A DNA stretch of 64,000 nt. It comes from Myxococcales bacterium (GTDB lineage Bacteria; Myxococcota; Myxococcia; Myxococcales; Myxococcaceae). The DNA lies in the NCBI GenBank assembly GCA_016191815.1, contig JACPVI010000006.1:62001-126000 (forward strand), in the 5' to 3' direction. Shown here in pieces: positions 1 to 64,000 of the stretch. Position numbers and translations under genes: made by a program. The first letter of the stretch is position 1; each line of letters opens with the position of its first letter. The notes beneath the pieces are model-generated. The model did not search any database, had not been told where the DNA came from, and saw nothing but the letters and a program-made list of their open reading frames with translations.

Positions 1-701
1 ACCGCGGGCGCCACCTTGCGCCGGCCGATCGCGGCGAAGAGCGGGATGTTCCCGTACTCGTAGAGGTGGTGATAGGCCGACTCGAGCTTCACGCTGCCCA
101 GGTTGGCGATGAACAGGCTGGCGTACATCGGATCCGGGTGGATGAAGGAGCCGGGGAGCAGGTTCCACCGGTCCAGCCAGCGCACCAGGCGAATGCCCCA
201 CCGGAGGATCGGCCCGGGCAAGCGGAGGAAGAGCGCCAGCTCCTTGTCCAGGTGGCTCTTCTCGTCGCTCCGGCCCTTGTCGACGTCGCCGCGCACGAAG
301 TCCACCAGCGCCTCGAAAGAGAGGGTAGGGTCGAAGCGGCGCTTGAGCACCACGATCGGCGCATCGTCGGTGAGCGCCTTCTTCGCGGAGTAGGAGATCC
401 AGATTCCGTCCCGCTGGTAGATCCGGTTGCCGGAGACGAAGCGGTTCAGCCTCGGGCGCTCGCGCAAAACCCGCACCGCGGCCCAGAGGAAGACGTGGAA
501 CAGGGTGATCCGACGCGGCCGCGTGGCGTTGAACCGCTCGATGAACTCCAGGGTGCGGGTGATGTCGACCTCCTGCTCGAAGTAGACCGCCGACTCGTTC
601 CGGGTCCGCATGATGTACGGCATGATCCGCCGCGACGGCGGGACGCCGGTGGCGAGCTTTCCGTCCGGGCGCGAGAACAGGGGCATCCGGGCGAGAAGCA
701 T
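1..701 (-). CDS. 2-oxoacid dehydrogenase E2-like acyltransferase domain protein (C-terminus cut by window edge)
   Basis: The minus strand is open from the window edge up to an ATG at 701; a second in-frame ATG at 686 would give a start MPLFSRPDG and may be the true one. The translated protein has the feel of the chloramphenicol-acetyltransferase-like catalytic domain of E2 acyltransferases, but it carries no lipoyl or subunit-binding domain at its N-terminus. Key stretches are RRIMPYIMRTRNESAVYF near the start, a FHVFLWAAVRVL helix and SLFIANLGSVKLESAYHHL near the visible end. Stand-alone proteins of this type occur in many myxobacteria, and their acyl substrate is not known. The catalytic His-x-x-x-Asp motif would lie beyond the window edge, so activity cannot be judged. 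Confidence 0.75.
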   Translation of the reverse strand, partial: MLLARMPLFSRPDGKLATGVPPSRRIMPYIMRTRNESAVYFEQEVDITRTLEFIERFNATRPRRITLFHVFLWAAVRVLRERPRLNRFVSGNRIYQRDGIWISYSAKKALTDDAPIVVLKRRFDPTLSFEALVDFVRGDVDKGRSDEKSHLDKELALFLRLPGPILRWGIRLVRWLDRWNLLPGSFIHPDPMYASLFIANLGSVKLESAYHHLYEYGNIPLFAAIGRRKVAPA

Positions 702-798
702 ACCCCCGCACCGCCGCCGCGGACGGAATCGCGGCTCGTTGTTCCTCGCGCTCTTGGCCTGGGTGGAGTGACATGGCGCGCGTGAATTGGAGGCCGGG

Positions 799-2106
799 AT
801 GAAGACGTTCGGCTGGTGCGCTGCCGCGCTCGTGTGGGGTGTCTGTTTCACTCTGACGCTGGCTTTCGGGTACGCCTCGGTGGGGCACGTCGTCGTCCGT
901 ACCCCCGCGGCTTCCGCGTCGGCAGCGCTATGGGATCCGGGCACCGGTGCCTGGACCCTCGGACAGAGCATGGCCAGCGGACGCCGGAATCACGCCTCGG
1001 CCGTGCTGCCGGACGGCTCCGTGCTGGTCGCCGGGGGCTTGGGCAAGGGCGCGCTCTGGTACGACTACGAAGCCGGCAGGCCGCTTCGCTCCAGCGAGGT
1101 GTTTCGCTCCCCAGGCGGGTGGAGCGAAGCGGGAGAGCTGCCGCACGAATTCCACCAAGGCTCGATGTTCGCCCTTGCGGACGGCCGCGTGGTGGCACTC
1201 GGCGGCCCGAACGCGCAGGCGACGGCGCTCTGGGACCCAGAATCCCGGCGCTGGCACGCGGGGCCTTCGTTGAGCGCGCCGGTCTGGGTGGGTTACGCCG
1301 CGGCGCCTCAACGCGACGGGGCCATCATCCTCGCGTACGGCGAGCGGATGGAGAGCTGGGACGGCCGCTCGCCCTCTTGGGTCCGGAAGCCTGCCCCGCA
1401 GTGGAGTGTGAGCGCCGCCGCGCTGGCTGCGCTCCCTGACGGTCGGGTGCTTCTCGTCGGGGAGGGTGGGCCGGGCCGCAACAGCTATGCCTACGAGCCT
1501 TCCACTCGCTTCCAGCTGTGGGATCCGTCGACCGAGCACTGGCAGGAGGTGGGAGCTTGGCCCGGATCGGGGTTCCGGCACCTGGCGGCGAGGCTCGCAG
1601 GCGGCCCCGTCCTGGTCCTTCGCCAAGGGAATGACAGTCGCCTCGGTGCCATTCTCTGGAACCCGACGGACGAGAGCCTGGAAGAGACGGTCCCACCAGA
1701 CGGGCTCACGTTTCCGGAGAGCCTCGTGGCCCTCGCCGACGGGCGTGCGCTGATCCTCGGCCAGCTTGGCGCCGCGGTGTGGCAGCCCACGATGAGGAAG
1801 TGGGCCGCGGTCCCGACTCCTGGGATCCCGCTGAGCCGTCTTGCGGTGACCCTCCTTCAGGACGGGCGGGTGCTCGCCACCGGTGGCGACGGGCCGCCGG
1901 TGCGAAGGCTGGTTCGGTGGAGCGCTGTTGCGAGCGCGCTCGCCCTGCTCGGTGTCGCTTCGCTCGCGATCGGCGCCGCCCTCGCCATCCGCAAGTGGAG
2001 GCCCGCCCACGTGCTCCTCGCCTGCTCGGCTGCGATCGCTGCGGCTTCCGCGGGGATGGCGGGATGGCTGCTGTGGCTCTTCGCCCATATCATGCGGATG
2101 GACTGA
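799..2106 (+). CDS. Kelch-like beta-propeller membrane protein
   Basis: The ATG at 799 is preferred over a TTG at 787 because GGAGG lies six bases before it. The 435-residue product begins with a hydrophobic segment (signal anchor or signal peptide). It then has at least five repeats built around DG(S/R)VL-x-GG, for example LPDGSVLVAGG, LADGRVVALGG and LPDGRVLLVGEG, with paired ALWDP and W residues typical of Kelch/galactose-oxidase propeller blades. Two transmembrane helices follow at the C-terminus. The propeller is therefore probably outside the cytoplasm and tethered at both ends. No catalytic residues are evident, so a binding or structural role is likely. Function unknown. Confidence 0.8.
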   Translation: MKTFGWCAAALVWGVCFTLTLAFGYASVGHVVVRTPAASASAALWDPGTGAWTLGQSMASGRRNHASAVLPDGSVLVAGGLGKGALWYDYEAGRPLRSSEVFRSPGGWSEAGELPHEFHQGSMFALADGRVVALGGPNAQATALWDPESRRWHAGPSLSAPVWVGYAAAPQRDGAIILAYGERMESWDGRSPSWVRKPAPQWSVSAAALAALPDGRVLLVGEGGPGRNSYAYEPSTRFQLWDPSTEHWQEVGAWPGSGFRHLAARLAGGPVLVLRQGNDSRLGAILWNPTDESLEETVPPDGLTFPESLVALADGRALILGQLGAAVWQPTMRKWAAVPTPGIPLSRLAVTLLQDGRVLATGGDGPPVRRLVRWSAVASALALLGVASLAIGAALAIRKWRPAHVLLACSAAIAAASAGMAGWLLWLFAHIMRMD

Positions 2107-2214
2107 CCGAGCCGGCCCAGCGGGGGCGGTGGCGGTCGATCTCGCACGGGCTCGCGAGCGCGCTGCCCGGGTACCGCGTCGCGGCCTGCGCCCCGGGGGC
2201 CTGGACCGCCGGGT

Positions 2215-3243
2215 CTACTGCCAGCGGAACAGCTTGAGCGCCGCCGCGTAGCACAGGACCCCCCATGCGGCGAGGATCGCTCCCTCGAGCCAGATCGCCT
2301 CCAGGCCCGCCCCGTCGATCATGATCGCCCGGAGGCCGTCGTTCAGCGCGGTGAGCGGGAGGGCCTTGAGCGCCGGCTGCATCCAGCTCGGGAAGTGGGC
2401 CGCCGAAAAGAACACCCCGGACAAACCCATCATCGGCATGGTGGCCAGGTTCATCAGCCCGGAAGCGCCCTCCAGGGTGCGCGAGCGGCTGGCGACCAAC
2501 AGCCCCAGCCCGCCGCAGCAGATGCTGCCCAACAGGCCGAAGCCGGCCAGCTCAACGGAGCTTCCGAACACCCGCACGTCGAACAACAGCCGCGCGAAGC
2601 CGACGAAGAAGGCCATCTCCACCAGGGCGAGGGCGGTGCGCGTCAGGAGGAAGGACAGCAGGAAATGTCCCCTCCGCATCGGCGTTGCCGCCAGCCGCTT
2701 GAGCAGCTTGCCGTGGCGCATCTGCACCAGCGCCCAGCCGATGCCCCAGACGCCCGAGGAGAGCAGGCTCATCCCGAGCAGTCCGGGGATGAGGAAGTCG
2801 ATGTACCGGGCCCCGGGCGCGTTCACCGAGTGCGCTGCGTAGGAGCGGGTGTCCTTCCTCCCGTTCTCGCGCTCGAGCGCGTCCACCGCGAGCAGCTTGG
2901 CGGTGCGGCCGTCGGGCTGGGTCGGATCGCCGATCAGCTCCGGCGGCTCTCCCGGCACTACCACCAGCGCCGCCCTTCCCACCCGGAGCCGCTCCCGCGC
3001 TTGCTCCAAGGGGAGGCGCTCCGCCCGGAGCCCCTCGGCAGCCTCGAGGCAGGCGGCCAGCTCCGGCGCCCCCGGCCCGTCGGCGACCGCCACCGACAGC
3101 TCCGCGAGGTCGCGGTTGCGGAAGGCGACCCCCAGGGCGATCGAGGTGAGCAGGGGAAAGGCGAAGATCCAGAACAGGGTCGACGGCTCGCGGTAGAGCG
3201 CCCGCAGCCTGAAGAGCACCAGCTGCCAGAGCGGGCTCCTCAC
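2215..3243 (-). CDS. ABC-2 type transporter permease
   Basis: A 342-residue membrane protein starts at a GTG that overlaps the stop of the ATPase gene (GTGA), so the two are translationally coupled. It has the ABC-2 layout. One N-terminal transmembrane helix (FWIFAFPLLTSIALGVAF) is followed by an extracytoplasmic domain of about 110 residues. A block of five helices contains the segment FLIPGLLGMSLLSSGVWGIG and the typical region GLSGVFFSAAHFP near the end. It would form the pore of an exporter energised by the neighbouring ATPase. The substrate (drug, lipid or polysaccharide) cannot be read from the sequence. Confidence 0.88.
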   Translation of the reverse strand: MRSPLWQLVLFRLRALYREPSTLFWIFAFPLLTSIALGVAFRNRDLAELSVAVADGPGAPELAACLEAAEGLRAERLPLEQARERLRVGRAALVVVPGEPPELIGDPTQPDGRTAKLLAVDALERENGRKDTRSYAAHSVNAPGARYIDFLIPGLLGMSLLSSGVWGIGWALVQMRHGKLLKRLAATPMRRGHFLLSFLLTRTALALVEMAFFVGFARLLFDVRVFGSSVELAGFGLLGSICCGGLGLLVASRSRTLEGASGLMNLATMPMMGLSGVFFSAAHFPSWMQPALKALPLTALNDGLRAIMIDGAGLEAIWLEGAILAAWGVLCYAAALKLFRWQ

Positions 3244-4172
3244 GGGCCCTGCTCCTCCCTGAGCGAATGACCGGTGAGATTGAGGAAGACGTCGTCCAGG
3301 GTGGCGTGCCGGGTGGACAGCTCGACCAGGCGAGTCCCCTCTTGCGAGGCGGCCAAGAGCAAGGCCGGCAGTGCCACGTGCAGCTCCCGGACGGACAGGA
3401 GCGCGCCTCCGTTCTTCTCCCGCACCCGGACCAGCGAAGGCAGCGAGTGGAGCGAGGCGGGATCGAGGCGCGGCTCGGTGCAGAATTCGATGATCTGCTC
3501 TCCCCCCAGCGAGGCGATCAGCGCCGCCGGCGTCCCCTGGGCCACGACTTTGCCGTGGTCGACGATCACCACCCGGTCGCAGAGGACCTGCGCCTCCTCC
3601 ATGTAGTGGGTGGTCAGCACCACGGTGCGGCCCCTCCCCTTGAGCGAATCGATGATGTCCCACATCGCGCGGCGCGATTGCGGGTCCAGCCCGGTGGTGG
3701 GCTCGTCGAGGAAGAGCAGCTCCGGCTCCGCCACCAGCGCCACCGCGAGGGCGAGCCGCTGCCGCTGGCCGCCCGAGAGCTTTCCCACCTGCGCACGGGC
3801 CTTCTCTTCGAGCTGCACCAGCCGCGCCGCCTCGTCCACCTCGAGGCCGGAACGGTAGAAGCTCCTGAACAGCTCGATGGTCTCGCGCACGGTCAGCTTC
3901 TCGTAGAAGCGCGTCTCCTGCAGCGCGACGCCGATCCGCGGCCGGATCTCCTCGGCCTGGGTGGCCCACGAGCGGCCGAGGACGCATACCTCTCCCGCGC
4001 TGGGCGGCAAGAGGCCTTCGAGGATCTCCACGGTGGTGGTCTTGCCCGCCCCGTTCGGGCCGAGCAACCCGACGCACTCGCCCTGCGCGATCTGGAGGTC
4101 GATGCCGTCAACTGCGACGACGTCATCGAAGCGCTTGACGAGTCCTTTGACCTCGATCGCGGGCGTGCTCAC
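3240..4172 (-). CDS. ABC transporter ATP-binding protein (exporter type)
   Basis: This ATPase of the DrrA/CcmA type has all motifs: Walker A GPNGAGKTTT, Q-loop ALQETRFYEKLT, signature LSGGQRQR, Walker B LLFLDEPTTGLD and switch HYMEE. A C-terminal extension of about 100 residues (from IIEFCTEPRLDP) is typical of exporters paired with an ABC-2 permease. I chose the GTG at 4172 (VSTPAIEVKGL); the frame stays open to a TTG at 4211 but gives an implausible basic extension. It overlaps the permease gene by four bases. The pair forms a two-gene exporter operon. Confidence 0.9.
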   Translation of the reverse strand: MSTPAIEVKGLVKRFDDVVAVDGIDLQIAQGECVGLLGPNGAGKTTTVEILEGLLPPSAGEVCVLGRSWATQAEEIRPRIGVALQETRFYEKLTVRETIELFRSFYRSGLEVDEAARLVQLEEKARAQVGKLSGGQRQRLALAVALVAEPELLFLDEPTTGLDPQSRRAMWDIIDSLKGRGRTVVLTTHYMEEAQVLCDRVVIVDHGKVVAQGTPAALIASLGGEQIIEFCTEPRLDPASLHSLPSLVRVREKNGGALLSVRELHVALPALLLAASQEGTRLVELSTRHATLDDVFLNLTGHSLREEQGP

Positions 4173-4345
4173 CTGCGCCGGCCGTTTAACCGGCGGTCCC
4201 TGGCGCCGCAAGAGTGGCCTGCGCGGCGGTCGCGCGAATCGTCACGCGCGGGGCGCAGGGGCGCTCAGGGGTGAACGCTGGCCTCCCTGCCGCTTGGACG
4301 AGGCACCCCTCCCGGCCCGTGCGGGCCCGAGGGTGGCAAGGGCCC

Positions 4346-4618
4346 TCAGTGCCCGAAGATCTTCCGCACGAAGTGCCAGGCGCTGCTCTTGGGGCCGCCT
4401 GCTCCGGGGTCCGACTTCTCCCCTTCCTCGGCGGTGAGGTTGACCTTCGGCTTCTTGGCCTTCTCGCGGCGCTCGGGGTCGAGCGACATGACGCTGAACT
4501 CGTCGTCGCCCTCGTAGGCGACCTGCTGGCGAGGCCTGACCTCGCGCTTGGGTGGATTGGCCGCCGGGGCCTGCGGCGGCTTGGGAGGGCCCTGCTTCAC
4601 GTTTCCGGACACGCCCAA
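4346..4618 (-). CDS. hypothetical small charged protein
   Basis: This is a 90-codon frame with no recognised domain. The N-terminal half is rich in Pro and Lys, the middle (YEGDDEFSVMSLDPERREKAKKPK) is highly charged, and the end is a short amphipathic WHFVRKIFGH. The start is uncertain: TTG at 4618, GTG at 4612 and GTG further in are all possible and none has a clear ribosome-binding site. It lies 27 bases downstream of mobB on the same strand and could be the last gene of that operon. No function is proposed. Confidence 0.45.
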   Translation of the reverse strand: MGVSGNVKQGPPKPPQAPAANPPKREVRPRQQVAYEGDDEFSVMSLDPERREKAKKPKVNLTAEEGEKSDPGAGGPKSSAWHFVRKIFGH

Positions 4619-4644
4619 GATGGTAGAGAAAAACTCCGCTCAAG

Positions 4645-5136
4645 TCACGCCGGCCTGTCGAGTAGCCGGCGCATCAGGAAGATCGCCAGCCCCGCCACCT
4701 CGGCGGTCCCGAAGCGGCGCAGGCCCTGGGGCGCCTCGTCGTCGCTGACCAGGGCGATCACCTCCATTCCTCCGGCGCAGAGCGGCGGGCCGAGCTGCTT
4801 GCGCCACACCTCGACCTTCGGGAACGGGCCTTCCTTGAAGCCCTCGATCAGCACCAGGTCGACCCCGAGCTGGCCGATCAACCGCGGCAAGAGCTCCGCC
4901 GGCTCTCCGGGGTAGTGGAGGGAGACTCCGCCCGGCGTGGCGAACCCGGAGGGAATCCCGCCGGCCTTCTCCAGCACCTCGCTGTCGCTCCCCGGGCGAT
5001 GCAAGGGGTGCGGATGAGAAGAGTGCTTGATCGCCGCGACCGAAAGGCCCCGCGCCCGAAGCTCCGGGAGGAGCCGCGCGATCAGCGTCGTCTTCCCGCT
5101 CCCCGACCAGCCGACGAAGGCGACCGCCGGCGGCAT
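4645..5136 (-). CDS. mobB: molybdopterin-guanine dinucleotide biosynthesis protein B
   Basis: The 163-residue P-loop protein begins AVAFVGWSGSGKTTL and continues with the MobB features IKHSSHPHPLHRPGSDS and VDLVLIEGFKEGPFPKVEVWR. MobB binds GTP and assists MobA in attaching GMP to molybdopterin, giving the MGD cofactor used by DMSO-reductase family enzymes such as formate dehydrogenase and nitrate reductase. The ATG shares one base with the moeA stop (TGATG), so the two are co-translated. The length is normal for the single-domain form. Confidence 0.93.
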   Translation of the reverse strand: MPPAVAFVGWSGSGKTTLIARLLPELRARGLSVAAIKHSSHPHPLHRPGSDSEVLEKAGGIPSGFATPGGVSLHYPGEPAELLPRLIGQLGVDLVLIEGFKEGPFPKVEVWRKQLGPPLCAGGMEVIALVSDDEAPQGLRRFGTAEVAGLAIFLMRRLLDRPA

Positions 5137-6395
5137 CAGCGGGTGATCTCCTCGCTGAGATCGCCCGGCGGGAGCAGGTGATAGCTGGCTCCGTGGAACA
5201 GCTCCACCTCTACCTCTTCTCCCGCGGCCAGCTCCGACTTGCCCGGAGGCATGACCGCCCACCCGTCGACGCCGACGTTGGGCAAGATTTGCCCCGGCCC
5301 GGTGGCGCGGAGCGCGGCCCACAGCTCGCCCTGCCGCCGCTCCAGGCGAGCGCCGACCAGGTAGGTGAGGCCGGCCTGCTTCCGGCGCGGGGAGTCGATC
5401 CGGGCGCGCTCTTTGCGCCGCACCTCCACCACCCCCTGCATCTTGAGGAGCAAGGGACGGGCGAGCTGGTCGAAGCCGACCGTGGCCGCGCCGGGGTTCC
5501 CTGGGAGGATGGCGATCGGCATCCGCCGCACCAACGCCACGCTGGCCGGCTTCCCCGGCTTGAGCGCCACTCCGTCGAAGCCCAGCGTTCCGCCCATCGC
5601 CTTGACGGCGTGCTTCACCCGGTCCCGCATTCCCACCGAGGCGCCGCCGCTGGTCACCACGAGATCGGCCGACGCGAGCAGCCTCTCCAGCGCCGCGCGG
5701 ATCGCCTCGTCCTCGTCGCGCGCCCGCTCGAGAGCAGACACCTTGGCGCCCGCCTCGATCGCCAGCGAGGCGATGAGCGGCGCGTCGCTGTCGTAGATCT
5801 GGTGCGGCTCGGCGGGCCGGCCGGGGGGGATCAGCTCGTCCCCGACCGTCAGCACCGCCACCCGCGGCCGCTGGCGCACCGGGGCCTCTCCCCTGCCGAT
5901 GGAGGCGAGCACGCCCACCACCGCGGCATCGACCCTCTGGCCGGCCGGGAAGAGCAGGGCGCCCTCCGGGTACTCCTCGCCTCGCCTGCGGATGTTCGCT
6001 CCTGGCTCTTCCTCGATGAAGATCGCCGCGGTATGAGAGTCGTCGCGGGCCGCCTCCATCCGCACCACTGCGTCCGCGCCGTAAGGGATGGGCGCCCCGG
6101 TGAAGATCCGGTAGGCCTCTCCGGCGCGCACGTCCCGGTCGGGCACGCGCGAGCCGGCGAAGATCGAGCCGATCACCTTGAGCAGCGCCGGCCGGTCGTG
6201 CTTGGCCCCGCGGGTGTCGGCGAACTGAACCGCGAAGCCGTCCATCGCCGAGTTGTCCAGCGCCGGAGAGGCCCGGGGCGAGACCACCGCCTCGGCGAGG
6301 AAGCAACCGAGGGCCTCGAGGAGCGGCACCCGCGCCGGCCGGCCGGCCCTCACCGCCGCGAGGGCGAGCATTCTCGCCTGGCTCAAGGGGATCAT
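5136..6395 (-). CDS. moeA: molybdopterin molybdenumtransferase
   Basis: The 419-residue protein has the full MoeA architecture. It carries the NSAMDGFAV motif near residue 50, TGAPIPYGADAVV, the MogA-like domain with TVGDELIPPG and TSGGASVGMRD, then LKPGKP and LPGNP, and a beta-barrel C-terminus. It inserts molybdate into adenylylated molybdopterin. It is the first gene of the moeA-mobB operon and is divergent from mobA, with only 21 bases between the start codons, so its promoter must overlap one of the coding regions. No moaA, moaC or moaE genes are in the window. Confidence 0.95.
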   Translation of the reverse strand: MIPLSQARMLALAAVRAGRPARVPLLEALGCFLAEAVVSPRASPALDNSAMDGFAVQFADTRGAKHDRPALLKVIGSIFAGSRVPDRDVRAGEAYRIFTGAPIPYGADAVVRMEAARDDSHTAAIFIEEEPGANIRRRGEEYPEGALLFPAGQRVDAAVVGVLASIGRGEAPVRQRPRVAVLTVGDELIPPGRPAEPHQIYDSDAPLIASLAIEAGAKVSALERARDEDEAIRAALERLLASADLVVTSGGASVGMRDRVKHAVKAMGGTLGFDGVALKPGKPASVALVRRMPIAILPGNPGAATVGFDQLARPLLLKMQGVVEVRRKERARIDSPRRKQAGLTYLVGARLERRQGELWAALRATGPGQILPNVGVDGWAVMPPGKSELAAGEEVEVELFHGASYHLLPPGDLSEEITR

Positions 6396-6416
6396 GGGTT
6401 AGCGTCCGCGGAAGCC

Positions 6417-7061
6417 ATGGTATCCAAACCGGCGGCGGGCGATCCTGTCATTCGCGATCCTGCGCGCGACGCGACGCTGGCGATCATCGCCGGGGGCAAG
6501 GCCCGAAGGCTTGATGGCGCGCCCAAGGGTCTGCTCGCCGTGGAGGGCCGCACGGCGATCGAGCGGTTGCTGGAGCTTTCGCCGCTCTTCGAGGACGTCA
6601 TCCTCGTCGCGGACGACCCCTCCCCCTACGGGCGCCTGGGCCTGCGGGCGGTCGCCGACCGAGTGAAGGGCAAGGGAGCTCCGGCTGGTGTGCAGGCGGC
6701 GCTCGCCGCGGCTCGCACGAGCTGGGTGGTGGCGGTGGCGTGCGACATGCCCTTCGTGGCTCGAGCGGCGGTGGAGCGTCTGCTCGAGGAGCGCTCGGCG
6801 GAGGTGGACGCGGTCTGCTTTCGGGTCGGCGGGCGGTTGGAGCCGCTCTTGGCGGTCTACCGCGCCTCGCTCGCCCCCGCCTGGGAGGAGTGGCTCTCCT
6901 CCGGGCCCTCCTTCGGAGAGATCTACGCCAGGCTGCGCGCCCGAATCCTGCCCGAGGAGGCGTTGCGCGCGGTGGACGCGGGCCTTGGGTCGGTGGCCAG
7001 CGTCAACACGCCGGAGGACGCCTCGCGGCTGGCGGTGGAGGTTCCGAAGAAGACCAGCTGA
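6417..7061 (+). CDS. mobA: molybdenum cofactor guanylyltransferase
   Basis: The 214-residue nucleotidyltransferase has the MobA signature LAIIAGGKARRLDGAPKGLL (AGG-x4-R...K), the metal-binding ACDMPFV segment and a late LEPLLAVYR region. It transfers GMP from GTP to Mo-molybdopterin. The start at 6417 follows GGAAG by only two bases; the frame is open much further upstream but only as a shadow of moeA. Sitting head to head with moeA-mobB, it completes the late molybdenum cofactor steps, implying that this organism makes MGD-type molybdoenzymes. Confidence 0.92.
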   Translation: MVSKPAAGDPVIRDPARDATLAIIAGGKARRLDGAPKGLLAVEGRTAIERLLELSPLFEDVILVADDPSPYGRLGLRAVADRVKGKGAPAGVQAALAAARTSWVVAVACDMPFVARAAVERLLEERSAEVDAVCFRVGGRLEPLLAVYRASLAPAWEEWLSSGPSFGEIYARLRARILPEEALRAVDAGLGSVASVNTPEDASRLAVEVPKKTS

Positions 7062-7073
7062 CCCCGCGGGTGC

Positions 7074-7102
7074 TTGGAAACGGGCCGCGCCGGCTGTAGG
7101 TT
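7074..7102 (+). promoter_or_regulatory. candidate sigma-70-type promoter
   Basis: TTGGAA at 7074-7079 is separated by 17 bases from TAGGTT at 7097-7102. The predicted transcript start is about 12 bases before the ATG at 7121. It lies just after the mobA stop, so the next gene can be transcribed alone. This was identified by eye only. Confidence 0.4.
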
Positions 7103-7120
7103 GCGGCCTCGCCCACCTCC

Positions 7121-7660
7121 ATGGCAAAGACGTTCGAGAAGGCGGTCACCGGCTTCAACCACAACATCAAGCACAAGGGGAAAGTGTACCACGTCCAGAC
7201 CGAGGACTCGGGCGTGAACAACCCCCACATCATCACGCACCTTTTCGTGGGCGGGAACATCCTCGCGACCAAGAAGACGTCGTACTCCGACATCCTCAAC
7301 GCCGAGAGCCTCCCGGAGGTGGTGCGGGAGCTGATGGAGGAGCAGCACAAGGAGATGCTGCGAAACCTGATCAACGGCGTGTACGACGGACTGGAATCGG
7401 CTCAGGGCCGGGTCTTCCAGCCGGGGGAGCTGGCGAGCCAGGCAGAGGCGAGGGCGAAGGCCCAGCCCTCGGCCGCGAGCGTGCCACTACCGGCTCCCCA
7501 GCCGCTCCCGCCCGAGGTGATCGCCGCCCGGGCGATGAAGGTGCAGCCGAAGATCAACGAGGTCGGGGTCGAGACGCTGTTCGGAGAGGATCTGATCTCC
7601 GAGAAGAGCCTCGATGAAGTCATCCTGAGCTACCTCGCCGGCGACGGCGAGCAAGGGTAG
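7121..7660 (+). CDS. conserved hypothetical protein, myxobacterial type
   Basis: This is a 179-residue soluble protein. The first 95 residues are compact and look strongly constrained ([19 protein letters not shown], then [18 protein letters not shown], then a helix [18 protein letters not shown]). A Pro/Ala-rich linker follows, then a short C-terminal region ending in an acidic helix. The N-terminal block resembles a small beta-sheet domain seen in many deltaproteobacterial proteins of unknown function. There is no signal peptide or membrane segment, so it is probably cytoplasmic. Confidence 0.8.
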
Positions 7661-7754
7661 GGCCGAGCCGCCCGTCCCGGCGCCCTTTTGGTTCTCCGCC
7701 CAACGGTTCTCTGGTACATCCGCCGCGCCCTTTCCGTGGCGCGAGGTGAGCCGC

Positions 7755-9761
7755 ATGTCGAGCTTCCAGGCGCTGGACCGTCTGTGCATCAACACGCTTC
7801 GCACCCTCGCGATCGACGCCATCCAGAAGGCCGACTCGGGCCACCCCGGGCTGCCCTTGGGCGCGGCGCCGATGGCGTACGTGCTGTGGCAGCGCCACTT
7901 GAAGCACGACCCTTCGGATCCGCGCTGGCCGGACCGCGATCGCTTCGTGCTCTCGGCCGGGCACGGGAGCATGCTCTTGTACGGCCTTCTCCACCTGACC
8001 GGCTACGAGCTGTCGATGGAGGACATCCAAGCGTTCCGCCAGTGGGGGAGCAAGACGCCGGGCCACCCGGAGTTCGGCCACACCCCGGGCGTGGAGGCGA
8101 CCACCGGGCCGTTGGGGCAGGGCCACGCCAACGCGGTGGGGATGGCGATCGCCGAGCGCGCGCTGGCCGAGAGGTTCAACCGGCAGGGGCACGCGGTGGT
8201 GAATCACCGGACGTACGCCTTGGTGTCGGACGGCGACGTGATGGAGGGAGTGGCCTGCGAGGCCGCCTCGCTCGCCGGTCACCTCGGGCTGGGGAAGCTT
8301 TTCTGCCTCTACGACGCGAACGACGTGACGCTCGATGGTCCGGCCCACATCACCTTCAGCGAAGATGTCGCCAAGCGCTACGAGGCCTACGGCTGGCAGG
8401 TGCTGAAGGTGGAGAGGGGCGACGACGACCTCGACGCTCTGGATGCGGCGCTCGCGTCCGCCGAGGCCGATGCGGAGCGGCCCTCTCTCATCGTGGTGAA
8501 GACGACGATCGGGTTCGGCTCGCCGCACAAGGCGGGGACTGCCGCCGCCCACGGGAGCCCGCTCGGCCACGAGGAGGTCGCGCTCACCAAGAAGGCGCTC
8601 GGGTGGGATGCGGAGCGGAAGTTCCAGGTCCCCGAGGACGCGCTCAAGCAGTTCCGCTCGGCGGTGGAGAGGGGCCGGCGCGCCCACGCGGCCTGGAGCG
8701 AGCGTTTCGACGCCTACGCCAAGGCCTTCCCCGAGCTGGCGGCGGAGCTCCGGCGGAGGGTGGCGGGGCAGTTGCCACAGGGATGGGACAAGGAGCTGCC
8801 GGCCTTCAAGGCGGGCGAACCAGTGGCCACCCGGACCGCGGCGGGGAAAGCGCTGAACGCGATCGCGGCGAAGGCGCCGGAGCTGATGGGTGGAGACGCG
8901 GACCTCTCCGGCTCGACCAACACGGCGATCAAGGACGGAGGCTCGTTCGGCAGGAAGGCGGCGGCGGGCCGGAACTTGCACTTCGGGGTCCGCGAGCACG
9001 GGATGGGGGCGATCGCGAACGGGATGGCCTACCACGGAGGGGTGCGGCCCTACGCGTCGACGTTCTTCGTGTTCTCGGACTACATGCGCCCTTCGGTGCG
9101 GCTGGCGGCGCTGAGCGGGTTGCCGGTGCTGTACGTCTGGACGCACGACTCGATCGGGCTGGGGGAGGACGGGCCCACGCACCAGCCGGTAGAGCAACTG
9201 ATGTCGCTCCGGGCGATGCCGAACCTCTGGCTGGTCCGGCCGGCGGACGCGGCGGAGGCGGTGGAGGCCTGGAGGCTGGCGATGCAGCGGCGAGCGGGCC
9301 CCACCGGGCTGGTGCTGGCGCGGCAGAAGGTGCCGGTGCTCGACCGCTCCAAGCTGGCCGCGGCGTCCGGACTCCACCGGGGCGCGTACGTCTTGTCCGA
9401 GCCCGAGGGCGCGGCGCAGGCCCTGCTCATCGCCACCGGCTCGGAGGTGCAGGTGGCGCTGTTGGCCCAGGCGCAGCTGGGGCGCGAGGGAATCCGGGCG
9501 CGGGTGGTGTCGATGCCCTGCTGGGAGGCGTTCGCGGAGCAGGGCGAGGAGTACCGCGAATCGGTGTTGCCGCGGTCGGTGGTGGCGAGGGTGTCCATCG
9601 AGGCCGGCTCGACGCACGGGTGGTGCCGGTGGATCGGCGAGCGGGGGATCGCCATTGGAGTCGACCGATTCGGCGCCTCGGCGCCCGAAGCGGTGAACTT
9701 CGAGAAGGCCGGCATCACTGCGGCGCGAGCGGTGGAGGCGGTGCGGCGGCTCTTGCGCTGA
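7755..9761 (+). CDS. tkt: transketolase
   Basis: The ATG at 7755 is preceded by GAGGTGAG; an in-frame GTG at 7746 is less likely. The 668-residue protein has all transketolase hallmarks. They are the substrate/TPP-binding His regions [15 protein letters not shown] and [14 protein letters not shown], the TPP motif SDGDVMEGV with the partner N in ANDVTLDG, the catalytic Glu region [15 protein letters not shown], and [16 protein letters not shown] in the pyrimidine domain. It exchanges two-carbon units in the pentose phosphate pathway. The gene stands alone, with no other pentose phosphate genes nearby. Confidence 0.97.
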
Positions 9762-9826
9762 TGGCCTGCGAGCTGCTTTGGGGTCCTGAATATGGGACTT
9801 CATTCAAGGACTCCAATGAGCGTAGC

Positions 9827-9859
9827 TTGACAAGGTCCCTCCTCGTACCTAACCTTGTC
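9827..9859 (+). promoter_or_regulatory. promoter overlapped by inverted-repeat operator of the toxin-antitoxin operon
   Basis: TTGACA (9827-9832) and TAACCT (9850-9855) are spaced by exactly 17 bases. The inverted repeat GACAAGGT (9829-9836) / ACCTTGTC (9852-9859) overlaps both hexamers with arms centred 23 bases apart. The predicted transcript start falls at or beside the ATG at 9862, suggesting a leaderless message. Phd-type antitoxins normally repress their own promoter, and this repeat is the obvious binding site. Confidence 0.6.
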
Positions 9860-9861
9860 GC

Positions 9862-10158
9862 ATGCGAGCGGTGACCATCAAGGAGGCGAAGGCCCACCTC
9901 AACGAGCTGGTCGACGCCGCGACGCGGGGCGAGCAAGTCGTGCTGATGCGGGGCTCGAAGCATGTCGCCGCGCTGGTGCCGATCACCGCGGACGAACTGG
10001 AGCTGACCACGCATCTGACCGATGCGCAGGCCCAGCGGCTGCTCGCGCGCCTGGCGGAGGAGCGCAAGGGCGGCACCTCGCGGGTCTTCGATTCTGCGGA
10101 GCAGGCGGTCCGGTTTCTGGCAGAGCCGAAGAAGCCCGGGCACCGCAAGCGGCATTGA
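9862..10158 (+). CDS. type II antitoxin, Phd/YefM family
   Basis: The 98-residue protein starts with the Phd/YefM DNA-binding fold (VTIKEAKAHLNELVDAATRGEQVVLMRGSK followed by VAALVPI). An acidic helical tail should wrap the toxin. It is somewhat longer than usual for the family. There is no ribosome-binding site before the ATG and the promoter lies immediately upstream, so the mRNA is probably leaderless. The gene shares one base with the toxin gene (TGATG). It should neutralise the toxin and repress the operon. Confidence 0.85.
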   Translation: MRAVTIKEAKAHLNELVDAATRGEQVVLMRGSKHVAALVPITADELELTTHLTDAQAQRLLARLAEERKGGTSRVFDSAEQAVRFLAEPKKPGHRKRH

Positions 10159-10436
10159 TGCAGCTCGTTCTGACCGCACAGTTCCAGCGCGATGTTCGGG
10201 CGCTCGCGCCGGAAGATCGACCTCGAGTCTTCGAGTTGTTGCTGGCGCTTCCGCAACTGATGGGACAGCCGCACCTCCACTCCGGGCTGGGGCTGAGGAA
10301 GTTGCACCCGAGGGGAATCTTCGAGGCGCGCCTTGGGCTCGGACTTCGGCTTCTCTTCGCGTTCGGCTCGAACACTGCGACTCTGATTCGCATCGCGACC
10401 CACGAGGAAGTGAAGCACTATCTCAAGTCGCTCTGA
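10158..10436 (+). CDS. type II toxin, RelE/ParE superfamily
   Basis: The 92-residue product has the RelE/ParE outline. An N-terminal helix pair (QFQRDVRALAPEDRPRVFELLLAL) is followed by a beta-sheet with GLRKLHPRGIFEARLGLGLRLLFAF and the terminal ATHEEVKHYLKSL. The basic Arg/Lys/His residues on the sheet could form the mRNA-cleaving surface of RelE-type enzymes, but ParE-type gyrase poisons have the same fold, so the target is unresolved. It is translationally coupled to the antitoxin. Confidence 0.83.
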   Translation: MQLVLTAQFQRDVRALAPEDRPRVFELLLALPQLMGQPHLHSGLGLRKLHPRGIFEARLGLGLRLLFAFGSNTATLIRIATHEEVKHYLKSL

Positions 10437-10500
10437 GGCTTTCACTTCCAGGCACGCTGGGGCCCCGAGGACGAGGAGCCTCGCGAAGTGGCAGGCTCGA

Positions 10501-13260
10501 GTGGCTGAAAGGAGGCGTCGCCCGTGGTGTACTGCGAGTGTGTGGTGGCTGCTGACGACTCGGCATGGTAGCGGCGCGGGCGCGGTTTGCGGAGCCGCGA
10601 CATCGCCGCGGCTCGCGCCAGTCGGGCCGCTCGCCGCTCTGGTGGTGGCGGCGATGGGAGTGTGCGCCTGCCGAGATGGTCCCGCCGACGAGCGACGCGC
10701 CCCGGGGGTCGTCCGTCGCGCGTTGGTCTCGGCGGAGCGCGAAGTGGACGCGCCGGTGTACTCCGGCGGCTGGCAGTACGACCCGGCGGTGGCGTGCGGC
10801 TCCTCGGCGTGCCTGGTGGTGTGGACGCACGGGCTCTGGCCGAGCCAGACGGTTCGGGCGGCCCGCATCGGCGCGGACGCGCGGGTGCTCGACCCCGCCG
10901 GCATTCCGCTGACGCCGGGGCAGGCCTCCTCTCCGGGCGTCGCATGTGACGGAACGGACTTCCTCGCGGTCTGGCGGTCGGCGGGAACGGAGGCGCGCGC
11001 GGCGAGGGTGGTAGCCTCGGGAGTCGTTCTGGACACTCCGCCGATTACCGTCGCATCAGGCCAGAGCCTCCAGTTCGAGCCGCGGGTGGCCTACGGAGCT
11101 TCGGAATACCTCGTGGTCTGGAACGCCTGCACGTCATCACCTGGCTGCTGGCCAAGTGTGATCGGCGCCCGAATCGTGGCGGACGGCGGGGTGCTGGATT
11201 CTGCGCTGCTCGACCTCACTCCCGACGGGGGAGGGATGCGTCCTTCGGTGGGGTACGGCGGGGGCCAGTTCGTCATCGCCTTCGAGCCCCCTCCGGATGT
11301 CTATGGCGCGCGCGTTCTGCCGAACGGGGCGGTCCCCGACCCGGGCGGCACCCTCGCGATCTCGGCACCCGCGGGGACCGTGGCTCGCTGGCAGGAGCGC
11401 CCGGAGGTCACGTTCGACGGAACCAACTTCGTCCTCGCCGCTTCCTCAGGGGAGAACGTCCATGGGGCCAGGCTCACCCCCTCCGGCCAAGTCCTAGACG
11501 CGCAAGGAATTCCGCTCCGCCAGAATCCGGTCAGCATCGCGATCCCGACCTTCGACATCGGGCTGGCCTCCAGTTCCACGGAGACGCTGGCAATCTGGGA
11601 CGGCGATGACCTGAGGACGTCCGGCTACGACGTGATGGGCAAGCGGCTGGCTGCCGACGGTGGCGTCTTGGACCAGCAGTTGATCGCGGTGAGCGCCGAA
11701 CCCTTCCACCAGGGGAGCTGCAAGCTGGCCTTCGACGGGATCCATTACCTAGCCGTCTGGGCGGACCAGAGGTCTCGCCGCGCCGGCCCGGCCCACCTGC
11801 ACTTCACCATCTTCGGGGCGCGTGTCACCTCCGCCGGCACCGTCCTTGAGTCGAGGGGCTTCCCGATCGCGTCGGCCGCCAACGAGGAGCGCTCTCCCGC
11901 CATCTCTGCCGCGCCGGGCGAGCACCTGATCGCCTGGGTCGATGATCGGACCGGTGGGAACGACATCTTCGCCGTGCGCGTTCCCGGCGAAGCCGATGGC
12001 GGGCCATCGCTGGCGTTTCCGGTGACCGACCTCGCCGGAGCCGAGTCGCACCCATCCGCCGCATCCGACGGCACCAACCACCTGGTGGCCTTCGTCCAGG
12101 AGCGCGACGGAGGCTTCGACCTCTCTGCGGCGCTGGTAGCACCTTCCACCGGCCTGCCCGATGCCTCGCTGCCTGATGCGGCGATGCCGGCCCCGCCCGC
12201 GTTCCTGGTGGCGCAAGGAGTGGAACCCCTTCCGCCCTCCCTCGCGCACGCCGGTGCCAGCTACTTCGCCGCCTGGACCATCCGCTCCGATGCCGGCCTG
12301 GATGTCCGCGGCGCCAGAATCCCGGACGCCGGAACCATCCTCGACCCTTACGGCATCACCATCTCCGCGGACCCGGGCGACCAGTCGCTTCCTTCGCTCT
12401 CGGCCGACCCGATGGGCTTCTTCGCCGTATGGCAAGACGGGCGAAACCTCTCCACGGGCTCCGACATCCGCGCCGCACACATCGATTTCGCCGGCAAGCT
12501 GGCTCCCTCCGCGAGTGTCTCCGTTTGCTCCGCGACCGGCGATCAGCGCGTTCCCAAGGCGGCATACGACGGCGCCAATCACCTCGTGGTCTGGGAAGAC
12601 CAGCGCAGCGGCGACCCCGACGTCTACGGGGCGCGCGTCTCCCCGGGCGGCATCGTGCTCGATCCTTCGGGCATCCCGATCGCAACCGGCTCCGCCATTC
12701 AGCGGCGTCCCGCGGTGGCGTTCGACCAGTCGGCGTTCCTCGTCATCTGGGAGGAGGAGGCCGACGGCGGCGGCGACTTGCACGGAGCGCGGGTCAGCCC
12801 GGCCGGCCAGCTCCTCGACCCGAAGCCGTTCGCCGTGTCCACGGAGGCCGGAGCCGAGGGTTCGGTGGCACTCGCCGCCGGGGGCGCGGCCGTGTTCATC
12901 GCCTACCAGCGCTTCGACGGTTCCACCGACCTGCGCACCACCCGGCTCAAGATGCGCACCTGGGGGAGACCCGTGACTCCTCCCGACGCGGGCTCGCCCG
13001 ATGGGGGCGGTGACTCGGGCGTCGCCGACGCAGGCGCCCCCGACGCGGGCCGTCCGGACGCCGGAGCCAGCGACGCCGGCACCGCCGATGCCGCGGACGG
13101 TTCCTTCGACGCTGGCGACGTCCCCGTGGACACCGGCGACGCCGGGCAGCCGGAGGTCGGCAAGCCGGGGGGGTGCTCGTGCTCGTCGGCCACCGGATTC
13201 GCTCTGCTCGCCCTGTCGGTGCTGCCCCTTGCCACAAAGCGTTCCGCGCGGAGGAAATAA
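10501..13260 (+). CDS. large secreted repeat protein with MYXO-CTERM-like tail
   Basis: The product is 919 residues if it starts at the GTG at 10501; the start is not settled, and a hydrophobic export segment with a possible lipobox (VVAAMGVCAC) lies near residues 44-57. The body consists of about ten repeats of 50-60 residues with the consensus 'YLVVWxDxR..DIxGARVxxxGxVLDPxGI', suggesting a beta-propeller or solenoid. A flexible Asp-Ala-Gly linker (DAGAPDAGRPDAG) leads to a tail with CSCSS, a hydrophobic helix and a final KRSARRK. This matches the MYXO-CTERM sorting signal, which in myxobacteria directs proteins to cleavage and surface anchoring. No enzymatic motif is seen. Confidence 0.8.
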   Translation: MAERRRRPWCTASVWWLLTTRHGSGAGAVCGAATSPRLAPVGPLAALVVAAMGVCACRDGPADERRAPGVVRRALVSAEREVDAPVYSGGWQYDPAVACGSSACLVVWTHGLWPSQTVRAARIGADARVLDPAGIPLTPGQASSPGVACDGTDFLAVWRSAGTEARAARVVASGVVLDTPPITVASGQSLQFEPRVAYGASEYLVVWNACTSSPGCWPSVIGARIVADGGVLDSALLDLTPDGGGMRPSVGYGGGQFVIAFEPPPDVYGARVLPNGAVPDPGGTLAISAPAGTVARWQERPEVTFDGTNFVLAASSGENVHGARLTPSGQVLDAQGIPLRQNPVSIAIPTFDIGLASSSTETLAIWDGDDLRTSGYDVMGKRLAADGGVLDQQLIAVSAEPFHQGSCKLAFDGIHYLAVWADQRSRRAGPAHLHFTIFGARVTSAGTVLESRGFPIASAANEERSPAISAAPGEHLIAWVDDRTGGNDIFAVRVPGEADGGPSLAFPVTDLAGAESHPSAASDGTNHLVAFVQERDGGFDLSAALVAPSTGLPDASLPDAAMPAPPAFLVAQGVEPLPPSLAHAGASYFAAWTIRSDAGLDVRGARIPDAGTILDPYGITISADPGDQSLPSLSADPMGFFAVWQDGRNLSTGSDIRAAHIDFAGKLAPSASVSVCSATGDQRVPKAAYDGANHLVVWEDQRSGDPDVYGARVSPGGIVLDPSGIPIATGSAIQRRPAVAFDQSAFLVIWEEEADGGGDLHGARVSPAGQLLDPKPFAVSTEAGAEGSVALAAGGAAVFIAYQRFDGSTDLRTTRLKMRTWGRPVTPPDAGSPDGGGDSGVADAGAPDAGRPDAGASDAGTADAADGSFDAGDVPVDTGDAGQPEVGKPGGCSCSSATGFALLALSVLPLATKRSARRK

Positions 13261-13449
13261 GGGCCCGATCGGTGATTGCGCGGCGACCGGCCCGCATGGC
13301 CGCCTGTCACCGCCACGAAGGGTTCCACCAGCCGCGGGCGGGCGGAACACCGGGCCCGCGCCACCCTCGCGGGCGAACGCTGGCCACCCGCCTGCAACTT
13401 GCTGGGGCTCGCTGCCGGCGAGGAGACGATCAACCCGAGGTGCGCTCCC

Positions 13450-15726
13450 TCACGGGCACTGCCCGAAGACGTCGCACGCCGCGCCGTTGTTGCAGAACCG
13501 GCCGTTGCAGCACCGCTGGTTGGGAGCGCCGCAGGGCCGGCAGGTGTAGGCGTAGCAGACGTAGCCCGCCCCGCAGTTGCCCTCGGGCGCGTACTCGTCG
13601 CAGCAAGGCTGGTTGTCGCCGCCGCAGGCCACGCAGGAGTTGCCCGACTCGAGCGCGTAGGGCCCGGTGCAGTTGAGCGAGCCGCCGCACTCGTTCTGCC
13701 CCACCGAGCCGCAGCCTCCGTCGGAGCAGCTGCCGTTCTTGCAGGGCCCTCCGCCCGAGGGGCAGAGCCCGTTGTTGGCGGTGCAGGTGCCCGAGGTGCA
13801 GCACCCTCCGTTCGCGCACAGGTTCCCCAGGCAGCAGGCCTGGCCAGGGCCACCGCAGGCCACGCACTGGTTGCTGTTGTTGCACACCAGCCCGGACGCG
13901 GTGCAGAAGTCTCGCTGGTAGGTGGCGGTGGAGGGGCAGCACGGCTCTGTGAGGCCGCCGCAGCTTCCGCAGCTCGAAGTCGTCCCACTGCAGGCGCCCA
14001 ACGCCGGGTAGCTGTAGGTCTGGCCTCCGCACCCCGCATCCGGCACCACGCAGCGCTGCCCGGCGCAGCAGCCGCCGTCGCACGAGCTGTTCTGACAGCA
14101 CGACTGCCCCGCCCCTCCGCAGGCGACGAAGTTGCCCGTGAGGCACACCACGCCTCCGTCCGAGCCGTACTGGCCGCTCGCCACGCAGCGGTTGGTGCCC
14201 AGGTCGGCGCAGGCGCCGGAGCGGCAAGCAAGCCCCGCCGTGCACACCGGTTGGCTGGGCAGGCCGCAGGGCACGCAACGGTTGTTGCCGTCGCAAGCGA
14301 GGCTGGGGTCGGTGCACTGGCTCCCGGCGCAGCAGGCCTGATTTCTCCCGCCGCAGCCGGCGCACACCAAGGTGGACAGGCAGAGGTCGCCGGCGAAGCA
14401 CTGGCCCCCGACCGCCCGGCACTGGGGAATCCCCGGCGTGTTGTCGCAGCAGCCCTGGCTGCACGAGTTGCCCGCACAGCACGGCTGCCCCGGAAGGCCG
14501 CAGGCCAGGCAGTACGAGCCGGCGCAGGTGGAACCCGAGCTGCACGCGCCGCCCGAACAGCACGGCTCTCCCGGCGCGCCGCACTTGACGCACTGGTTCC
14601 CGAAACAGGAACTGGAGGGCGCCGAGCAGGTGCCGGTGTATTGCTGCACGCAGCAGGGTTGGCCCAGCTCCCCGCAGGCGCGGCAAAGCTGGGTCTGGGT
14701 ATCGCAGACCTGGCCGCTGGCGGTGCACAGGTTTCCGCTGCAGCAGGGCTGGCCGGACCCGCCGCAGGAGCCTCCTCCGCAGGAGCCGTTACTACAAATA
14801 CCGCCCGCGCCCTGACAGGTGGTGCCCTGGCTGATGCACTGGTTCGACACGCAGCAGCCTCCGCCGCTGCACGCGTTCCCTCCGCAGCACGGCTGCCCCG
14901 GACCTCCGCACACCGCGCACACCCCCACGCCCGCGCCGGAGCATACCAAGGTGGCGCCACAGGAGCGCCCCGGGCAGCAGGCCTGTCCTGCCGAGCCGCA
15001 GCCCTGGCAGATGCCGCCCACGCAGGAGTTGCCCGCGTTGGAGCAGACATTCCCGGGACAACAGGGCTGGCCCGGGCCGCCGCAGCTAAGGCAGCTGCCT
15101 CCCACGCAGGCGGTGCCGGACGCCGAGCAGGAGCTGCCGGCGCAGCACGGCTGGCCCTGCCCGCCACAGGCTTGGCAGTTGCCCCCTTGGCAGGCAGTGC
15201 CGGACGCGGTGCAGACGTCGCCCGCGCAGCAGGGCTGGCCTTGCCCGCCGCACCCTCCGCAGCTTCCGTTGCTGCAGGTGCCCGCGGTGGCGCCGCAGCT
15301 CGCGCCCGAGGCGATGCAGCTCCCTCCCACGCAGCAGCCGCCCGAGGAGCAGGCGTTGCCTGCGCAGCACACTTGCCCCGTGCTGCCGCAGCTCGACGCC
15401 TGGCAGGTGCCGGCCTGGCAGCTGGCGCCGGTGGCGCAGGCGTTGTTCGCGCAGCAAGGCTGGCCCGCGCTGCCGCAGCTCGTCGCCTGGCAGCTTCCGG
15501 AGACGCAGCTCGCCCCCGCGGTGCAGGCGTTGTTGCCGCAGCAAGGCTGGCCCGCGCTGCCGCAGCTGAATGCCTGGCAGGTTCCTCCCGCGCAGAGGGT
15601 TCCTGCCGCGCAGGAATCACCCGCGCAGCAGGCTTTGCCGAGCACGCCGCAATCGGCGGGCTTGGGAGGCGGGCAGCCCGCAAGAAGCGCGGCCGCGAAC
15701 AGCGACACGACGAGCGATTGGCGCAT
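13450..15726 (-). CDS. giant cysteine-rich modular lipoprotein
   Basis: The 758-residue precursor has a clear lipoprotein signal (FAAALLAGC). The rest is built almost entirely from about 20 modules of roughly 30-40 residues with the pattern 'CGxxGQPCCxGxxCxxGxxCxxGxCQ'. Cysteine makes up close to a fifth of some stretches. The protein would be a chain of small disulfide-linked knots on the outer membrane or surface. Modules near the N-terminus are nearly identical at DNA level (recurrent GCAGCACGGCTGGCC blocks), indicating recent duplication; later ones diverge and are spaced by longer inserts. No function is assigned. It is convergent with the preceding repeat protein. Confidence 0.85.
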   Translation of the reverse strand: MRQSLVVSLFAAALLAGCPPPKPADCGVLGKACCAGDSCAAGTLCAGGTCQAFSCGSAGQPCCGNNACTAGASCVSGSCQATSCGSAGQPCCANNACATGASCQAGTCQASSCGSTGQVCCAGNACSSGGCCVGGSCIASGASCGATAGTCSNGSCGGCGGQGQPCCAGDVCTASGTACQGGNCQACGGQGQPCCAGSSCSASGTACVGGSCLSCGGPGQPCCPGNVCSNAGNSCVGGICQGCGSAGQACCPGRSCGATLVCSGAGVGVCAVCGGPGQPCCGGNACSGGGCCVSNQCISQGTTCQGAGGICSNGSCGGGSCGGSGQPCCSGNLCTASGQVCDTQTQLCRACGELGQPCCVQQYTGTCSAPSSSCFGNQCVKCGAPGEPCCSGGACSSGSTCAGSYCLACGLPGQPCCAGNSCSQGCCDNTPGIPQCRAVGGQCFAGDLCLSTLVCAGCGGRNQACCAGSQCTDPSLACDGNNRCVPCGLPSQPVCTAGLACRSGACADLGTNRCVASGQYGSDGGVVCLTGNFVACGGAGQSCCQNSSCDGGCCAGQRCVVPDAGCGGQTYSYPALGACSGTTSSCGSCGGLTEPCCPSTATYQRDFCTASGLVCNNSNQCVACGGPGQACCLGNLCANGGCCTSGTCTANNGLCPSGGGPCKNGSCSDGGCGSVGQNECGGSLNCTGPYALESGNSCVACGGDNQPCCDEYAPEGNCGAGYVCYAYTCRPCGAPNQRCCNGRFCNNGAACDVFGQCP

Positions 15727-15921
15727 GGCTCTCCCCTCGGCCGCGGGCGGTGCGGACCGCCGGGAGTCTAGCGCCCGACGAAAGGTTTGCTAGGCGAGGC
15801 ACGGGGCTCCCTCCTCGACAGCCAGCCCTCTCCCGCGCGATTCTCTAGAGCCGCAACTTCCGCGCCTGCCGTACGACAATGTAGGCGCTTGTAGTCTACG
15901 CCCGCCAGGGGAGGACCCAGC

Positions 15922-18015
15922 ATGCCCAGCATTCGCCGGATGGGGGAGCAGTTCGCCGCCGACCGGGCCATCACCGTCGATGAGGCGAAGGCTCTGGTGG
16001 AGAAGGCGAAGTCCAACGGTGTCGTCTCCGGCTGGGAGAAGGCGCAGCTTCGGAACATCGTCCGCAAGTACGCGGACGTCTTCCAGCCCGGCGCGCTGGA
16101 CGTGCTCAAGCCGCTCATCGACACCCAGCCACCGCCCCCGCCGCCCGCGGCGACCGAGGTGACAAACCTCAACCCCTCGGGCTCGCACCGGCCGATCTTC
16201 CTCGGCAGCAACGGCGTCTTCACCTCCAGCGCGAACGGGGCGCCGCCGAGGGACGACGTGGAGCGGGGCGACGCGATGTTCCGCGCCGCCGAGCTGGTGG
16301 ACGACTCGAAGGACAACGTGCTCTCGCGGGTGCCGCAACAGACCCGGGCGGCGGCGTTCGAGCAGCTAAAGCTCACCCTCTCGCGCGTGCCTTCGGGCGG
16401 ACAGCCGCCGGAGGGACTGAATCCGCAGCAGGCGCTCCAGATGCGCGCCTCGACCGCCACGGTGCTGTTGCACCTCATCGAGGCCAGCCCCGAGCCCGAG
16501 CTTCGGGGGCAGATGGCGAAGACGTACGAGGGAATGGTGAAGGCGGAGACAGACCCGCGGCTCCGGGAGAACCTGATCTTCCACCTCGCCAACTCTCCCG
16601 CGGCGCAGACCGGTGAGGTGAAGGCGATCGCCGACGTGCTGATGAAGGAGCTGGCCCCCACCACTCCGCCCTACGAGAAGTGGTTCGCCAACGGCAACAA
16701 GACGGTGAACCTCTCCTGGACGGTGGGTCAGGGCGAGTTCTGGAAGGGCTTCACCAACAACCTCAAGCAGAACGGCTTCCGAGCAGTAGGCCCGGAGAAC
16801 CAGCACGGGACCACCGTCTACGAGAAGACCACCAACAAGCCGGGAGTGGGGGAGACCACCTTCCGGATCAACGTGCGCGAGGGCGGCTCCAACATCCTCG
16901 GCCCGGTGAACGACCCCTCGGTGCACGTGGTGGGCTACGACGGCCACTCCAACTGGGGCCGGAACATGACTTCCTCGGTGCGGAACGGCCCTGAGACCCA
17001 AGACGGCGGCGACGGCAAGCTGCTCTTCTACAACCTCTGCGTGGGCAAGGGCGTGCTGGACCGGGTGAGGGAGAAGTACCCCAACCTCCAGGTGGCCACC
17101 ACCTACGCCGCCTCCAACTTCTACACCGACGGCCAGGGCCAGATGACCCGCGGCGAGGGGGTGCAGGCCCTGCTGGCGATGGTGGACGGAATCTCCGAGC
17201 GCGCCCCGTGGAGCACCATCCACCAGCGGATGAACGACGCCGCCGACATCGGCTGGGGGCGCACCTGGGACAACTACGTCACTCCCATCTCCACGCTGGT
17301 GCGGGAGAAGGTGCTGGACCGCGACCACGACGGGCAGGCGGACTACCTCGACAAGCACTTCAACTACGACACCTTCAAGGTGGCCGAGGACACCGCCCGC
17401 GAATTCACCCCGGTGCGGCAGTCGCGGCCGGCCGGGTTGCTCGACGGCACCAAGGTGCTGGTGGCCGGGAACATGATCAACACCCTCTCGGAGTTCAGCT
17501 CCATCCTCGACCGGGTGAACCCCGACTCGAAGGTGATCCCCACCGGCTGGTTCGAGCCGAAGATGGGCGAGCGCGAGGTGGTGCGCTTCACCCAAGAGCG
17601 CGGCGCCGACGGCAAGCCCGAGCTCCGCATGCAGGTGAACGCCCGCTACGCGCACATGAGCGAGGAGTCTTTGAGGGCGACCACCATCTACGAGTTCAAC
17701 CGGTACCTCTCGGGGAGCGGCCAGCTGCGGATGGACCCCGTGGACGCCAAGCTCGCCGGCCTCATCGCCTTCGCCCAGTCGCTCAGGGTGGACGAGGGCT
17801 ACCGCGACGGCGAGGTGTGGAAGAGCTTCCTCTCGCGATACAACCTCCCGCCGGACCTCTCGCTCTCCGCGGTCACCAGCCTCCTCACCGCCGAGCACCA
17901 CCACTATGCCGGCAGCCCGGAGATGGTGCAGAAGTTCAAGCAGCAGCTCTCCCCTCAAATCCTGGAGCAGCTCCGCAAGCCCGAGGTGGGCGAGCCGGTG
18001 CAGCTCATCGGCTAG
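15922..18015 (+). CDS. hypothetical protein with possible caspase-like His/Cys motifs and a calcium-binding loop
   Basis: The 697-residue protein starts at an ATG behind GGGGAGGA. There is no signal peptide. Residues 1-65 form a small helical domain, followed by a Pro-rich linker (68-76) and a helical domain (110-250). Residues 255-400 are alpha/beta: VHVVGYDGHSNWG places His342 at the end of a strand, and LLFYNLCVGKGV places Cys373 at the end of the next strand, the order seen in clan CD (caspase, clostripain) peptidases. D466-x-D468-x-D470-G-x-x-D474 resembles an EF-hand or dockerin Ca loop. The gene may encode a cysteine protease of unknown target, but this is inference. Its last 11 bases overlap the convergent YeeE gene. 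Confidence 0.7.
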   Translation: MPSIRRMGEQFAADRAITVDEAKALVEKAKSNGVVSGWEKAQLRNIVRKYADVFQPGALDVLKPLIDTQPPPPPPAATEVTNLNPSGSHRPIFLGSNGVFTSSANGAPPRDDVERGDAMFRAAELVDDSKDNVLSRVPQQTRAAAFEQLKLTLSRVPSGGQPPEGLNPQQALQMRASTATVLLHLIEASPEPELRGQMAKTYEGMVKAETDPRLRENLIFHLANSPAAQTGEVKAIADVLMKELAPTTPPYEKWFANGNKTVNLSWTVGQGEFWKGFTNNLKQNGFRAVGPENQHGTTVYEKTTNKPGVGETTFRINVREGGSNILGPVNDPSVHVVGYDGHSNWGRNMTSSVRNGPETQDGGDGKLLFYNLCVGKGVLDRVREKYPNLQVATTYAASNFYTDGQGQMTRGEGVQALLAMVDGISERAPWSTIHQRMNDAADIGWGRTWDNYVTPISTLVREKVLDRDHDGQADYLDKHFNYDTFKVAEDTAREFTPVRQSRPAGLLDGTKVLVAGNMINTLSEFSSILDRVNPDSKVIPTGWFEPKMGEREVVRFTQERGADGKPELRMQVNARYAHMSEESLRATTIYEFNRYLSGSGQLRMDPVDAKLAGLIAFAQSLRVDEGYRDGEVWKSFLSRYNLPPDLSLSAVTSLLTAEHHHYAGSPEMVQKFKQQLSPQILEQLRKPEVGEPVQLIG

Positions 18016-18991
18016 TGCTCTGCTGTGCCGCGGGCCGAGCCACCGCGTTCGCCGCCGCCACGTTCAGCGCCACCCCGAGGAAGATGGCCACCGTAGTCCC
18101 CACCGCCGCGACGCCCAGGAAGGGGGTGCCGGCCAGCGAATGGCCCACGGTGCACCCGACTGCCAGCGAGGAGCCGGCACCTAGCCCCAGGCCTCCCAAG
18201 AGCCGCTTGAGCAGCACCCCGCGAGCAGGCATGTCCAGCTTGACCTTCTTGCCCGCGGCGATCAGCGCGCCGGCCGGCACGCCCAGCGCCATCAGCGACT
18301 CCCAAAAGCGAAACCCTCCGCTATCGGCCCAGGCGAGCCGGGTGATGTCCACCGTGCCCGGCACTACCGACAGTCCGTAGCCGGTCTCGAGCAGCGCGGC
18401 CAGCCCCCAGGTCGCGCTGGAAAGCGCTCCGAGGAGCAGCCCGGTCCGCTTCCAGGTCCACTCGCCGGCAGTGGTGGTCTTCGTCCGCCACAGGAGCAAG
18501 AGACCACCGACGCCGATCGGCGCGGTGACCGCCCACAGCCACGGGCCGAGCTCCGACAGCCCGACTCCGGAGATGCCCACCCCCACCGCCTGGATCGCTC
18601 TCCGGATGGAGGCGAGCGGCCCGATCTCGAAGGCCGTGGCGCCCGCCGCCATCCCCGCCACCGCCACCAGGGCGCCCAGGCTGCCTCCGCCGGTCTTCGC
18701 CAACACCGAGGCGGCGCAGCCGCCCGCCCACCACATGGAGAAGCCGAACAGCACGCCCCCGAGCAGCACCCCGAGCGGGAAGAAGCTGGGCATGCTCAAA
18801 GGCCCAAGGAGCAGGATCGCCGGGGCGAGCGCCATCTGGAGGGCGATCGCCACCCCCAGGGCCTTCACCTTGGTCAGGTCTCGCTTTGTGACCACAAAGC
18901 GGAAGCCGGAGTTGAGTCAGAAGGCTCCGCGATGCGCGATGTAGCCGTAGGCGGCTCCCACGGCGAGGCCGGCTAGCGCGACGATTGCCAT
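18005..18991 (-). CDS. YeeE/YedE-family sulfur transporter with in-frame UGA (candidate selenoprotein)
   Basis: From the ATG at 18991 (behind AGGGAG) the frame runs 24 codons to a TGA at 18917-18919 and then stays open to 18005, giving 328 residues if UGA is read. The joined protein is a normal YeeE/YedE (TsuA-type) thiosulfate or sulfur-compound transporter. Its N-terminus MAIVALAGLAVG...IAHRGAF is followed by the UGA, then LNSGFRF, matching the family motif 'RGxFCxxxxFR' in which UGA occupies the Cys. The other family cysteines are present (WWAGGC92 and AVGC280TVGH), as are many transmembrane helices. A SECIS-like hairpin follows 15 bases after the UGA. Annotation that ignores this would start at the GTG at 18895 and lose the first helix. 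The alternative is a nonsense mutation. Confidence 0.8.
18882..18901 (-). promoter_or_regulatory. candidate bacterial SECIS hairpin
   Basis: Reading the minus strand, CGCTTTGTG and CACAAAGCG are adjacent perfect complements. In practice this gives at least a seven-pair stem (CGCTTTG/CAAAGCG) with the loop UGGUCA. It starts 15 bases after the UGA, so the apical loop is about 22 bases downstream, within the range of known bacterial SECIS elements, and the loop carries GGU as in E. coli fdhF. The stem needs the codons TTT and ACA, which are unusual in this GC-rich genome, suggesting selection on RNA structure. Confidence 0.7.
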
Positions 18992-19017
18992 TGAGGGTTC
19001 TCCCTGGGGGCGCCCGA

Positions 19018-19046
19018 AGTACAGGGCACCCACCGGCGGCGGTCAA
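19018..19046 (-). promoter_or_regulatory. promoter upstream of the UGA-containing transporter
   Basis: On the minus strand TTGACC (19041-19046) and TGTACT (19018-19023) are spaced by 17 bases, and the ATG at 18991 with its ribosome-binding site follows 26 bases later. This supports translation starting upstream of the UGA. Confidence 0.5.
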
Positions 19047-19061
19047 GCACTCTCGGCGTCG

Positions 19062-19574
19062 CTACCGCTCCAGGTGATCGATCTCCGCCGCCGCCTTGGC
19101 GGCCTCCGGAGAGCGGCCGAAGACGAACTCCACCAGCGGTGTACCCCGGCCTTCGATCTCCTCCGCCGAGAGCTGAAGCACCGGAGTCACCAGGATGGTG
19201 GTGTCCACCTGGCCCTCGCTCACCACCGCCTTGGCCCAGGCATCGCTGGGGCGCTTGGACACCAAGGTGAGCACGCGCGAGCCCTCGTCCCCAGCCAAAG
19301 AGAGGGAGACTCCCTTCGCGCGGCCGAAGCGCTCACGGTAGAAGCGCTCCACCGCCCGGAACGAGAGGGGCAGCCGGTAGCTCTTCTTGCCCTCGGCGGG
19401 CGCGAGCGGCTTGCCGTCCAGGGAGGGGATGGGAAAAGGTGCGCGAGGCTTGGCTCTTTGGGCCTCCGCGGAGGTACCCTGGGGGGGCGATGGGGCAGGG
19501 CCGTCGGGCCCGGCGGCCATCGCAGGGGCCGAAGACAGAAGGAGCAACGCGAGTAGACCGTTCGTTCGCAGCAT
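19062..19574 (-). CDS. exported hypothetical protein
   Basis: The 170-residue protein has a clear Sec signal peptide (LLALLLLSSAPAMA-A). A Pro-rich stretch of about 35 residues follows, then one small alpha/beta domain including SYRLPLSFRAVERFYRERFG, RVLTLVSKRPSDAW and TTILVTPVLQL. No family was recognised. It is divergent from the Memo-family gene, with only 24 bases between start codons. It probably acts in the periplasm. Confidence 0.75.
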   Translation of the reverse strand: MLRTNGLLALLLLSSAPAMAAGPDGPAPSPPQGTSAEAQRAKPRAPFPIPSLDGKPLAPAEGKKSYRLPLSFRAVERFYRERFGRAKGVSLSLAGDEGSRVLTLVSKRPSDAWAKAVVSEGQVDTTILVTPVLQLSAEEIEGRGTPLVEFVFGRSPEAAKAAAEIDHLER

Positions 19575-19598
19575 GAAGCTCTCTCCGCGGGCAAGGCG

Positions 19599-20405
19599 AT
19601 GACCGCCGTTCGGCCTCCAGCCGTAGCCGGGACATTCTACCCCGGCGAGCCGTCGCGCTTGGCGGCGCTGGTGGAGGAGCTGACCTTTGCCGCCGGCCCA
19701 CCGAGAGATGGCCCGCTGCGGGCGCTCATCGTCCCGCACGCCGGCTACCTGTACTCCGGGCCGGTGGCCGCCACCGCCTATGCGCAACTTCGGCCGCACA
19801 CCAGCCGCTTCCGCCGGGTGGTGCTGCTCGGGCCCTCACACTTCGTGCCGGTTCGCGGGTTCGCGCTTCCCGAAGCGGAGGCGCTCTCCACTCCGCTGGG
19901 GACGGTGCCGATAGATGGAGAAGGCGCCTCCACCGCCGCGCGCTTCCAGGAGGTGGCGGTGAGCGCTCCCGCCCACGCGAGGGAGCACTCCCTGGAGGTC
20001 CAGATGCCCTTCCTCCAGCGACTGTTGCCGAGCTTCTCCTGCTTGCCGCTGGCGGTGGGCCGCGCCGAGCCGGAGTTGGTGGCGGACGTGCTCGAGGCCC
20101 TCTGGGGGGGAGGCGACACCCTGGTGCTGATCAGCACCGACCTCTCGCACTACCTGCCCTACGAGGAGGCGAAGCGGGTGGATTTGGGCACCGCGGGGCG
20201 AATCCTCCGCCTGGAGGCGACCGTCTCGCCCGAGGAGGCCTGTGGGGCCGCGCCGCTCAACGGGCTGTTGTTGGCGGCGCGCCGGCTCGGGCTCAAACCT
20301 TCGCAGCTCGATCTCAGGAGCTCCGGCGACACCGCGGGCGACCGCCGGCAGGTGGTCGGCTACGGCGCCTTCGCCCTCTACGAGCCCCGAGGAGGCGCAC
20401 CATGA
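19599..20405 (+). CDS. amrB: AmmeMemoRadiSam system protein B (MEMO1 family)
   Basis: This 268-residue member of the Memo family has the landmark residues AVAGTFYPG, the metal-site His in IVPHAGYLYSGPVAATAY, LGPSHFVP, then EHSLEVQMPFLQ and LISTDLSHY. Memo proteins share a fold with extradiol dioxygenases. Their bacterial role is unknown, but they co-occur with AMMECR1 and a radical SAM enzyme exactly as here. The stop overlaps the next gene (ATGA). Confidence 0.95.
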   Translation: MTAVRPPAVAGTFYPGEPSRLAALVEELTFAAGPPRDGPLRALIVPHAGYLYSGPVAATAYAQLRPHTSRFRRVVLLGPSHFVPVRGFALPEAEALSTPLGTVPIDGEGASTAARFQEVAVSAPAHAREHSLEVQMPFLQRLLPSFSCLPLAVGRAEPELVADVLEALWGGGDTLVLISTDLSHYLPYEEAKRVDLGTAGRILRLEATVSPEEACGAAPLNGLLLAARRLGLKPSQLDLRSSGDTAGDRRQVVGYGAFALYEPRGGAP

Positions 20406-21013
20406 GCACCGCCACAGCCGCCGAGCCATCCCCTCGCGGCTGGCCGACCGAGAAAGGGCCGCTGCTCCTCGCGTTGGCCAGGGCCTCGCTCGCCCACTCG
20501 CTCGGGGGGCCGTCGTTCGACCCGCCGGACGTGGGCTGGCTCGGGGAGCCAGGCGCCTGCTTCGTCACCCTCACCCAGGAAGGGACGCTGCGGGGCTGCA
20601 TCGGGAGCATCGAGGCGCGCAGGCCGCTCAGGGAAGACGTGCTGGAGAACGCCCGGGGGGCGGCCTTCCACGACCCTCGGTTTCCGCCCTTGCTCGCGGT
20701 CGAGCTGCCGCAGACGCGCATCGAGGTGTCGCTGCTCTCGCCGCTGGAGCAGCTTACGGTGGAGAGCGAGGAGGAGGCGCTGCGGAAGCTCCGGCCCGGC
20801 ATCGATGGCGTCTTCCTGGAGTGGGGATTCCGCCGCGGGGTGTTCATCCCCCAGATGTGGCAGAAGCTTCCCGACCCCAAGCGCTTCCTCGAGTGTCTCA
20901 AGGAGAAGGCGGGCCTTCCCCTTTTGGCCTGGCTGCCGGGGACGAAGGTCTCCCGGTTCACCGCCCAGTGCTGGGAGGAGCCCGAGCCGAGCGAGGAGGG
21001 AGCCAGGGCGTGA
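20402..21013 (+). CDS. amrA: AmmeMemoRadiSam system protein A (AMMECR1 domain)
   Basis: The 203-residue AMMECR1-domain protein contains the conserved core FVTLTQEGTLRGCIGSIEARRPL, then FHDPRFPPL, SLLSPLEQL and VFLEWGFRRGVFIPQMW. The Cys of RGCIGS is the family's invariant cysteine. It overlaps its neighbours by four bases on both sides (ATGA and GTGA), which points to tightly coupled synthesis of all three proteins. Confidence 0.95.
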   Translation: MSTATAAEPSPRGWPTEKGPLLLALARASLAHSLGGPSFDPPDVGWLGEPGACFVTLTQEGTLRGCIGSIEARRPLREDVLENARGAAFHDPRFPPLLAVELPQTRIEVSLLSPLEQLTVESEEEALRKLRPGIDGVFLEWGFRRGVFIPQMWQKLPDPKRFLECLKEKAGLPLLAWLPGTKVSRFTAQCWEEPEPSEEGARA

Positions 21014-22080
21014 GGGAGGGCGCTCGAGCCCGCTACTGGCAAAAGCTAGAAGACGGCCGCATCCAGTGCGACCTCTGCCCGCGCGAGTGCAAGCTCCACG
21101 ACGGGCAGCGGGCTTTCTGCTTCGTCCGCCAGCGGGTGGGCGAGGAGCTGCGGCTCACCACGCACGGGCGCTCGTCGGGCTTCTGCGTGGACCCGATCGA
21201 GAAGAAGCCGTTGAACCAGTTCTTCCCCGGCTCGAGCGTGCTCTCGTTCGGGACGGCGGGCTGCAACCTGGGGTGCCGCTTCTGCCAGAACTGGGACATC
21301 TCCAAGGCGCGGGAGAACGACGCCCTGGCGGACGCGGCCTCGCCGGAGGAGATCGCCTCCCGAGCCGCGGAGCTGGGCTGCAAGAGCGTCGCTTTCACCT
21401 ACAACGATCCGGTGGTGTTCCTGGAATACGCGCTGGAGGTGGCGCAGGCGTGCCGGGAGCGCGGGGTGAAGACGGTGGCGGTCACGGCGGGGTACATCCA
21501 CGAACAGCCGCGGCGGGAGCTGTTCGGGAAGATGGACGCGGCCAACGTGGACCTCAAGGCGTTCACCGATCATTTCTACCGGAGGTTGGCCTTCGCCTCG
21601 CTCGCCCCGGTGCTGGAGACGCTCGAGTACGTGGCGAGGGAGACCAAGGTGTGGATGGAGATCACCACCCTGCTCATTCCCGGCCTAAACGACTCGGACG
21701 AGGAGGTGACGAAGCTCTCCGAGTGGCTGGTGGAGCACGTGGGGGCGGAGGTGCCGCTGCACCTGAGCGCCTTCCACCCGGCGTTCAAGCTTTTGGAGGT
21801 GCCGCCGACTCCGCCGGCCACCCTGCGCCGGGCGCGGGAGCTGGCGCGGAGGGCTGGGCTTCGCTTCGTCTACACCGGGAACGTCCACGACGCCGAGGGA
21901 GACACCACCTTTTGCCCGAGCTGCACATCGGTGCTCATCCGCCGCGACTGGTACGAGCTGTTGGCCTACCAGCTCACGGCCGACGGTCGCTGTCCCGACT
22001 GCGGAGTCCGGGTTCCCGGCCACTACGACCCGGCGCCGGGCAGGTTCGGGCGGAGGCGCATTCCGCTCTCGTTCACCTGA
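21010..22080 (+). CDS. amrS: AmmeMemoRadiSam system radical SAM enzyme
   Basis: The 356-residue protein starts at a GTG overlapping the previous stop. It has an N-terminal Cys motif (CDLCPREC), the radical SAM cluster motif CNLGCRFCQNW, EITTLLIPGLND, and two C-terminal CxxC pairs (CPSC, CPDC), as in AmrS. It is related to pyruvate formate-lyase activating enzymes and presumably generates a 5'-deoxyadenosyl radical, but its substrate is unknown. The three-gene set is complete here. Confidence 0.95.
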   Translation: MREGARARYWQKLEDGRIQCDLCPRECKLHDGQRAFCFVRQRVGEELRLTTHGRSSGFCVDPIEKKPLNQFFPGSSVLSFGTAGCNLGCRFCQNWDISKARENDALADAASPEEIASRAAELGCKSVAFTYNDPVVFLEYALEVAQACRERGVKTVAVTAGYIHEQPRRELFGKMDAANVDLKAFTDHFYRRLAFASLAPVLETLEYVARETKVWMEITTLLIPGLNDSDEEVTKLSEWLVEHVGAEVPLHLSAFHPAFKLLEVPPTPPATLRRARELARRAGLRFVYTGNVHDAEGDTTFCPSCTSVLIRRDWYELLAYQLTADGRCPDCGVRVPGHYDPAPGRFGRRRIPLSFT

Positions 22081-22110
22081 CCGCCAAACGGGATCGCCGG
22101 TCCCGGCGGC

Positions 22111-22563
22111 TCACTCTGCCACTCTGAGCGCGGTGGTCCTTCCGGGCTTGATGTTCACCTGCCGCTCCACTCGCATCCCGCTGCTCTTGAGCACGATCAC
22201 CACGGTGTTGTGGCCGTCCACCAGCATGCGGATCTTGTCGCCGTAGGTGGTGGCGTCGTTGACGCCGCGCACGCCGGTGTCGGGCCAGTGCCCGTTGTCG
22301 TTGATCTCGAAGCCCACCATCTGCCGCAGCACCTCCCCGACGCTGCGGTAGCCCATGCTGAGAATCTCTTCCCGCGTCACCACCGAGACGATGGAGGGAA
22401 CCTCATCGACTCTCTGGGGAATCTGGGTGGCGGCGACGACGACCTCTTCGACCTCCTCGGCTCCGGCGTCACTGGACACTCCGGCATCCGGGCTTGCCGC
22501 CGGGAGGGCTTCGGCCACGGACGCGCTGGATGCGGCCAGGAACCAGAGCAGCGTGGCTTTCAC
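22111..22563 (-). pseudogene. truncated TonB-dependent receptor plug fused to a PEGA-like end
   Basis: This 150-codon frame starts at GTG 22563 with a signal peptide. Residues 35-115 are a clear TonB-receptor plug: EEVVVAATQIPQRVDEVPS, VTREEILSMGYRSVGEVLRQ, DTGVRGVND and IRMLVDGHN. Instead of continuing into a beta-barrel of several hundred residues, the protein switches to TVVIVLKSSGMRVERQVNIKPG and stops, an ending that looks like the last strands of a PEGA or other Ig-like domain. It cannot be a functional receptor. It is either a deletion-fusion remnant or a small new periplasmic protein. Confidence 0.65.
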
Positions 22564-22661
22564 GGGCCCCCCGAGGAACGGAAGCGATGATGGCCGCCGC
22601 CGGCCTCGAATGCTACTCCGCGAATGCAGCAGAGGCGAAAAGCGCCAGCTCTGGGTCCACG

Positions 22662-23261
22662 TCAGTTGGAGGCCAAGGCCAGGACCTTCTCGAGCCTGCT
22701 TGCCACCTCGTGGTCGAGAATCTCGGCGGCGAGGGCACGCGCTTCCGCTTCAATTGCTGCCCGATTCATGCGGCCCCCCAGAGTGCGCAGGACCGACGCG
22801 GCGTCTTCGAGGTCTCGCTCCCGCGTGGAGAGCACTTTGAACAGGACGAAGTCCTCCGGCGCCAGCACCCGAATGACTTGGCCGCGGATCTCGCCGCGGA
22901 CGGCGCGTTCGATCGCCCTGCGCGCAAACCGGGCCGATCGCGGTTCGACCAGGTCGGCCATGTTGAGGCCAGTGTGCTGGCTCCCGCCGAGAAGTGTCAC
23001 TCGGGTGATCAGCAGACCCCCGAAACGGGTACGGTCAAACGCCAACGAGACCTCGAGGCCGGCATTCTCGAGCGCCCCCACTGCGGCTCCGGTGGAGGTG
23101 CCGGCGATCGCCAGATCGGCGTCCTTGGTTTCACGAGGTTCACCGTAGGCGGCGAGGGCGAGGCCCCCGTAGGCCGCCGCCTCGATCCCCGCGGTGTCCA
23201 GCGCGCTAGCGACCGCAAGGAGGGCTGCCGTCGGGTCGTTCAGGTCCACTGGGGGACTCAT
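22662..23261 (-). CDS. nucleotidyltransferase-fold protein (AbiEii-like)
   Basis: The ATG at 23261 gives 199 residues. YGGLALAAYGEPRETKDADLAI is the polymerase-beta-type nucleotidyltransferase motif (GG-x6-G...DxD-like), followed by an alpha/beta core and a helical tail. DUF1814/AbiEii-type enzymes with this pattern act as toxins or abortive-infection factors that modify tRNA or proteins. A small gene overlaps its 5' end, suggesting a two-gene unit. I am confident of the fold, not of the role. Confidence 0.7.
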   Translation of the reverse strand: MSPPVDLNDPTAALLAVASALDTAGIEAAAYGGLALAAYGEPRETKDADLAIAGTSTGAAVGALENAGLEVSLAFDRTRFGGLLITRVTLLGGSQHTGLNMADLVEPRSARFARRAIERAVRGEIRGQVIRVLAPEDFVLFKVLSTRERDLEDAASVLRTLGGRMNRAAIEAEARALAAEILDHEVASRLEKVLALASN

Positions 23262-23391
23262 CGCGGGGTGGCCTCGATTCGACGAGCTTCGGGCCGAGTT
23301 GCTGCCACTCGAGGGTCGCGCGCCTGAGTGCCAAGCGAGCACGGTCGGCGTCGGCCAGCCGCCTCTTCAGCTCTTCCGGGCTCATCAGCAT
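23206..23391 (-). CDS. small helical protein overlapping the nucleotidyltransferase gene
   Basis: This 61-codon frame begins MLMSPEELKRRLADADRARLA, a charged amphipathic helix, and overlaps the nucleotidyltransferase gene by 56 bases in another frame. The C-terminal 20 residues, inside the overlap, are low-complexity and Pro-rich. The first 45 residues look coding. It could be the partner (antidote or regulator) of the downstream enzyme. There is no clear ribosome-binding site. Confidence 0.45.
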   Translation of the reverse strand: MLMSPEELKRRLADADRARLALRRATLEWQQLGPKLVESRPPRDESPSGPERPDGSPPCGR

Positions 23392-23481
23392 GCAAGTAAT
23401 CTTATGTGCGTAGGCCTCTGCCTGGAAGCCGCCAGGGAGGTCATGCCCATCGGGCGGGGTCGGTGAGCGGCCGGAGTCGCG

Positions 23482-26424
23482 CTACTGGAGCACCTGGAAG
23501 TGCACCGTCTCCACGAAGCTCTGGTAGAGGCGGTTGCCGGCCTTGTCCTCGAGCACCAGCTCCTGCAAGCCCCAGGTCCCCGGCGCGGAGCCGACCGGGA
23601 GCACCACCACGATCTCGTACTCCGCCCACGCAGTCGGGTCGCCGGCGAAGAACCTCGAGTAGAAGTTGGGGTGGTAGTGGTACTGGAAGTGGGAGATGCC
23701 CTGCGGATCCAACAGCCGGTAGGTCACCGTCCCCAGCCCGGACTTGTCGTCTCTCGCCTGGTATTCGATGTTCACCACCGTCTCTCCGTTGGGAGCCTGC
23801 GGCTGAGTGGGGGTCGCGGAGATGAGAATTCTGTGCAGGCCCCGCCCAGGGTCGTCGTTCAATGAGAGCTCCGGAGGGACGGTGTCAGGATTCGGGGTGG
23901 TGATCGTCAAGGTCTGGAGCGGCTGGTGGTTCGGCGACGCGGAGAAGTACTGCCCGCCGATGTTCCCCGCCTCGTCCCGCATCGAGAGGTAGGGCAGCGA
24001 GTACACCCCGGAGCGGTTGAACTCGGTGATGATGAACTCCACTGTCGCCACCGAGCTGGCCGGGTCGAACGCCCCGTACGACTGGAGCGCGTAGGACGGC
24101 TCGGTGATGTTGGTGAGCGCTGCATAGGTGGGGGCGAAGGAAGCCATCAGCCGGTCCTCGTCCACCAGCCAGGTCGCCCGGACCCGCTGCACGGCGTGCG
24201 AGATTCCGTTCTCGGTGAGCGCGTCGTCGAACAGTGAGAGCCTGAGCGAGCCGTTCACGTACTTGGGCTTCACCACGTCCTCCAGCGGGTTGTCGATGTA
24301 CAGCTCCCAGCCGAAGTCGTTCATCCCCTCGAAGCGCTGGTTGCCCACCGCGTCGGTGACTACGATCTGATCCGTGTACCAGTAGCCCGCCTTGCCGTGC
24401 TTGCTGATCCCGAACTGGCCGCGAAGCACCGAGCCGTCCGAGTTGACGGGCGAAAGGTAGACGTCCACGTAGGTGCCGATCTCGCTCGCCACCCGAAGGT
24501 AGGCGATCGACGCGCCCTGGAAGCTCCCCTCGGCGTGCAGCTCGATTTCCAGCGTGACCAGCTTGTCCTCCGAAGGCGCGCCCGCCACCGAGATGTCCAG
24601 CCGCGAGATCTTCCCCGGGTAGACGTAGTCCGGGTACAGGTTCAGCACGGTGAAGGTGAGGTCCGCACGGATGCGGGAGACGTAGCGGTAGCCCTGCATC
24701 ACCCGGTCCCGGATGAACTCGAACTTCGGCAGCGAGCGGGACCGGAGGGCATCTGGGTTCAGCACGTAGAAGGACAGCGACTCCGCCATGTCCTCGTCCG
24801 GGCTCTTCTTGTGCGCGTAGGCGGTGACGAATCCAGTGTTGTCGGTGGTGGACCAGCCGTCGGGGTCATTGGGGTCGGGAGCCCATCCGCCGAGGCTGGT
24901 CCAGTCGCTCCGAAGCTGCTGCGAGAAGACGTAGGCCCAGAGGAAGTGCGCCTTCTCGTGGAGGATCAGCCGGTGCATGTGATCGGGATCGGTGGTGAAG
25001 GCCGAGTCCATGAGCTCGATGTAGCTGCCCTCGGGGAACAGCGCGGGGAGCGCCCACGCCACCGCCGGCGCCTGGTAGCGCGGGTGAGGCATTCCGTCCT
25101 TGCGGCGCGCGAGGTACTTGAGCCCCGGCACTGCGTGGTAGCCCTGGGGCATCTCCTCGAACATGTTGATCAGCTCCACCAGCTCCGCTGGGTGGAACGT
25201 CTGGAAGCTCTCCGCGTCCTCGCCGGTGGTCTGCCGGGTGAGCGCCGCGTAGTCCGGGACGGCGGTGGTGCAGCCGAACCGCTCGGAGAGGATTCGCTCC
25301 ACCGCCGCGGCGTCTGTGCCGTCGGAGGTCACGAACCGCACCAGCGCGTGATGCAGCCGCTTGGAGAAGAAGGTGCCTCGCACTCCGTCGAGCAGCACCA
25401 ACTTGGGCGCGGCGTAGACGAACGCCTCCTCCGAAATCACCACCGTGTGGCCGGCGGTGCTCCTGCTGATGGTGACGTCATCGGCGAGCGAGCGGGTGGT
25501 CAACGTCCACTGCGAGGGAATCAGATACTGGGCGGCCTCGGCGGCGCGCCTCGCCTGCGGGATGAGCTTCATCGTCTGGAGCAGCCGGTAGGCGTGCTCC
25601 GCGCTCCAAGGCCGGTCGTCGTCGCTCAAGATGATGTTGTAGTCGTGCAGGAGCGACTGGGCCGCCGCGAGGTCCGGCGTGTCCACCCGCTCTTCCAGGA
25701 ACTCAATCGCCGGAGGCTGGTTGACGTAGGCGGACTGCTGGTGGCCCGCCCGGCTGGCGTCCTCCTCCCAGTGGTAGGAGAAGCCCTCGCCAAAGAGCGC
25801 GGAGGTGACCAGGCGAATCGGCGCTGGCGTGGAGGCGCCCGGCGCCACGGCGACGACCACCTCCTTCGCCCGTGGCGTGGAGTGACCCGGCGCATCGACC
25901 GAGAGGAAGTACCTCCCCGGCGGGACCGAGTCAAAGCGGAAGCTGCCTCCGGCCGGAACCTCTCTCCGCTCGAGGTAGCCGTCGCTTCCGAGCATCACCG
26001 TGGCCAGGCCGGGGCCGGAGAACCCGCTCAGCGTCCCGGCGATCGCGTCGCCGGAGACTCGAAGCTCGGGGCGCTCGGCACAGGTCGGAGGCGCGCCCTG
26101 GTTGTTCGTGCACTGGAAGTAGCCGTCGAACCCGCATCCGCCGTTGTCGGTGGCGCACTCGTCGATGTCCTCACAGGTCGCAGACGCGGCGGAGCTGCTG
26201 CATCTCCAGAGGTCGGCCGGCCCGCATCCGCCGTTGTCCGTTGCGCACGGGTCCGGGGCCGGCTCCTCGCACGGTCCGCCGTAGGCCAGGCATTTTCGGG
26301 TGGCCGATGGCCGGCCCGCGTCCGGTTTGTCTCCACCTCCGGCTGGCGGCGACTCCTCCCTGGGCAGGCAAGCGCCGATGACGGCGAGGAGAGCTCCCAG
26401 CGGGACTACCGGGCGGGTGGACAT
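23482..26424 (-). CDS. large lipoprotein with HExxH zinc-peptidase motif
   Basis: The ATG at 26424 has GGAGG at good spacing; a frame-open upstream extension is rejected. The 980-residue precursor has a lipoprotein signal (LLAVIGAC) and two Cys-rich EGF-like stretches (ATDNGGCG occurs twice, with DIDEC). A carboxypeptidase-regulatory-like beta-sandwich follows (GSFRFDSVPPGRYFLSVDAPG). A long central domain contains LILHEKAHFLWAY, an HExxH motif at about residues 486-490. C-terminal Ig-like domains follow. This suggests a surface metalloprotease. The third zinc ligand was not identified, so catalysis is inferred. Confidence 0.78.
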   Translation of the reverse strand: MSTRPVVPLGALLAVIGACLPREESPPAGGGDKPDAGRPSATRKCLAYGGPCEEPAPDPCATDNGGCGPADLWRCSSSAASATCEDIDECATDNGGCGFDGYFQCTNNQGAPPTCAERPELRVSGDAIAGTLSGFSGPGLATVMLGSDGYLERREVPAGGSFRFDSVPPGRYFLSVDAPGHSTPRAKEVVVAVAPGASTPAPIRLVTSALFGEGFSYHWEEDASRAGHQQSAYVNQPPAIEFLEERVDTPDLAAAQSLLHDYNIILSDDDRPWSAEHAYRLLQTMKLIPQARRAAEAAQYLIPSQWTLTTRSLADDVTISRSTAGHTVVISEEAFVYAAPKLVLLDGVRGTFFSKRLHHALVRFVTSDGTDAAAVERILSERFGCTTAVPDYAALTRQTTGEDAESFQTFHPAELVELINMFEEMPQGYHAVPGLKYLARRKDGMPHPRYQAPAVAWALPALFPEGSYIELMDSAFTTDPDHMHRLILHEKAHFLWAYVFSQQLRSDWTSLGGWAPDPNDPDGWSTTDNTGFVTAYAHKKSPDEDMAESLSFYVLNPDALRSRSLPKFEFIRDRVMQGYRYVSRIRADLTFTVLNLYPDYVYPGKISRLDISVAGAPSEDKLVTLEIELHAEGSFQGASIAYLRVASEIGTYVDVYLSPVNSDGSVLRGQFGISKHGKAGYWYTDQIVVTDAVGNQRFEGMNDFGWELYIDNPLEDVVKPKYVNGSLRLSLFDDALTENGISHAVQRVRATWLVDEDRLMASFAPTYAALTNITEPSYALQSYGAFDPASSVATVEFIITEFNRSGVYSLPYLSMRDEAGNIGGQYFSASPNHQPLQTLTITTPNPDTVPPELSLNDDPGRGLHRILISATPTQPQAPNGETVVNIEYQARDDKSGLGTVTYRLLDPQGISHFQYHYHPNFYSRFFAGDPTAWAEYEIVVVLPVGSAPGTWGLQELVLEDKAGNRLYQSFVETVHFQVLQ

Positions 26425-26620
26425 CGAACGGCCTCCGTTGCCTCGGCACCGGCGCCGAGTCGCGGCCGATCGGCGCTGCAGGAAGCGCACCCGGTTGGAG
26501 GCGCCCCGCCCGCCGCGCAGATGCCCGGAAACCGGCGTGGGAACCCGCCCTGCCTCGAAGCGGGACGGGGTTTCCCTCGCCGTCAGGGTCCCCGCTGACC
26601 GTGCCTCGCGGCCGCAGGCT

Positions 26621-28150
26621 TCACAGCACCCAGCGCACGTACACGAACGTGAAGGTGCCGATCGCCGCCACCGCCAGCGCGTCCAGCACCACTCCCACCC
26701 GCATCATTATCGGCAGCCGCACGTAGCCGCTCCCGAAGACGATGGCGTTGGGCGGAGTGCCCGCCGGAAGGGCGAAGTCGCAGGAGGCCCCGAGGGCGCT
26801 CGCGGCCAGCACCGGCACCGAACGAGGCAAGAGGTTCAACATCACGTTGATGGTCGCGGTGTTCGAGGCCACCGCGGAGAGCGCCACCGTGGCCCCGCTG
26901 GCCAGGAATAGCTGCGCCCACAGCGGCAGCGCCGCCACCGGAGAGAGCTTCAAGGCGAGCCAGGCGGAGAGGCCGCTCCCCTCGATCCCCGCCGCCAGCG
27001 CGAAGCTGCCTCCGAGCAGTACCAGCGTCCCCCAGGGGACTTTCCGGAGCGCGCGGAGGGTCAAGGTGCCGGACGAGAGCAGCACCAGGGCGGCCAGCAG
27101 GGCCACCGCCGCCTCCCAGTGCTTTCCCTGCAGGCGGAAGCCGTCGAGCAGCCGCATGGCGTGCGGCAAAAGGGCCCCGCGGATGGGTTCCCCGGCAATC
27201 CACAGCGCCGCCGCCGAGAGGAACACCGCCGCCACCGCCCGCTCGCGGCCCTTCATCGGCCCAAGCTCGGAGAGGGCGCGGTCGAGCACGTCGCGTCCGC
27301 GGGCACCTTCCGGAGCGTCCTGCCGCCCCACTCGCCACAACACCCACCAGACCACCGGCAGGAAGAGCACCACGAAGGGCGCTCCCACCGCCATGTAGCG
27401 CAAGAAGCCCAGGTCGTAGCCCAGCTTCTCGGAGAGGAAGCCGGCGAACACCGAGTTGGTGCCGGTGCCGATCTTCGTCCCGATGCCGCCCACGTTCGCG
27501 GCGTAGGCCACCGAGAGCATCACCGCGCAGCCGAAGTGGCTCAGGCGCTTGCCGCCGCCCGCCGCCTCCAGCTCGGACAAGAGCGCCATGCCGATTGGCA
27601 GCATCATCACCGCGGTGGCGGTGTTGGAGATCCACATCGAGACCGCCGCGGTGGCCACCAGCATTCCCAGCAACAGCCTCCTCGGCTCGGTGCCGATCGC
27701 CCGCATGATGTGGAGCGCCACCCTCCGGTGGAGGCCGCACTGCTCCATCGCGGCGCCGATCAACATCCCTCCCATGAAGAGGAAGACGTAGGCGTCGGCG
27801 TAGGGAGCAGCGGAGCGGGTGAGGTCTCCGCCCCTCCCAGCTCCGAAAACTCCCAGCAGCGGATAGAGCAACAGCGGCAGGCAGGCGGTGAGCGCGATCG
27901 GCACCGCCTCGGTGAACCACCAGATCGCCATCAGCGCCGCCACCGCCGCCGCGTAGGCCGGCCGATCGCCCATCCCCTCGATGCGGTGAAGGCCGGAGGG
28001 GATGAGGGCCACCGCCGCGAAGACCAAGGGCCCCAGCACCAACCCGAAGCGGCGCCAGGCCAGCTCCGCCGCGCCCGGCGCCTGGCCCGCTGGCGCCGGC
28101 CCGGACGCCCCCGCTCCTCCCTGCGACGGCGGGCTCCCGGCCAGGCTCAC
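26621..28150 (-). CDS. DASS (SLC13) family sodium:dicarboxylate/sulfate transporter
   Basis: The product has 509 residues from a GTG overlapping the upstream stop (GTGA). It has about a dozen membrane helices and the two family hairpin motifs: MWISNTATAVMMLP in the first half and ASNTATINVML in the second, plus ALPAGTPPNAIVFGSG near the end. DASS carriers import succinate, malate, citrate or sulfate with sodium; the substrate cannot be told here. It is co-transcribed with the OmpA-family gene. Confidence 0.93.
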   Translation of the reverse strand: MSLAGSPPSQGGAGASGPAPAGQAPGAAELAWRRFGLVLGPLVFAAVALIPSGLHRIEGMGDRPAYAAAVAALMAIWWFTEAVPIALTACLPLLLYPLLGVFGAGRGGDLTRSAAPYADAYVFLFMGGMLIGAAMEQCGLHRRVALHIMRAIGTEPRRLLLGMLVATAAVSMWISNTATAVMMLPIGMALLSELEAAGGGKRLSHFGCAVMLSVAYAANVGGIGTKIGTGTNSVFAGFLSEKLGYDLGFLRYMAVGAPFVVLFLPVVWWVLWRVGRQDAPEGARGRDVLDRALSELGPMKGRERAVAAVFLSAAALWIAGEPIRGALLPHAMRLLDGFRLQGKHWEAAVALLAALVLLSSGTLTLRALRKVPWGTLVLLGGSFALAAGIEGSGLSAWLALKLSPVAALPLWAQLFLASGATVALSAVASNTATINVMLNLLPRSVPVLAASALGASCDFALPAGTPPNAIVFGSGYVRLPIMMRVGVVLDALAVAAIGTFTFVYVRWVL

Positions 28151-29013
28151 TTTCGTGGGCTCTTCTTGCCCCCGGCCTTGACGGTCTTGGCCTTCTTCGC
28201 CGGCGGCTTGGGCTGCTCCTTCTGGGGGAGCGCGGGAGAAGCGCTCCTTTGCGCCTCGAGCGCCGGAGTGAGGAGGAGCTCGATCCTCCTGTTTCGCGCC
28301 CGGCCAGCGGGGTTCGCGTTGCTCGCGATGGGGTGGAACTCGCCGTAGCCGGCCGCGAGCAGGCGCGAGGGCGGCACGCCGCACTTGTCGGAGAGGAAGC
28401 GCACCACGTTCACCGCCCGCGCCACCGACAGCTCCCAGTTGGTGGGGAACTTCTCGGCCAGCCGCTCGGAGATCACCGCGTCGTCGGTGTGGCCGGAGAC
28501 CTGAATCTGCTTCCCCTCCACCTTCGCCAGCACGGCCCCCAGCCGGGCGAGCACCTCCTGGCCGCGGCTGGATAGCTCGGCCTCGCCCGAATCGAAGAGG
28601 ATCTTGTCCACCATGTCGACGCGGATCTTCCCTCCGGCCTGGGTGAGCTGGACGTCGCCCCGCTTGATCTCCGCCTTCATCTTCTCCTCGAGGGAGTCGT
28701 AGGTGGCCTTGAGCTTGTCCAGCTCGGCCTCCTTCTCGGAGAGATCGTCCGAGAGCGCCTCCACCTGGGCGGTGAGGCTTTTCTTGTCCTCCTCGAGCTG
28801 GGACACCTTCTGCTCCAGCGCGCTCAGCTTGGCCGCCGCCTCGTCGGAGGCCTTGAGGGCCGCGGCGGTCCGCTCGCGCTCGTTCTCCAGCGCCTCCCGC
28901 CCGAAGAGCAGCGCCGCCAGCGCCGCCACCACCACCGCCACCAAGAGGACCCAGGGCAGGGGCGATGGCTTCTTGATCATCTCGGTGGACATGTCGTCGC
29001 GGTCTGGGTCCAC
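28147..29013 (-). CDS. inner-membrane-anchored OmpA/MotB-type peptidoglycan-binding protein
   Basis: The protein has one N-terminal transmembrane helix, a coiled coil of about 80 residues (heptads through LEQKVSQLEEDKKSLTAQVE), and an OmpA-C domain with ILFDSGEAELS, VSGHTDDAVI, NWELSVARAVNVVRFL and NPAGRARNRRIELLL. A Lys/Pro-rich tail ends the protein. The layout is that of MotB-like or cell-wall-tethering proteins, but no MotA partner is adjacent. The GTG at 29013 has GAGG upstream; ATG at 28992 is an alternative. Confidence 0.87.
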   Translation of the reverse strand: MDPDRDDMSTEMIKKPSPLPWVLLVAVVVAALAALLFGREALENERERTAAALKASDEAAAKLSALEQKVSQLEEDKKSLTAQVEALSDDLSEKEAELDKLKATYDSLEEKMKAEIKRGDVQLTQAGGKIRVDMVDKILFDSGEAELSSRGQEVLARLGAVLAKVEGKQIQVSGHTDDAVISERLAEKFPTNWELSVARAVNVVRFLSDKCGVPPSRLLAAGYGEFHPIASNANPAGRARNRRIELLLTPALEAQRSASPALPQKEQPKPPAKKAKTVKAGGKKSPRK

Positions 29014-29102
29014 GCTCGCCTCGCAGCCCGAACGGTAGACGGAGCCGGGAGCGGATGCCAGCGACTCGTCCAGGCGGCGATTCTGGTGGAGAATCCAGCT
29101 CG

Positions 29103-29801
29103 ATGATTCAGATGTTCCACGTCTACAAGGCGTACCCGGGGGACCCGCCGGCGCTCTCCGACGTCAACCTCCACGTGCGCAAGGGCGAGTTCCTGTTCCT
29201 CACCGGGCCGTCCGGGGCGGGGAAGACCACTCTGCTCAAGCTGGTGTTCTGCGCGGAGCGGGCCACCAGCGGGCAGATCCTGGTCGGCGGGCGCAACGTG
29301 GCGCGCATCCGCGAATCGGGCATCCCCTACCTCCGGCGGAACATCGGCGTCGTCTTCCAGGACTTCAAGCTCCTGCCGCGCCGCACCGTCGCCGACAACG
29401 TGGCCTTCACCCTGGACGTGCTCGGGGTCCCCCGCGAGGAGGCGAGGGGGCGGGTGATGGCGATGCTCAAGCGCGTGGGCCTGGAGCACAAGGCCGACTC
29501 CTTCCCGCTCAAGCTCTCGGGCGGCGAGCAGCAGCGAGTGGTGATCGCGCGCGCCCTGGTGAACGACCCGGCCATCCTGCTCGCCGACGAGCCCACCGGG
29601 AACCTGGACCCCGCGCTGACCATCGAGATCATGGACCTGTTGTCCGACGTGAACGTGCGCGGCACCACGGTGGTGGTGGCGACCCACGACGCCTCGCTCA
29701 TCGCGCGCTACCACAAGCGGACCGTCCAGCTCGAGCGGGGGAAGGTGGTCGCCGACCAGGACGGAGTGAAGGCGGCGCGAAAGATGGCGAGCGGGGAATG
29801 A
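29103..29801 (+). CDS. ftsE: cell division ATP-binding protein
   Basis: The 232-residue ABC ATPase is recognised as FtsE by its opening IQMFHVYKAYPG, Walker A GPSGAGKTTLLK, IGVVFQDFKLLPRRTVADNVAF, signature LSGGEQQR and Walker B ILLADEPTGNLD. With FtsX it transmits a signal across the inner membrane that activates septal peptidoglycan hydrolysis. The stop overlaps ftsX (ATGA). Confidence 0.97.
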   Translation: MIQMFHVYKAYPGDPPALSDVNLHVRKGEFLFLTGPSGAGKTTLLKLVFCAERATSGQILVGGRNVARIRESGIPYLRRNIGVVFQDFKLLPRRTVADNVAFTLDVLGVPREEARGRVMAMLKRVGLEHKADSFPLKLSGGEQQRVVIARALVNDPAILLADEPTGNLDPALTIEIMDLLSDVNVRGTTVVVATHDASLIARYHKRTVQLERGKVVADQDGVKAARKMASGE

Positions 29802-30697
29802 GCGTCGTCGCCAAGGCGACCTACTTCTTCCGCACCGCGCTGCACGGCATGTGGCACGCCCCCTTCGTGCACGTGATCGCGGTGGCGACCATCGCCATCG
29901 CGGTCTTCTCCTTCGGGCTCGCCTACGGGGCCGCCCGCTGGGTGGAGGCCTTGCTCTCGTCGATCGGCGGCGAGGTGCAGATGACGGTCTACCTCGCGCA
30001 AGACACTCCGCCGGAGCAGGCCGAGGAGCTGGCCAGGGCGCTCGCCTCGCGCGCGGGAGGCGGGGCGCGCGTGGTGCCCAAGGAGGAGGCGCTGAGGCGG
30101 CTCTCTTCGGAGCTGGGAGGGCTGGGCGGCGCCCTCGAGGCGCTGCCCGTAAACCCGCTCCCCCAAAGCATCGAGGTGGAGCTTCCCGCCGGGCGGCGCC
30201 AGGTGGGGGAGGTGCGCGAGCTGGCCGAGAAGGTCCGCGCGCTGCCGATGGTGGCCGCGGTCGACTACGGCGAGGAGGCGCTGGCCCGCTTGGAGGCGGT
30301 GGCCCGCTTGCTCAGGTTCGGAGGGTTGGCAGGCTTCGCGGTGGTGGTCCTCACCACGGTGGTGATCGTCTCGGCCACGCTGCAGCTGGCCATCTACGCT
30401 CGGCGGGAGGAGGTCGAGATCCAGAAGCTGGTGGGCGCCACCGACCGCTTCGTCCGGGTGCCTTTCCTGATCGAAGGCCTCTTGCAGGGCTTGCTCGGCT
30501 CGGCGCTGGCGCTCTTGGGGCTTTGGCTCCTCTCCTGGGCGGTGGGTTCGGAGCTCGCCGAGGCCTTCGCCTTCCTCGCTCCGGCGGAGCGGGTCTTGCT
30601 CATCGACCCCCGTCGGGCGGGCGAGCTGTTGGCGGTCGGCTGCGGCCTGGGGCTGTTGGGCAGCCTGGTCGCGGTCCGGAGGTTCCTCCGCTCATGA
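29798..30697 (+). CDS. ftsX: cell division protein, permease-like
   Basis: The 299-residue protein has the FtsX topology: an N-terminal transmembrane helix, a periplasmic domain of about 110 residues (MTVYLAQDTPPEQAEEL, then AAVDYGEEAL), and three C-terminal helices with the motif ARREEVEIQKLVGATDRFVRVPF split between a cytoplasmic loop and helix. The periplasmic domain is the expected docking site for the EnvC-like product encoded next. It overlaps both neighbours by four bases. Confidence 0.95.
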   Translation: MSVVAKATYFFRTALHGMWHAPFVHVIAVATIAIAVFSFGLAYGAARWVEALLSSIGGEVQMTVYLAQDTPPEQAEELARALASRAGGGARVVPKEEALRRLSSELGGLGGALEALPVNPLPQSIEVELPAGRRQVGEVRELAEKVRALPMVAAVDYGEEALARLEAVARLLRFGGLAGFAVVVLTTVVIVSATLQLAIYARREEVEIQKLVGATDRFVRVPFLIEGLLQGLLGSALALLGLWLLSWAVGSELAEAFAFLAPAERVLLIDPRRAGELLAVGCGLGLLGSLVAVRRFLRS

Positions 30698-31818
30698 GGC
30701 GAAGAGGCCCTATCGCCATCGCCGTCTGGCTTGCGCTCGGCTCCGCGCGGGCGGAGACGGTGGAGGAGGAACGGGTCCAGGTTCAGCAGCGGCTGGAGGC
30801 CGAGCGCGCCGCCCTGGAGGCTTGGCGCGGGCAGCAGAAGGACATCCTCTCGTTCCTGGATTCGATGGAGCGGCTCTCGCGGGCCTCCGCGGCGCGGGTG
30901 GAGGCGATCCGGAAGGACCTCTGGCGCGCCGAGCGGCTCCTCTCCGAGGCGGAGGCGGTGGAGCAGCTTGCACAGCGGGCGCTGGAGGCAAGGCGGGCGC
31001 GGCTGTCGCCCAGGCTCTGGGCGATGTACCGGATGAGCAGGGCGGACCAGGCGGGGATGCTCCTCTCGGCGCGCGACTTCGCCCAGCTGATTCGCCGCTC
31101 GAGGGCGATGAAGGCGCTGGTCCGGCGCGACCTCGAGGAGCTGGAGCGGACCTTGGCCGCCTCGAGGTTCCACCGCATCGCCCGCGGCCAGCTCGAGATG
31201 CTCCGCCGCTCGGCGCGGCTGCGCCTGTCGGTGCTGGAGCGCGAGGCCGCGCTTTCCGAGATGCGCCGGGCCAAGTTCGAGGAGCTGTTGGCATCGGTGC
31301 AGGCCGAGGCGGTGCAGTCGAGCCGGGTGGTGCGCGAGCTGGAGGTGGCCGACCGCCAGCTTTCGGCGATGCTGGCGGAGATGAAGGCGGCCGAGGGGGC
31401 GTCGGGCTTCCGGGCGCTCCGGGGCCGGCTGCCCTTCCCCGCCCGCGGGTTGGTCGAGGTCGGCTTCGGGAAGGTGGTGAACCCGAAGTTCAACACGGTG
31501 ACGGTGCAGAAGGGGATCGACCTCCGTGCGCCCGCCGGGACCAGGGTGGTGTCGGTGGCGGAGGGGACGGTGGTATTCGCCGGCTGGCTCAAGGGCTACG
31601 GAAATCTAGTGATCGTCGACCACGGCGATGGCTACCACAGCCTCTTGGCGCACCTCTCGCGGGTGGAGGTGGAGGTGGGCAACGAGGTTGAGGAGGGTGA
31701 GGAGATCGGCGCTTTGGGCGACACCGGCAGCCTCAAGGGGGCGTACCTCTACTTCGAGATTCGGCACCGCGGGCAGGCCATCGACCCGGCGCCATGGCTC
31801 TCCGAGGAGCCGGACTGA
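30694..31818 (+). CDS. envC: EnvC-like murein hydrolase activator
   Basis: The 374-residue protein has a signal peptide, a long coiled coil (residues about 25-235) and a C-terminal LytM/M23 domain. The LytM zinc-site residues are missing: the first His is Gln in QKGIDLRAPAGT, and the final H-x-H is Y-x-Y-like in YLYFEIRHRG. This is the degenerate pattern of E. coli EnvC, which does not cleave peptidoglycan itself but activates amidases. Immediate coupling to ftsEX makes it the FtsEX effector. Confidence 0.93.
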   Translation: MRRRGPIAIAVWLALGSARAETVEEERVQVQQRLEAERAALEAWRGQQKDILSFLDSMERLSRASAARVEAIRKDLWRAERLLSEAEAVEQLAQRALEARRARLSPRLWAMYRMSRADQAGMLLSARDFAQLIRRSRAMKALVRRDLEELERTLAASRFHRIARGQLEMLRRSARLRLSVLEREAALSEMRRAKFEELLASVQAEAVQSSRVVRELEVADRQLSAMLAEMKAAEGASGFRALRGRLPFPARGLVEVGFGKVVNPKFNTVTVQKGIDLRAPAGTRVVSVAEGTVVFAGWLKGYGNLVIVDHGDGYHSLLAHLSRVEVEVGNEVEEGEEIGALGDTGSLKGAYLYFEIRHRGQAIDPAPWLSEEPD

Positions 31819-31917
31819 GGGAGCGACCCGGTCTACCAGCGCCATTGAAGGGCGCGCGTCAGTTAGTCGCCTGGGCCAGTCTCGCCGCTCGAGTTGTGGC
31901 AACCTTCCCCGCCCTCC

Positions 31918-32775
31918 ATGGAGCTTTTGAACGCCGCCAACGCGCTCATCCGCCGGGTGCTGGTCGCCCGCGGTGCGCGCTCCGCCTACTCGCGCATCGG
32001 CGAGCACCTGATCCATCACTACCGGCTGCGCGGGAAGGGGCCGGGCGGTCCGTTGCTGCTGGTGCACGGCCTGGGCGGCTCGGCCAATGGCTTCCACCGG
32101 ATCCTCTTCAGGCTGGCGCGGAGATTCAGCGAGGTGTGGGCGGTGGATCTGCCCGGAAACGGCTTCTCACCCTTGCCCCCGAGTGGCCCGCTGCTCGTCC
32201 CTCAACAGCTCGAGGTGCTGATCGGCTTCTGCCGCGAGCTCTTGCGGCGGCCGGCCTTCGTGGTGGGCAACTCGCTGGGCGGCGCGATGTGCATCGCCCT
32301 CGCCCAGGTCGCCCCCGAGCAGGTGAGGGCGCTGGGTCTCATCGCCCCCGCGGGCGCGCGCGTCTCCGAGCAGCGGTTCTCCGAGCTGCTCCGCGGGATG
32401 AACCCCCAGACCCCGAGCGAGGCCAGGCAGCTCTCCGAGCGGCTCTTCCACCGGGCGCCGCTCTTGATGCTGCTCCTCTCCGGAGAGTTGCTGAAGATGT
32501 ACGGAAGCCCCGCGGTGAAGCACCTCTTCGCCCACTCGCATCCCAGCGACCACCTCCAGCCCGAGTGGCTCTCGTCGCTCGCGGTGCCGGTGCTCCTCAT
32601 CTGGGGCCGAAGCGAGAAGGTGCTGCCCTACGAGGGCATCGACTATTTCCGGGCTCACCTTCCGCCTCAAGCGGAGATCCAGGTGGTGGACGGGTTCGGC
32701 CACATTCCCCAGATGGAACGCCCCTCCGAGCTGGCGCGGCGGCTGGTGGACTTCGCCGACCGGCACCGGCTCTGA
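31918..32775 (+). CDS. alpha/beta hydrolase
   Basis: The 285-residue protein has the alpha/beta-hydrolase pattern: oxyanion segment LLLVHGLGGSANGF, nucleophile elbow VVGNSLGGAM (Ser), LLIWGRSEKVLP before the acid, and catalytic His in DGFGHIPQMERP. A cap domain lies between. No signal peptide is seen, so it is probably a cytoplasmic esterase or lipase-like enzyme; the substrate is unknown. The ATG at 31918 was chosen; an earlier in-frame start at 31894 is possible. Confidence 0.88.
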   Translation: MELLNAANALIRRVLVARGARSAYSRIGEHLIHHYRLRGKGPGGPLLLVHGLGGSANGFHRILFRLARRFSEVWAVDLPGNGFSPLPPSGPLLVPQQLEVLIGFCRELLRRPAFVVGNSLGGAMCIALAQVAPEQVRALGLIAPAGARVSEQRFSELLRGMNPQTPSEARQLSERLFHRAPLLMLLLSGELLKMYGSPAVKHLFAHSHPSDHLQPEWLSSLAVPVLLIWGRSEKVLPYEGIDYFRAHLPPQAEIQVVDGFGHIPQMERPSELARRLVDFADRHRL

Positions 32776-32790
32776 ATCCCTTCACCGCCG

Positions 32791-33113
32791 GTGCCATGGT
32801 GCTGGACCTACGCCACCGTTCGGCTGGCCTTCGAGGAGGCAGATCGCCGCGACGCCGAGGTGCGCGTGGTGGTGGGCGACCAGAGCGGCATCGAGAACAA
32901 GGCATGGGGAGGGACGACCCTCGGAAACTTCGAGTCGGTCGGCGTGCTCGACGGGGCCGTGCGCGCGGGGCTCGAGCGCGCCGCGGCTCGCCGGCGATGG
33001 CCTACGGGGTGGCGCCGCTCGGCCGCGAGTGGATCGAGCTGCGCACGGGCGGCTCGGGATTCTCCGACGCGGAGCTATCCGATCTCACCTCGCGCGTCGG
33101 CTCACCGGGTTGA
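32791..33113 (+). pseudogene. frameshifted coding remnant of unknown origin
   Basis: Two stretches with coding character sit in different frames. The first (32791 to about 32990) reads VRLAFEEADRRDAEVRVVVG, then GIENKAWGGTTLGNFESVG. The second (about 32990-33113) reads MAYGVAPLGREWIELRTGG and ends at 33113. One frameshift near 32990 would join them. Neither part was assigned to a family and there is no proper start. The gap to the next gene is otherwise empty. Confidence 0.35.
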
Positions 33114-33162
33114 ACGAAGCCGCTTCGCGGCGGGCTCTAAACATCCTCGCCTTGATCGACGG

Positions 33163-35856
33163 TCATCTCGACGACGTGGGCGTTGACGTGGGGCGTTGAC
33201 GGCGACGGCGACGGCGACGGCGACGTGGCCGCCGACCACTTGCGTCTTCGCGCAGTGGCTCCACCCGCCGGCAGCCGAGGTGGAGCATCACCACTTGCAC
33301 CTCGCAGATGGGGCTTTTTCCCAGCTGCTGTCGCCTCGGGAGGCCGTTCCACCCCCGGAAGGCCGTCACCACATCGCCGCAAGCCGTCTCGATGAGCCGC
33401 TGCCGCGGCGGCTGGTGCCCGCTCAGGGGAAACCACGCCCCTAGTCCTTCGAGCGCCGCCCCGAGCTCCCGCTCCATGCGATCTCGCCGCGCCGGCGACA
33501 TTCCGGCGCGCACGAACACCTTGAGGTCCAGGTCCGAGCTGAACCCATGGCGCGGGCCGTACTCGCGCACGCCCCTCTTCTCGAGCTTGAGGGTGCTCCG
33601 GCGGAAGGCGCGAGGTGCTGCCCTCATCAACTGCCCGCGTTCCATCACCCGGCTGCCGTGGGCCACCGCTCCGACCAGCCGGCGACCCAGGATGCGCTCC
33701 AGCGTCGCCTGGATTGCCCCCAGAAGCTCTGGGGTCACTCCCACCAGGAGCTCGGCTCCTCCTTGCAGCCCAGGCAGGAGCACGTGGCCGAGCCTCCGCG
33801 CCCAGGCACCCGCCCGCGGGTAGCTCCAGGTTCCCTCCGGCAGGTGGCGTGAGGTGGAGATGAACGCCTTCCACTCTTCGAAGGAGCGCGGCCGGGATCG
33901 CCCATAGAGCATGCGCGCAAGCGACTCGGGCTCCAGCTGGGGCCGGATGATCTCTCTCCAGCGCAGCGCCGGCCTCCTCGCGCGTCGGAGGAAGGGCGCA
34001 GCCGCCTCGACCCACTGCTGGCCCAGCCTCCTCGTGGCCGCCGTCACCTCCGAGCCGGGACGGGCGAGCAACGCTCGCCAGCTCTCCGGCCACCTCCGGC
34101 GCCAGCGCTTCATCAACTCGGGAGCGCGCCCGGCAAGGTCGAACAGCGGGGCGGGGCAACGCTGCTTCCAGTAGCGGAAGACGAGCTCGCGTCCGGCATC
34201 TCTCAGCTCCCGCAGCTCTTGGGTGAGTCGCACCAGCCGCCTCCGCTCGGCGGCCGTTCCCGCATCAACGGGGAAGCCGAACAGCCTGGCCAGGCCCGCC
34301 ATGAAGCCGTCGACGTAGCTGGATTGATACGCGCGCAAGGCGGCCGTCCCAAGCCGCGGTGCAGCCGCCGGGGCGAGGGCGGAGGACTCCTCCAAAGACT
34401 CCACCAGCGTCCGCACTTGGCGCATCCACGCCGCCCGGTGGATCCGCACCCGGTAGGCGCCTTCGAGGAAGCGGAAGTCGGGCACATATTGCCGGAAGAA
34501 GCGCACGGTGGAGTAGTCGATGAAGTGCCCGTCCATCCGCACGTTGCCTGGCGTCGGGTTGAAGCAGTGGATCTGCAAGGCGTCGGTGCGGCCCACGTCG
34601 TGGCCCAGATTCTTGGCAAACTGGAGCACCAGCGCGCGCACGTGGCTCGCGCGGAGCGGGTTGAAGTCTCCGCGGATCAGCTCGCGCCCGACGTGAGCCA
34701 GCATCGCGCGGAAGGCTTCGGGCCGGTGGGTCCACAGCTTGAGGTGCCCAAGGCGCAGGTGCGTGCGGCTGACTCTTATTCCAGCCGCCGCCGGCCAGAC
34801 TTTGAGGGTGTTGTCCGCCGTCCGTTGGCCCGTCGACAGCAGCGCCAGGTACTCCGGAGTCTCGAAGCCGAGCCGGGCCAGCTCATCGGCCACGGTCACT
34901 TCCCACAGCGCGCGCGGGAAGGACACGAAGCCGTCCTCGTGGAACCTCCTCCCCTTCCAGGCGAGTGGAGTCGGACCGCAGCCCTTCAAGGTCAGCTCCT
35001 TCGGCCCGAGCGCGGTGCGCACCTTGCCCAGGTACACCGTGCGCCCGTCGCCCTTGGGACCCCGGAGGCGGTCGACGCGCAGCATGTCCATGTACCGCGT
35101 CGAGACCCGGCGGGAAGTCGCCTTCGGGAGCGTGCCGAGGTTCCCGAGCGCGAAGACGAAGCGTTCGCTCCAGGGCAGGCCCAGGCGGCGCCGCAGCCCC
35201 TCGTTCACCCACAGCACCTTCCCCTTCGGCCAAGGCCCCACCGGCACCTCTACGTGAAAGCGGCCGCTGGGCGGGAGCAGCACCTCGCGCACCCGGAAGG
35301 AAGAGTCCTGCCGCCTCTTGAAGCGAACGTACCCGCGGAGCTCTGAGGCGAAGGCGCCCAGCTCCCGAGCGCGGAACAAGGGCGGCGCCACTCGCTCGCC
35401 CGCGTCGGCGAGCACGAATCGACCGCGATCTCGGTAGAGATTGGAGGGGCTGAAATCCACCCTCACTCCCCACCGCTCCTCCACGGCGCGGATCGCCGTC
35501 CACGTGGAGAAGAGCTGTCGCACCGCCTTGGGTTCGAGCTCCCCTGAGCCGCTGATCAGCTCCTCGGCCAAGGGCGGGCCGTGGAGGAAGTCCCGCACCA
35601 GGGCAGAACCGTCGCGCCGGGAGGCATGGATCTCGGCGACCGGGACCCCGCCGGCCGCGAGCAACCTGCGCAGCCGCGGCTCCTCGCGCAGTCGGGCGCG
35701 AGCCTCCAGGGAAGGATGGGCGACCTTGACCACGTACGCCCCGCAACGCAGCACCTGGGCGGTGGCTCCCGCGCCGAGCAGCGGGAGCGCATCCCACCGC
35801 CGGGCGTCCAGGAGCTCCTCGGGAGTCAAGGCGCGAGTCCCGACGGCCGGCTCCAC
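33163..35856 (-). CDS. kinase-like / SelO-like pseudokinase / nucleotidyltransferase fusion protein
   Basis: This is an 897-residue protein with three nucleotide-handling regions. Residues 20-160 are protein-kinase-like: LLGAGATAQVL, Lys44 in YVVKVAH, VDFSPSNL (Asp134, Asn139) and Asp151-Ala-Gly. Residues 265-450 match SelO/YdiU protein AMPylases: GDGRTVYLGK, LTLKGCGPTP (Lys291), RVSRTHLRLGHL and CFNPTPGNVRMDGHFIDYS (Asn438, Asp447). The Asp normally before that Asn is Gly437 here. Residues 725-790 carry a nucleotidyltransferase pattern, HGSR then GFSSDLDLKV. The final 20 residues are an Arg/Thr/Ser-rich product of a hexanucleotide repeat. Its start overlaps the upstream glycosyltransferase gene by 31 bases. 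Targets unknown. Confidence 0.8.
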   Translation of the reverse strand: MEPAVGTRALTPEELLDARRWDALPLLGAGATAQVLRCGAYVVKVAHPSLEARARLREEPRLRRLLAAGGVPVAEIHASRRDGSALVRDFLHGPPLAEELISGSGELEPKAVRQLFSTWTAIRAVEERWGVRVDFSPSNLYRDRGRFVLADAGERVAPPLFRARELGAFASELRGYVRFKRRQDSSFRVREVLLPPSGRFHVEVPVGPWPKGKVLWVNEGLRRRLGLPWSERFVFALGNLGTLPKATSRRVSTRYMDMLRVDRLRGPKGDGRTVYLGKVRTALGPKELTLKGCGPTPLAWKGRRFHEDGFVSFPRALWEVTVADELARLGFETPEYLALLSTGQRTADNTLKVWPAAAGIRVSRTHLRLGHLKLWTHRPEAFRAMLAHVGRELIRGDFNPLRASHVRALVLQFAKNLGHDVGRTDALQIHCFNPTPGNVRMDGHFIDYSTVRFFRQYVPDFRFLEGAYRVRIHRAAWMRQVRTLVESLEESSALAPAAAPRLGTAALRAYQSSYVDGFMAGLARLFGFPVDAGTAAERRRLVRLTQELRELRDAGRELVFRYWKQRCPAPLFDLAGRAPELMKRWRRRWPESWRALLARPGSEVTAATRRLGQQWVEAAAPFLRRARRPALRWREIIRPQLEPESLARMLYGRSRPRSFEEWKAFISTSRHLPEGTWSYPRAGAWARRLGHVLLPGLQGGAELLVGVTPELLGAIQATLERILGRRLVGAVAHGSRVMERGQLMRAAPRAFRRSTLKLEKRGVREYGPRHGFSSDLDLKVFVRAGMSPARRDRMERELGAALEGLGAWFPLSGHQPPRQRLIETACGDVVTAFRGWNGLPRRQQLGKSPICEVQVVMLHLGCRRVEPLREDASGRRPRRRRRRRRRQRPTSTPTSSR
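33198..33224. repeat. GGCGAC hexanucleotide tandem repeat
   Basis: Four perfect GGCGAC units, preceded by one extra GAC, lie inside the last 20 codons of the fusion gene, where they encode a poly-Arg run on the minus strand. Slippage could change the C-terminus, and the unit length keeps the frame. Confidence 0.9.
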
Positions 35857-36725
35857 GTCCAGTCGGGGCCGAGCAGCCCTCCACTAGGCTCGGGGTCGTC
35901 GCGGTCCGCGGTGCCCACCAGGCGTCGGAGCGCGGCGGCAAGCTCTTGCGCGGCCTCGGAGAGCGGCGGGCCCGCGCCGTCTCCCGCTGCCCGGCGGCGA
36001 AGCTCCCGGTGAGCCGCGGAGGCCGGCCTCAGCTGCGGCCATTTCGACTCGATGAAGCGCAGCGAGATGGCGTCGTGAAGAGTCCGTTGCAGCTCGCCCG
36101 AGGTGGCGGTGATGCCTCCGCCCCAGACCCGGTAGAGCACCAGCGGCTCGGCGAGGTTGCTCGCGCGGGTGGCCGACAGGGCCCGGGTCCACAATTCGTA
36201 GTCGCCGGCGACTCGGAAGCTGGAGTCGTACCGGAGTCCAAGGCTCCTTCGCCACATCACCGTGGAGTGCACGAACGGCGGCGCGAGGAGGCACCTCGCC
36301 CGGATGGCGGCGTCGCTTTGAGGGACCCAGTGGTGGCCGAGTTGCCGGCCTGCCTCGTCGACGTCCAGGCAGCAGGACCCGACCAGCCCGACTTCCGGGT
36401 TCCGGGCCAGAAAGTCGACTTGCGCCTCGAGCCGGCCAGGCAGCGCCACGTCGTCGGCGTCGAGCCGGGCGATGAATTCGCCGCGGGCGCGCTCGAGCCC
36501 AAGGTTGGCCGCGGCGAAGGGCCCCTGGTTCTCCTCGAGCCGCAAGACCTCGAGGCGCGGCTCCGCGAGGGAAGCGAGCTGCGCGGCGGTGTCGTCACCG
36601 GAGGCGTCGTCCACCACGATGAGCTGCACCTCGCGAAGCGTCTGCCCGAGGAGGCTCTGCACCGCGTGGCCGACGAAGCGGCCGCCGTCGTGCACCGCGA
36701 TCACCACGCTCACCCGGGGGCTCAC
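35826..36725 (-). CDS. family 2 glycosyltransferase
   Basis: The 299-residue GT-A enzyme has SVVIAVHDGGRFV, LIVVDDASGDDT (nucleotide-binding Asp), the metal site ARLDADDVAL and FRVAGDYELWTRAL near the acceptor site. It is cytoplasmic and probably adds a sugar to a polysaccharide or glycolipid. The GTG start at 36725 lacks a strong ribosome-binding site. The gene overlaps the kinase/SelO-like fusion by 31 bases, so the two are likely made together. Confidence 0.9.
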   Translation of the reverse strand: MSPRVSVVIAVHDGGRFVGHAVQSLLGQTLREVQLIVVDDASGDDTAAQLASLAEPRLEVLRLEENQGPFAAANLGLERARGEFIARLDADDVALPGRLEAQVDFLARNPEVGLVGSCCLDVDEAGRQLGHHWVPQSDAAIRARCLLAPPFVHSTVMWRRSLGLRYDSSFRVAGDYELWTRALSATRASNLAEPLVLYRVWGGGITATSGELQRTLHDAISLRFIESKWPQLRPASAAHRELRRRAAGDGAGPPLSEAAQELAAALRRLVGTADRDDPEPSGGLLGPDWTWSRPSGLAP

Positions 36726-36810
36726 CGCGGCCGGGATAATTCGAGCCCCGGGCGCAAGTCAAACCAGGCTCGCCTTGCCGCGCCGGAGGGCCGACTCGCA
36801 TAATCGCCCA

Positions 36811-37197
36811 ATGGCCGAGCCAAGCGATTCAGGCAGGAGCGCCGGGCCCGTCGACGTCCCCGCCGCCTTTCGCCGCCTGGAGGCAGCTCTCCGCGAGCGC
36901 CCGCTCTCTGATTTTGCCGCTGTCGGCGGAGAGGTCGCCTTCATCGTCAGAGGCGCCAAGCCCTCGCACTGGCGAGTCACCTCCCTCGGCGGCCAGGTGC
37001 TGATCCAACCCGGCAATCCTCCGTTCCCGGTGTTCACCATCGGCATCCAGCCCCGCGCGCTCGGCAAGCTGGCCGAGGGCACCCTCGATGTGGCCCGGGC
37101 CTTCCGCGAGAAGCGCCTGGTGGTGGAAGGCGACCTCGAGGCTTTGGGCCGGTTCGTGAGCTGCTTCTCGTTCGACGAGACTTCATCCCGCGCCTGA
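36811..37197 (+). CDS. SCP2-like sterol-carrier-domain protein
   Basis: The 128-residue single-domain protein has the SCP-2 pattern: a predicted five-stranded sheet with FIVRGAKPSHWRV and VLIQPGNPPFPVFTIGI, followed by the helix GTLDVARAFREKRLVVEGDLEALGRF, in which 'A.....G.l.v.GD...l..f' is typical. It may bind a lipid or hydrophobic cofactor. It is divergent from the glycosyltransferase gene. Confidence 0.65.
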   Translation: MAEPSDSGRSAGPVDVPAAFRRLEAALRERPLSDFAAVGGEVAFIVRGAKPSHWRVTSLGGQVLIQPGNPPFPVFTIGIQPRALGKLAEGTLDVARAFREKRLVVEGDLEALGRFVSCFSFDETSSRA

Positions 37198-37267
37198 ATG
37201 GAGGCCCGAAGATCGCTCCGGCGTCTTTGTGTTAGGGTCCGCCGCACCTCAATCCGAGGAGGGGAAC

Positions 37268-37675
37268 ATGGCCTCAGTGAAGCTGGATACGGTTCGAAAC
37301 GGCGTCAAGCTGCTGTCCGGGCTGCTCAAGGAAGCGGACTTCCAGGGCAACGAGAGCGGCAAGGTGAGCAAGCGCGAGCTACGGGACTTCATCGACAACT
37401 GGGGCGATGGCGGCTCGCTGGACGACGCGCTGAAGAAGGTCTACCGCTACGCCCAGGCGAAGTACGGCACCCAGGCGCCGAGCATCCAGGAGCTGAACCG
37501 GGCCCTCGCCGACGCGATGAGGAACGCGGCCAAGGCCGACAAGGACCACTCCAAGACGCTGAGCGTCAGCGAGCGCCGCGCCCTGGCCACCACCTGGAAG
37601 GCGGTGGTCGAGTTCGCCAAGGACTACCGCGGCTCCTCCGTGTCGGACATCCTGCACCCGCAGTCGGCGCCCTGA
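37268..37675 (+). CDS. small EF-hand-like protein
   Basis: The ATG lies behind a strong GAGGAGGGG. The 135-residue helical protein lacks a signal peptide. KADKDHSKTLSVSERRAL contains a canonical EF-hand loop (D-x-D-x-S-x-T-x-S-x-x-E) near residue 95, and QGNESGKVSKRELRDFI near residue 30 looks like a degenerate second hand. It is probably calcium-responsive. It overlaps the following radical SAM gene by about four bases. Confidence 0.75.
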   Translation: MASVKLDTVRNGVKLLSGLLKEADFQGNESGKVSKRELRDFIDNWGDGGSLDDALKKVYRYAQAKYGTQAPSIQELNRALADAMRNAAKADKDHSKTLSVSERRALATTWKAVVEFAKDYRGSSVSDILHPQSAP

Positions 37676-38577
37676 TTCGCCCCTCGCGGCCCTGGCGAGT
37701 CCCTCCGCCCGGGTTCATCGAGGTGGAGCTGGGCTCCTACTGCAACCGGCGCTGCCCCTGGTGCCCGAACGGTTGGCACCAGCGCGGGCAGCGCCGCGAG
37801 CACATGAAGGAGTCCACCTGGCGCGCCCTCCTGCGCGACTTGGGGGCAGCTCGGTACCGCGGCTGGCTCGCCTTCCACAACTACAACGAGCCCCTGGCCG
37901 ACCCTCACCTGTTCGACCGGCTGCGCCAGGCGCGGAGGGCCTTGCCTCGCGCGCATCTCGAGGTGCTCACCAACGGTGACCTCCTGGGCCGGGTGACCCT
38001 GAGGCAGCTCCGCACCTTTGGAGCCGACCTGGTGAGAGTCACCCTCTACCCTCCGCCGCAGCGCGCGTTCGACGGTCCCGACAAAAGGGCGCTGCGGGCC
38101 TTCATGCGAAGGCTGGGCCTCTTGGCGAAGGCCCCCTTGCGAGATCGAGGGTCGAAGATCGAGCTGCACGCACGGCAAGGCCGGATGCGGGTGATCGTCC
38201 GGGCTCCGCGCCTAGGGCACTTCACCGACCGCGCCGGCAGCGTGCGGATGGCTGAGCTCATCTCCCGAAAGAGGCGGCGCCGCCAGTGCCTCTTGCCCAT
38301 CCACTCCGCCGCGGTCGACTACCACGGCAACCTCAAGCTCTGCTGCCACATCTACGACACCCTGCAGCCCTCCAATCGGCCCTACGTCATCGGCAACGTG
38401 GAGAAGGTCGCGTTCACCCGGCTGTGGGCGTCCCCGAGGATGCAGTCGCTGCGGGCAAAGCTCGCCGCCGCCGACTTCCGGGGACTTGCGGCCTGTGCGC
38501 GCTGCTCCCACCGGCCTACCGCGTCGCTGGTCCGATGGATCAAGCGGCATTACCCGGTCCGGCCCGGCGAGCGGTAG
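37672..38577 (+). CDS. radical SAM/SPASM-type enzyme
   Basis: The protein has about 300 residues. The cluster motif CNRRCPWCPNG lies close to the N-terminus, followed by a TIM-barrel with FHNYNEPLADPHLF and VLTNGD. A C-terminal SPASM-like cysteine set (CLLPIH, KLCCHIY, CARCSH) closes the protein. Such enzymes modify peptides or other substrates by radical chemistry. The start is unresolved because no ATG or GTG precedes the motif in frame; CTG at 37672 or ATT at 37675, inside the stop of the EF-hand gene, would give coupled translation. The coupling makes the EF-hand protein a possible substrate or partner, which is inference. Confidence 0.78.
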   Translation: MIRPSRPWRVPPPGFIEVELGSYCNRRCPWCPNGWHQRGQRREHMKESTWRALLRDLGAARYRGWLAFHNYNEPLADPHLFDRLRQARRALPRAHLEVLTNGDLLGRVTLRQLRTFGADLVRVTLYPPPQRAFDGPDKRALRAFMRRLGLLAKAPLRDRGSKIELHARQGRMRVIVRAPRLGHFTDRAGSVRMAELISRKRRRRQCLLPIHSAAVDYHGNLKLCCHIYDTLQPSNRPYVIGNVEKVAFTRLWASPRMQSLRAKLAAADFRGLAACARCSHRPTASLVRWIKRHYPVRPGER

Positions 38578-38666
38578 CGGCAGGGCGGGGCATGGCGGCG
38601 GAGGTAGGAGTGCGTCCCGGCGGGTTCCCCTTCTAGAATCCTCGTCAGGCCGAACGAGGTACACGC

Positions 38667-39974
38667 GTGCGCATCGAGAGACTGCTCCTGGTCCTGCCCC
38701 TCGCGGCGGCCCTCCTCCTTCCCAAAGCGGCGCTGGGGGCGAAGGGCGAAGACACCTACCGCCAGCTCGAGCTGTTCGCCCGGGTGCTCTACTACGTGGA
38801 GAACAACTACGTGGAGCCGGTGGACGATCAGCAGCTCGTCTACGGCGCCATCAAGGGAATGCTGGAGACCCTGGACCCGCACACGGTCTTCATGCCCCCC
38901 GACCAGTTCAAGGAGATGAAGATCGACACCCAGGGCGAATGGGGCGGGCTGGGGATCGAGATCGCCCGGAAGAACGACGTCATCACCGTGGTCGCACCGA
39001 TCGACGACACCCCGGCGGCGAGGGCCGGGGTGCGCCCGGGGGATCAGATCCTGGCCATCGACGGCGAGAGCACCAAGAACATGGAGCTGGGCCAGGCGGT
39101 GAAGAAGATGCGCGGGCCCGCCGGCAAGAAGGTGACCCTCACCGTGATGCGCGAGGGCTTCACCCAGGCGCGGGAGATCGCCATCATCCGCGACCACATC
39201 CGGATCATCTCCGTGGAGGGGGCGCTCTTCGGAGGGATCGGCCACATCAAGGTGAAGAACTTCCAGGAGCGGACCGACGCCTACCTGAGGAAGGAGCTGG
39301 ACCGGCTCCGGCAGCTCAACGGCGGCAAGGAGCTGCGCGGGCTGGTCCTGGACTTGCGGAACAACCCCGGCGGGCTGCTCGACCAGGCGGTGGCGGTGAG
39401 CGACCGCTTCCTCGAGGGGGAGCTCACCATCGTCACCACCAAGGGACGGGGGGAGCGCAACATCCACGAGGAGAAGAGCAAGGACCGCGACACCGAGAAG
39501 GACTACCCGATCGTGGTGCTGGTCAACGGAGGGAGCGCCTCGGCCTCGGAGATCGTCGCCGGGGCGCTGCAGGACCACGAGCGTGCGGTGGTGATGGGCG
39601 TGCCCACCTTCGGCAAGGGCTCGGTGCAGACGGTGATCGAGCTGGAGGACGGCTCGGGACTCAAGCTCACCATCGCGAGGTACTACACGCCCAGGGGGCG
39701 CTCCATCCAGGAGAAGGGGATCACTCCCGACTTCGTCGTGGACGACGACCCGAACGCCGCGGCGAAGCCCGAGAGCGTGCGGGAGAAGGACCTGCGCCGC
39801 CACTTCAAGGCCGAGGACGGGGGAGAGGCCTCCGAGCTCCTCCGGGGCCCGCCCCAGATGCCTTCCTGGGACGCGACCGAGAAGGTGGGCGACCTGCAGC
39901 TCAAGGTGGCGCTCAATTACCTCCACGGCCTGTCGGGCCGGCGGGAGGGCCGCAACACCGCCAAGGCCCGGTAG
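38667..39974 (+). CDS. ctpA: S41 family carboxyl-terminal processing protease
   Basis: The 435-residue protein has a signal peptide, a PDZ domain (GGLGIEIARKNDVITVV, then AGVRPGDQILAIDG), and the S41 catalytic core. Nucleophile Ser lies in NGGSASASEIVAGAL and the Lys base in PTFGKGSVQTV. It also shows the typical YYTPRGRSIQEKGITPD. It cleaves C-termini of periplasmic proteins. The GTG start gives a good signal peptide. Confidence 0.95.
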   Translation: MRIERLLLVLPLAAALLLPKAALGAKGEDTYRQLELFARVLYYVENNYVEPVDDQQLVYGAIKGMLETLDPHTVFMPPDQFKEMKIDTQGEWGGLGIEIARKNDVITVVAPIDDTPAARAGVRPGDQILAIDGESTKNMELGQAVKKMRGPAGKKVTLTVMREGFTQAREIAIIRDHIRIISVEGALFGGIGHIKVKNFQERTDAYLRKELDRLRQLNGGKELRGLVLDLRNNPGGLLDQAVAVSDRFLEGELTIVTTKGRGERNIHEEKSKDRDTEKDYPIVVLVNGGSASASEIVAGALQDHERAVVMGVPTFGKGSVQTVIELEDGSGLKLTIARYYTPRGRSIQEKGITPDFVVDDDPNAAAKPESVREKDLRRHFKAEDGGEASELLRGPPQMPSWDATEKVGDLQLKVALNYLHGLSGRREGRNTAKAR

Positions 39975-40055
39975 GGCACCGCCCCCCCGGCTCGTCCAGG
40001 GCCTGGCCGAGCAAAGGTTTGGCAAACCGGCGCCGGGCGGGTTGAATGTCAGCCC

Positions 40056-41615
40056 GTGGCGGGCTCGCGCGGAACAACGGTGGGCGCGGCGGTGGCTCTT
40101 GCCCTGCTGATGGGCGGTGGCACGGCCTCGGCGGGAGGCTCGATGGTGGTGCTGGCGGTCGGGCTCGACGCGGCCGCCAAAGACTCTTCCGGAGAGCTGA
40201 ACCGCGCGGCGGCGGTGGCGATCCAGCGTTCGGGGAAGCTGGAGTCGATCCGGCTGGTGGATGCCTTGGAGCCGCAGAACTCCGCCAAGCGGAAGGCCAA
40301 GCTCGCCGAGGCAGAGGCGGCCTACCTCGCCGGGATCAGCGCCTACGACGAGCTGGACACCGTGCGCGCCGCACAGCAGTTCGAGGCCTCGATGAAGGCC
40401 TTCCGGAGCACCGATCTCACCCGGACCTTGGAGGAGCTAGCCAAAGCCTGGGTGATGAAGGCGGCCTCGTTCGTGGCCAACGGGGAGAACGCCGCCGCCA
40501 AACAGGAGATCGAGAAGATCGTCGCCGTGCACGCGAAGGCGCAGTTTTCCTCCGCCTACTTCACGCCTGACGCGCTCAAGCAGGTCGAGGAGGCGCGGAA
40601 AAGCGCGGCCGCGGCCAAAGGCGAGCTGAAAGTGAAGACCACCCCATCCGGCGCGGAGGTGTACCTCGACGGGGAGTACCGAGGGGTGAGCCCCCTGACG
40701 GTGAAGAAGCTGCTCCCAGGCGAGCATCTGCTCACCGCCCTCGCCGCCGGCTACTCGATGGCCCAGCAGCCGGTGGGGCTGGGGACGGCGGAGGTCAGCC
40801 TTCGGCCCGCCGAGGCGCACGAGCAGTGGAGGGCCGCGGTGGAGCGCATCGCCCAGGACCCCAGGGGCCCGCTGCGCGACGCGGCGGCGAAGGAGCTGGG
40901 GAAGTGGGTGGGCGCCGACCAGGTGCTCTTGGCGATCGCCAAGAAGAGCTCCGCCGGGCACAAGCTCGAGCTGACCGCGCTCCGGCTCGAGACCAAGGAC
41001 GGGCACAACGCCGCCTACCAGATCGCCACCGTGCCGATGGGGCAGGGGCTCGGGCCGGCGGCGGAGACGCTCTTCATGGCGCTTCTTTCGAAGGACGAGC
41101 CCCGCCAGGGCGGCAACCCGGTGGTGCATTTCGACCTCCCCGGCTCCGGCACGCTCAGGCGCACAGTGGGCTACGCGCTGATTGCCACCGGAGTGGCGCT
41201 GGTGGGCGGCGGGCTCTTCATCGGCACCCAGGCCAACGCCCAGGTGGACGAGTACCGCAGGACGAAGCAGACCGATGCCCAGAGGTCTGCCGAGCTGAAG
41301 AATCGCGGGCAGACCTATGCGCTGATGGCCGACCTGTTCATGCTCGGCGGAGTGGTGGCCGCCGCACCGGGAGGCTTCCTGGCGTTCTCGGGGAGCGAGC
41401 GGAAGGAGGAGCTGGGCCAGGCTCCCGAGGCGAAAGGATTGCCAGGAACGGACGCCCGCGGAAAGGAGGCCCGTGGGAAGGATGCTCGCGCGAAGGAGGC
41501 CGCGGCCGAGCTGGAGCGGCGCCGCGAGGAGCAGCGCAAGAAGGAGGAGGAGGGGCAGCAGAAGAAAGAGCAAGAGAAGAACAAGCGGGACGAGGAGGAC
41601 CTCCGGAACTTCTGA
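40056..41615 (+). CDS. PEGA-domain exported protein
   Basis: The 519-residue protein has a signal peptide (ALALLMGGGTASA). The N-terminal half is TPR-like or helical (AEAAYLAGISAYDELDTVRAAQQFEASM). A PEGA domain (KVKTTPSGAEVYLDGEYRG) follows at about residues 195-260, then two predicted membrane helices, and a highly charged C-terminal coil (ELERRREEQRKKEEE). PEGA domains are surface or wall-associated in myxobacteria. It overlaps the next gene by one base (TGATG). Confidence 0.82.
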   Translation: MAGSRGTTVGAAVALALLMGGGTASAGGSMVVLAVGLDAAAKDSSGELNRAAAVAIQRSGKLESIRLVDALEPQNSAKRKAKLAEAEAAYLAGISAYDELDTVRAAQQFEASMKAFRSTDLTRTLEELAKAWVMKAASFVANGENAAAKQEIEKIVAVHAKAQFSSAYFTPDALKQVEEARKSAAAAKGELKVKTTPSGAEVYLDGEYRGVSPLTVKKLLPGEHLLTALAAGYSMAQQPVGLGTAEVSLRPAEAHEQWRAAVERIAQDPRGPLRDAAAKELGKWVGADQVLLAIAKKSSAGHKLELTALRLETKDGHNAAYQIATVPMGQGLGPAAETLFMALLSKDEPRQGGNPVVHFDLPGSGTLRRTVGYALIATGVALVGGGLFIGTQANAQVDEYRRTKQTDAQRSAELKNRGQTYALMADLFMLGGVVAAAPGGFLAFSGSERKEELGQAPEAKGLPGTDARGKEARGKDARAKEAAAELERRREEQRKKEEEGQQKKEQEKNKRDEEDLRNF

Positions 41616-42682
41616 TGCGACCGCTCCAGACAAGGTTGGCCCTATTGGCGGCGCTGGTGCTGGCCGGCGCGTGCAGCTTGCTCGTGCGCTTCGATCCCGA
41701 GGGGCAGCCCTGCGAGGGGACCAAGTGCCTTTTGGGCTACGCCTGCGTGCTGGGGAAGTGCGTCTCGGATGCGGGGCCTCCCGACGAGTGCGGCGGCTGC
41801 GGGCTGACCGAGCGCTGCAGCCCCACGATGAAGAGCTGCGTGCCGAACACCTGCCAGTTCCGGAGGTGCCCGGTGGGCACCCGCTGCTCCGAAGCGTCCG
41901 GCCTGCCGGCTTGCCAGGCGATCTCCAAACCGGAGCTCGCGCACAGCTGCAGGGACGAAGCGGACTGCGAAACGGGTCGGAATTGCTACCTCGGGGCTGT
42001 GCAGCTCAACTCCAACGGGGCGCTCCGCACCGGCATCTGCGTCGAACGGTGCGGGTTCTTGGATGCGTGCCCTAGCGGCGCGACCTGCCAAACCTTCGCC
42101 ATCGGACTCGATGCCGGCGAGGTGCGTTTCTGCGCGCCCACTGGCGCGCTGTACCGGTGCACCAACGACAACGACTGCCGGGAGCACGACCTGGTGTGCA
42201 CGGTGTTCGATCACCCGGCCATCGGCCCTTCCACTCTCTGCGACTCGCCCACGGCGGGGGCTTCCCCTGGGCAGACGTGCACGCTGCTCGCAGGCGACGG
42301 CGGCTCGCTCTGCGCCAACGGGCTGTGCATTCCCCGGCAACCGAGCGGCGTCCAGGCGACCACTTGCGGCGAGCTGTGCGACGTGCGGGCGGACGCCTCC
42401 ACCTGCGCACTGGGGCGCCCATGCGCGCTGGTCGAGTTCCACGTCGTCGGAGACTTCCGTCACCTCCCGATGTGCGTGAGCGCTCCGACTGCGTGCGCCA
42501 AGTGTCAGAGCGATGCGGACTGCGGCCCGGACGCCCCGCGCTGCACATCGAACGGGATCGAGACCAGGTGCCTTGCGGCCTGCAGCCCCAGCGCAGGCGC
42601 CTTCCCCAGGTGCCCCTCCGGGTATGGGTGCGTGATGGTGCCTTCGGGCGCGACCCGCTGCATTCCCGTGAGCGGCTGCTGA
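41615..42682 (+). CDS. cysteine-rich lipoprotein
   Basis: The 355-residue precursor has a lipoprotein-like signal (LVLAGAC) and over 35 cysteines in short blocks such as CGGCGLTERC, CRDEADCETGRNC, CTNDNDCREHDLVC and CQSDADCGPDAPRC. These recall the 'DxDC' Cys-rich motifs common on myxobacterial surfaces. Translation is coupled to the PEGA gene, so both may act in one envelope complex. No catalytic motif is visible. Confidence 0.8.
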   Translation: MRPLQTRLALLAALVLAGACSLLVRFDPEGQPCEGTKCLLGYACVLGKCVSDAGPPDECGGCGLTERCSPTMKSCVPNTCQFRRCPVGTRCSEASGLPACQAISKPELAHSCRDEADCETGRNCYLGAVQLNSNGALRTGICVERCGFLDACPSGATCQTFAIGLDAGEVRFCAPTGALYRCTNDNDCREHDLVCTVFDHPAIGPSTLCDSPTAGASPGQTCTLLAGDGGSLCANGLCIPRQPSGVQATTCGELCDVRADASTCALGRPCALVEFHVVGDFRHLPMCVSAPTACAKCQSDADCGPDAPRCTSNGIETRCLAACSPSAGAFPRCPSGYGCVMVPSGATRCIPVSGC

Positions 42683-42932
42683 CCGCCTCGAAGCGGCCCT
42701 CGGCTGCGAGCGGGCTGAGTGGAGTCAAGGCGCGGCTCGAGGCGAGCGGCTCCGGCGGTGAGTCCAGCCGGCCGCGCACTCGCGGCCTCTGCGCGGCCCC
42801 CCGGCGGCGCCTCCTTCCGCTCAAGTCCCTCCACTCGCCTGGTTCCAGCGCAGAAAGTGGACGATTCGCCACAGGCCTGTAGCCTTTCCGGGCTGGCACC
42901 AAGGCTGCTTGGAGCACCGCTCGGAGGACATC

Positions 42933-43898
42933 ATGGCAAGGCGCGTGGGCGTGCTCATGGGAGGCTGGGGCGAAGAGCGGGAAATCTCGGTCAAGACCGG
43001 TGAGGCGGTCGCCGCGGCGCTCTCAGCCCGCGGTCACGCCGTCACCAGGGTCCTCGCCGGCCCCGGACTCGACCGGGCGCTCCGCTCGGCGAAGATCGAC
43101 GTCGCCTTCCTCGCCCTCCACGGACGCATGGGCGAGGACGGCAAGGTGCAGGGGCTGCTCGAGGTGCTGGAGGTGCCCTACACCGGCTCCGGCGTCCTGG
43201 CCTCCGCGCTGGCGATGAACAAGGGCTTCGCCAAGAAGCTCTTCCGCCTGCACAACCTGCCCGCCCCGAGCGGCTACTCCCTGTGCGCCGAGCAGGCGTC
43301 CGAGGCAGTCGAGCTGCACGGCGATCTCGGCTTCCCTTGCGTGGTGAAGCCCTCCTGCGGCGGCTCCTCGGTCGGGCTCTCGGTGGTGCACGCCGAAGGG
43401 CAGCTCTCCACCGCGGTGGCGGAGGCCTGCCGCTACGGCGGAGAGGCGCTGGTCGAACGCATGGTGCAGGGCAAGGAGCTCACCGTCGGAATCCTCGGCG
43501 GCCAGGTCCTGGGGAGCTGTGAGATCGCCTACCCCACCGAGGCCTTCGATTTCCAGAGCAAGTACAAGGGCGGCTCGCGCTACTTCCTCCCTCCCAGGCT
43601 GTCGCCCACCCGCATCGAGAACGTGGAGTTCCTGGCGCTCTCCGCCTACCGCGCCCTCGGCTGCCGCGGCTACGCGAGGGTCGACCTCATCGCCTCCGAG
43701 AGCGACAACGACGTGGTGCTCGAGGTCAACACCCTTCCGGGGATGACCCAGACCAGCCTCTTGCCGAAGATCGCCCGGCAGGCGGGGCTCTCCTTCGAGG
43801 ACCTGGTCGAGCGAATCCTCGAGCTTTCGGGCCTGGACGAAGTCTCCGTCCGCCCTGCCGCCGGCCACTCTTCGCTCTCACAGCTCATCGCCGGATAG
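42933..43898 (+). CDS. ddl: D-alanine--D-alanine ligase
   Basis: The ATG lies behind CGGAGGA. This 321-residue ATP-grasp enzyme has GVLMGGWGEEREISVKTG, VKPSCGGSSVGLS, the omega-loop segment KYKGGSRYFLPPRLS and EVNTLPGMTQTSLLP. It makes the D-Ala-D-Ala dipeptide for peptidoglycan. The GGxxxEREIS opening and short omega loop place it with standard Ddl rather than D-Ala-D-Lac ligases. Confidence 0.94.
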   Translation: MARRVGVLMGGWGEEREISVKTGEAVAAALSARGHAVTRVLAGPGLDRALRSAKIDVAFLALHGRMGEDGKVQGLLEVLEVPYTGSGVLASALAMNKGFAKKLFRLHNLPAPSGYSLCAEQASEAVELHGDLGFPCVVKPSCGGSSVGLSVVHAEGQLSTAVAEACRYGGEALVERMVQGKELTVGILGGQVLGSCEIAYPTEAFDFQSKYKGGSRYFLPPRLSPTRIENVEFLALSAYRALGCRGYARVDLIASESDNDVVLEVNTLPGMTQTSLLPKIARQAGLSFEDLVERILELSGLDEVSVRPAAGHSSLSQLIAG

Positions 43899-43981
43899 GC
43901 GAGGGCTCCGCCCAAGTTAGCGGCTGGAGCTGACGCGCTCCGTCACGTCCATGCGCGCCGGGTCCAAGCCCGCGTAATCAT

Positions 43982-44011
43982 TTGACAGCCGCGGAAACTT
44001 AGCCTTAGGTT
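43982..44011 (+). promoter_or_regulatory. candidate promoter of the GT2 gene
   Basis: TTGACA at 43982-43987 is followed after 18 bases by TAGGTT (44006-44011), in a locally AT-richer stretch between ddl and the glycosyltransferase gene. The resulting leader would be about 80-140 bases. This was identified by eye only. Confidence 0.35.
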
Positions 44012-44158
44012 GTCGATTGCTAGTCGCCTCGGCGCTTTGCCGCACGAGGCGACCGTGGACGGGGAGGGGAAAGCGGACTCGGCCAAGGAGCTCCCCCAAT
44101 GGCGGCGGAGCACCCCGGTCGCGGAGGATCTCGGGGACGTGAAGGGGCTCTACAGCAG

Positions 44159-45652
44159 ATGAGCGCCATCGAGATTGGTTTCTTGGCCGTGTACTTCGCG
44201 GTCCTGGCGGTGCTGGCGGTGTACGGCTCGCACCGGTACCGGATGGCGTATCTGTACTACCGCCACAAGTTCAAGCTCCCCACTCCCAAGGGCACCTTGC
44301 GGGAGCTGCCCCGGGTCACCATCCAGCTGCCGATCTTCAACGAGATGTACGTGGTGGAGCGGCTCATCGACTCGGTGTGCCGCATCGAGTACCCGCGGGA
44401 GCTGGTGGAGATCCAGGTGCTGGACGACTCCACCGACGAGACCTGCGCCATCGCCCGCGCCTGCGTGGAGCGGAACCGGCAGGCCGGCCACGACGTGGTG
44501 TACCTGCGAAGGGAGAACCGCCACGGCTTCAAGGCCGGGGCGCTCAAGCACGGGCTGGAGCGCGCCAAGGGCGGGCTGGTCGCCGTCTTCGACGCGGACT
44601 TCGTCCCCTGCCCGGACTTTCTCCGCCGCACCGTGCCCTTCTTCGCCGACCGCGAGGTGGGGATGGTGCAGGTCAGGTGGGGCCACCTCAACCGCGAGTT
44701 CTCCGCGCTCACCCAAGCCCAGTCCATCTTCCTCGACGGTCACTTCATCATCGAGCACACCGCGAGGAACCGGTCCGGCTGTTTCTTCAACTTCAACGGC
44801 ACTGCCGGCATCTGGCGCAAGGACACCATCCTCGACGCGGGGGGCTGGCAGCACGACACGCTCACCGAAGACTTGGACCTCTCCTACCGGGCCCAGCTCA
44901 GGGGCTGGCGGTTCGTCTTCCTCCCCGAGGTGATCTCGCCCGCCGAAGTCCCGGTGGACATGAACGCCTTCAAGAGCCAGCAGCACCGCTGGGCCAAGGG
45001 CTCCATCCAGACCGCCAAGAAGCTCCTCCCCCTCATCTTGAGGAGCGAGCTGCCCTTCGAGGTGAAGCGCGAGGCCTTCTTCCACCTCACCAACAACGCG
45101 GCCTACCTGTTGATGGTGCTCCTTTCGCTGCTGATGCCCATCTCCATGCTGGTCCGCTTCCAGCACGGCCTGTACGGCACCCTCCTGTTGGACGTGCCCT
45201 TCTTCATCACCGCGACCGCCTCGGTGTGCTTCTTCTACGTGGCTTGCCAGCGGGAGATGGGGCTCTCCTGGTGGGGGAGGGTGCGCTACCTGCCGTTCCT
45301 GATGAGCCTGGGAATCGGGTTGGCCTTGAACAACGCCAAGGCGGTGGTGGAGGCGCTGCTCAACCGGCAATCCGGCTTCACCCGCACTCCGAAGACCGGC
45401 GCGGAGGGGACCAAGGTCCGGGGCGACGTGAAGAAGTCGTACCGCGGCGGGAGGAACCTCCTGCCGGCGCTGGAGCTGCTCTTCGGGATGTACTTCACCG
45501 GCGCGGTGTGGTTCGCCTACGAGGCGGAGATCTACACCTCGCTGCCGTTCCTGGTGCTCTTCCAGGCGGGCTTCCTCTACGTGGGCCTGATGAGCCTGTT
45601 CCAAAGAAGGCTGAAAGGGCGCACCGCGGTCACCACCGGCGGAGCGCCCTGA
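44159..45652 (+). CDS. processive GT2 glycosyltransferase (cellulose-synthase/glucomannan-synthase-like)
   Basis: The protein has 497 residues from ATG 44159 (an in-frame ATG at 44099 adds 20 residues). It has one N-terminal transmembrane helix, then the GT-A domain with LDDSTDET, VFDADFVP, TEDLDLSYRAQLRGW and QQHRWAKGS (the D,D,D,QxxRW signature of processive synthases), followed by four C-terminal helices. It should polymerise and extrude a beta-linked polysaccharide. No PilZ domain is attached. Surface polysaccharide formation is the likely role. Confidence 0.92.
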   Translation: MSAIEIGFLAVYFAVLAVLAVYGSHRYRMAYLYYRHKFKLPTPKGTLRELPRVTIQLPIFNEMYVVERLIDSVCRIEYPRELVEIQVLDDSTDETCAIARACVERNRQAGHDVVYLRRENRHGFKAGALKHGLERAKGGLVAVFDADFVPCPDFLRRTVPFFADREVGMVQVRWGHLNREFSALTQAQSIFLDGHFIIEHTARNRSGCFFNFNGTAGIWRKDTILDAGGWQHDTLTEDLDLSYRAQLRGWRFVFLPEVISPAEVPVDMNAFKSQQHRWAKGSIQTAKKLLPLILRSELPFEVKREAFFHLTNNAAYLLMVLLSLLMPISMLVRFQHGLYGTLLLDVPFFITATASVCFFYVACQREMGLSWWGRVRYLPFLMSLGIGLALNNAKAVVEALLNRQSGFTRTPKTGAEGTKVRGDVKKSYRGGRNLLPALELLFGMYFTGAVWFAYEAEIYTSLPFLVLFQAGFLYVGLMSLFQRRLKGRTAVTTGGAP

Positions 45653-45695
45653 CGTCATCCCGCAAGGGCCGGTCGGAGGCCAGACCGGAATCCGC

Positions 45696-46388
45696 TCAGT
45701 ACCAGTGGTGCTGCTGCCAGAAGGCCCAGGCCTTCTCCGGGCTGCCGTAGCGGGCCTTGATGTAGCGGAAGCCGCCCACCGCCTGCCAGTAGGCGCTCTT
45801 GGTGCCGTACTTCACCTCCGGGAGGTAGGACTTCCAGGTGGAGTCGAGGAACTGGAACAGCCCGAAGGCGCTGCTGGTGGGGTTGTCGGCGTTGACCCGC
45901 CAGCTCGACTCGTGGTCGATGAGCTGCTTGAGCGCGGGGCTCGAGGCCCAGGAGGCCGGCACCTTGGCCTTCTTCGCCGCCCGGACGAACTCGTCGTAGT
46001 AGGGGTTCCACTTCGGGCCGCGCCCGGAGGCCTTGTCCTTGCCGTCGGCCTGCTCGCGCCCGCGCGTGCCTTGGGCCTTCTTGCCGCGCTTCTTTCCGCC
46101 GCTGCGCGAGGTGCCGTCCACTGCCGGCTGGCCGCCCGCGTCCTGCTTGCCGCCGACCTTGAGGAGCGTTGCGAGCACCGCCGCCAGCACCTGGACGAGC
46201 TGGGCGAGGATGTTCAGCTCGGAGGACGAGCTGGAGGCCGGCTGCGGCTGCGCGCTCGAGGGAGAGCTGGCGGACTCGAAGCTGTCCACCGGCGCGAGCT
46301 GCGTGGCGGCGGTAGGGCTCTGGATGGCCGAGCCGTAGGAGGGTGGGAGGGCGGTGGTGCGCCGGGCGGTGACGGGAGTGAGGACCAT
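45696..46388 (-). CDS. lytic transglycosylase-like peptidoglycan hydrolase with unusual N-terminus
   Basis: The 230-residue protein's C-terminal 100 residues form an SLT/lysozyme-like domain (LKQLIDHESSWRVNADNPTS, AFGLFQFLDSTWKSY, GGFRYIKARYGSPEKAWAFW). The Glu of DHES is the expected catalytic acid. The first 125 residues lack a Sec signal. They contain DSFES, a Ser-rich spacer, the helix LNILAQLVQVLAAVLATLL and a Lys/Gly/Arg-rich linker, the same order as in the adjacent M15 peptidase. Export by a non-Sec route, or release on lysis, is possible. Confidence 0.83.
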   Translation of the reverse strand: MVLTPVTARRTTALPPSYGSAIQSPTAATQLAPVDSFESASSPSSAQPQPASSSSSELNILAQLVQVLAAVLATLLKVGGKQDAGGQPAVDGTSRSGGKKRGKKAQGTRGREQADGKDKASGRGPKWNPYYDEFVRAAKKAKVPASWASSPALKQLIDHESSWRVNADNPTSSAFGLFQFLDSTWKSYLPEVKYGTKSAYWQAVGGFRYIKARYGSPEKAWAFWQQHHWY

Positions 46389-46412
46389 GGCTTTCTCCGA
46401 GGGGTTGGGGCG

Positions 46413-47189
46413 CTAGCGCTTGTAGGTCCAATGCCAGTACTCGCCGGAGACGTCGTTCACGAAGCCGAACCGGCGGGCGTTCTCCTTGAGCCACTGGTAG
46501 GTGCGGGTGCCGTAGCCACCGACGTTGCTGATGTCCATCGCGACGCCGCCCTGGTGGTTGGAGTAGCCGGGCTTGGCGGCGAGGTTGCCGGTGCCGTTCA
46601 AGTAGGCCTGGTAGAGCTTCTTCTGCTCCTCCATGGTGCGGAAGCCGCTGCCGGGGGTGAGCTGGATGCCGTCCTTCTTCGCCGCTCGCTGCATCGCCTT
46701 GAAGGCCTTGGCGGCATCGTCACGCAGGTACTCTCCGTTGCCCACCGGGAAGACGGTCATCTTCTGCGGCTTGCCGTTCACGTAGCCGGTCACCTTCTTG
46801 CCGCCGGACAGCTCCTTGTCCGAGACCTTGTCGGCCTTCTTCCCGTTCGCCTTCTTTCCCTCGGCCTTGTGCTTGCCGTTCCCGTTCCGCTTGCCGCCGG
46901 CCTTGCCCGCCTTGTCCGCACCCGCCTGCGCCCCGTCGTTGCCGCCGAGCCCCGGGATGCCCTTGGCCAGCGCGGCGAAGATGGCCACCAGAAGCTGCAG
47001 GGCGCGGGCGAGGAGCGCGCTGGTTTCCTCGGAGGGCTGCACCGGTGCCTGGGAGATGGGCTGGGCGCTCTGCTCGAAGCTGTCGGTCTGGAAAGGAGCC
47101 GCCGCCGGCAGGGCCTGCACCGCGGAGCTGGGAAGCCCTACCCGTTGATCAATGCGAATGAGATTCGATCGGACCGGCGCGAGCTGCAT
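46413..47189 (-). CDS. M15-family D-Ala-D-Ala carboxypeptidase-like peptidase
   Basis: The ATG at 47189 follows GGAGG. The 258-residue protein's C-terminal domain has all M15B (VanY/LAS) motifs: SGFRTMEEQKKLY, the zinc site SNHQGGVAMDI, and EYWHW with catalytic Glu and the third ligand. The N-terminal 130 residues lack a signal peptide but share with the neighbouring transglycosylase a DSFE motif, a hydrophobic helix (LARALQLLVAIFAALA) and a Lys/Gly-rich linker. The pair could act together on glycan strands and stem peptides. Confidence 0.87.
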   Translation of the reverse strand: MQLAPVRSNLIRIDQRVGLPSSAVQALPAAAPFQTDSFEQSAQPISQAPVQPSEETSALLARALQLLVAIFAALAKGIPGLGGNDGAQAGADKAGKAGGKRNGNGKHKAEGKKANGKKADKVSDKELSGGKKVTGYVNGKPQKMTVFPVGNGEYLRDDAAKAFKAMQRAAKKDGIQLTPGSGFRTMEEQKKLYQAYLNGTGNLAAKPGYSNHQGGVAMDISNVGGYGTRTYQWLKENARRFGFVNDVSGEYWHWTYKR

Positions 47190-47208
47190 GGCAACCTCCA
47201 TCGGGGTT

Positions 47209-47231
47209 CAAAAAAATTCTCGGCCCCCGAG
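47209..47231 (-). terminator. intrinsic terminator or attenuator
   Basis: On the minus strand CTCGG-GGG-CCGAG is followed by AATTTTTTT. It lies about 100 bases after the PilZ gene stop and 20 bases before the M15 peptidase start, so it could end the upstream transcript or act as an attenuator in the peptidase leader. The stem is short (five pairs). Confidence 0.5.
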
Positions 47232-47327
47232 GGCGAAGGTTGCTCAGAACGCATTGATTTTATTCATGATTTTGGAGCATCGAGGCGCGGTCAGCCGTCC
47301 GCTGCAGGGGGACAGCGCGGGCGAGGG

Positions 47328-47963
47328 TCAATCGCCCTCGAGCCTCTGGAGGAGCTTCTTTAGGCGCTCGCCCTGGCGGGCGTTCTGGAGCTGGAACTCC
47401 ACTCCCATCCCTTGGTCCTCGCCGTTTGGGCGGATCCAGGCCACTCGGCCCCTTATCTCGATGCGGGTGAGCGAGCGCGGCGGCTTGAGGGAGAGCGTCA
47501 CCACCGAGTTGATCGGCAGCGGGGAGGGGGTCCGGATGAAGGCGCCTCCTTCGGAGAGGTCGACCAACTGCTCCTCGCGCTTTTGCCCGTCGCAAACGAT
47601 GCGCACCGGCAGGGCCACCGGCAGTCGGAAGGCGAATCGGCTCCGGTCAGGGGAGACCAGGCCGCCGGCGAAGCGGAGCAGCCGCTCCGGCGCTCCCGAG
47701 TCGGAGGGATCGAAGTCGATCCCGAAGCCCTGCTTGAGGCTCTGGCCATGCTGGTGGCGCACCCAGCCGATGCGCCCGCGCAGCTTGAAGTGCCGGCTGG
47801 CCGGCTCGGCGAAGTAGACCAAGAGCTCCACCCGCTGGCCCAAAGGCCCAGGCGCCCGCCCGTCGATGACGATGCCGCCCAGCCGGCCGTTCGGGTAGAC
47901 GCGGCTCAGCACTTCCTTCGGCTCCACCAGGTGGAGCCTCACCTCCACGGTCTTCTCTCCCAT
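47328..47963 (-). CDS. PilZ-domain protein, tandem form
   Basis: The 211-residue protein has two PilZ-like modules. The N-terminal one is degenerate. The C-terminal one has RFAFRLPVALPVRI then LVDLSEGGAFIRT, approximating the RxxxR and DxSxxG c-di-GMP motifs. The layout matches the myxobacterial PilZ family. It probably links c-di-GMP to motility or envelope behaviour. It stands downstream of the lipoprotein gene on the same strand. Confidence 0.85.
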   Translation of the reverse strand: MGEKTVEVRLHLVEPKEVLSRVYPNGRLGGIVIDGRAPGPLGQRVELLVYFAEPASRHFKLRGRIGWVRHQHGQSLKQGFGIDFDPSDSGAPERLLRFAGGLVSPDRSRFAFRLPVALPVRIVCDGQKREEQLVDLSEGGAFIRTPSPLPINSVVTLSLKPPRSLTRIEIRGRVAWIRPNGEDQGMGVEFQLQNARQGERLKKLLQRLEGD

Positions 47964-47998
47964 CGGCGAGCCTCTATAGCTCCCGCGGCGCTCGCGGG

Positions 47999-50104
47999 CT
48001 ACGGGGGAGGCAACCGCTCGAGCATGAGCGAGTTGTCCACTCGCGGCTCTCCCGCCACCAGCTTGGCGTGGATTCTGGCGTGGCTGGCGTAGAGGTTGCC
48101 GTTGAAGAGCACCGCGTCGGCGAAGAAGCCCACCGCGCCCTCGGTGCGGACCGGCGGGAGCACCTTCCAGGAGGTGGTGCGCGAGGCGAGCTTCAAGTCC
48201 CCCTGGGTGGAGTCTTGGTAGACCGCGTACACCTGGCCGGGCGCCGCACCGAAGGCGAGCGCGCTGTCGGTGCCCACGAAGGAAACCTGGCCGGAGCCCG
48301 CCGGCCCCGCCCCGCTGTCGATCACCTCGATCGGCGTGGCCGAGGACAGGGTGGTGTTGAAGTAGAACTTCAGCTTCCGGGAAGTGAAGTCGTGGTAGCT
48401 GACGGCGATGCCTCCGCCGGCCTCTACCTTCACGTCGGGGAAGAAGCCGGTGTCCCCATTCCCGTCGAGCTTCACCAGGGGGCCCGCGGTGCCTTGGGCG
48501 CTCAGCTGGACCGCGTAGAGGTCTCCGTCGGTGATGGGCTTGGTGCCTCCTTGGGGGATGGCGGTGGTGCGCTTCATGAACGCGATCACCACGTCCTTTC
48601 CCTTGAAGGCGAGGGAGCTGAACAGGCCCACCCCGTCCGGCACGTCGGCGAGCTGGGAGGGGTTGTACTTCTTGGCGCACTTCGGGGTGGTGCCGACCAT
48701 CACGCAGGTCTCGGTGTTGGGATCGCAGCTGGTGCAGGTGGCGTCGGCGGCGTAGCAGCCGGGCCCGGTGCCGGGGTCGGCGCACACTTGGTTGCAGCCG
48801 TAGCAGGCCGGAGTGGGGCGGCTCTGGCAGGCGAGGGTGGTGACGCTGAAGTCGCCCGGGCCCGGGTCCGGCCGGCTGGCGCGGGCCAGCTTGAGCGCGG
48901 TGATGAAGGCCTTGTCTCCGGTGGGCGTGGGGGAGGGGCAGCTCGAGGCGTCGAAGTCCGAGGCCCCCCCGCGCTGGAAGTAGGAGATGGCCGGCAGCCC
49001 GTCCTGGTCCACCGCCACCGAGCTGTAGAGGCCGAGGTCGGCGCTCTGGCCGTCCACCTTGAAGGAGCTCCACACTCCGTTGGCGCCGCGGAGGGCGAGC
49101 TTCAAGTCCCCGTTGGTGACGTCGTAGTAGCTCACGTAGGCCCAATCGCCGCTCACCGCGATGTCGGTGTGGCGGCCCACGTCTTCGCCCACCTCCACCA
49201 CTCCCTTCCGCGGACCGGAGGGGCCGTACTTGGGCGTGCCGGAGGGGACGCCGTCGATCCACTCCAGCTTCTGCAGCTTGGCGTCGGCTCCGAAGCGGTA
49301 GACCACCAAGTCTCCGTACTGCCCGTCATAGGCGGAGACCAAAAGCTGCCCCTTCTTGGCGTCGCCGGCGATCGCCGAGTGGCGTCCCAGATCCTCCGAG
49401 CGAAGGACGGGCAGCTCCGCGCACACGCAGGCCACGTCCGGAAGGAAGCAGGTGTCCCAGAGGTTGCGGTTGTCCTTGAAGGTGCCGATGAATCCGGGCG
49501 CGCAGCTCACCGGGCAGGCGGCCTGCGGGCGCCCGGTGGGACTCGAGTAGTCCTGGCAGCGATCGCTGGAGGGGACGCAGGCCTTCCCCACCTCGCAGGT
49601 GCCCTGGCAGGGCAACTCCACCATGCACTCGCCCTGGAAGCAGGACTGGCCCTCGGGGCACTCGCCCAGCGGAGAGCAGGTCTTGAAGCGGCAGCGTCCC
49701 TCGCACTTTCCCTGGCCCTCGCCGCCGCAATAGGAGTCCTTCCAGATTTCGCAGAAGCGGTCGCCCTTGTCCCCGCAGTCGGCGTCCGTGGCGCAGGAGA
49801 GGTAGCGGTCGAAGCACTTCTTCCGGTCGGCCGGGCAGGTCTGGCCCGGGCAGCAGTCGGCCTCGGTGCTGCACTTGCGGTCGGAGAAGATGCAGCAGGT
49901 GATGCCATCCTTCTCCCTGGGGGTGACGCAGGCGTAGTGGTCGCCGCATTCGGAGTGCTCTTTGCACGCCGCGAGCATGCCGTCCTGGAGCCCGGCCACG
50001 CCGTCGCACACGTTGATGGGCTTGACCGGCGGCGGGTTGCAGTCGCAGCCGAGAGCGCCGAGGGCGAAGAACGCCAGCGCGGCGCCAAAGCGGTGGGCAG
50101 ACAT
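47999..50104 (-). CDS. large cysteine-rich lipoprotein with propeller-like C-terminal region
   Basis: The ATG at 50104 follows AGAGG. The 701-residue precursor has a lipoprotein signal (FFALGALGC). The N-terminal 230 residues hold many Cys blocks (CSTEADCCPGQTC, CATDADCGDKGDRFC). The rest carries repeats of the form 'Y.dvtnGDLKLA', 'SYYDvtNGDLKLALR' and 'YQDSTQGDLKLASR', which suggest a beta-propeller. A second Cys cluster (ACYGCNQVC) interrupts it. Surface-exposed, function unknown. Confidence 0.8.
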   Translation of the reverse strand: MSAHRFGAALAFFALGALGCDCNPPPVKPINVCDGVAGLQDGMLAACKEHSECGDHYACVTPREKDGITCCIFSDRKCSTEADCCPGQTCPADRKKCFDRYLSCATDADCGDKGDRFCEIWKDSYCGGEGQGKCEGRCRFKTCSPLGECPEGQSCFQGECMVELPCQGTCEVGKACVPSSDRCQDYSSPTGRPQAACPVSCAPGFIGTFKDNRNLWDTCFLPDVACVCAELPVLRSEDLGRHSAIAGDAKKGQLLVSAYDGQYGDLVVYRFGADAKLQKLEWIDGVPSGTPKYGPSGPRKGVVEVGEDVGRHTDIAVSGDWAYVSYYDVTNGDLKLALRGANGVWSSFKVDGQSADLGLYSSVAVDQDGLPAISYFQRGGASDFDASSCPSPTPTGDKAFITALKLARASRPDPGPGDFSVTTLACQSRPTPACYGCNQVCADPGTGPGCYAADATCTSCDPNTETCVMVGTTPKCAKKYNPSQLADVPDGVGLFSSLAFKGKDVVIAFMKRTTAIPQGGTKPITDGDLYAVQLSAQGTAGPLVKLDGNGDTGFFPDVKVEAGGGIAVSYHDFTSRKLKFYFNTTLSSATPIEVIDSGAGPAGSGQVSFVGTDSALAFGAAPGQVYAVYQDSTQGDLKLASRTTSWKVLPPVRTEGAVGFFADAVLFNGNLYASHARIHAKLVAGEPRVDNSLMLERLPPP

Positions 50105-50171
50105 CTTGGACCTCTGGATTGCTTTCCGGGGTGTTTCCTTCCCCTTGGCCCCGCCGGGCATCCTATCGCGT

Positions 50172-50200
50172 TTGACCGGCCTTGGTCGGCTCTCTAACCT
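50172..50200 (+). promoter_or_regulatory. promoter of a probably leaderless PEGA-protein mRNA
   Basis: TTGACC (50172-50177) and TAACCT (50195-50200) are spaced by 17 bases, and the ATG at 50208 follows at the expected start point of transcription, with no ribosome-binding site between. It has the same hexamers and spacing as the toxin-antitoxin promoter at 9827. Confidence 0.5.
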
Positions 50201-50207
50201 TCCACCC

Positions 50208-51119
50208 ATGCGCGCCTCCCCTCACCGCCTCGGGCTGCTCCTGTCGCTGGTCATGGCTCTCGTTTCGGGGCCGAGCCTCGCCCAGGAGGACGACCTCATC
50301 GCTCCGCTCGCCCCCACCCCCGCCAAGAAGGTGAAGCCGAAGAAGAAGGTGAAGGTGAGGAGGGAGCCGAAGATCGAGGCCGACTCGCCGGACTTGATCG
50401 CCCCGCTGACCCCGTCCAAGACCGAGATCTTGGTGAAGCTGAGCGGCGCCATCAAGGGAGCGCGCCTGTACATCGACGAGCGGGAGGTGGGGACGCTCCC
50501 CGGCTCCGCCCAGGTGGTCACCCCGGGCGAGCACCTGGTCGCGGTGAAGCGGCCCGGCTACTCGGACTTCGTCCGGAAGGTGACGGTGGCGGCGGGGAAG
50601 CAGGCGGAGGTGGTGGCGACTTTGGACGCGGTGGTCGGCTTCGCCTCGGTGAGCTGCGAGGTGCCTGGCGCGCAGGTCTACCTGAACGGCAGCCCGGTGG
50701 GGCCGGCGCCGCAGCCGGAGATGCTATTGCCGCCCGGCACGCACGAGATCGCAATCAAGAAGGAGGGCTACAAGGCCGAGGTGCACCAGTTGGTGGTGCG
50801 GGCGGGGAGCGAGCACCCGATTGTCGCCAAGCTTTCCTCGGAGGCGAGGACCTCCGCCATCACCGCCTACGCGGACCGGCCGGAGAAGCCCAAGCTGACC
50901 CCGGACTCGGCCGAGGAGCTGGACGGGCTGGTGGAGGCCGGCCCCGAGCAGCCGACCCCGCTCTACGCGCGCTGGTATGTCTGGGCCGGCGCGGCGGTGG
51001 TGATCGCCGCCGCCACCACCGCGGTGGTGGCCTCGAGCCAGCCAGGGCCGGATCCGAGCTTGCGCTCTTTGTGCGACTCCGACGCGTTCATTCCCGAACG
51101 GCCCTCGTACTGCCGCTGA
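50208..51119 (+). CDS. exported protein with tandem PEGA domains
   Basis: The 303-residue protein has a signal peptide (MALVSGPSLA-Q), a Lys-rich segment (KKVKPKKKVKVRREPK) and two PEGA-type domains (GARLYIDEREVGTLPG and VPGAQVYLNGSPVG). A C-terminal transmembrane helix (WAGAAVVIAAATTAVVASS) and a short Cys-containing tail follow. It is probably an envelope structural protein. Confidence 0.82.
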   Translation: MRASPHRLGLLLSLVMALVSGPSLAQEDDLIAPLAPTPAKKVKPKKKVKVRREPKIEADSPDLIAPLTPSKTEILVKLSGAIKGARLYIDEREVGTLPGSAQVVTPGEHLVAVKRPGYSDFVRKVTVAAGKQAEVVATLDAVVGFASVSCEVPGAQVYLNGSPVGPAPQPEMLLPPGTHEIAIKKEGYKAEVHQLVVRAGSEHPIVAKLSSEARTSAITAYADRPEKPKLTPDSAEELDGLVEAGPEQPTPLYARWYVWAGAAVVIAAATTAVVASSQPGPDPSLRSLCDSDAFIPERPSYCR

Positions 51120-51496
51120 CCGTCAGTGTTCCCCGCGTTTGCCTGTAGGCGTCGAGCCCCGTCTTGGGTTCGATTCCCCCGTGCGTTATGGTATATTCTC
51201 CGTCTGTGAACGAAGCCACCGCCGAACGGGCAAACGCACGGCGACGTGCGGGCGCAAAGCAAGCGGCCTCGATATGGTTCGAGGCGGCGCGGCCGCAACG
51301 GGGTGAACTGCGGTGGGTGGCTCTTCCTTACTGGAGGTTGGGCCATGGGTTCTTCACGTTGCCAAGCAACCACCGTCGCAGCACGTACGTCCGTAGATCG
51401 TCGCCTGCCAGTTGTGGTTCTTGAACGAGCGCACGCGAGGGAACGCCCATCGCTGCTCTTCCCAGCGTGCGCTTCGGCGGTTGCGCAGGCGCTGCC
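51120..51496 (+). other. intergenic stretch without a recognisable gene
   Basis: These 377 bases hold no convincing frame. At 51166-51180 the sequence GGGTTCGATTCCCCC resembles a tRNA T-arm, but its outer stem pairs poorly and no D- or anticodon arm fits upstream. AT-rich TATGGTATATTC at 51187-51198 may be part of a promoter. Confidence 0.5.
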
Positions 51497-51778
51497 GTGA
51501 AGAACCCTTTTCGGGGACGCCTCCCTGGTTGGGCCGGAGCTGCAGCTATCTTGATCTCAGCGTGTAGGCCCCTTCCCTCAGATGCGCGCTGCATGATGCA
51601 GCCTCCGCAGGGCAAAGACTACGGCACCTGCGCGATGATTCTCGGCAGCTATTTCGACCCCCGCGATTCCCGGTGCGAGGAAGCGAGCGGGTGCGAATGC
51701 GACGAGCAGTGCCGCCAGAGCGAACTACCCTTCGCCTCGCGAGTAGAGTGTGAGGCCGTCTGTTTGGCACTCCGGTAG
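51497..51778 (+). CDS. small lipoprotein with Kunitz-like eight-cysteine domain
   Basis: From GTG 51497 the frame gives 93 residues. A basic start and a hydrophobic stretch end in the lipobox LISAC. The mature part has eight cysteines. The first two frame QPPQGKDYGT, then GSYFDPRDSRC, and the last three follow C-x12-C-x3-C with FASRVECEAVC, exactly the spacing at the end of Kunitz/BPTI domains. It may be a surface protease inhibitor. The start codon lacks a strong ribosome-binding site. Confidence 0.6.
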   Translation: MKNPFRGRLPGWAGAAAILISACRPLPSDARCMMQPPQGKDYGTCAMILGSYFDPRDSRCEEASGCECDEQCRQSELPFASRVECEAVCLALR

Positions 51779-51875
51779 CGGCTATTCGCCGAGCCGAATA
51801 GGCGCAACGCGCGAGGGGCCTTTCCCCTCCCGGTGATCCAGCATCTCTCGCACCCGCTGGTGGCCGCACCGGGCG

Positions 51876-52466
51876 TCAGCGATCCCTTAGATCGTCGGGG
51901 GAAGGCGAGCTGCGCGGCTCGAATATGACGTAGAGGTCCGAGGCTCGGCCCACGCCTCCGTAGTCCAAGGCGGTCGCGCGGAGCTTGAAGGTCATGGTGT
52001 CCGGCATGATGGAGGTGATGTCCACCTCGCCGGGGCCGAAGCTGAACGAGCGGGGCCCGACGTTGTCCACGTGCTCGCTGCCCACCGTCACCGTGTCCGT
52101 GGATCCCACCGCGGCGCGGCTGTAGACGTAGCCGCCCTCGCTCACCACCTCGAAGAGGACGAAGTTGTCCACCGTCCAGCCTTCGTTTGCAGCCTCGTTG
52201 CCGTACAGCCGCGCCCGCGCTCCCTCGATCCGGATGATCGGAGTCTCGCCGGTGGCCACCACGTGCGGAGTGCGCTCCAGCTCGCGGGTGTCGATCTCCA
52301 CGTCCTCCCGGCGGGGGATGAAGGCCGCGGTGGGCTGCTCCTCGGTGTGGACGAGGAGCTGGAAGGGCCTCGGCCCGTCCGGCGGCGGCTCCACCCGCTT
52401 GACGCAGCTTTGGTAGACGAGAGCGCAGAGAGAGGCGGCGAGCGCAGGTTTTGCGGTGGAGAACAC
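51876..52466 (-). CDS. hypothetical lipoprotein
   Basis: The 196-residue precursor starts at GTG 52466 with a lipoprotein-like signal (SLCALVYQSC). The body is beta-rich with no recognised family (IIRIEGARARLYGNE, NFVLFEVVSEGGYVYSR, MTFKLRATALDYGG). It is divergent from the M1-like peptidase gene. Envelope-located; function unknown. Confidence 0.7.
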   Translation of the reverse strand: MFSTAKPALAASLCALVYQSCVKRVEPPPDGPRPFQLLVHTEEQPTAAFIPRREDVEIDTRELERTPHVVATGETPIIRIEGARARLYGNEAANEGWTVDNFVLFEVVSEGGYVYSRAAVGSTDTVTVGSEHVDNVGPRSFSFGPGEVDITSIMPDTMTFKLRATALDYGGVGRASDLYVIFEPRSSPSPDDLRDR

Positions 52467-52524
52467 GCCGGCGAGGTTTGTAGGCGGCGCGGCTGGACCT
52501 GGTCAACTGCACTAGAATCGTCCG

Positions 52525-54228
52525 GTGCGCGGCCTCCTCCTCGCCTTCGCGCTCTTCTCGATCGCCGCGCGTGCGGCCGAGCTTTCTCCCGAGGTGCAGC
52601 TTTGCCTGCAGCACCTTCGGCCGGGCGAGCTTGCGAGGATCGAGCGGGCGCTCGGAGACGCCGGCCGGCTCCCGCTCTATCGCGCCCAGCTCGAGGTCGA
52701 TCCACAGGCCCGCGAGGTGAAAGGCCGCCTCGCGATCACCTACTTCGCCAAGGGTCGCGCCCTCGGGCGGCTCTCCCTCCTCGCCCGGCCGAATGCGGCC
52801 GGCGGAAAGCTGCGGATTCTCCACGCCAAGGTGGGTGGGCGGACGGCCGTCTTCGAGCACCCCGAGCCCGCGCTCTACCGGTTGGAAGTGGAGCCGCCGG
52901 TGGCCGCCGGCTCGGCTGCGGAGGTGGAGCTGTCGTTCGAGGCGGAGGTTCCGCCCGCACCGCCTGGGAGCGCCGGGCTATTGGCCGCGGGAAGGCGCGG
53001 GGACTACGGCGCCTTCATGGCCGCCCCGGAGATGATGAGCCTGGTCGGAGTGATTCCGGCGGTCGCTCCGGAGGCGGCTGACGCGACCGTAGCGGCGGTG
53101 GGAGATCCGATCCTGGTGGAGCCGTCGAACTGGCTCGTCTCGGTGGTGGTGCCGGCGGCGTACCGGGTGCACGCCACCGGCCGGGCGCTGGGAGAAGTCC
53201 CCGAACGGAACCGCACGGTGCGCTTTTCCTTCGGGGCAGCGGCTGCCCGGGACTTCCCGGTGCTCGTCTCGCGGGGCTACCGCTCGGAGAGCGCCGAGCT
53301 CGGGGAGCTGACCGTCGAGAGCCACTTCCTCGAGGAGGACGCCGAGGTCGGCCGGCGGGTGCTCGGCCATGCCAAGTCGGCGGTGGAGCAGATGGAGAAG
53401 CGGCTCGGGCCGCTGCCCTACACCCACCTCCGGGTGGTGGAGTCCAGGCTGGTCGGCGGCGCGGGCGGAATGGAGTTCCCCGGCCTGGTCACGGTCTCCA
53501 CTGGGCTCTACCGGGGCGCGCAGGATCCACTCGGCGCGTTGGGGCTCGGTGGGCTCAGCGGATTGTTCGGGAAAGGAGGAGCCGCGGGCCTCGCGCCTAT
53601 AGTCTCGCCGCTCATCGAGCGGACGCTGGAGTTCGCGGTGGCCCACGAGGTGGCGCACCAGTACTTCGCGATGCTGGTCGGCTCGGATCCGCTCGCGGCG
53701 CCCGTGGTGGACGAGGCGCTCGCGCAGGCGGCCGCACTCCTCTACATCGAGTGGAAGCACGGGAAGGCGGTGGCGGAGGAGGTGCGCCAAGGGCAGCTCG
53801 TCACCGCCTACCAGTTGTTCAGGCTGGGCGGCGGCGAGGACGGTCGCGCCGATCGCCCGTCTTCCAAGTTCAGCTCCAGCGTGGAGTACGCCGCGCTGGT
53901 CTACGGCAAGGCGCCGCACTTTCATCTGGAGGCGCGGAAGCTCCTCGGCGAGGCCACCTATCTCAAGGGGCTGCGGGCGTACGTCGACGCCTACCGCCAT
54001 CAGGATGCGTGCCGTGACTGCTTGAGGCAGACGCTCGCGCGCCAGAGCCCGGCTCATTCGAAGGCGCTGGCTTCCTTGCAGCGCAGGTGGTGGGAGGAAG
54101 CCCACGGCGATGAGGACCTGGGCAAGCCGGACCTCGCCAAGATGGTGGAGTCCGCCACCGGGGTCCGGCTGGACCAAGAGAGCAGGGAAATGCTCGAGTC
54201 GCTCCTGCCGCAGCTCATCGGCCACTGA
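52525..54228 (+). CDS. M1-like (gluzincin) exported metallopeptidase
   Basis: The 567-residue protein has a signal peptide, an N-terminal beta-domain and a catalytic region with HEVAH at residues 374-378 and the third zinc ligand Glu397 in VVDEALAQ, spaced 18 residues as in M1 aminopeptidases. The usual GxMEN exopeptidase motif is altered to GGMEFPG, so aminopeptidase specificity may be lost. A TAGAAT at 52513-52518 seven bases before the GTG suggests a leaderless transcript. Confidence 0.82.
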   Translation: MRGLLLAFALFSIAARAAELSPEVQLCLQHLRPGELARIERALGDAGRLPLYRAQLEVDPQAREVKGRLAITYFAKGRALGRLSLLARPNAAGGKLRILHAKVGGRTAVFEHPEPALYRLEVEPPVAAGSAAEVELSFEAEVPPAPPGSAGLLAAGRRGDYGAFMAAPEMMSLVGVIPAVAPEAADATVAAVGDPILVEPSNWLVSVVVPAAYRVHATGRALGEVPERNRTVRFSFGAAAARDFPVLVSRGYRSESAELGELTVESHFLEEDAEVGRRVLGHAKSAVEQMEKRLGPLPYTHLRVVESRLVGGAGGMEFPGLVTVSTGLYRGAQDPLGALGLGGLSGLFGKGGAAGLAPIVSPLIERTLEFAVAHEVAHQYFAMLVGSDPLAAPVVDEALAQAAALLYIEWKHGKAVAEEVRQGQLVTAYQLFRLGGGEDGRADRPSSKFSSSVEYAALVYGKAPHFHLEARKLLGEATYLKGLRAYVDAYRHQDACRDCLRQTLARQSPAHSKALASLQRRWWEEAHGDEDLGKPDLAKMVESATGVRLDQESREMLESLLPQLIGH

Positions 54229-54314
54229 CCGTCACGGCAGCCCGCCGCCGAGCCCCGCCCTGGCCTCGAGGTGGAGCCACGAAAGATTCGCTAGGCTCTC
54301 GGCCCGAGGGAACG

Positions 54315-55718
54315 ATGGGTCCGCGCCTTTGGCTTCTCTGCGCCGGAATTGGCCTGGCAGCGATCGCATGTGCGCTGCGCCCCGGCTCGGCCGACGCCGG
54401 CCAAGCGGCTCCTCCGGATGCGGGCGCGCAGGCAGACGCCGGTGAGGAGCCGGATGCCTCGGCGCCGGATGGCGCGGTCGACGCCGGAGACGGCGGGCAA
54501 GACAACTTGCCCAGCATCCGCTTCACGCCGCCCTCTCCGGCCGCCGGCCAGACGGTGCGGGCCGAGGTGACCGATCGCGTCCCCTGGGCGTACGTGGACC
54601 TCGGGGGCACCGGTCCCTGCGGCGGCGTCTTTGGACGCTGGGCGGGAGTCGACGCCAGCGACGCAGGCACCTGGACCTGGCACTTCGATTTGCTCGGGCT
54701 GACCGGAGGCAGCTACTCGCTCGCCTTCACCGCGGACAACAAGGCGCGGTCGGTGGTGCAGGCGAAGCTGGAAGTCGCCGGGCCGACGGTGTGCGGCCCG
54801 AGCCGCTTCATCTACGGCATCCACTCCTGGAATCCGGGCGCCTCGGCGCTGATGAGCGGCAAGAAGGGGTGGGCGGTGGAGATCATGCTGGTGGAGGATC
54901 CCAACCGGGCCGGGCCCGCCCACCTTTCGCGCTACGACGCGATCATCGCCGAGGGTTTCGAGCCCATCACCTGGCTCGAGTGGTCCTGGACCACCGTCCC
55001 GTACTGGACCTCCGGCTGTCCCACCTTCGCCGGCGGCTCGGCTGACGCGGCAGTCAAGCTCGGCGCCCGCTCGAAGGTGTTCGTCCTCGGCAACGAGACC
55101 AACCTCAAGTACGGCCGCACCCGCGAGGTGACCGTGGCGGAGTACGTGAGCTGCTACCAGGCCGCCCGGAGCGCCATTCGCTCAGTGCGCCCGGAGGCCC
55201 AGGTGCTGGTGCAGGCGGTGGGGCCCTGGAACCCGGAGACCGATTGCGCCTCCGGCCCGTACGACCACACCGCCGAGCGCTGGAAGAACTACCTGCACTG
55301 CATCGTGCAGTCGCTCGGGGCAGGAGCCGACGGCTACGCGGTGCACGCCTACGGGGGGAGGAACGGCGACCGCGACCCCTCCGACGACGGGGAGTGGGGC
55401 TTCGGCGTGTTCGAGGCGACGCTCGCGGTCATCGACGGGGCGTACGCGGGAGCGGCGGCCCTGCCGGTGCACCTCACCGAGTGGAACATCCACGCCGATG
55501 GCACCTGGCCGGCCTACGACGCGACCTGGTCCGGCTTCATCGGCAAGGCCTTCGACCGGCTGGGGAGCTGGAACGCGGCCCACGCCTACCGGATCAAGTC
55601 AGCCTCGTACTTCACCTACGACCTGCAGGGCTGGGAGAAGACCAACCTCACCGCGTCGGCGACTGCGCTGGCGGACTTCAAGAGCGCCACCTCGTCGAGC
55701 TCCTATCCGAGCCAGTAG
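54315..55718 (+). CDS. secreted lipoprotein with glycoside-hydrolase (clan GH-A-like) domain
   Basis: The 467-residue precursor has a lipoprotein-like signal (GLAAIAC) and an Asp-Ala-Gly linker (PDAGAQADAGEEPDAS). An Ig-like domain follows, then a TIM-barrel-like region in which FVLGNETNLKYGR (acid/base Glu after Asn, near residue 260) and LPVHLTEWNIH (nucleophile Glu near residue 390) have the spacing of clan GH-A glycosidases. Substrate unknown. It lies convergent to ftsY. Confidence 0.72.
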   Translation: MGPRLWLLCAGIGLAAIACALRPGSADAGQAAPPDAGAQADAGEEPDASAPDGAVDAGDGGQDNLPSIRFTPPSPAAGQTVRAEVTDRVPWAYVDLGGTGPCGGVFGRWAGVDASDAGTWTWHFDLLGLTGGSYSLAFTADNKARSVVQAKLEVAGPTVCGPSRFIYGIHSWNPGASALMSGKKGWAVEIMLVEDPNRAGPAHLSRYDAIIAEGFEPITWLEWSWTTVPYWTSGCPTFAGGSADAAVKLGARSKVFVLGNETNLKYGRTREVTVAEYVSCYQAARSAIRSVRPEAQVLVQAVGPWNPETDCASGPYDHTAERWKNYLHCIVQSLGAGADGYAVHAYGGRNGDRDPSDDGEWGFGVFEATLAVIDGAYAGAAALPVHLTEWNIHADGTWPAYDATWSGFIGKAFDRLGSWNAAHAYRIKSASYFTYDLQGWEKTNLTASATALADFKSATSSSSYPSQ

Positions 55719-55735
55719 CTCGACCTCCGGCAGGC

Positions 55736-57244
55736 TCAGTCGAACAGCGCCGAGACGAATTCCTTGGGGTCGAACCTCCGCAGGTCGGCCACCTTCTCGC
55801 CCACGCCCACCCAGGCGACCGGAATCCTCAGCTCGTCGCAGATGCCGATGATCACCCCGCCCTTGGCGGTGCCGTCGAGCTTGGTGAGGGCGATGCCGGT
55901 GACGCCCACCGCGTCCTGGAACTGCTTGGCCTGCTGGATGGCGTTCTGGCCGTTGGTGGCGTCCAGCACCAGCAGCACCTCGTGGGGAGCGCCGGGCACC
56001 GCCTTGTCCATCACCCGCCGCACCTTCTTCAGCTCCTCCATCAGCGGCGCCTTGGTGTGCAGCCGGCCGGCGGTGTCGGCGATCACCACGTCGGCGCCGG
56101 TCTCCTTGGCCCGCTTGATGGCGTCGAACACCACCGAGGCCGGGTCGGCGTCCTCCTTGCCCTTCACCAACTCCGCCCCGGCGCGCTCGGCCCAGACATC
56201 GAGCTGCTCGGTGGCCGCGGCGCGGAAGGTGTCGCCCGCGGCCAGGACCACCTTCTTCCCCTGCGCGGAGACCTTGGCCGCCAGCTTGCCGATGGTGGTG
56301 GTCTTCCCCGAGCCGTTGACTCCCACCACCATCACCACGTGTGGAGGGCCGCCTCCCTCCAGGCTCTTCGGGGCCTCGAGGTCGACGATGCGCTCCACCT
56401 CCTGCCGGATCACCGACTTGAGGCGGTCGGCGCTGGAAAGCTCGTTGCGCTTGGCCTTCTCCCGGGCGGCCTCCACCAGGTTGGCGGCGGTGCGCACTCC
56501 GATGTCGGCGGTGAAGAGGATCTCCTCCAGCTCGCCGAGCACCGACTCGTCGAGCTGCTTCGGGGTGGCGCCGAAGAAGGAATTGAGCTTGGCCATGAAG
56601 CCCTGGCTCTTGGTCTTCTCCAGCCCCTGGGCGAGCGTCTGTCCGGCCTGGGCCTCGACCCTTCGTCGCTCTTCCTCCTCGGCGCGGCGCCGGCGCTCCT
56701 CCTCTTCGGCGCGCGCTCTTGCTGCCGCCTCGGCGCGGGCCTTGGCGGTCTCTTCCGCCTCACGGCGCTTGCGCTCTTTCTCTTCTGCCTCGGCGGCCTT
56801 CTTGGCGCGGTACTCGGCGCGCTTGGCCTCTTCTTCCTTTTCCTTGAGAGCGCGGGCCTCGGTTTCGAGCCGCTCCTTCTCCTTGGCCTCGGCGGCGCGG
56901 GCGGCCTCTGAGAGGGCCTCGCGTTGCTCCTTTAGCTCCAGCGCGGCGCGGTGGGCCTCCTCGGCCTCGAGGCGGCGCTTTTGCTCCAGCTCGCTCGGAG
57001 GCAGCTCGACCTTGAGGGCCGGCGCCTCCTTCGGAAGCTCGAGAGCCGGTCTTGCCTTGGCCGCGAGCCGCTTCTTGAGCGCGCGCCTGAGCGCGAGGAG
57101 GCCGAGGAGCAGCAAGGCCACGCCGATGGCGATGCCGATGACGATGCCGTAGAGCCCACCGGGCCCGGGGCCGATCTCCTGGGGCGGGGGCGGCAGGGGC
57201 GGCGGCACTTGGGCGAGCAGGGCCAAAGGCAAGAGGCTCAGCAT
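55736..57244 (-). CDS. ftsY: signal recognition particle receptor
   Basis: The protein has 502 residues from ATG 57244 (GTG 57277 also possible). The NG GTPase domain is complete: GVNGSGKTTTIGKLA, DTFRAAA, DTAGRLHT, TKLDGTAKGG and a C-terminal GVGEKVADLRRFD. In front lie a predicted transmembrane helix (GIVIGIAIGVALLLLGLLAL) and about 170 residues of highly charged Glu/Arg/Ala coiled coil. The membrane anchor and coil replace the acidic A-domain of E. coli FtsY. It docks ribosome-SRP complexes at the membrane. Confidence 0.96.
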   Translation of the reverse strand: MLSLLPLALLAQVPPPLPPPPQEIGPGPGGLYGIVIGIAIGVALLLLGLLALRRALKKRLAAKARPALELPKEAPALKVELPPSELEQKRRLEAEEAHRAALELKEQREALSEAARAAEAKEKERLETEARALKEKEEEAKRAEYRAKKAAEAEEKERKRREAEETAKARAEAAARARAEEEERRRRAEEEERRRVEAQAGQTLAQGLEKTKSQGFMAKLNSFFGATPKQLDESVLGELEEILFTADIGVRTAANLVEAAREKAKRNELSSADRLKSVIRQEVERIVDLEAPKSLEGGGPPHVVMVVGVNGSGKTTTIGKLAAKVSAQGKKVVLAAGDTFRAAATEQLDVWAERAGAELVKGKEDADPASVVFDAIKRAKETGADVVIADTAGRLHTKAPLMEELKKVRRVMDKAVPGAPHEVLLVLDATNGQNAIQQAKQFQDAVGVTGIALTKLDGTAKGGVIIGICDELRIPVAWVGVGEKVADLRRFDPKEFVSALFD

Positions 57245-57277
57245 TTCGGCGGGGGCATACACCAACGGCTGCTGCAC

Positions 57278-57308
57278 TTGGAGAGGGAAGCTCGGAAGGG
57301 TGTATAAC
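57278..57308 (+). promoter_or_regulatory. candidate promoter of the lipoprotein gene at 57316
   Basis: TTGGAG (57278-57283) and TATAAC (57303-57308) are 19 bases apart. The GTG start follows seven bases after the -10, again implying a leaderless mRNA. The long spacing lowers confidence. Confidence 0.35.
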
Positions 57309-57315
57309 GCCCGCC

Positions 57316-57867
57316 GTGCGAAGCCTGTGGATAGCAGCGGCCCTGTCGCTGGGCGCAGGGTGCATCGTCGAGGCGCCGGGCGGGGAGAAGAGCCTCCCTG
57401 CGGAGCGGGCTCGGGCGGTGGTGACGCAGGTGCCGCCGTTGCAGGTGAAGAACGGCGCCAACCTGGAGGACAAGGTGGAGCTGGTGGGGGCGACGGTGCA
57501 GCCGGGGAAGGTGCTCCCAGGCGAGTCCTTCAAGGTGACGCTCTTCATCAAGGTGCTCTCGGAGATGGACGTGGACTACATGGTGTTCGTGCACGTGGAC
57601 GACGCCGAGGGCAGGGCCGAGCGCATCAACGCCGACCACCGCCCCGCGGGAGGCACCTACCCCACCTCCCAGTGGAAGGCGGGCGAGACGGTGAAGGACG
57701 AGTTCTCGGTCTACGTGCCGCCGGGGATGCCGGCGCAAGGGCTCAACGTCTTCGTGGGCTTTTGGGATCCGAAGACCGACGCGCGGCTCAAGCTGAAGAA
57801 CACCGAGGCGGTCCGCAACGACGGCAACAACCGCATCATGCTCGCCCACGTCCCGGTGGGCGGCTGA
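57316..57867 (+). CDS. hypothetical lipoprotein with an Ig-like domain
   Basis: The 183-residue precursor has a lipobox (LSLGAGC). One beta-sandwich domain follows, with VELVGATVQPGKVLPGESFKV, YMVFVHVDDAEGR, GGTYPTSQWKAGE and FVGFWDPKTDARLKL. This module is found alone or at the end of membrane glycosyltransferases. It may bind polysaccharide. It is the last intact native-looking gene before the mobile remnants. Confidence 0.75.
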   Translation: MRSLWIAAALSLGAGCIVEAPGGEKSLPAERARAVVTQVPPLQVKNGANLEDKVELVGATVQPGKVLPGESFKVTLFIKVLSEMDVDYMVFVHVDDAEGRAERINADHRPAGGTYPTSQWKAGETVKDEFSVYVPPGMPAQGLNVFVGFWDPKTDARLKLKNTEAVRNDGNNRIMLAHVPVGG

Positions 57868-57887
57868 GAATTCCTCGGGGGAGCGGT

Positions 57888-57953
57888 ACGGGGCGGGTCG
57901 TCACGGCGCGCGACATGGATCAGCGTGAGCGCGCACTCTACAGGCGCAAGTGA
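57888..57953 (+). pseudogene. C-terminal remnant of a BrnT-type toxin
   Basis: The last 21 codons read GRVVTARDMDQRERALYRRK and stop, which is the characteristic end of BrnT toxins (a final beta strand, then 'SAR-x(5)-ER-x(2)-Y'). Nothing upstream encodes the rest of the toxin; the sequence joins directly to the lipoprotein gene's 3' flank. The remnant is immediately in front of a BrnA/CopG-like antitoxin gene, as expected for a decapitated brnTA pair. Confidence 0.65.
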
Positions 57954-57973
57954 GCAAGGCAGGAGAGCGTTCG

Positions 57974-58282
57974 ATGGCACCGCGAAAGAAGACGAAGGCG
58001 GAGCGAGAACCAATGCCGGGGCCGGAGGCGTCCGACCGCGAGGTGGCCGAGTTCTGGGACACGCACTCGCTCGCCGACTACTGGGACGACCTCGAGCCGG
58101 CCGAGCTCGCCACGAAGCCAAAGCCGCGGCGGGTGGTGACGCTCAGGCTCGACCCCCAGGCGGTTCAGGCGCTGCGCGCGCTGGCACGCCGCCGCGGCAT
58201 CAACTACACGGCGCTTGCCCGCACCTGGATCGCCGAGCGGCTTCAGCGCGAGTTGGAAGAGGGGCGTCATGGCGAGGCGTAG
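57974..58282 (+). CDS. BrnA/CopG-family antitoxin, orphan
   Basis: The ATG at 57974 follows AGGAGAG; an earlier GTG at 57950 overlaps the toxin-remnant stop. The 102-residue protein has the BrnA-type opening SDREVAEFWDTHSLADYWDDLEP and a C-terminal ribbon-helix-helix (RVVTLRLDPQAVQALRALARRRGIN). It would bind DNA and, if present, a BrnT toxin. Its own toxin is truncated, so it may serve only as a regulator or antidote. It ends 20 bases before the left direct repeat. Confidence 0.8.
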   Translation: MAPRKKTKAEREPMPGPEASDREVAEFWDTHSLADYWDDLEPAELATKPKPRRVVTLRLDPQAVQALRALARRRGINYTALARTWIAERLQRELEEGRHGEA

Positions 58283-58301
58283 GCGGCCCGCTAGCAAGAG
58301 A

Positions 58302-58331
58302 AAAAAGGCCGGGGCAGCCCTGCAAGCCGAG
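58302..58331. repeat. left direct repeat (attachment-site copy)
   Basis: These thirty bases match 59502-59531 with two substitutions (G for A at 58313, C for T at 58323). The copy includes the T-run complement and the P1 3' strand of rnpB. Confidence 0.8.
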
Positions 58332-58484
58332 GCCGGAGAGGCCTGACCATGAGTGAATGCGCCAGGTGGTCAGGCGCGCTCTTTACCTCTGAGCCGGTGC
58401 GCCGGTGGTATGTGGTGACCGTCCGGCCGGTTCACTCTGGCGGGGAGTTTGGGCAGCGTTTGGGCAACGGTGGTTCTGTCCGGC

Positions 58485-58706
58485 CTATGCGCGTTCCTCG
58501 AGCGACTGGATCCGGCGCTCATGGTCTTCGAGCCGGTCCGCGAGTCCCTTGAGGAGCCGGCCGATGCGCGCAAGTGCGGCGTCAGACCTCCGGGCGTGCT
58601 TTGCGAGCGCCACGGCATGCTCGCTCATCCGGATCATGGACTCGCGCACGTCGGCGACATCCTGCATCAGCGTCATGATCACGTCTCCACCGGTTGCCCT
58701 CGCCAT
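58485..58706 (-). CDS. small coiled-coil protein in the mobile remnant
   Basis: The 73-residue frame begins MARATGGDVIMTLMQDVADV. It is helical throughout, with heptads in LKGLADRLEDHERRIQSLEE. It resembles small phage or plasmid coiled-coil proteins but no family is assigned. It is opposite in direction to the other fragments. Confidence 0.55.
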   Translation of the reverse strand: MARATGGDVIMTLMQDVADVRESMIRMSEHAVALAKHARRSDAALARIGRLLKGLADRLEDHERRIQSLEERA

Positions 58707-58795
58707 GCTTGCTTGTTCGCCTTCCTGCCCGGCTCGGCCGGCGCGAGGCGGAGAATACCCGAGACCGGACGTGCGCGGGCGCCGGGGTGGTGGCG

Positions 58796-58973
58796 ATGGC
58801 TGCGGCGGGCGACTCCGGCGCGGCGAAGTACCTCGTGGACAGAGTGCTCGGCAGGGTGCAGACGCAGGGGCGTCTCCTGGCCGAGGACTACGGGCTGCCC
58901 TGGGACCATCCTGCGGCTCCCGAGATCGCCGAGATGCGGCGCCGCCGAGAGCTGGGCAAGGCGCTCGCCCGCC
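58796..58973 (+). pseudogene. phage packaging-like protein fragment
   Basis: The frame reads AAAGDSGAAKYLVDRVLGRV then DYGLPWDHPAAPEIAEMRRR. The GD-x-x-AAKYL-x-DR-x-LG pattern recalls the C-terminal part of DUF5681-like/small-terminase-type phage proteins. It is cut off by the next fragment in another frame. Confidence 0.4.
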
Positions 58974-59078
58974 CTGCCGCGCCTCTCGACGCTGCGCCGC
59001 TACGTCGAGGCGCTCGGCGGGGAGCTGGAAGTGATCGCCAACTTCGGCGACAAGCGTATCCGCCTTAAGGGGGTGTGA
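58974..59078 (+). pseudogene. C-terminal fragment of an XRE/HigA-type HTH protein
   Basis: These 34 codons read LSTLRRYVEALGGELEVIAN then FGDKRIRLKGV and stop. This is the typical end of XRE-family antitoxins or regulators ('STLRxYVEALGG-x-LEV'). The helix-turn-helix core is missing. Confidence 0.6.
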
Positions 59079-59079
59079 C

Positions 59080-59494
59080 GTGGCAAGGCGTCGGCGAAAG
59101 CGCACCCACGGGTCCGGCCAGGTGATCGCCCCCCGCGTCCCCGGCGGAGCCTGGGCTATCCGCTGGCCTGAGGGCTTGCGCAGGCGCTTCCGCGGCGGCT
59201 TTGAAACCCGCGAGACGGCCGAGCGCGTCCTGGCGCGGCTGGAACGAGGCCACCCGCCACACCTTCGCCTCTCAGTGGGTGCTCGCGGGCGGGTCCATCG
59301 AGAAGCTCAAGGAGATTCTCGGCCACTACTCGGTGGTCGTCACCGAGCGCTACACCCACCTTCGGCCCGACCTGTTCGCCGACCGGGAGCTTGGGGCGAT
59401 CGCCGTCGATCTGCGGGCCGGAGCGCCCGATCCCGTGCGACTTGGGGCCAAAACGGAGACAGAAGAGGCGTCCCCCCTCCGCAAGGCCCGGTGA
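59080..59494 (+). pseudogene. tyrosine integrase with internal deletion
   Basis: From GTG 59080 the first 55 codons encode an arm-binding-type N-terminus (GSGQVIAPRVPGGAWAIRWP, then FETRETAERVLARL). At about 59245 the sequence jumps, out of frame, to the catalytic C-terminus: ATRHTFASQWVLAGGS (box II Arg), EILGHYSVVVTERYTHLRPD (His and nucleophile Tyr). The core-binding domain, first catalytic Arg and Lys are gone. It ends eight bases before the right repeat. Confidence 0.8.
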
Positions 59495-59507
59495 CTCAAA
59501 GAAAAAG

Positions 59508-59894
<387 letters not shown>

Positions 59895-59901
59895 ACCGAC
59901 C

Positions 59902-59907
59902 GTTATA
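59902..59907 (-). promoter_or_regulatory. -10 element of rnpB
   Basis: TATAAC on the minus strand lies seven bases before the predicted rnpB 5' end. No good -35 hexamer was found in the G-rich sequence upstream. Confidence 0.5.
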
Positions 59908-59937
59908 ACCCGCCCGCCCCCCGCCAAGCATCCTGGC

Positions 59938-60555
59938 TCAGAGCTTCTCGTCGATCGCCCGGTTGCTCATCTCGTCGGCGGCGGTGTTCATCTCCCTCGG
60001 GACGTGCACCAGCTTCACCCGGCTAAAGTCGTTCAAGAGCCGCAGCGCCTCCTCGTACAGGGGCCGCAAGGTGGGGCTCTTCACCTGGTAGCGCCCGCCC
60101 AGCTGGCGGATCATCAACTCCGAGTCGGCGAAAACCTCCACCTCCCGCACCCCCAGCTCGCGCGCCCGCCGCAGCCCCAGCAACAGCCCCATGTACTCGG
60201 CATAGTTGTTCGTCTGCACGCCCAGGTACTTTCCGAGCCTGTCAACCACCTGCCCGGATGGCTCCACCAAGACCGCCCCCGCCCCCGCCGGCCCCGGATT
60301 CCCCCTCGCCGCGCCATCCGAGTAGACGCGCAGCCTCGCCAAGGGCCCTGCCACCTCGGCCGCTCCAGTGGGCAGCTCGGCGGAGATCGCCGCCATCCGC
60401 TCCAGCATGCGGGCAAGCCGCTCTCTCGAGAGGCCTGGGAAGGCCTTCATGGTCGCGGTCAACGGCTCCTCCCGCGCGATGTGGCGCAGGATGTCCGACT
60501 CCCTCAACGGTGACTTGGCGGCCCTGGCATCGGAGGCTGTCGGTCGCGAAGCCAT
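59938..60555 (-). CDS. ribonuclease HI-like protein
   Basis: The 205-residue protein has an N-terminal helical extension of about 70 residues and a C-terminal RNase H fold. The fold shows RVYSDGAARGNPGPAGAGAV (Asp), NNYAEYMGLLLGL (Glu), VFADSELMIRQL (Asp) and a final NTAADEMSNRA (Asp). These four acidic residues are the catalytic set of RNase HI. The extension is unlike the hybrid-binding domain and is unrecognised. It degrades RNA in RNA-DNA hybrids. It is 16 bases downstream of the zinc-ribbon gene. Confidence 0.9.
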   Translation of the reverse strand: MASRPTASDARAAKSPLRESDILRHIAREEPLTATMKAFPGLSRERLARMLERMAAISAELPTGAAEVAGPLARLRVYSDGAARGNPGPAGAGAVLVEPSGQVVDRLGKYLGVQTNNYAEYMGLLLGLRRARELGVREVEVFADSELMIRQLGGRYQVKSPTLRPLYEEALRLLNDFSRVKLVHVPREMNTAADEMSNRAIDEKL

Positions 60556-60571
60556 CGATCGACTTGGCGGC

Positions 60572-61354
60572 TCACTTGGCGGCGGGGCCTTCGAGCGCCT
60601 CCGAGGCGTAGATGATGCGGTGGCACGACGGACAGACGTCCGTCCCCAGGGTGGAGCGCAGCGTATTGTACAGCTGCGGCCTCAGGTTCATGTTGCAGCC
60701 TTGGCAGGTGCCCGGCGGCAACACCGGCACCAGGGCCGGCATCCGCTTCTTGCGCACCGTCTCGTATCGGCGGGCCAGCGCCGGATCCACCGCCGAGGCC
60801 GCCTTGGTGCGCCGCTCGCCGATCCCCCGGATCTCCGCTTCGGTCTCCGCCGCCTTCTTCTTGAGCTCCGCCACCTTCCCGCCCACCTGGTCCCCGCGGG
60901 CGCTGTGCTCCTGCTCCTTGGCCTTCAAGGCCTCGCGCTGCACGGCGAGCTGCCGTGCGACTTCCGAAAGCTCCTCGGCCTGAGCGGCGGTCGCCTTCTT
61001 GGCGATGTCGATCTCCCGCGCCAGCGCGGCGTACTCCCGGGTGGAGCGCTGCTCGGAAAGCCGCGACTCCCACTTCTTCACCTTCTCCTTTTCGTCGGCG
61101 ATGTTCTGCTCCAGCGCCGCCTTCTGCCGCTCCAGCTCCAGGAGGCGTGCCCGCTCTGCCTCCACCGCTTCCCTGGAGGCGGCGAGCTCCTTCTCCAGCT
61201 CGGCGATCTGCTTGGGGTAGACCTCCGCGGACTTTCGGAGGGCGCCGATCTCCATGTCCACCTTCTGGAGCTCGGCCAAAGCCTTCAGCTTTTCCCGCAA
61301 GTCGACTGCCTCCGAGGGTGACGAAAAGACGAGGCCTGACCCTTCTACCAACAA
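60572..61354 (-). CDS. coiled-coil protein with C4 zinc ribbon
   Basis: The 260-residue protein is a long antiparallel-type coiled coil (about residues 20-200), then a C4 zinc ribbon (TCQGCNMNL...VCPSCHRIIY). The opening LREKLKALAELQKVDMEIG is typical of the family once called DUF164 or 'zinc ribbon domain protein'. Its role is not established; it often neighbours RNase HI, as here. The start is a TTG at 61354. Confidence 0.9.
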   Translation of the reverse strand: MLVEGSGLVFSSPSEAVDLREKLKALAELQKVDMEIGALRKSAEVYPKQIAELEKELAASREAVEAERARLLELERQKAALEQNIADEKEKVKKWESRLSEQRSTREYAALAREIDIAKKATAAQAEELSEVARQLAVQREALKAKEQEHSARGDQVGGKVAELKKKAAETEAEIRGIGERRTKAASAVDPALARRYETVRKKRMPALVPVLPPGTCQGCNMNLRPQLYNTLRSTLGTDVCPSCHRIIYASEALEGPAAK

Positions 61355-61539
61355 GCACCCTGGGATCCAACGTCAGTTTTCCGGGAGCGAGCTGCGCGCG
61401 CGATTCGCGCACGCCCGATCGTCCGGCGGGAGCCGGCGCCTCCTGCGTCCCCCTGCGAGGCCGCCGGCGGCCCGGGCGACCTGCCGATGTTTCGCTCGCG
61501 ATTGTCGGTGGAGAAATGCGGGTGTAGCTTCGCCGCGCA

Positions 61540-62034
61540 ATGGCCTACTTCATCGTCGAGACGTGCATCGGTTGCACCGCTTGCACCAACCGCTGCCCGA
61601 CCGACGCCATCACCGGCGAGCGAAAGAAGCTGCACGTCATCCATCCCGCCCTGTGCGTCGACTGCGGCGCTTGCGGCGTGGTCTGCCCCGCCGAAGCCAT
61701 CTACGACCACGTGGGCGGCCTCACCCAGATGCTGAAGAAGGCGCAGCGGCCCCACGCCTTCGTGGAAGAACTGGCGTGCACCGGCTGCGACAAGTGCGCC
61801 GAGCGCTGCCCCTTCGATTGCCTCCACTTGGAAGAGGTGGCCGACCCCGAATCGCCCTACTTTTCCACCATGGTGGTCGACGAGTCGAAGTGCACCGGCT
61901 GCCGCGAGTGCGAGAAGGCCTGCCCCTACGACGCGATCTTCATCCACCGGCACGACCGGCTCCCCGACTGGCTCGCCGCCCACATGCCGCGCTACTTCGA
62001 GAAGCAGCAGGCTCGATCGGCGAAGGCCGCCTGA
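61540..62034 (+). CDS. ferredoxin-like protein with four 4Fe-4S cluster motifs
   Basis: The 164-residue protein has four CxxCxxCxxxC motifs: CIGCTACTNRC, CVDCGACGVVC, CTGCDKCAERC and CTGCRECEKAC, each completed by a CP pair. The two pairs make two bicluster domains. It is a soluble electron carrier or a subunit of a redox complex. Neighbours give no partner. Confidence 0.92.
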   Translation: MAYFIVETCIGCTACTNRCPTDAITGERKKLHVIHPALCVDCGACGVVCPAEAIYDHVGGLTQMLKKAQRPHAFVEELACTGCDKCAERCPFDCLHLEEVADPESPYFSTMVVDESKCTGCRECEKACPYDAIFIHRHDRLPDWLAAHMPRYFEKQQARSAKAA

Positions 62035-62280
62035 GCCCACAGTTCGCCTGGGTCGCGCCGCGTGCCACATCTGCTCACCTCGGGCACCCGGCGAGGTCGG
62101 GAATGACACTTTTCGGTCAGCGGTACGTACTGGCATGACGGCACCGTCGCACTGGAGCGGCGGAGGCGATTGCCGGTGCGGATGACCCGAGAACGAAAGA
62201 AGAGAGCTGCCGGCGGTTTCCGCACGCGCTCTGGCGCCGGCAGGGCCCTTGCTCGAAATCGCCGCCCCGGAGGAACCCAG

Positions 62281-62445
62281 GTGGCGATCATCCAACCGAA
62301 GGGACGCGACCAAGGCGAGGCGCCGCACCCCAACCCCCCGCAGCGCCCAGCGGGCATGCAGGCGATGGGCGAAGAGATCTACCGGGAGATCCGCCAGCTC
62401 GTCCGCGAGCTGGCTTCACATAGGCGGCGCACGGCGGAAGGCTAA
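62281..62445 (+). CDS. possible small protein
   Basis: A GTG at 62281 follows GGAGG with seven bases spacing and opens a 54-codon frame ending in the helix MGEEIYREIRQLVRELASHRR. No family was recognised. It is convergent with the FYDLN gene, ending two bases before its stop. Confidence 0.4.
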   Translation: MAIIQPKGRDQGEAPHPNPPQRPAGMQAMGEEIYREIRQLVRELASHRRRTAEG

Positions 62446-62447
62446 GC

Positions 62448-62726
62448 TTAGACTTCCTCTTCCTCCCGCGCCGGCTCCTCGGCCTCCTCCTCGATGGCCT
62501 CGATCTCGTCCTCTTCCTCGAACGGCTCCTCGGGCGCGATGGGCTGGACGACCTTCGGCACCGCGGTCAGGCGGCCGCGCCGCGCATCGGGCGGCCCTTT
62601 CAGCGCCGGGCTCTCGCGCTGGTCCACCCCGCACTTGGGGCAGACTGGCTCAGGCCGCTTGAGGTCGTAGAACTTCGTTCCGCACTTGAAGCAGCTGAAT
62701 TTGGCGCCGATGTCCTTGGCGGGCAT
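62448..62726 (-). CDS. FYDLN acid-domain zinc-ribbon protein
   Basis: The 92-residue protein has KFSCFKCGTKFYDLKRPEP, then CPKCG, followed by a long Glu-rich tail. This is the FYDLN_acid family of proteobacteria. Function is unknown; a zinc-binding regulatory role has been suggested by its structure. Confidence 0.93.
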   Translation of the reverse strand: MPAKDIGAKFSCFKCGTKFYDLKRPEPVCPKCGVDQRESPALKGPPDARRGRLTAVPKVVQPIAPEEPFEEEDEIEAIEEEAEEPAREEEEV

Positions 62727-62880
62727 GTGGTCTCACCTGTCGACGCGAAGGAGCCCGGCTCCTTAATTGGCGCGGCCCCGCAAGTCAATCGATCGGTTTG
62801 GAAAGGGGGTGGTTCCGGCCCCTGATGGCGGGTACCATCGCGGAAGCTCCGCCTCTCTGTCCCAGGCCGGTGCGCTCTCC

Positions 62881-64000
62881 GTGACTGTCACCTGCGACCA
62901 CTGCCACAAGCGCTATGTGATCGCCGACGACAAGGTCCGCGGGCGCTCGGTGCGGATCCGCTGCAAGCGGTGCCAGGGGGTCATCTCCATCGAGGGGCTC
63001 AAGGCCGAGCGGCGAGCCGCCGCTGCTCCCAAGGCGGCGTGGGAGGAGGAGCGGACCGTGGCCATGCCGGTGCTGGACCTGAGCTCGGTCTGGCACGCGA
63101 TGGTGAAAGGGAAGCAGTTGGGCCCCCTGGACGTGAAAGCCCTCCAGGCCAAGGTGAGATCCGGGGAGATCGGCCTGCGCAACTACCTCTGGCGCCAGGG
63201 GATGAAGGACTGGAAGCGGGCGGCCGAGCTGCCCGAGCTGACCCGGCTGTTCATCGGAGGCGACGGCCTGCCCGCACCGGCTGCTCCAGCTCCGGCGGCT
63301 GCCCCGCCCGTTCGCGCGGAGGCGCCGGTCGTTCGCCAGGCGGAGCCGCAGCCCGCCAAGGCGGCTGAGCCCTCTGTTACACCCAGGGCCGCGGAGGAGC
63401 CGAAGGCCACCCTCGCGAAGGCGGAGGGAGAGCGGGCGGACCCGCTGGGAGAGCTGTACTCCGACGCGAGCCACCCCGGCGCCGAACGCGACACCCTCGA
63501 CGACGAGCCGGAGGAGCGGCAGGAGGCGGCGAAGGAGACGGCGAAGAAGGAGCCGGAGGATCCGTTCGCGGCGATGGGGGACATCGACCCAGCGAAGCTC
63601 GGAGCGCCCGGCGAGGCGACTCGCTTCTTCATCGCCCAGGCGGGGGTGAACAAGCGAAACCCTCCCTGGAAGATCGCGCTCGCCATCGCCACCGCGCTGG
63701 CCGCGCCGGTGGGCGTGCTCTACTTCCTTTCCGAGCTGAAGATCGTCCCTCTGGAGGTGACCCGGGTGGACGAGTCCGGCAACGAGGTGACCGAGTCGGT
63801 CTTCTCGGCGGGAGGGGTGTCCGGGCTCAAGGATCTGCTCTCGGGAAAGAACAAGAAGAAGCCCGAGCCGCCCACCCAGGTGGCGGCCCGGCCGAAGAAG
63901 CCCGAGGCGGAGCCGCCGGAAGCTTCCCCGCCGGTGCGGCCTCCGCCGGTGCGGCCTCCGCCGCCGAACGCGCCCACCCAGGAGGAGCTGGCGGCGCTCT
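62881..64000 (+). CDS. AgmX/GltJ-like zinc-ribbon, GYF and TM protein (cut by window end)
   Basis: The GTG at 62881 starts an MJ0042-type zinc ribbon (CDHCHKRYVIADDKVRG...IRCKRC). A GYF_2 domain (WHAMVKGKQLGPLDVKALQ) follows, then a long Ala/Pro/Glu linker, a transmembrane helix (IALAIATALAAPVGVLYFL) and a Pro-rich extracytoplasmic part that runs off the window. This order is that of the Myxococcus gliding-motility protein AgmX/GltJ, which continues into a TonB domain. Assignment to gliding is by architecture only. Confidence 0.85.
   Translation, partial: MTVTCDHCHKRYVIADDKVRGRSVRIRCKRCQGVISIEGLKAERRAAAAPKAAWEEERTVAMPVLDLSSVWHAMVKGKQLGPLDVKALQAKVRSGEIGLRNYLWRQGMKDWKRAAELPELTRLFIGGDGLPAPAAPAPAAAPPVRAEAPVVRQAEPQPAKAAEPSVTPRAAEEPKATLAKAEGERADPLGELYSDASHPGAERDTLDDEPEERQEAAKETAKKEPEDPFAAMGDIDPAKLGAPGEATRFFIAQAGVNKRNPPWKIALAIATALAAPVGVLYFLSELKIVPLEVTRVDESGNEVTESVFSAGGVSGLKDLLSGKNKKKPEPPTQVAARPKKPEAEPPEASPPVRPPPVRPPPPNAPTQEELAAL

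Follow-up and report, generated by a model that had tools for sequence, protein, structure and literature searches.

Transport by YeeE-type proteins is proposed to be a relay of thiosulfate along three cysteines. In StTsuA (YeeE) of Spirochaeta thermophila, Cys293, Cys91 and Cys22 form a stack that spans the membrane, with Cys22 at the cytoplasmic mouth, where it faces the active cysteine of the TusA-like acceptor YeeD (TsuB) (PMC11073785); the residues reported as indispensable are Cys91 and Cys293, not Cys22 (PMC11582611). YedE (TIGR04112), of the same superfamily, has been linked with selenium users (PMC5322559). A selenocysteine (Sec)-containing YeeE/YedE protein (PF04143; WP_012471001.1, motif GUxSG) is already listed among the predicted selenoproteins of bacteria (PMC13188914, PMC9312934), which answers the initial annotation of the locus described here, in which it was left uncertain whether a Sec form of this family had been reported; the published one apparently carries Sec at another of the cysteines.

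The window, i.e. the whole analysed stretch of 64,000 nucleotides of Myxococcales DNA, contains on its minus strand a candidate gene for a Sec-containing YeeE/TsuA-like (PF04143) transporter (18005–18991; 328 residues plus stop). The frame was read again from the ATG at 18991 through 24 codons, an in-frame TGA as codon 25 (18917–18919), 303 sense codons and the terminal TGA (18007–18005), and the coordinates, codon counts and position of the TGA given by the initial annotation were all borne out. The codons past the UGA are intact with a GC3 of 0.90. The terminal stop is also UGA, so this codon serves as a stop as well; it is followed by only a 5-bp stem with no GG loop. A Shine-Dalgarno-like AGGGAGA was found by inspection 5' of the ATG (18992–19009, minus strand). 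The letters of a TTGACC-17-TGTACT promoter had also been claimed, but these are not called by a consensus scan and are uninformative. Upstream on the same strand lies a gene (19065–19523) whose small product is predicted to be secreted and matches no Pfam family; the two genes may be co-transcribed. Standard annotation would truncate the transporter gene or call it a pseudogene.

The surrounding genes were also inspected. The transporter gene overlaps a convergent plus-strand gene (15922–18015) by 11 bases at the 3' ends (18005–18015). An AmmeMemoRadiSam trio (Memo, AMMECR1 and a radical SAM protein; 19599–22077, plus strand) is encoded divergently from yeeE and the gene for the small secreted protein. 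A large Cys-rich repetitive secreted protein, with repeats like CGGxGQPCC and no Pfam match, is encoded at 13450–15726 (minus strand).

With Cys placed at the UGA, the translated protein matched PF04143 (Sulf_transp) over residues 21–308 with 144 bits against a gathering threshold of 27. The best NCBIfam model was the Spirochaeta-type TsuA, at 103.9 bits against an equivalog cut-off of 400; the scores for the two TsuA equivalogs NF052577 and NF041049 were 103.9/400 and 62.4/645 bits, and the protein is thus a TsuA-like relative that is not filed as a TsuA equivalog. When searched against the PDB with phmmer it matched only StTsuA (6LEO, 6LEP, 8J4C, 8K1R), and in that alignment the UGA codon stands opposite Cys22 in the motif RG-x-[FI]-C-x-NS-x-FR, in keeping with the initial placement of the UGA at the Cys of RGxFCxxxxFR. 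An AlphaFold model (pLDDT 84, pTM 0.83), in which residues 2–22 form transmembrane helix 1, had 8K1R and 6LEO as its best PDB matches (TM 0.85). The TsuA/YeeE fold and the three in-line pathway positions (C22, C91 and C293 of StTsuA) are all present. The first pathway cysteine, Cys280 in a GCTVGH motif (18152–18154, minus strand), corresponds to StTsuA Cys293; the second, Cys92 in a GGC motif (18714–18724, minus strand), corresponds to StTsuA Cys91, where some Desulfobacterota have a predicted Sec; codon 25 maps to the third, Cys22 at the cytoplasmic exit. The initial annotation had asked whether homologues carry Cys at the UGA column, and Cys was found there in all correctly framed homologues covering it (two wrong-strand sequences, L100 and L091, and L101, which lacks its N-terminus, were left out of this tally), with at least 90% conservation of position 25 in alignment A4. 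The in-frame UGA accordingly falls in a column of homologue cysteines. In the tree the window protein pairs with L064, a Gemmatimonadetes homologue discussed below (support 89/91). This pair is sister to the Cys form L123 and the Sec91 form L090, and lies inside the starred clade that holds StTsuA (99/95).

A selenoprotein of this kind might move selenium compounds, like the candidate selenium transporter YedE, and not thiosulfate or sulfane sulfur. The reported link of YedE with selenium users fits this, as does the lack of any other PF04143 gene in a profile search of the organism's own genome. The YedE selenium families TIGR04112 and NF033796 scored far below their cut-offs (24.4/200 and 49.2/350 bits), however; the top-scoring model is the StTsuA-type TsuA, itself short of its cut-off (104/400 bits), the protein groups with StTsuA in the tree, and no selenium gene adjoins. 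Transport of selenium compounds was considered unlikely, and the TsuA/YeeE-type reading, with thiosulfate or related sulfane-sulfur species as the substrate, was retained. No adjoining or fused YeeD/TsuB gene (TusA fold, CPxP) was found next to the transporter gene; two TusA-like genes are present on other contigs of the genome, only one of them with CPxP (RCPLPII).

In models of bacterial SECIS elements, the hairpin lies 16–37 nt past the UGA and has G or GU in its apical loop; the SECIS of Escherichia coli fdhF also has a GGUC loop. A SECIS-like hairpin was located at 18882–18901 (minus strand). After the UGA and 15 nt, CGCUUUGU-GGUC-ACAAAGCG forms a perfect 8-bp Watson-Crick stem, the GGUC loop of which starts approximately 23–24 nt past the UGA; the hairpin of the initial annotation, CGCUUUG-UGGUCA-CAAAGCG at 15 nt, is present and extends to these 8 pairs. 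As a control, 3697 codon offsets in seven neighbouring genes were screened, and none had a Watson-Crick stem of 8 bp at this spacing. Synonymous recoding of the window peptide gave an equal stem in 4.5–6% of cases (4.5% with a GGU loop), the latter frequency arising because RFVVTKR is palindrome-prone. Since recoding yields an equal stem in about 5%, the hairpin taken alone is suggestive, not proof. The same test weakens the use of the TTT and ACA codons as proof of a SECIS constraint: both are indeed rare here (5 of 133 Phe and 8 of 209 Thr codons), as had been claimed, but they are not required, as TTC and ACG would also pair. No bacterial SECIS match was obtained from Rfam at the hairpin. 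The folding energy of the whole SECIS region was not significant (z −0.87), and the argument for a SECIS therefore rests on stem geometry, loop and conservation.

The genome of the organism is a 6.77 Mb draft in 89 contigs. It was found to encode selB (334 bits, over the cut-off), selA (570 bits), selC (tRNA-Sec, 77.9 bits; anticodon UCA by ARAGORN) and selD (363 bits), and the Sec pathway is thus complete. The search for these four genes had been proposed initially, with absence of selB and selC as a ground for dropping the idea. The selD gene (G000:C6:22128–23057; L128) itself contains one in-frame TGA (Sec-SelD, CAG-U-AAK), from which at least one other, classic selenoprotein is predicted in this genome. 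Just left of the window, at G000:C2:59754–61754, lies a formate dehydrogenase alpha subunit gene (770 bits, over the curated cut-off), which lacks an in-frame UGA despite the organism's ability to make Sec.

Approximately 85,000 genomes (genome_contigs) were scanned with a degenerate DNA pattern combining UGA at the Sec22 motif with the downstream GGC motif. One of the 24 loci returned was a real homologue and 23 were chance matches; the same pattern gave two matches in viral_contigs, both by chance. No relative of the window protein was returned when viral_contigs and genome_contigs were scanned with protein queries, or by tblastn on plasmids; the sequence diverges too far for short peptide patterns to work. 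The homologue (L064/L124) comes from the metagenome-assembled Gemmatimonadetes bacterium ARS67 (NYZA01000018.1) and is 35% identical to the window protein. Its UGA occupies the very column of the window UGA (CRF-U-LNSGFRD), with conserved residues on both sides, and the ARS67 genome encodes selB (359 bits). The hairpin of L064, CCUCCU-GGUC-AGGAGG, has its loop at +26 nt past the UGA, one codon further than in the window, and only 0.19% of synonymous recodings of its peptide gave an equal stem with a GGU loop. The two putative SECIS elements have the GGUC loop in common at nearly the same position and their stem bases are unrelated, so that the predicted RNA structure, not the sequence, is what has been kept. 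A homologue with UGA in another lineage is thereby on record; the window gene and that of ARS67 are the only two Sec22-type YeeE genes known, with only 2 Gemmatimonadetes genomes in the whole-genome set.

The gene directly 3' of the transporter gene in ARS67 lies at L124:4874–6637 (minus strand) and encodes a fusion of Rhodanese, DsbD_TM and thioredoxin domains that begins with a putative signal peptide. Its rhodanese loop contains two in-frame TGAs (FY-U-AGFT-U-VRS), which makes the fusion a candidate double selenoprotein. The fusion and transporter genes likely form an operon, and for the ARS67 copy of the transporter this neighbour points to a sulfane-sulfur context. Of the 6.8 Mb Myxococcales genome, about 1.7 Mb was searched for a rhodanese-DsbD partner, and only an ordinary DsbD-thioredoxin gene was found there.

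The second lineage bears on three further explanations, each of which was rejected mainly because its UGA has a hairpin of its own. The TGA could have arisen from TGC or TGT through an error of sequencing or assembly, or through a recent nonsense mutation that left a pseudogene, with the hairpin a coincidence. TGC and TGA differ by one base, the genome is a single draft of 89 contigs, and the conditional chance of the hairpin is the 4.5–6% given above; against this stand the 303 intact codons with their GC3, the Sec machinery, and the occurrence in a second phylum of UGA in that column together with a separate hairpin. As that second genome independently has UGA there with its own SECIS-like hairpin, the sequences make an error very unlikely as the cause of the TGA, and a nonsense mutation was likewise given very little credence. 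Near-cognate or programmed readthrough by Trp, Arg or Cys with no Sec insertion was also weighed, since in bacteria a C after UGA makes the stop leaky and the base after this UGA is C. It was given even less credence, as in two lineages the UGA coincides exactly with a conserved Cys, and both have bacterial-type SECIS-like hairpins and encode SelB, and as the organism's own selD also has a UGA. Least credible of all is a start at the GTG at 18895, which opens an ORF in the program-made list and would leave the first 24 codons untranslated, since the resulting 296-residue protein would lack transmembrane helix 1 (residues 2–22 in the model) and the third pathway residue, and the motif AYGYxAxRxxF, shared with L064, is conserved across the UGA.

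Sec at the second pathway cysteine was then compared with the exit position. By motif mapping only, the published GUxSG would be the second pathway cysteine (GGC-x-SG, StTsuA Cys91). Among the YeeE matches flagged with one stop inside, the genuine cases were two Desulfobacterota genes. One (G353; L119) has UGA at the Cys91 site in AGG-U-GSG, an exact fit to the mapped GGUxSG motif, with a SECIS-like hairpin having a 9-bp stem. The other (G396; L122:3360–4343, minus strand), which is TsuA-like and closely related to the window protein, has UGA at the Cys91 site (AKG-U-ATS), Cys at the Cys22 site and a SECIS-like hairpin (CUGGUCUCG/CGGGACCGG). Of three such matches inspected more closely, two were set aside. 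In G061, from the same order as the window genome, two adjacent half-genes carry Cys at the UGA column and the TGA that had been counted falls outside the conserved part of the coding sequence; in G333 the TGA comes after the end of the half-gene. The predicted Sec sites thus differ by lineage: mid-channel (Cys91) in some Desulfobacterota, and the exit (Cys22) in the window lineage and one Gemmatimonadetes bacterium.

Taken together, the window gene is a well-supported candidate selenoprotein on sequence grounds and very probably reads its internal UGA as selenocysteine. The initial proposal of Sec25 by UGA/Cys exchange gained support from the sel genes, the Cys homologues and the second UGA genome; the transport chemistry attached to it is still inferential. 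The overall reading, held with high confidence, is that the gene encodes a TsuA/YeeE-type transporter of thiosulfate or related sulfane-sulfur species and that its UGA25 would be decoded as Sec by SelB and tRNA-Sec under the direction of the GGUC hairpin just downstream. Judging from the model (TM 0.85 to StTsuA), Sec25 would stand at the cytoplasmic mouth in place of the third pathway cysteine. A selenolate is ionised at neutral pH and is both a better nucleophile and a better leaving group. Placed at the exit, it would make it easier to capture sulfane sulfur and pass it rapidly to a TusA-like acceptor, and this last step might be faster or more selective for sulfane sulfur. Because Cys22 of StTsuA is not among the residues reported as indispensable, any functional gain from Sec at this position is hypothetical.

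It is further suggested, tentatively and as less likely than its opposite, that the family has placed Sec at different points of the relay by lineage and that the exit form passes sulfur to an acceptor through a covalent Se-S intermediate. If so, evolution would have tuned individual steps of one sulfur relay, and the exit-site selenenyl-sulfide would be a covalent relay as against the hydrogen-bonded passage proposed for StTsuA. Natural Sec at single relay positions could serve as a ready-made probe of the covalency of each contact. Sec at the exit cysteine would mark that residue as a reactive site, beyond a lining of the channel. Predicted integral-membrane selenoproteins are few, and one of them would thereby gain a second Sec position that is apparently undescribed.

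The locus compares with the known systems as follows. Sec at the third, cytoplasmic-exit cysteine appears to be undescribed so far, no description of Sec at the Cys22 site having been found in the literature searched, the coverage of which was partial. The window gene is not categorically new; it has a different Sec position in a family already known for a predicted selenoprotein. YedE, the putative selenium transporter (TIGR04112, NF033796), is of the same superfamily but of a different subfamily. The ARS67 gene has the UGA column, the GGUC hairpin and a genomic selB in common with the window gene, from which it differs in its 35% identity and in lying immediately upstream of the rhodanese-DsbD-thioredoxin fusion gene. 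The published Sec YeeE/YedE (WP_012471001.1) is likewise a PF04143 protein with Sec predicted for a pathway Cys, by motif at the Cys91 site, whereas in the window protein that site is Cys and Sec is predicted at the Cys22 site (FULNSGFR). StTsuA (6LEO/8K1R) shares with the window protein its fold, approximately 30% identity, a common clade and the three in-line pathway cysteine positions; it differs in having Cys22 as the third pathway residue, where the window protein would have Sec, and the window locus differs from the StTsuA system in having no adjacent YeeD/TsuB gene.
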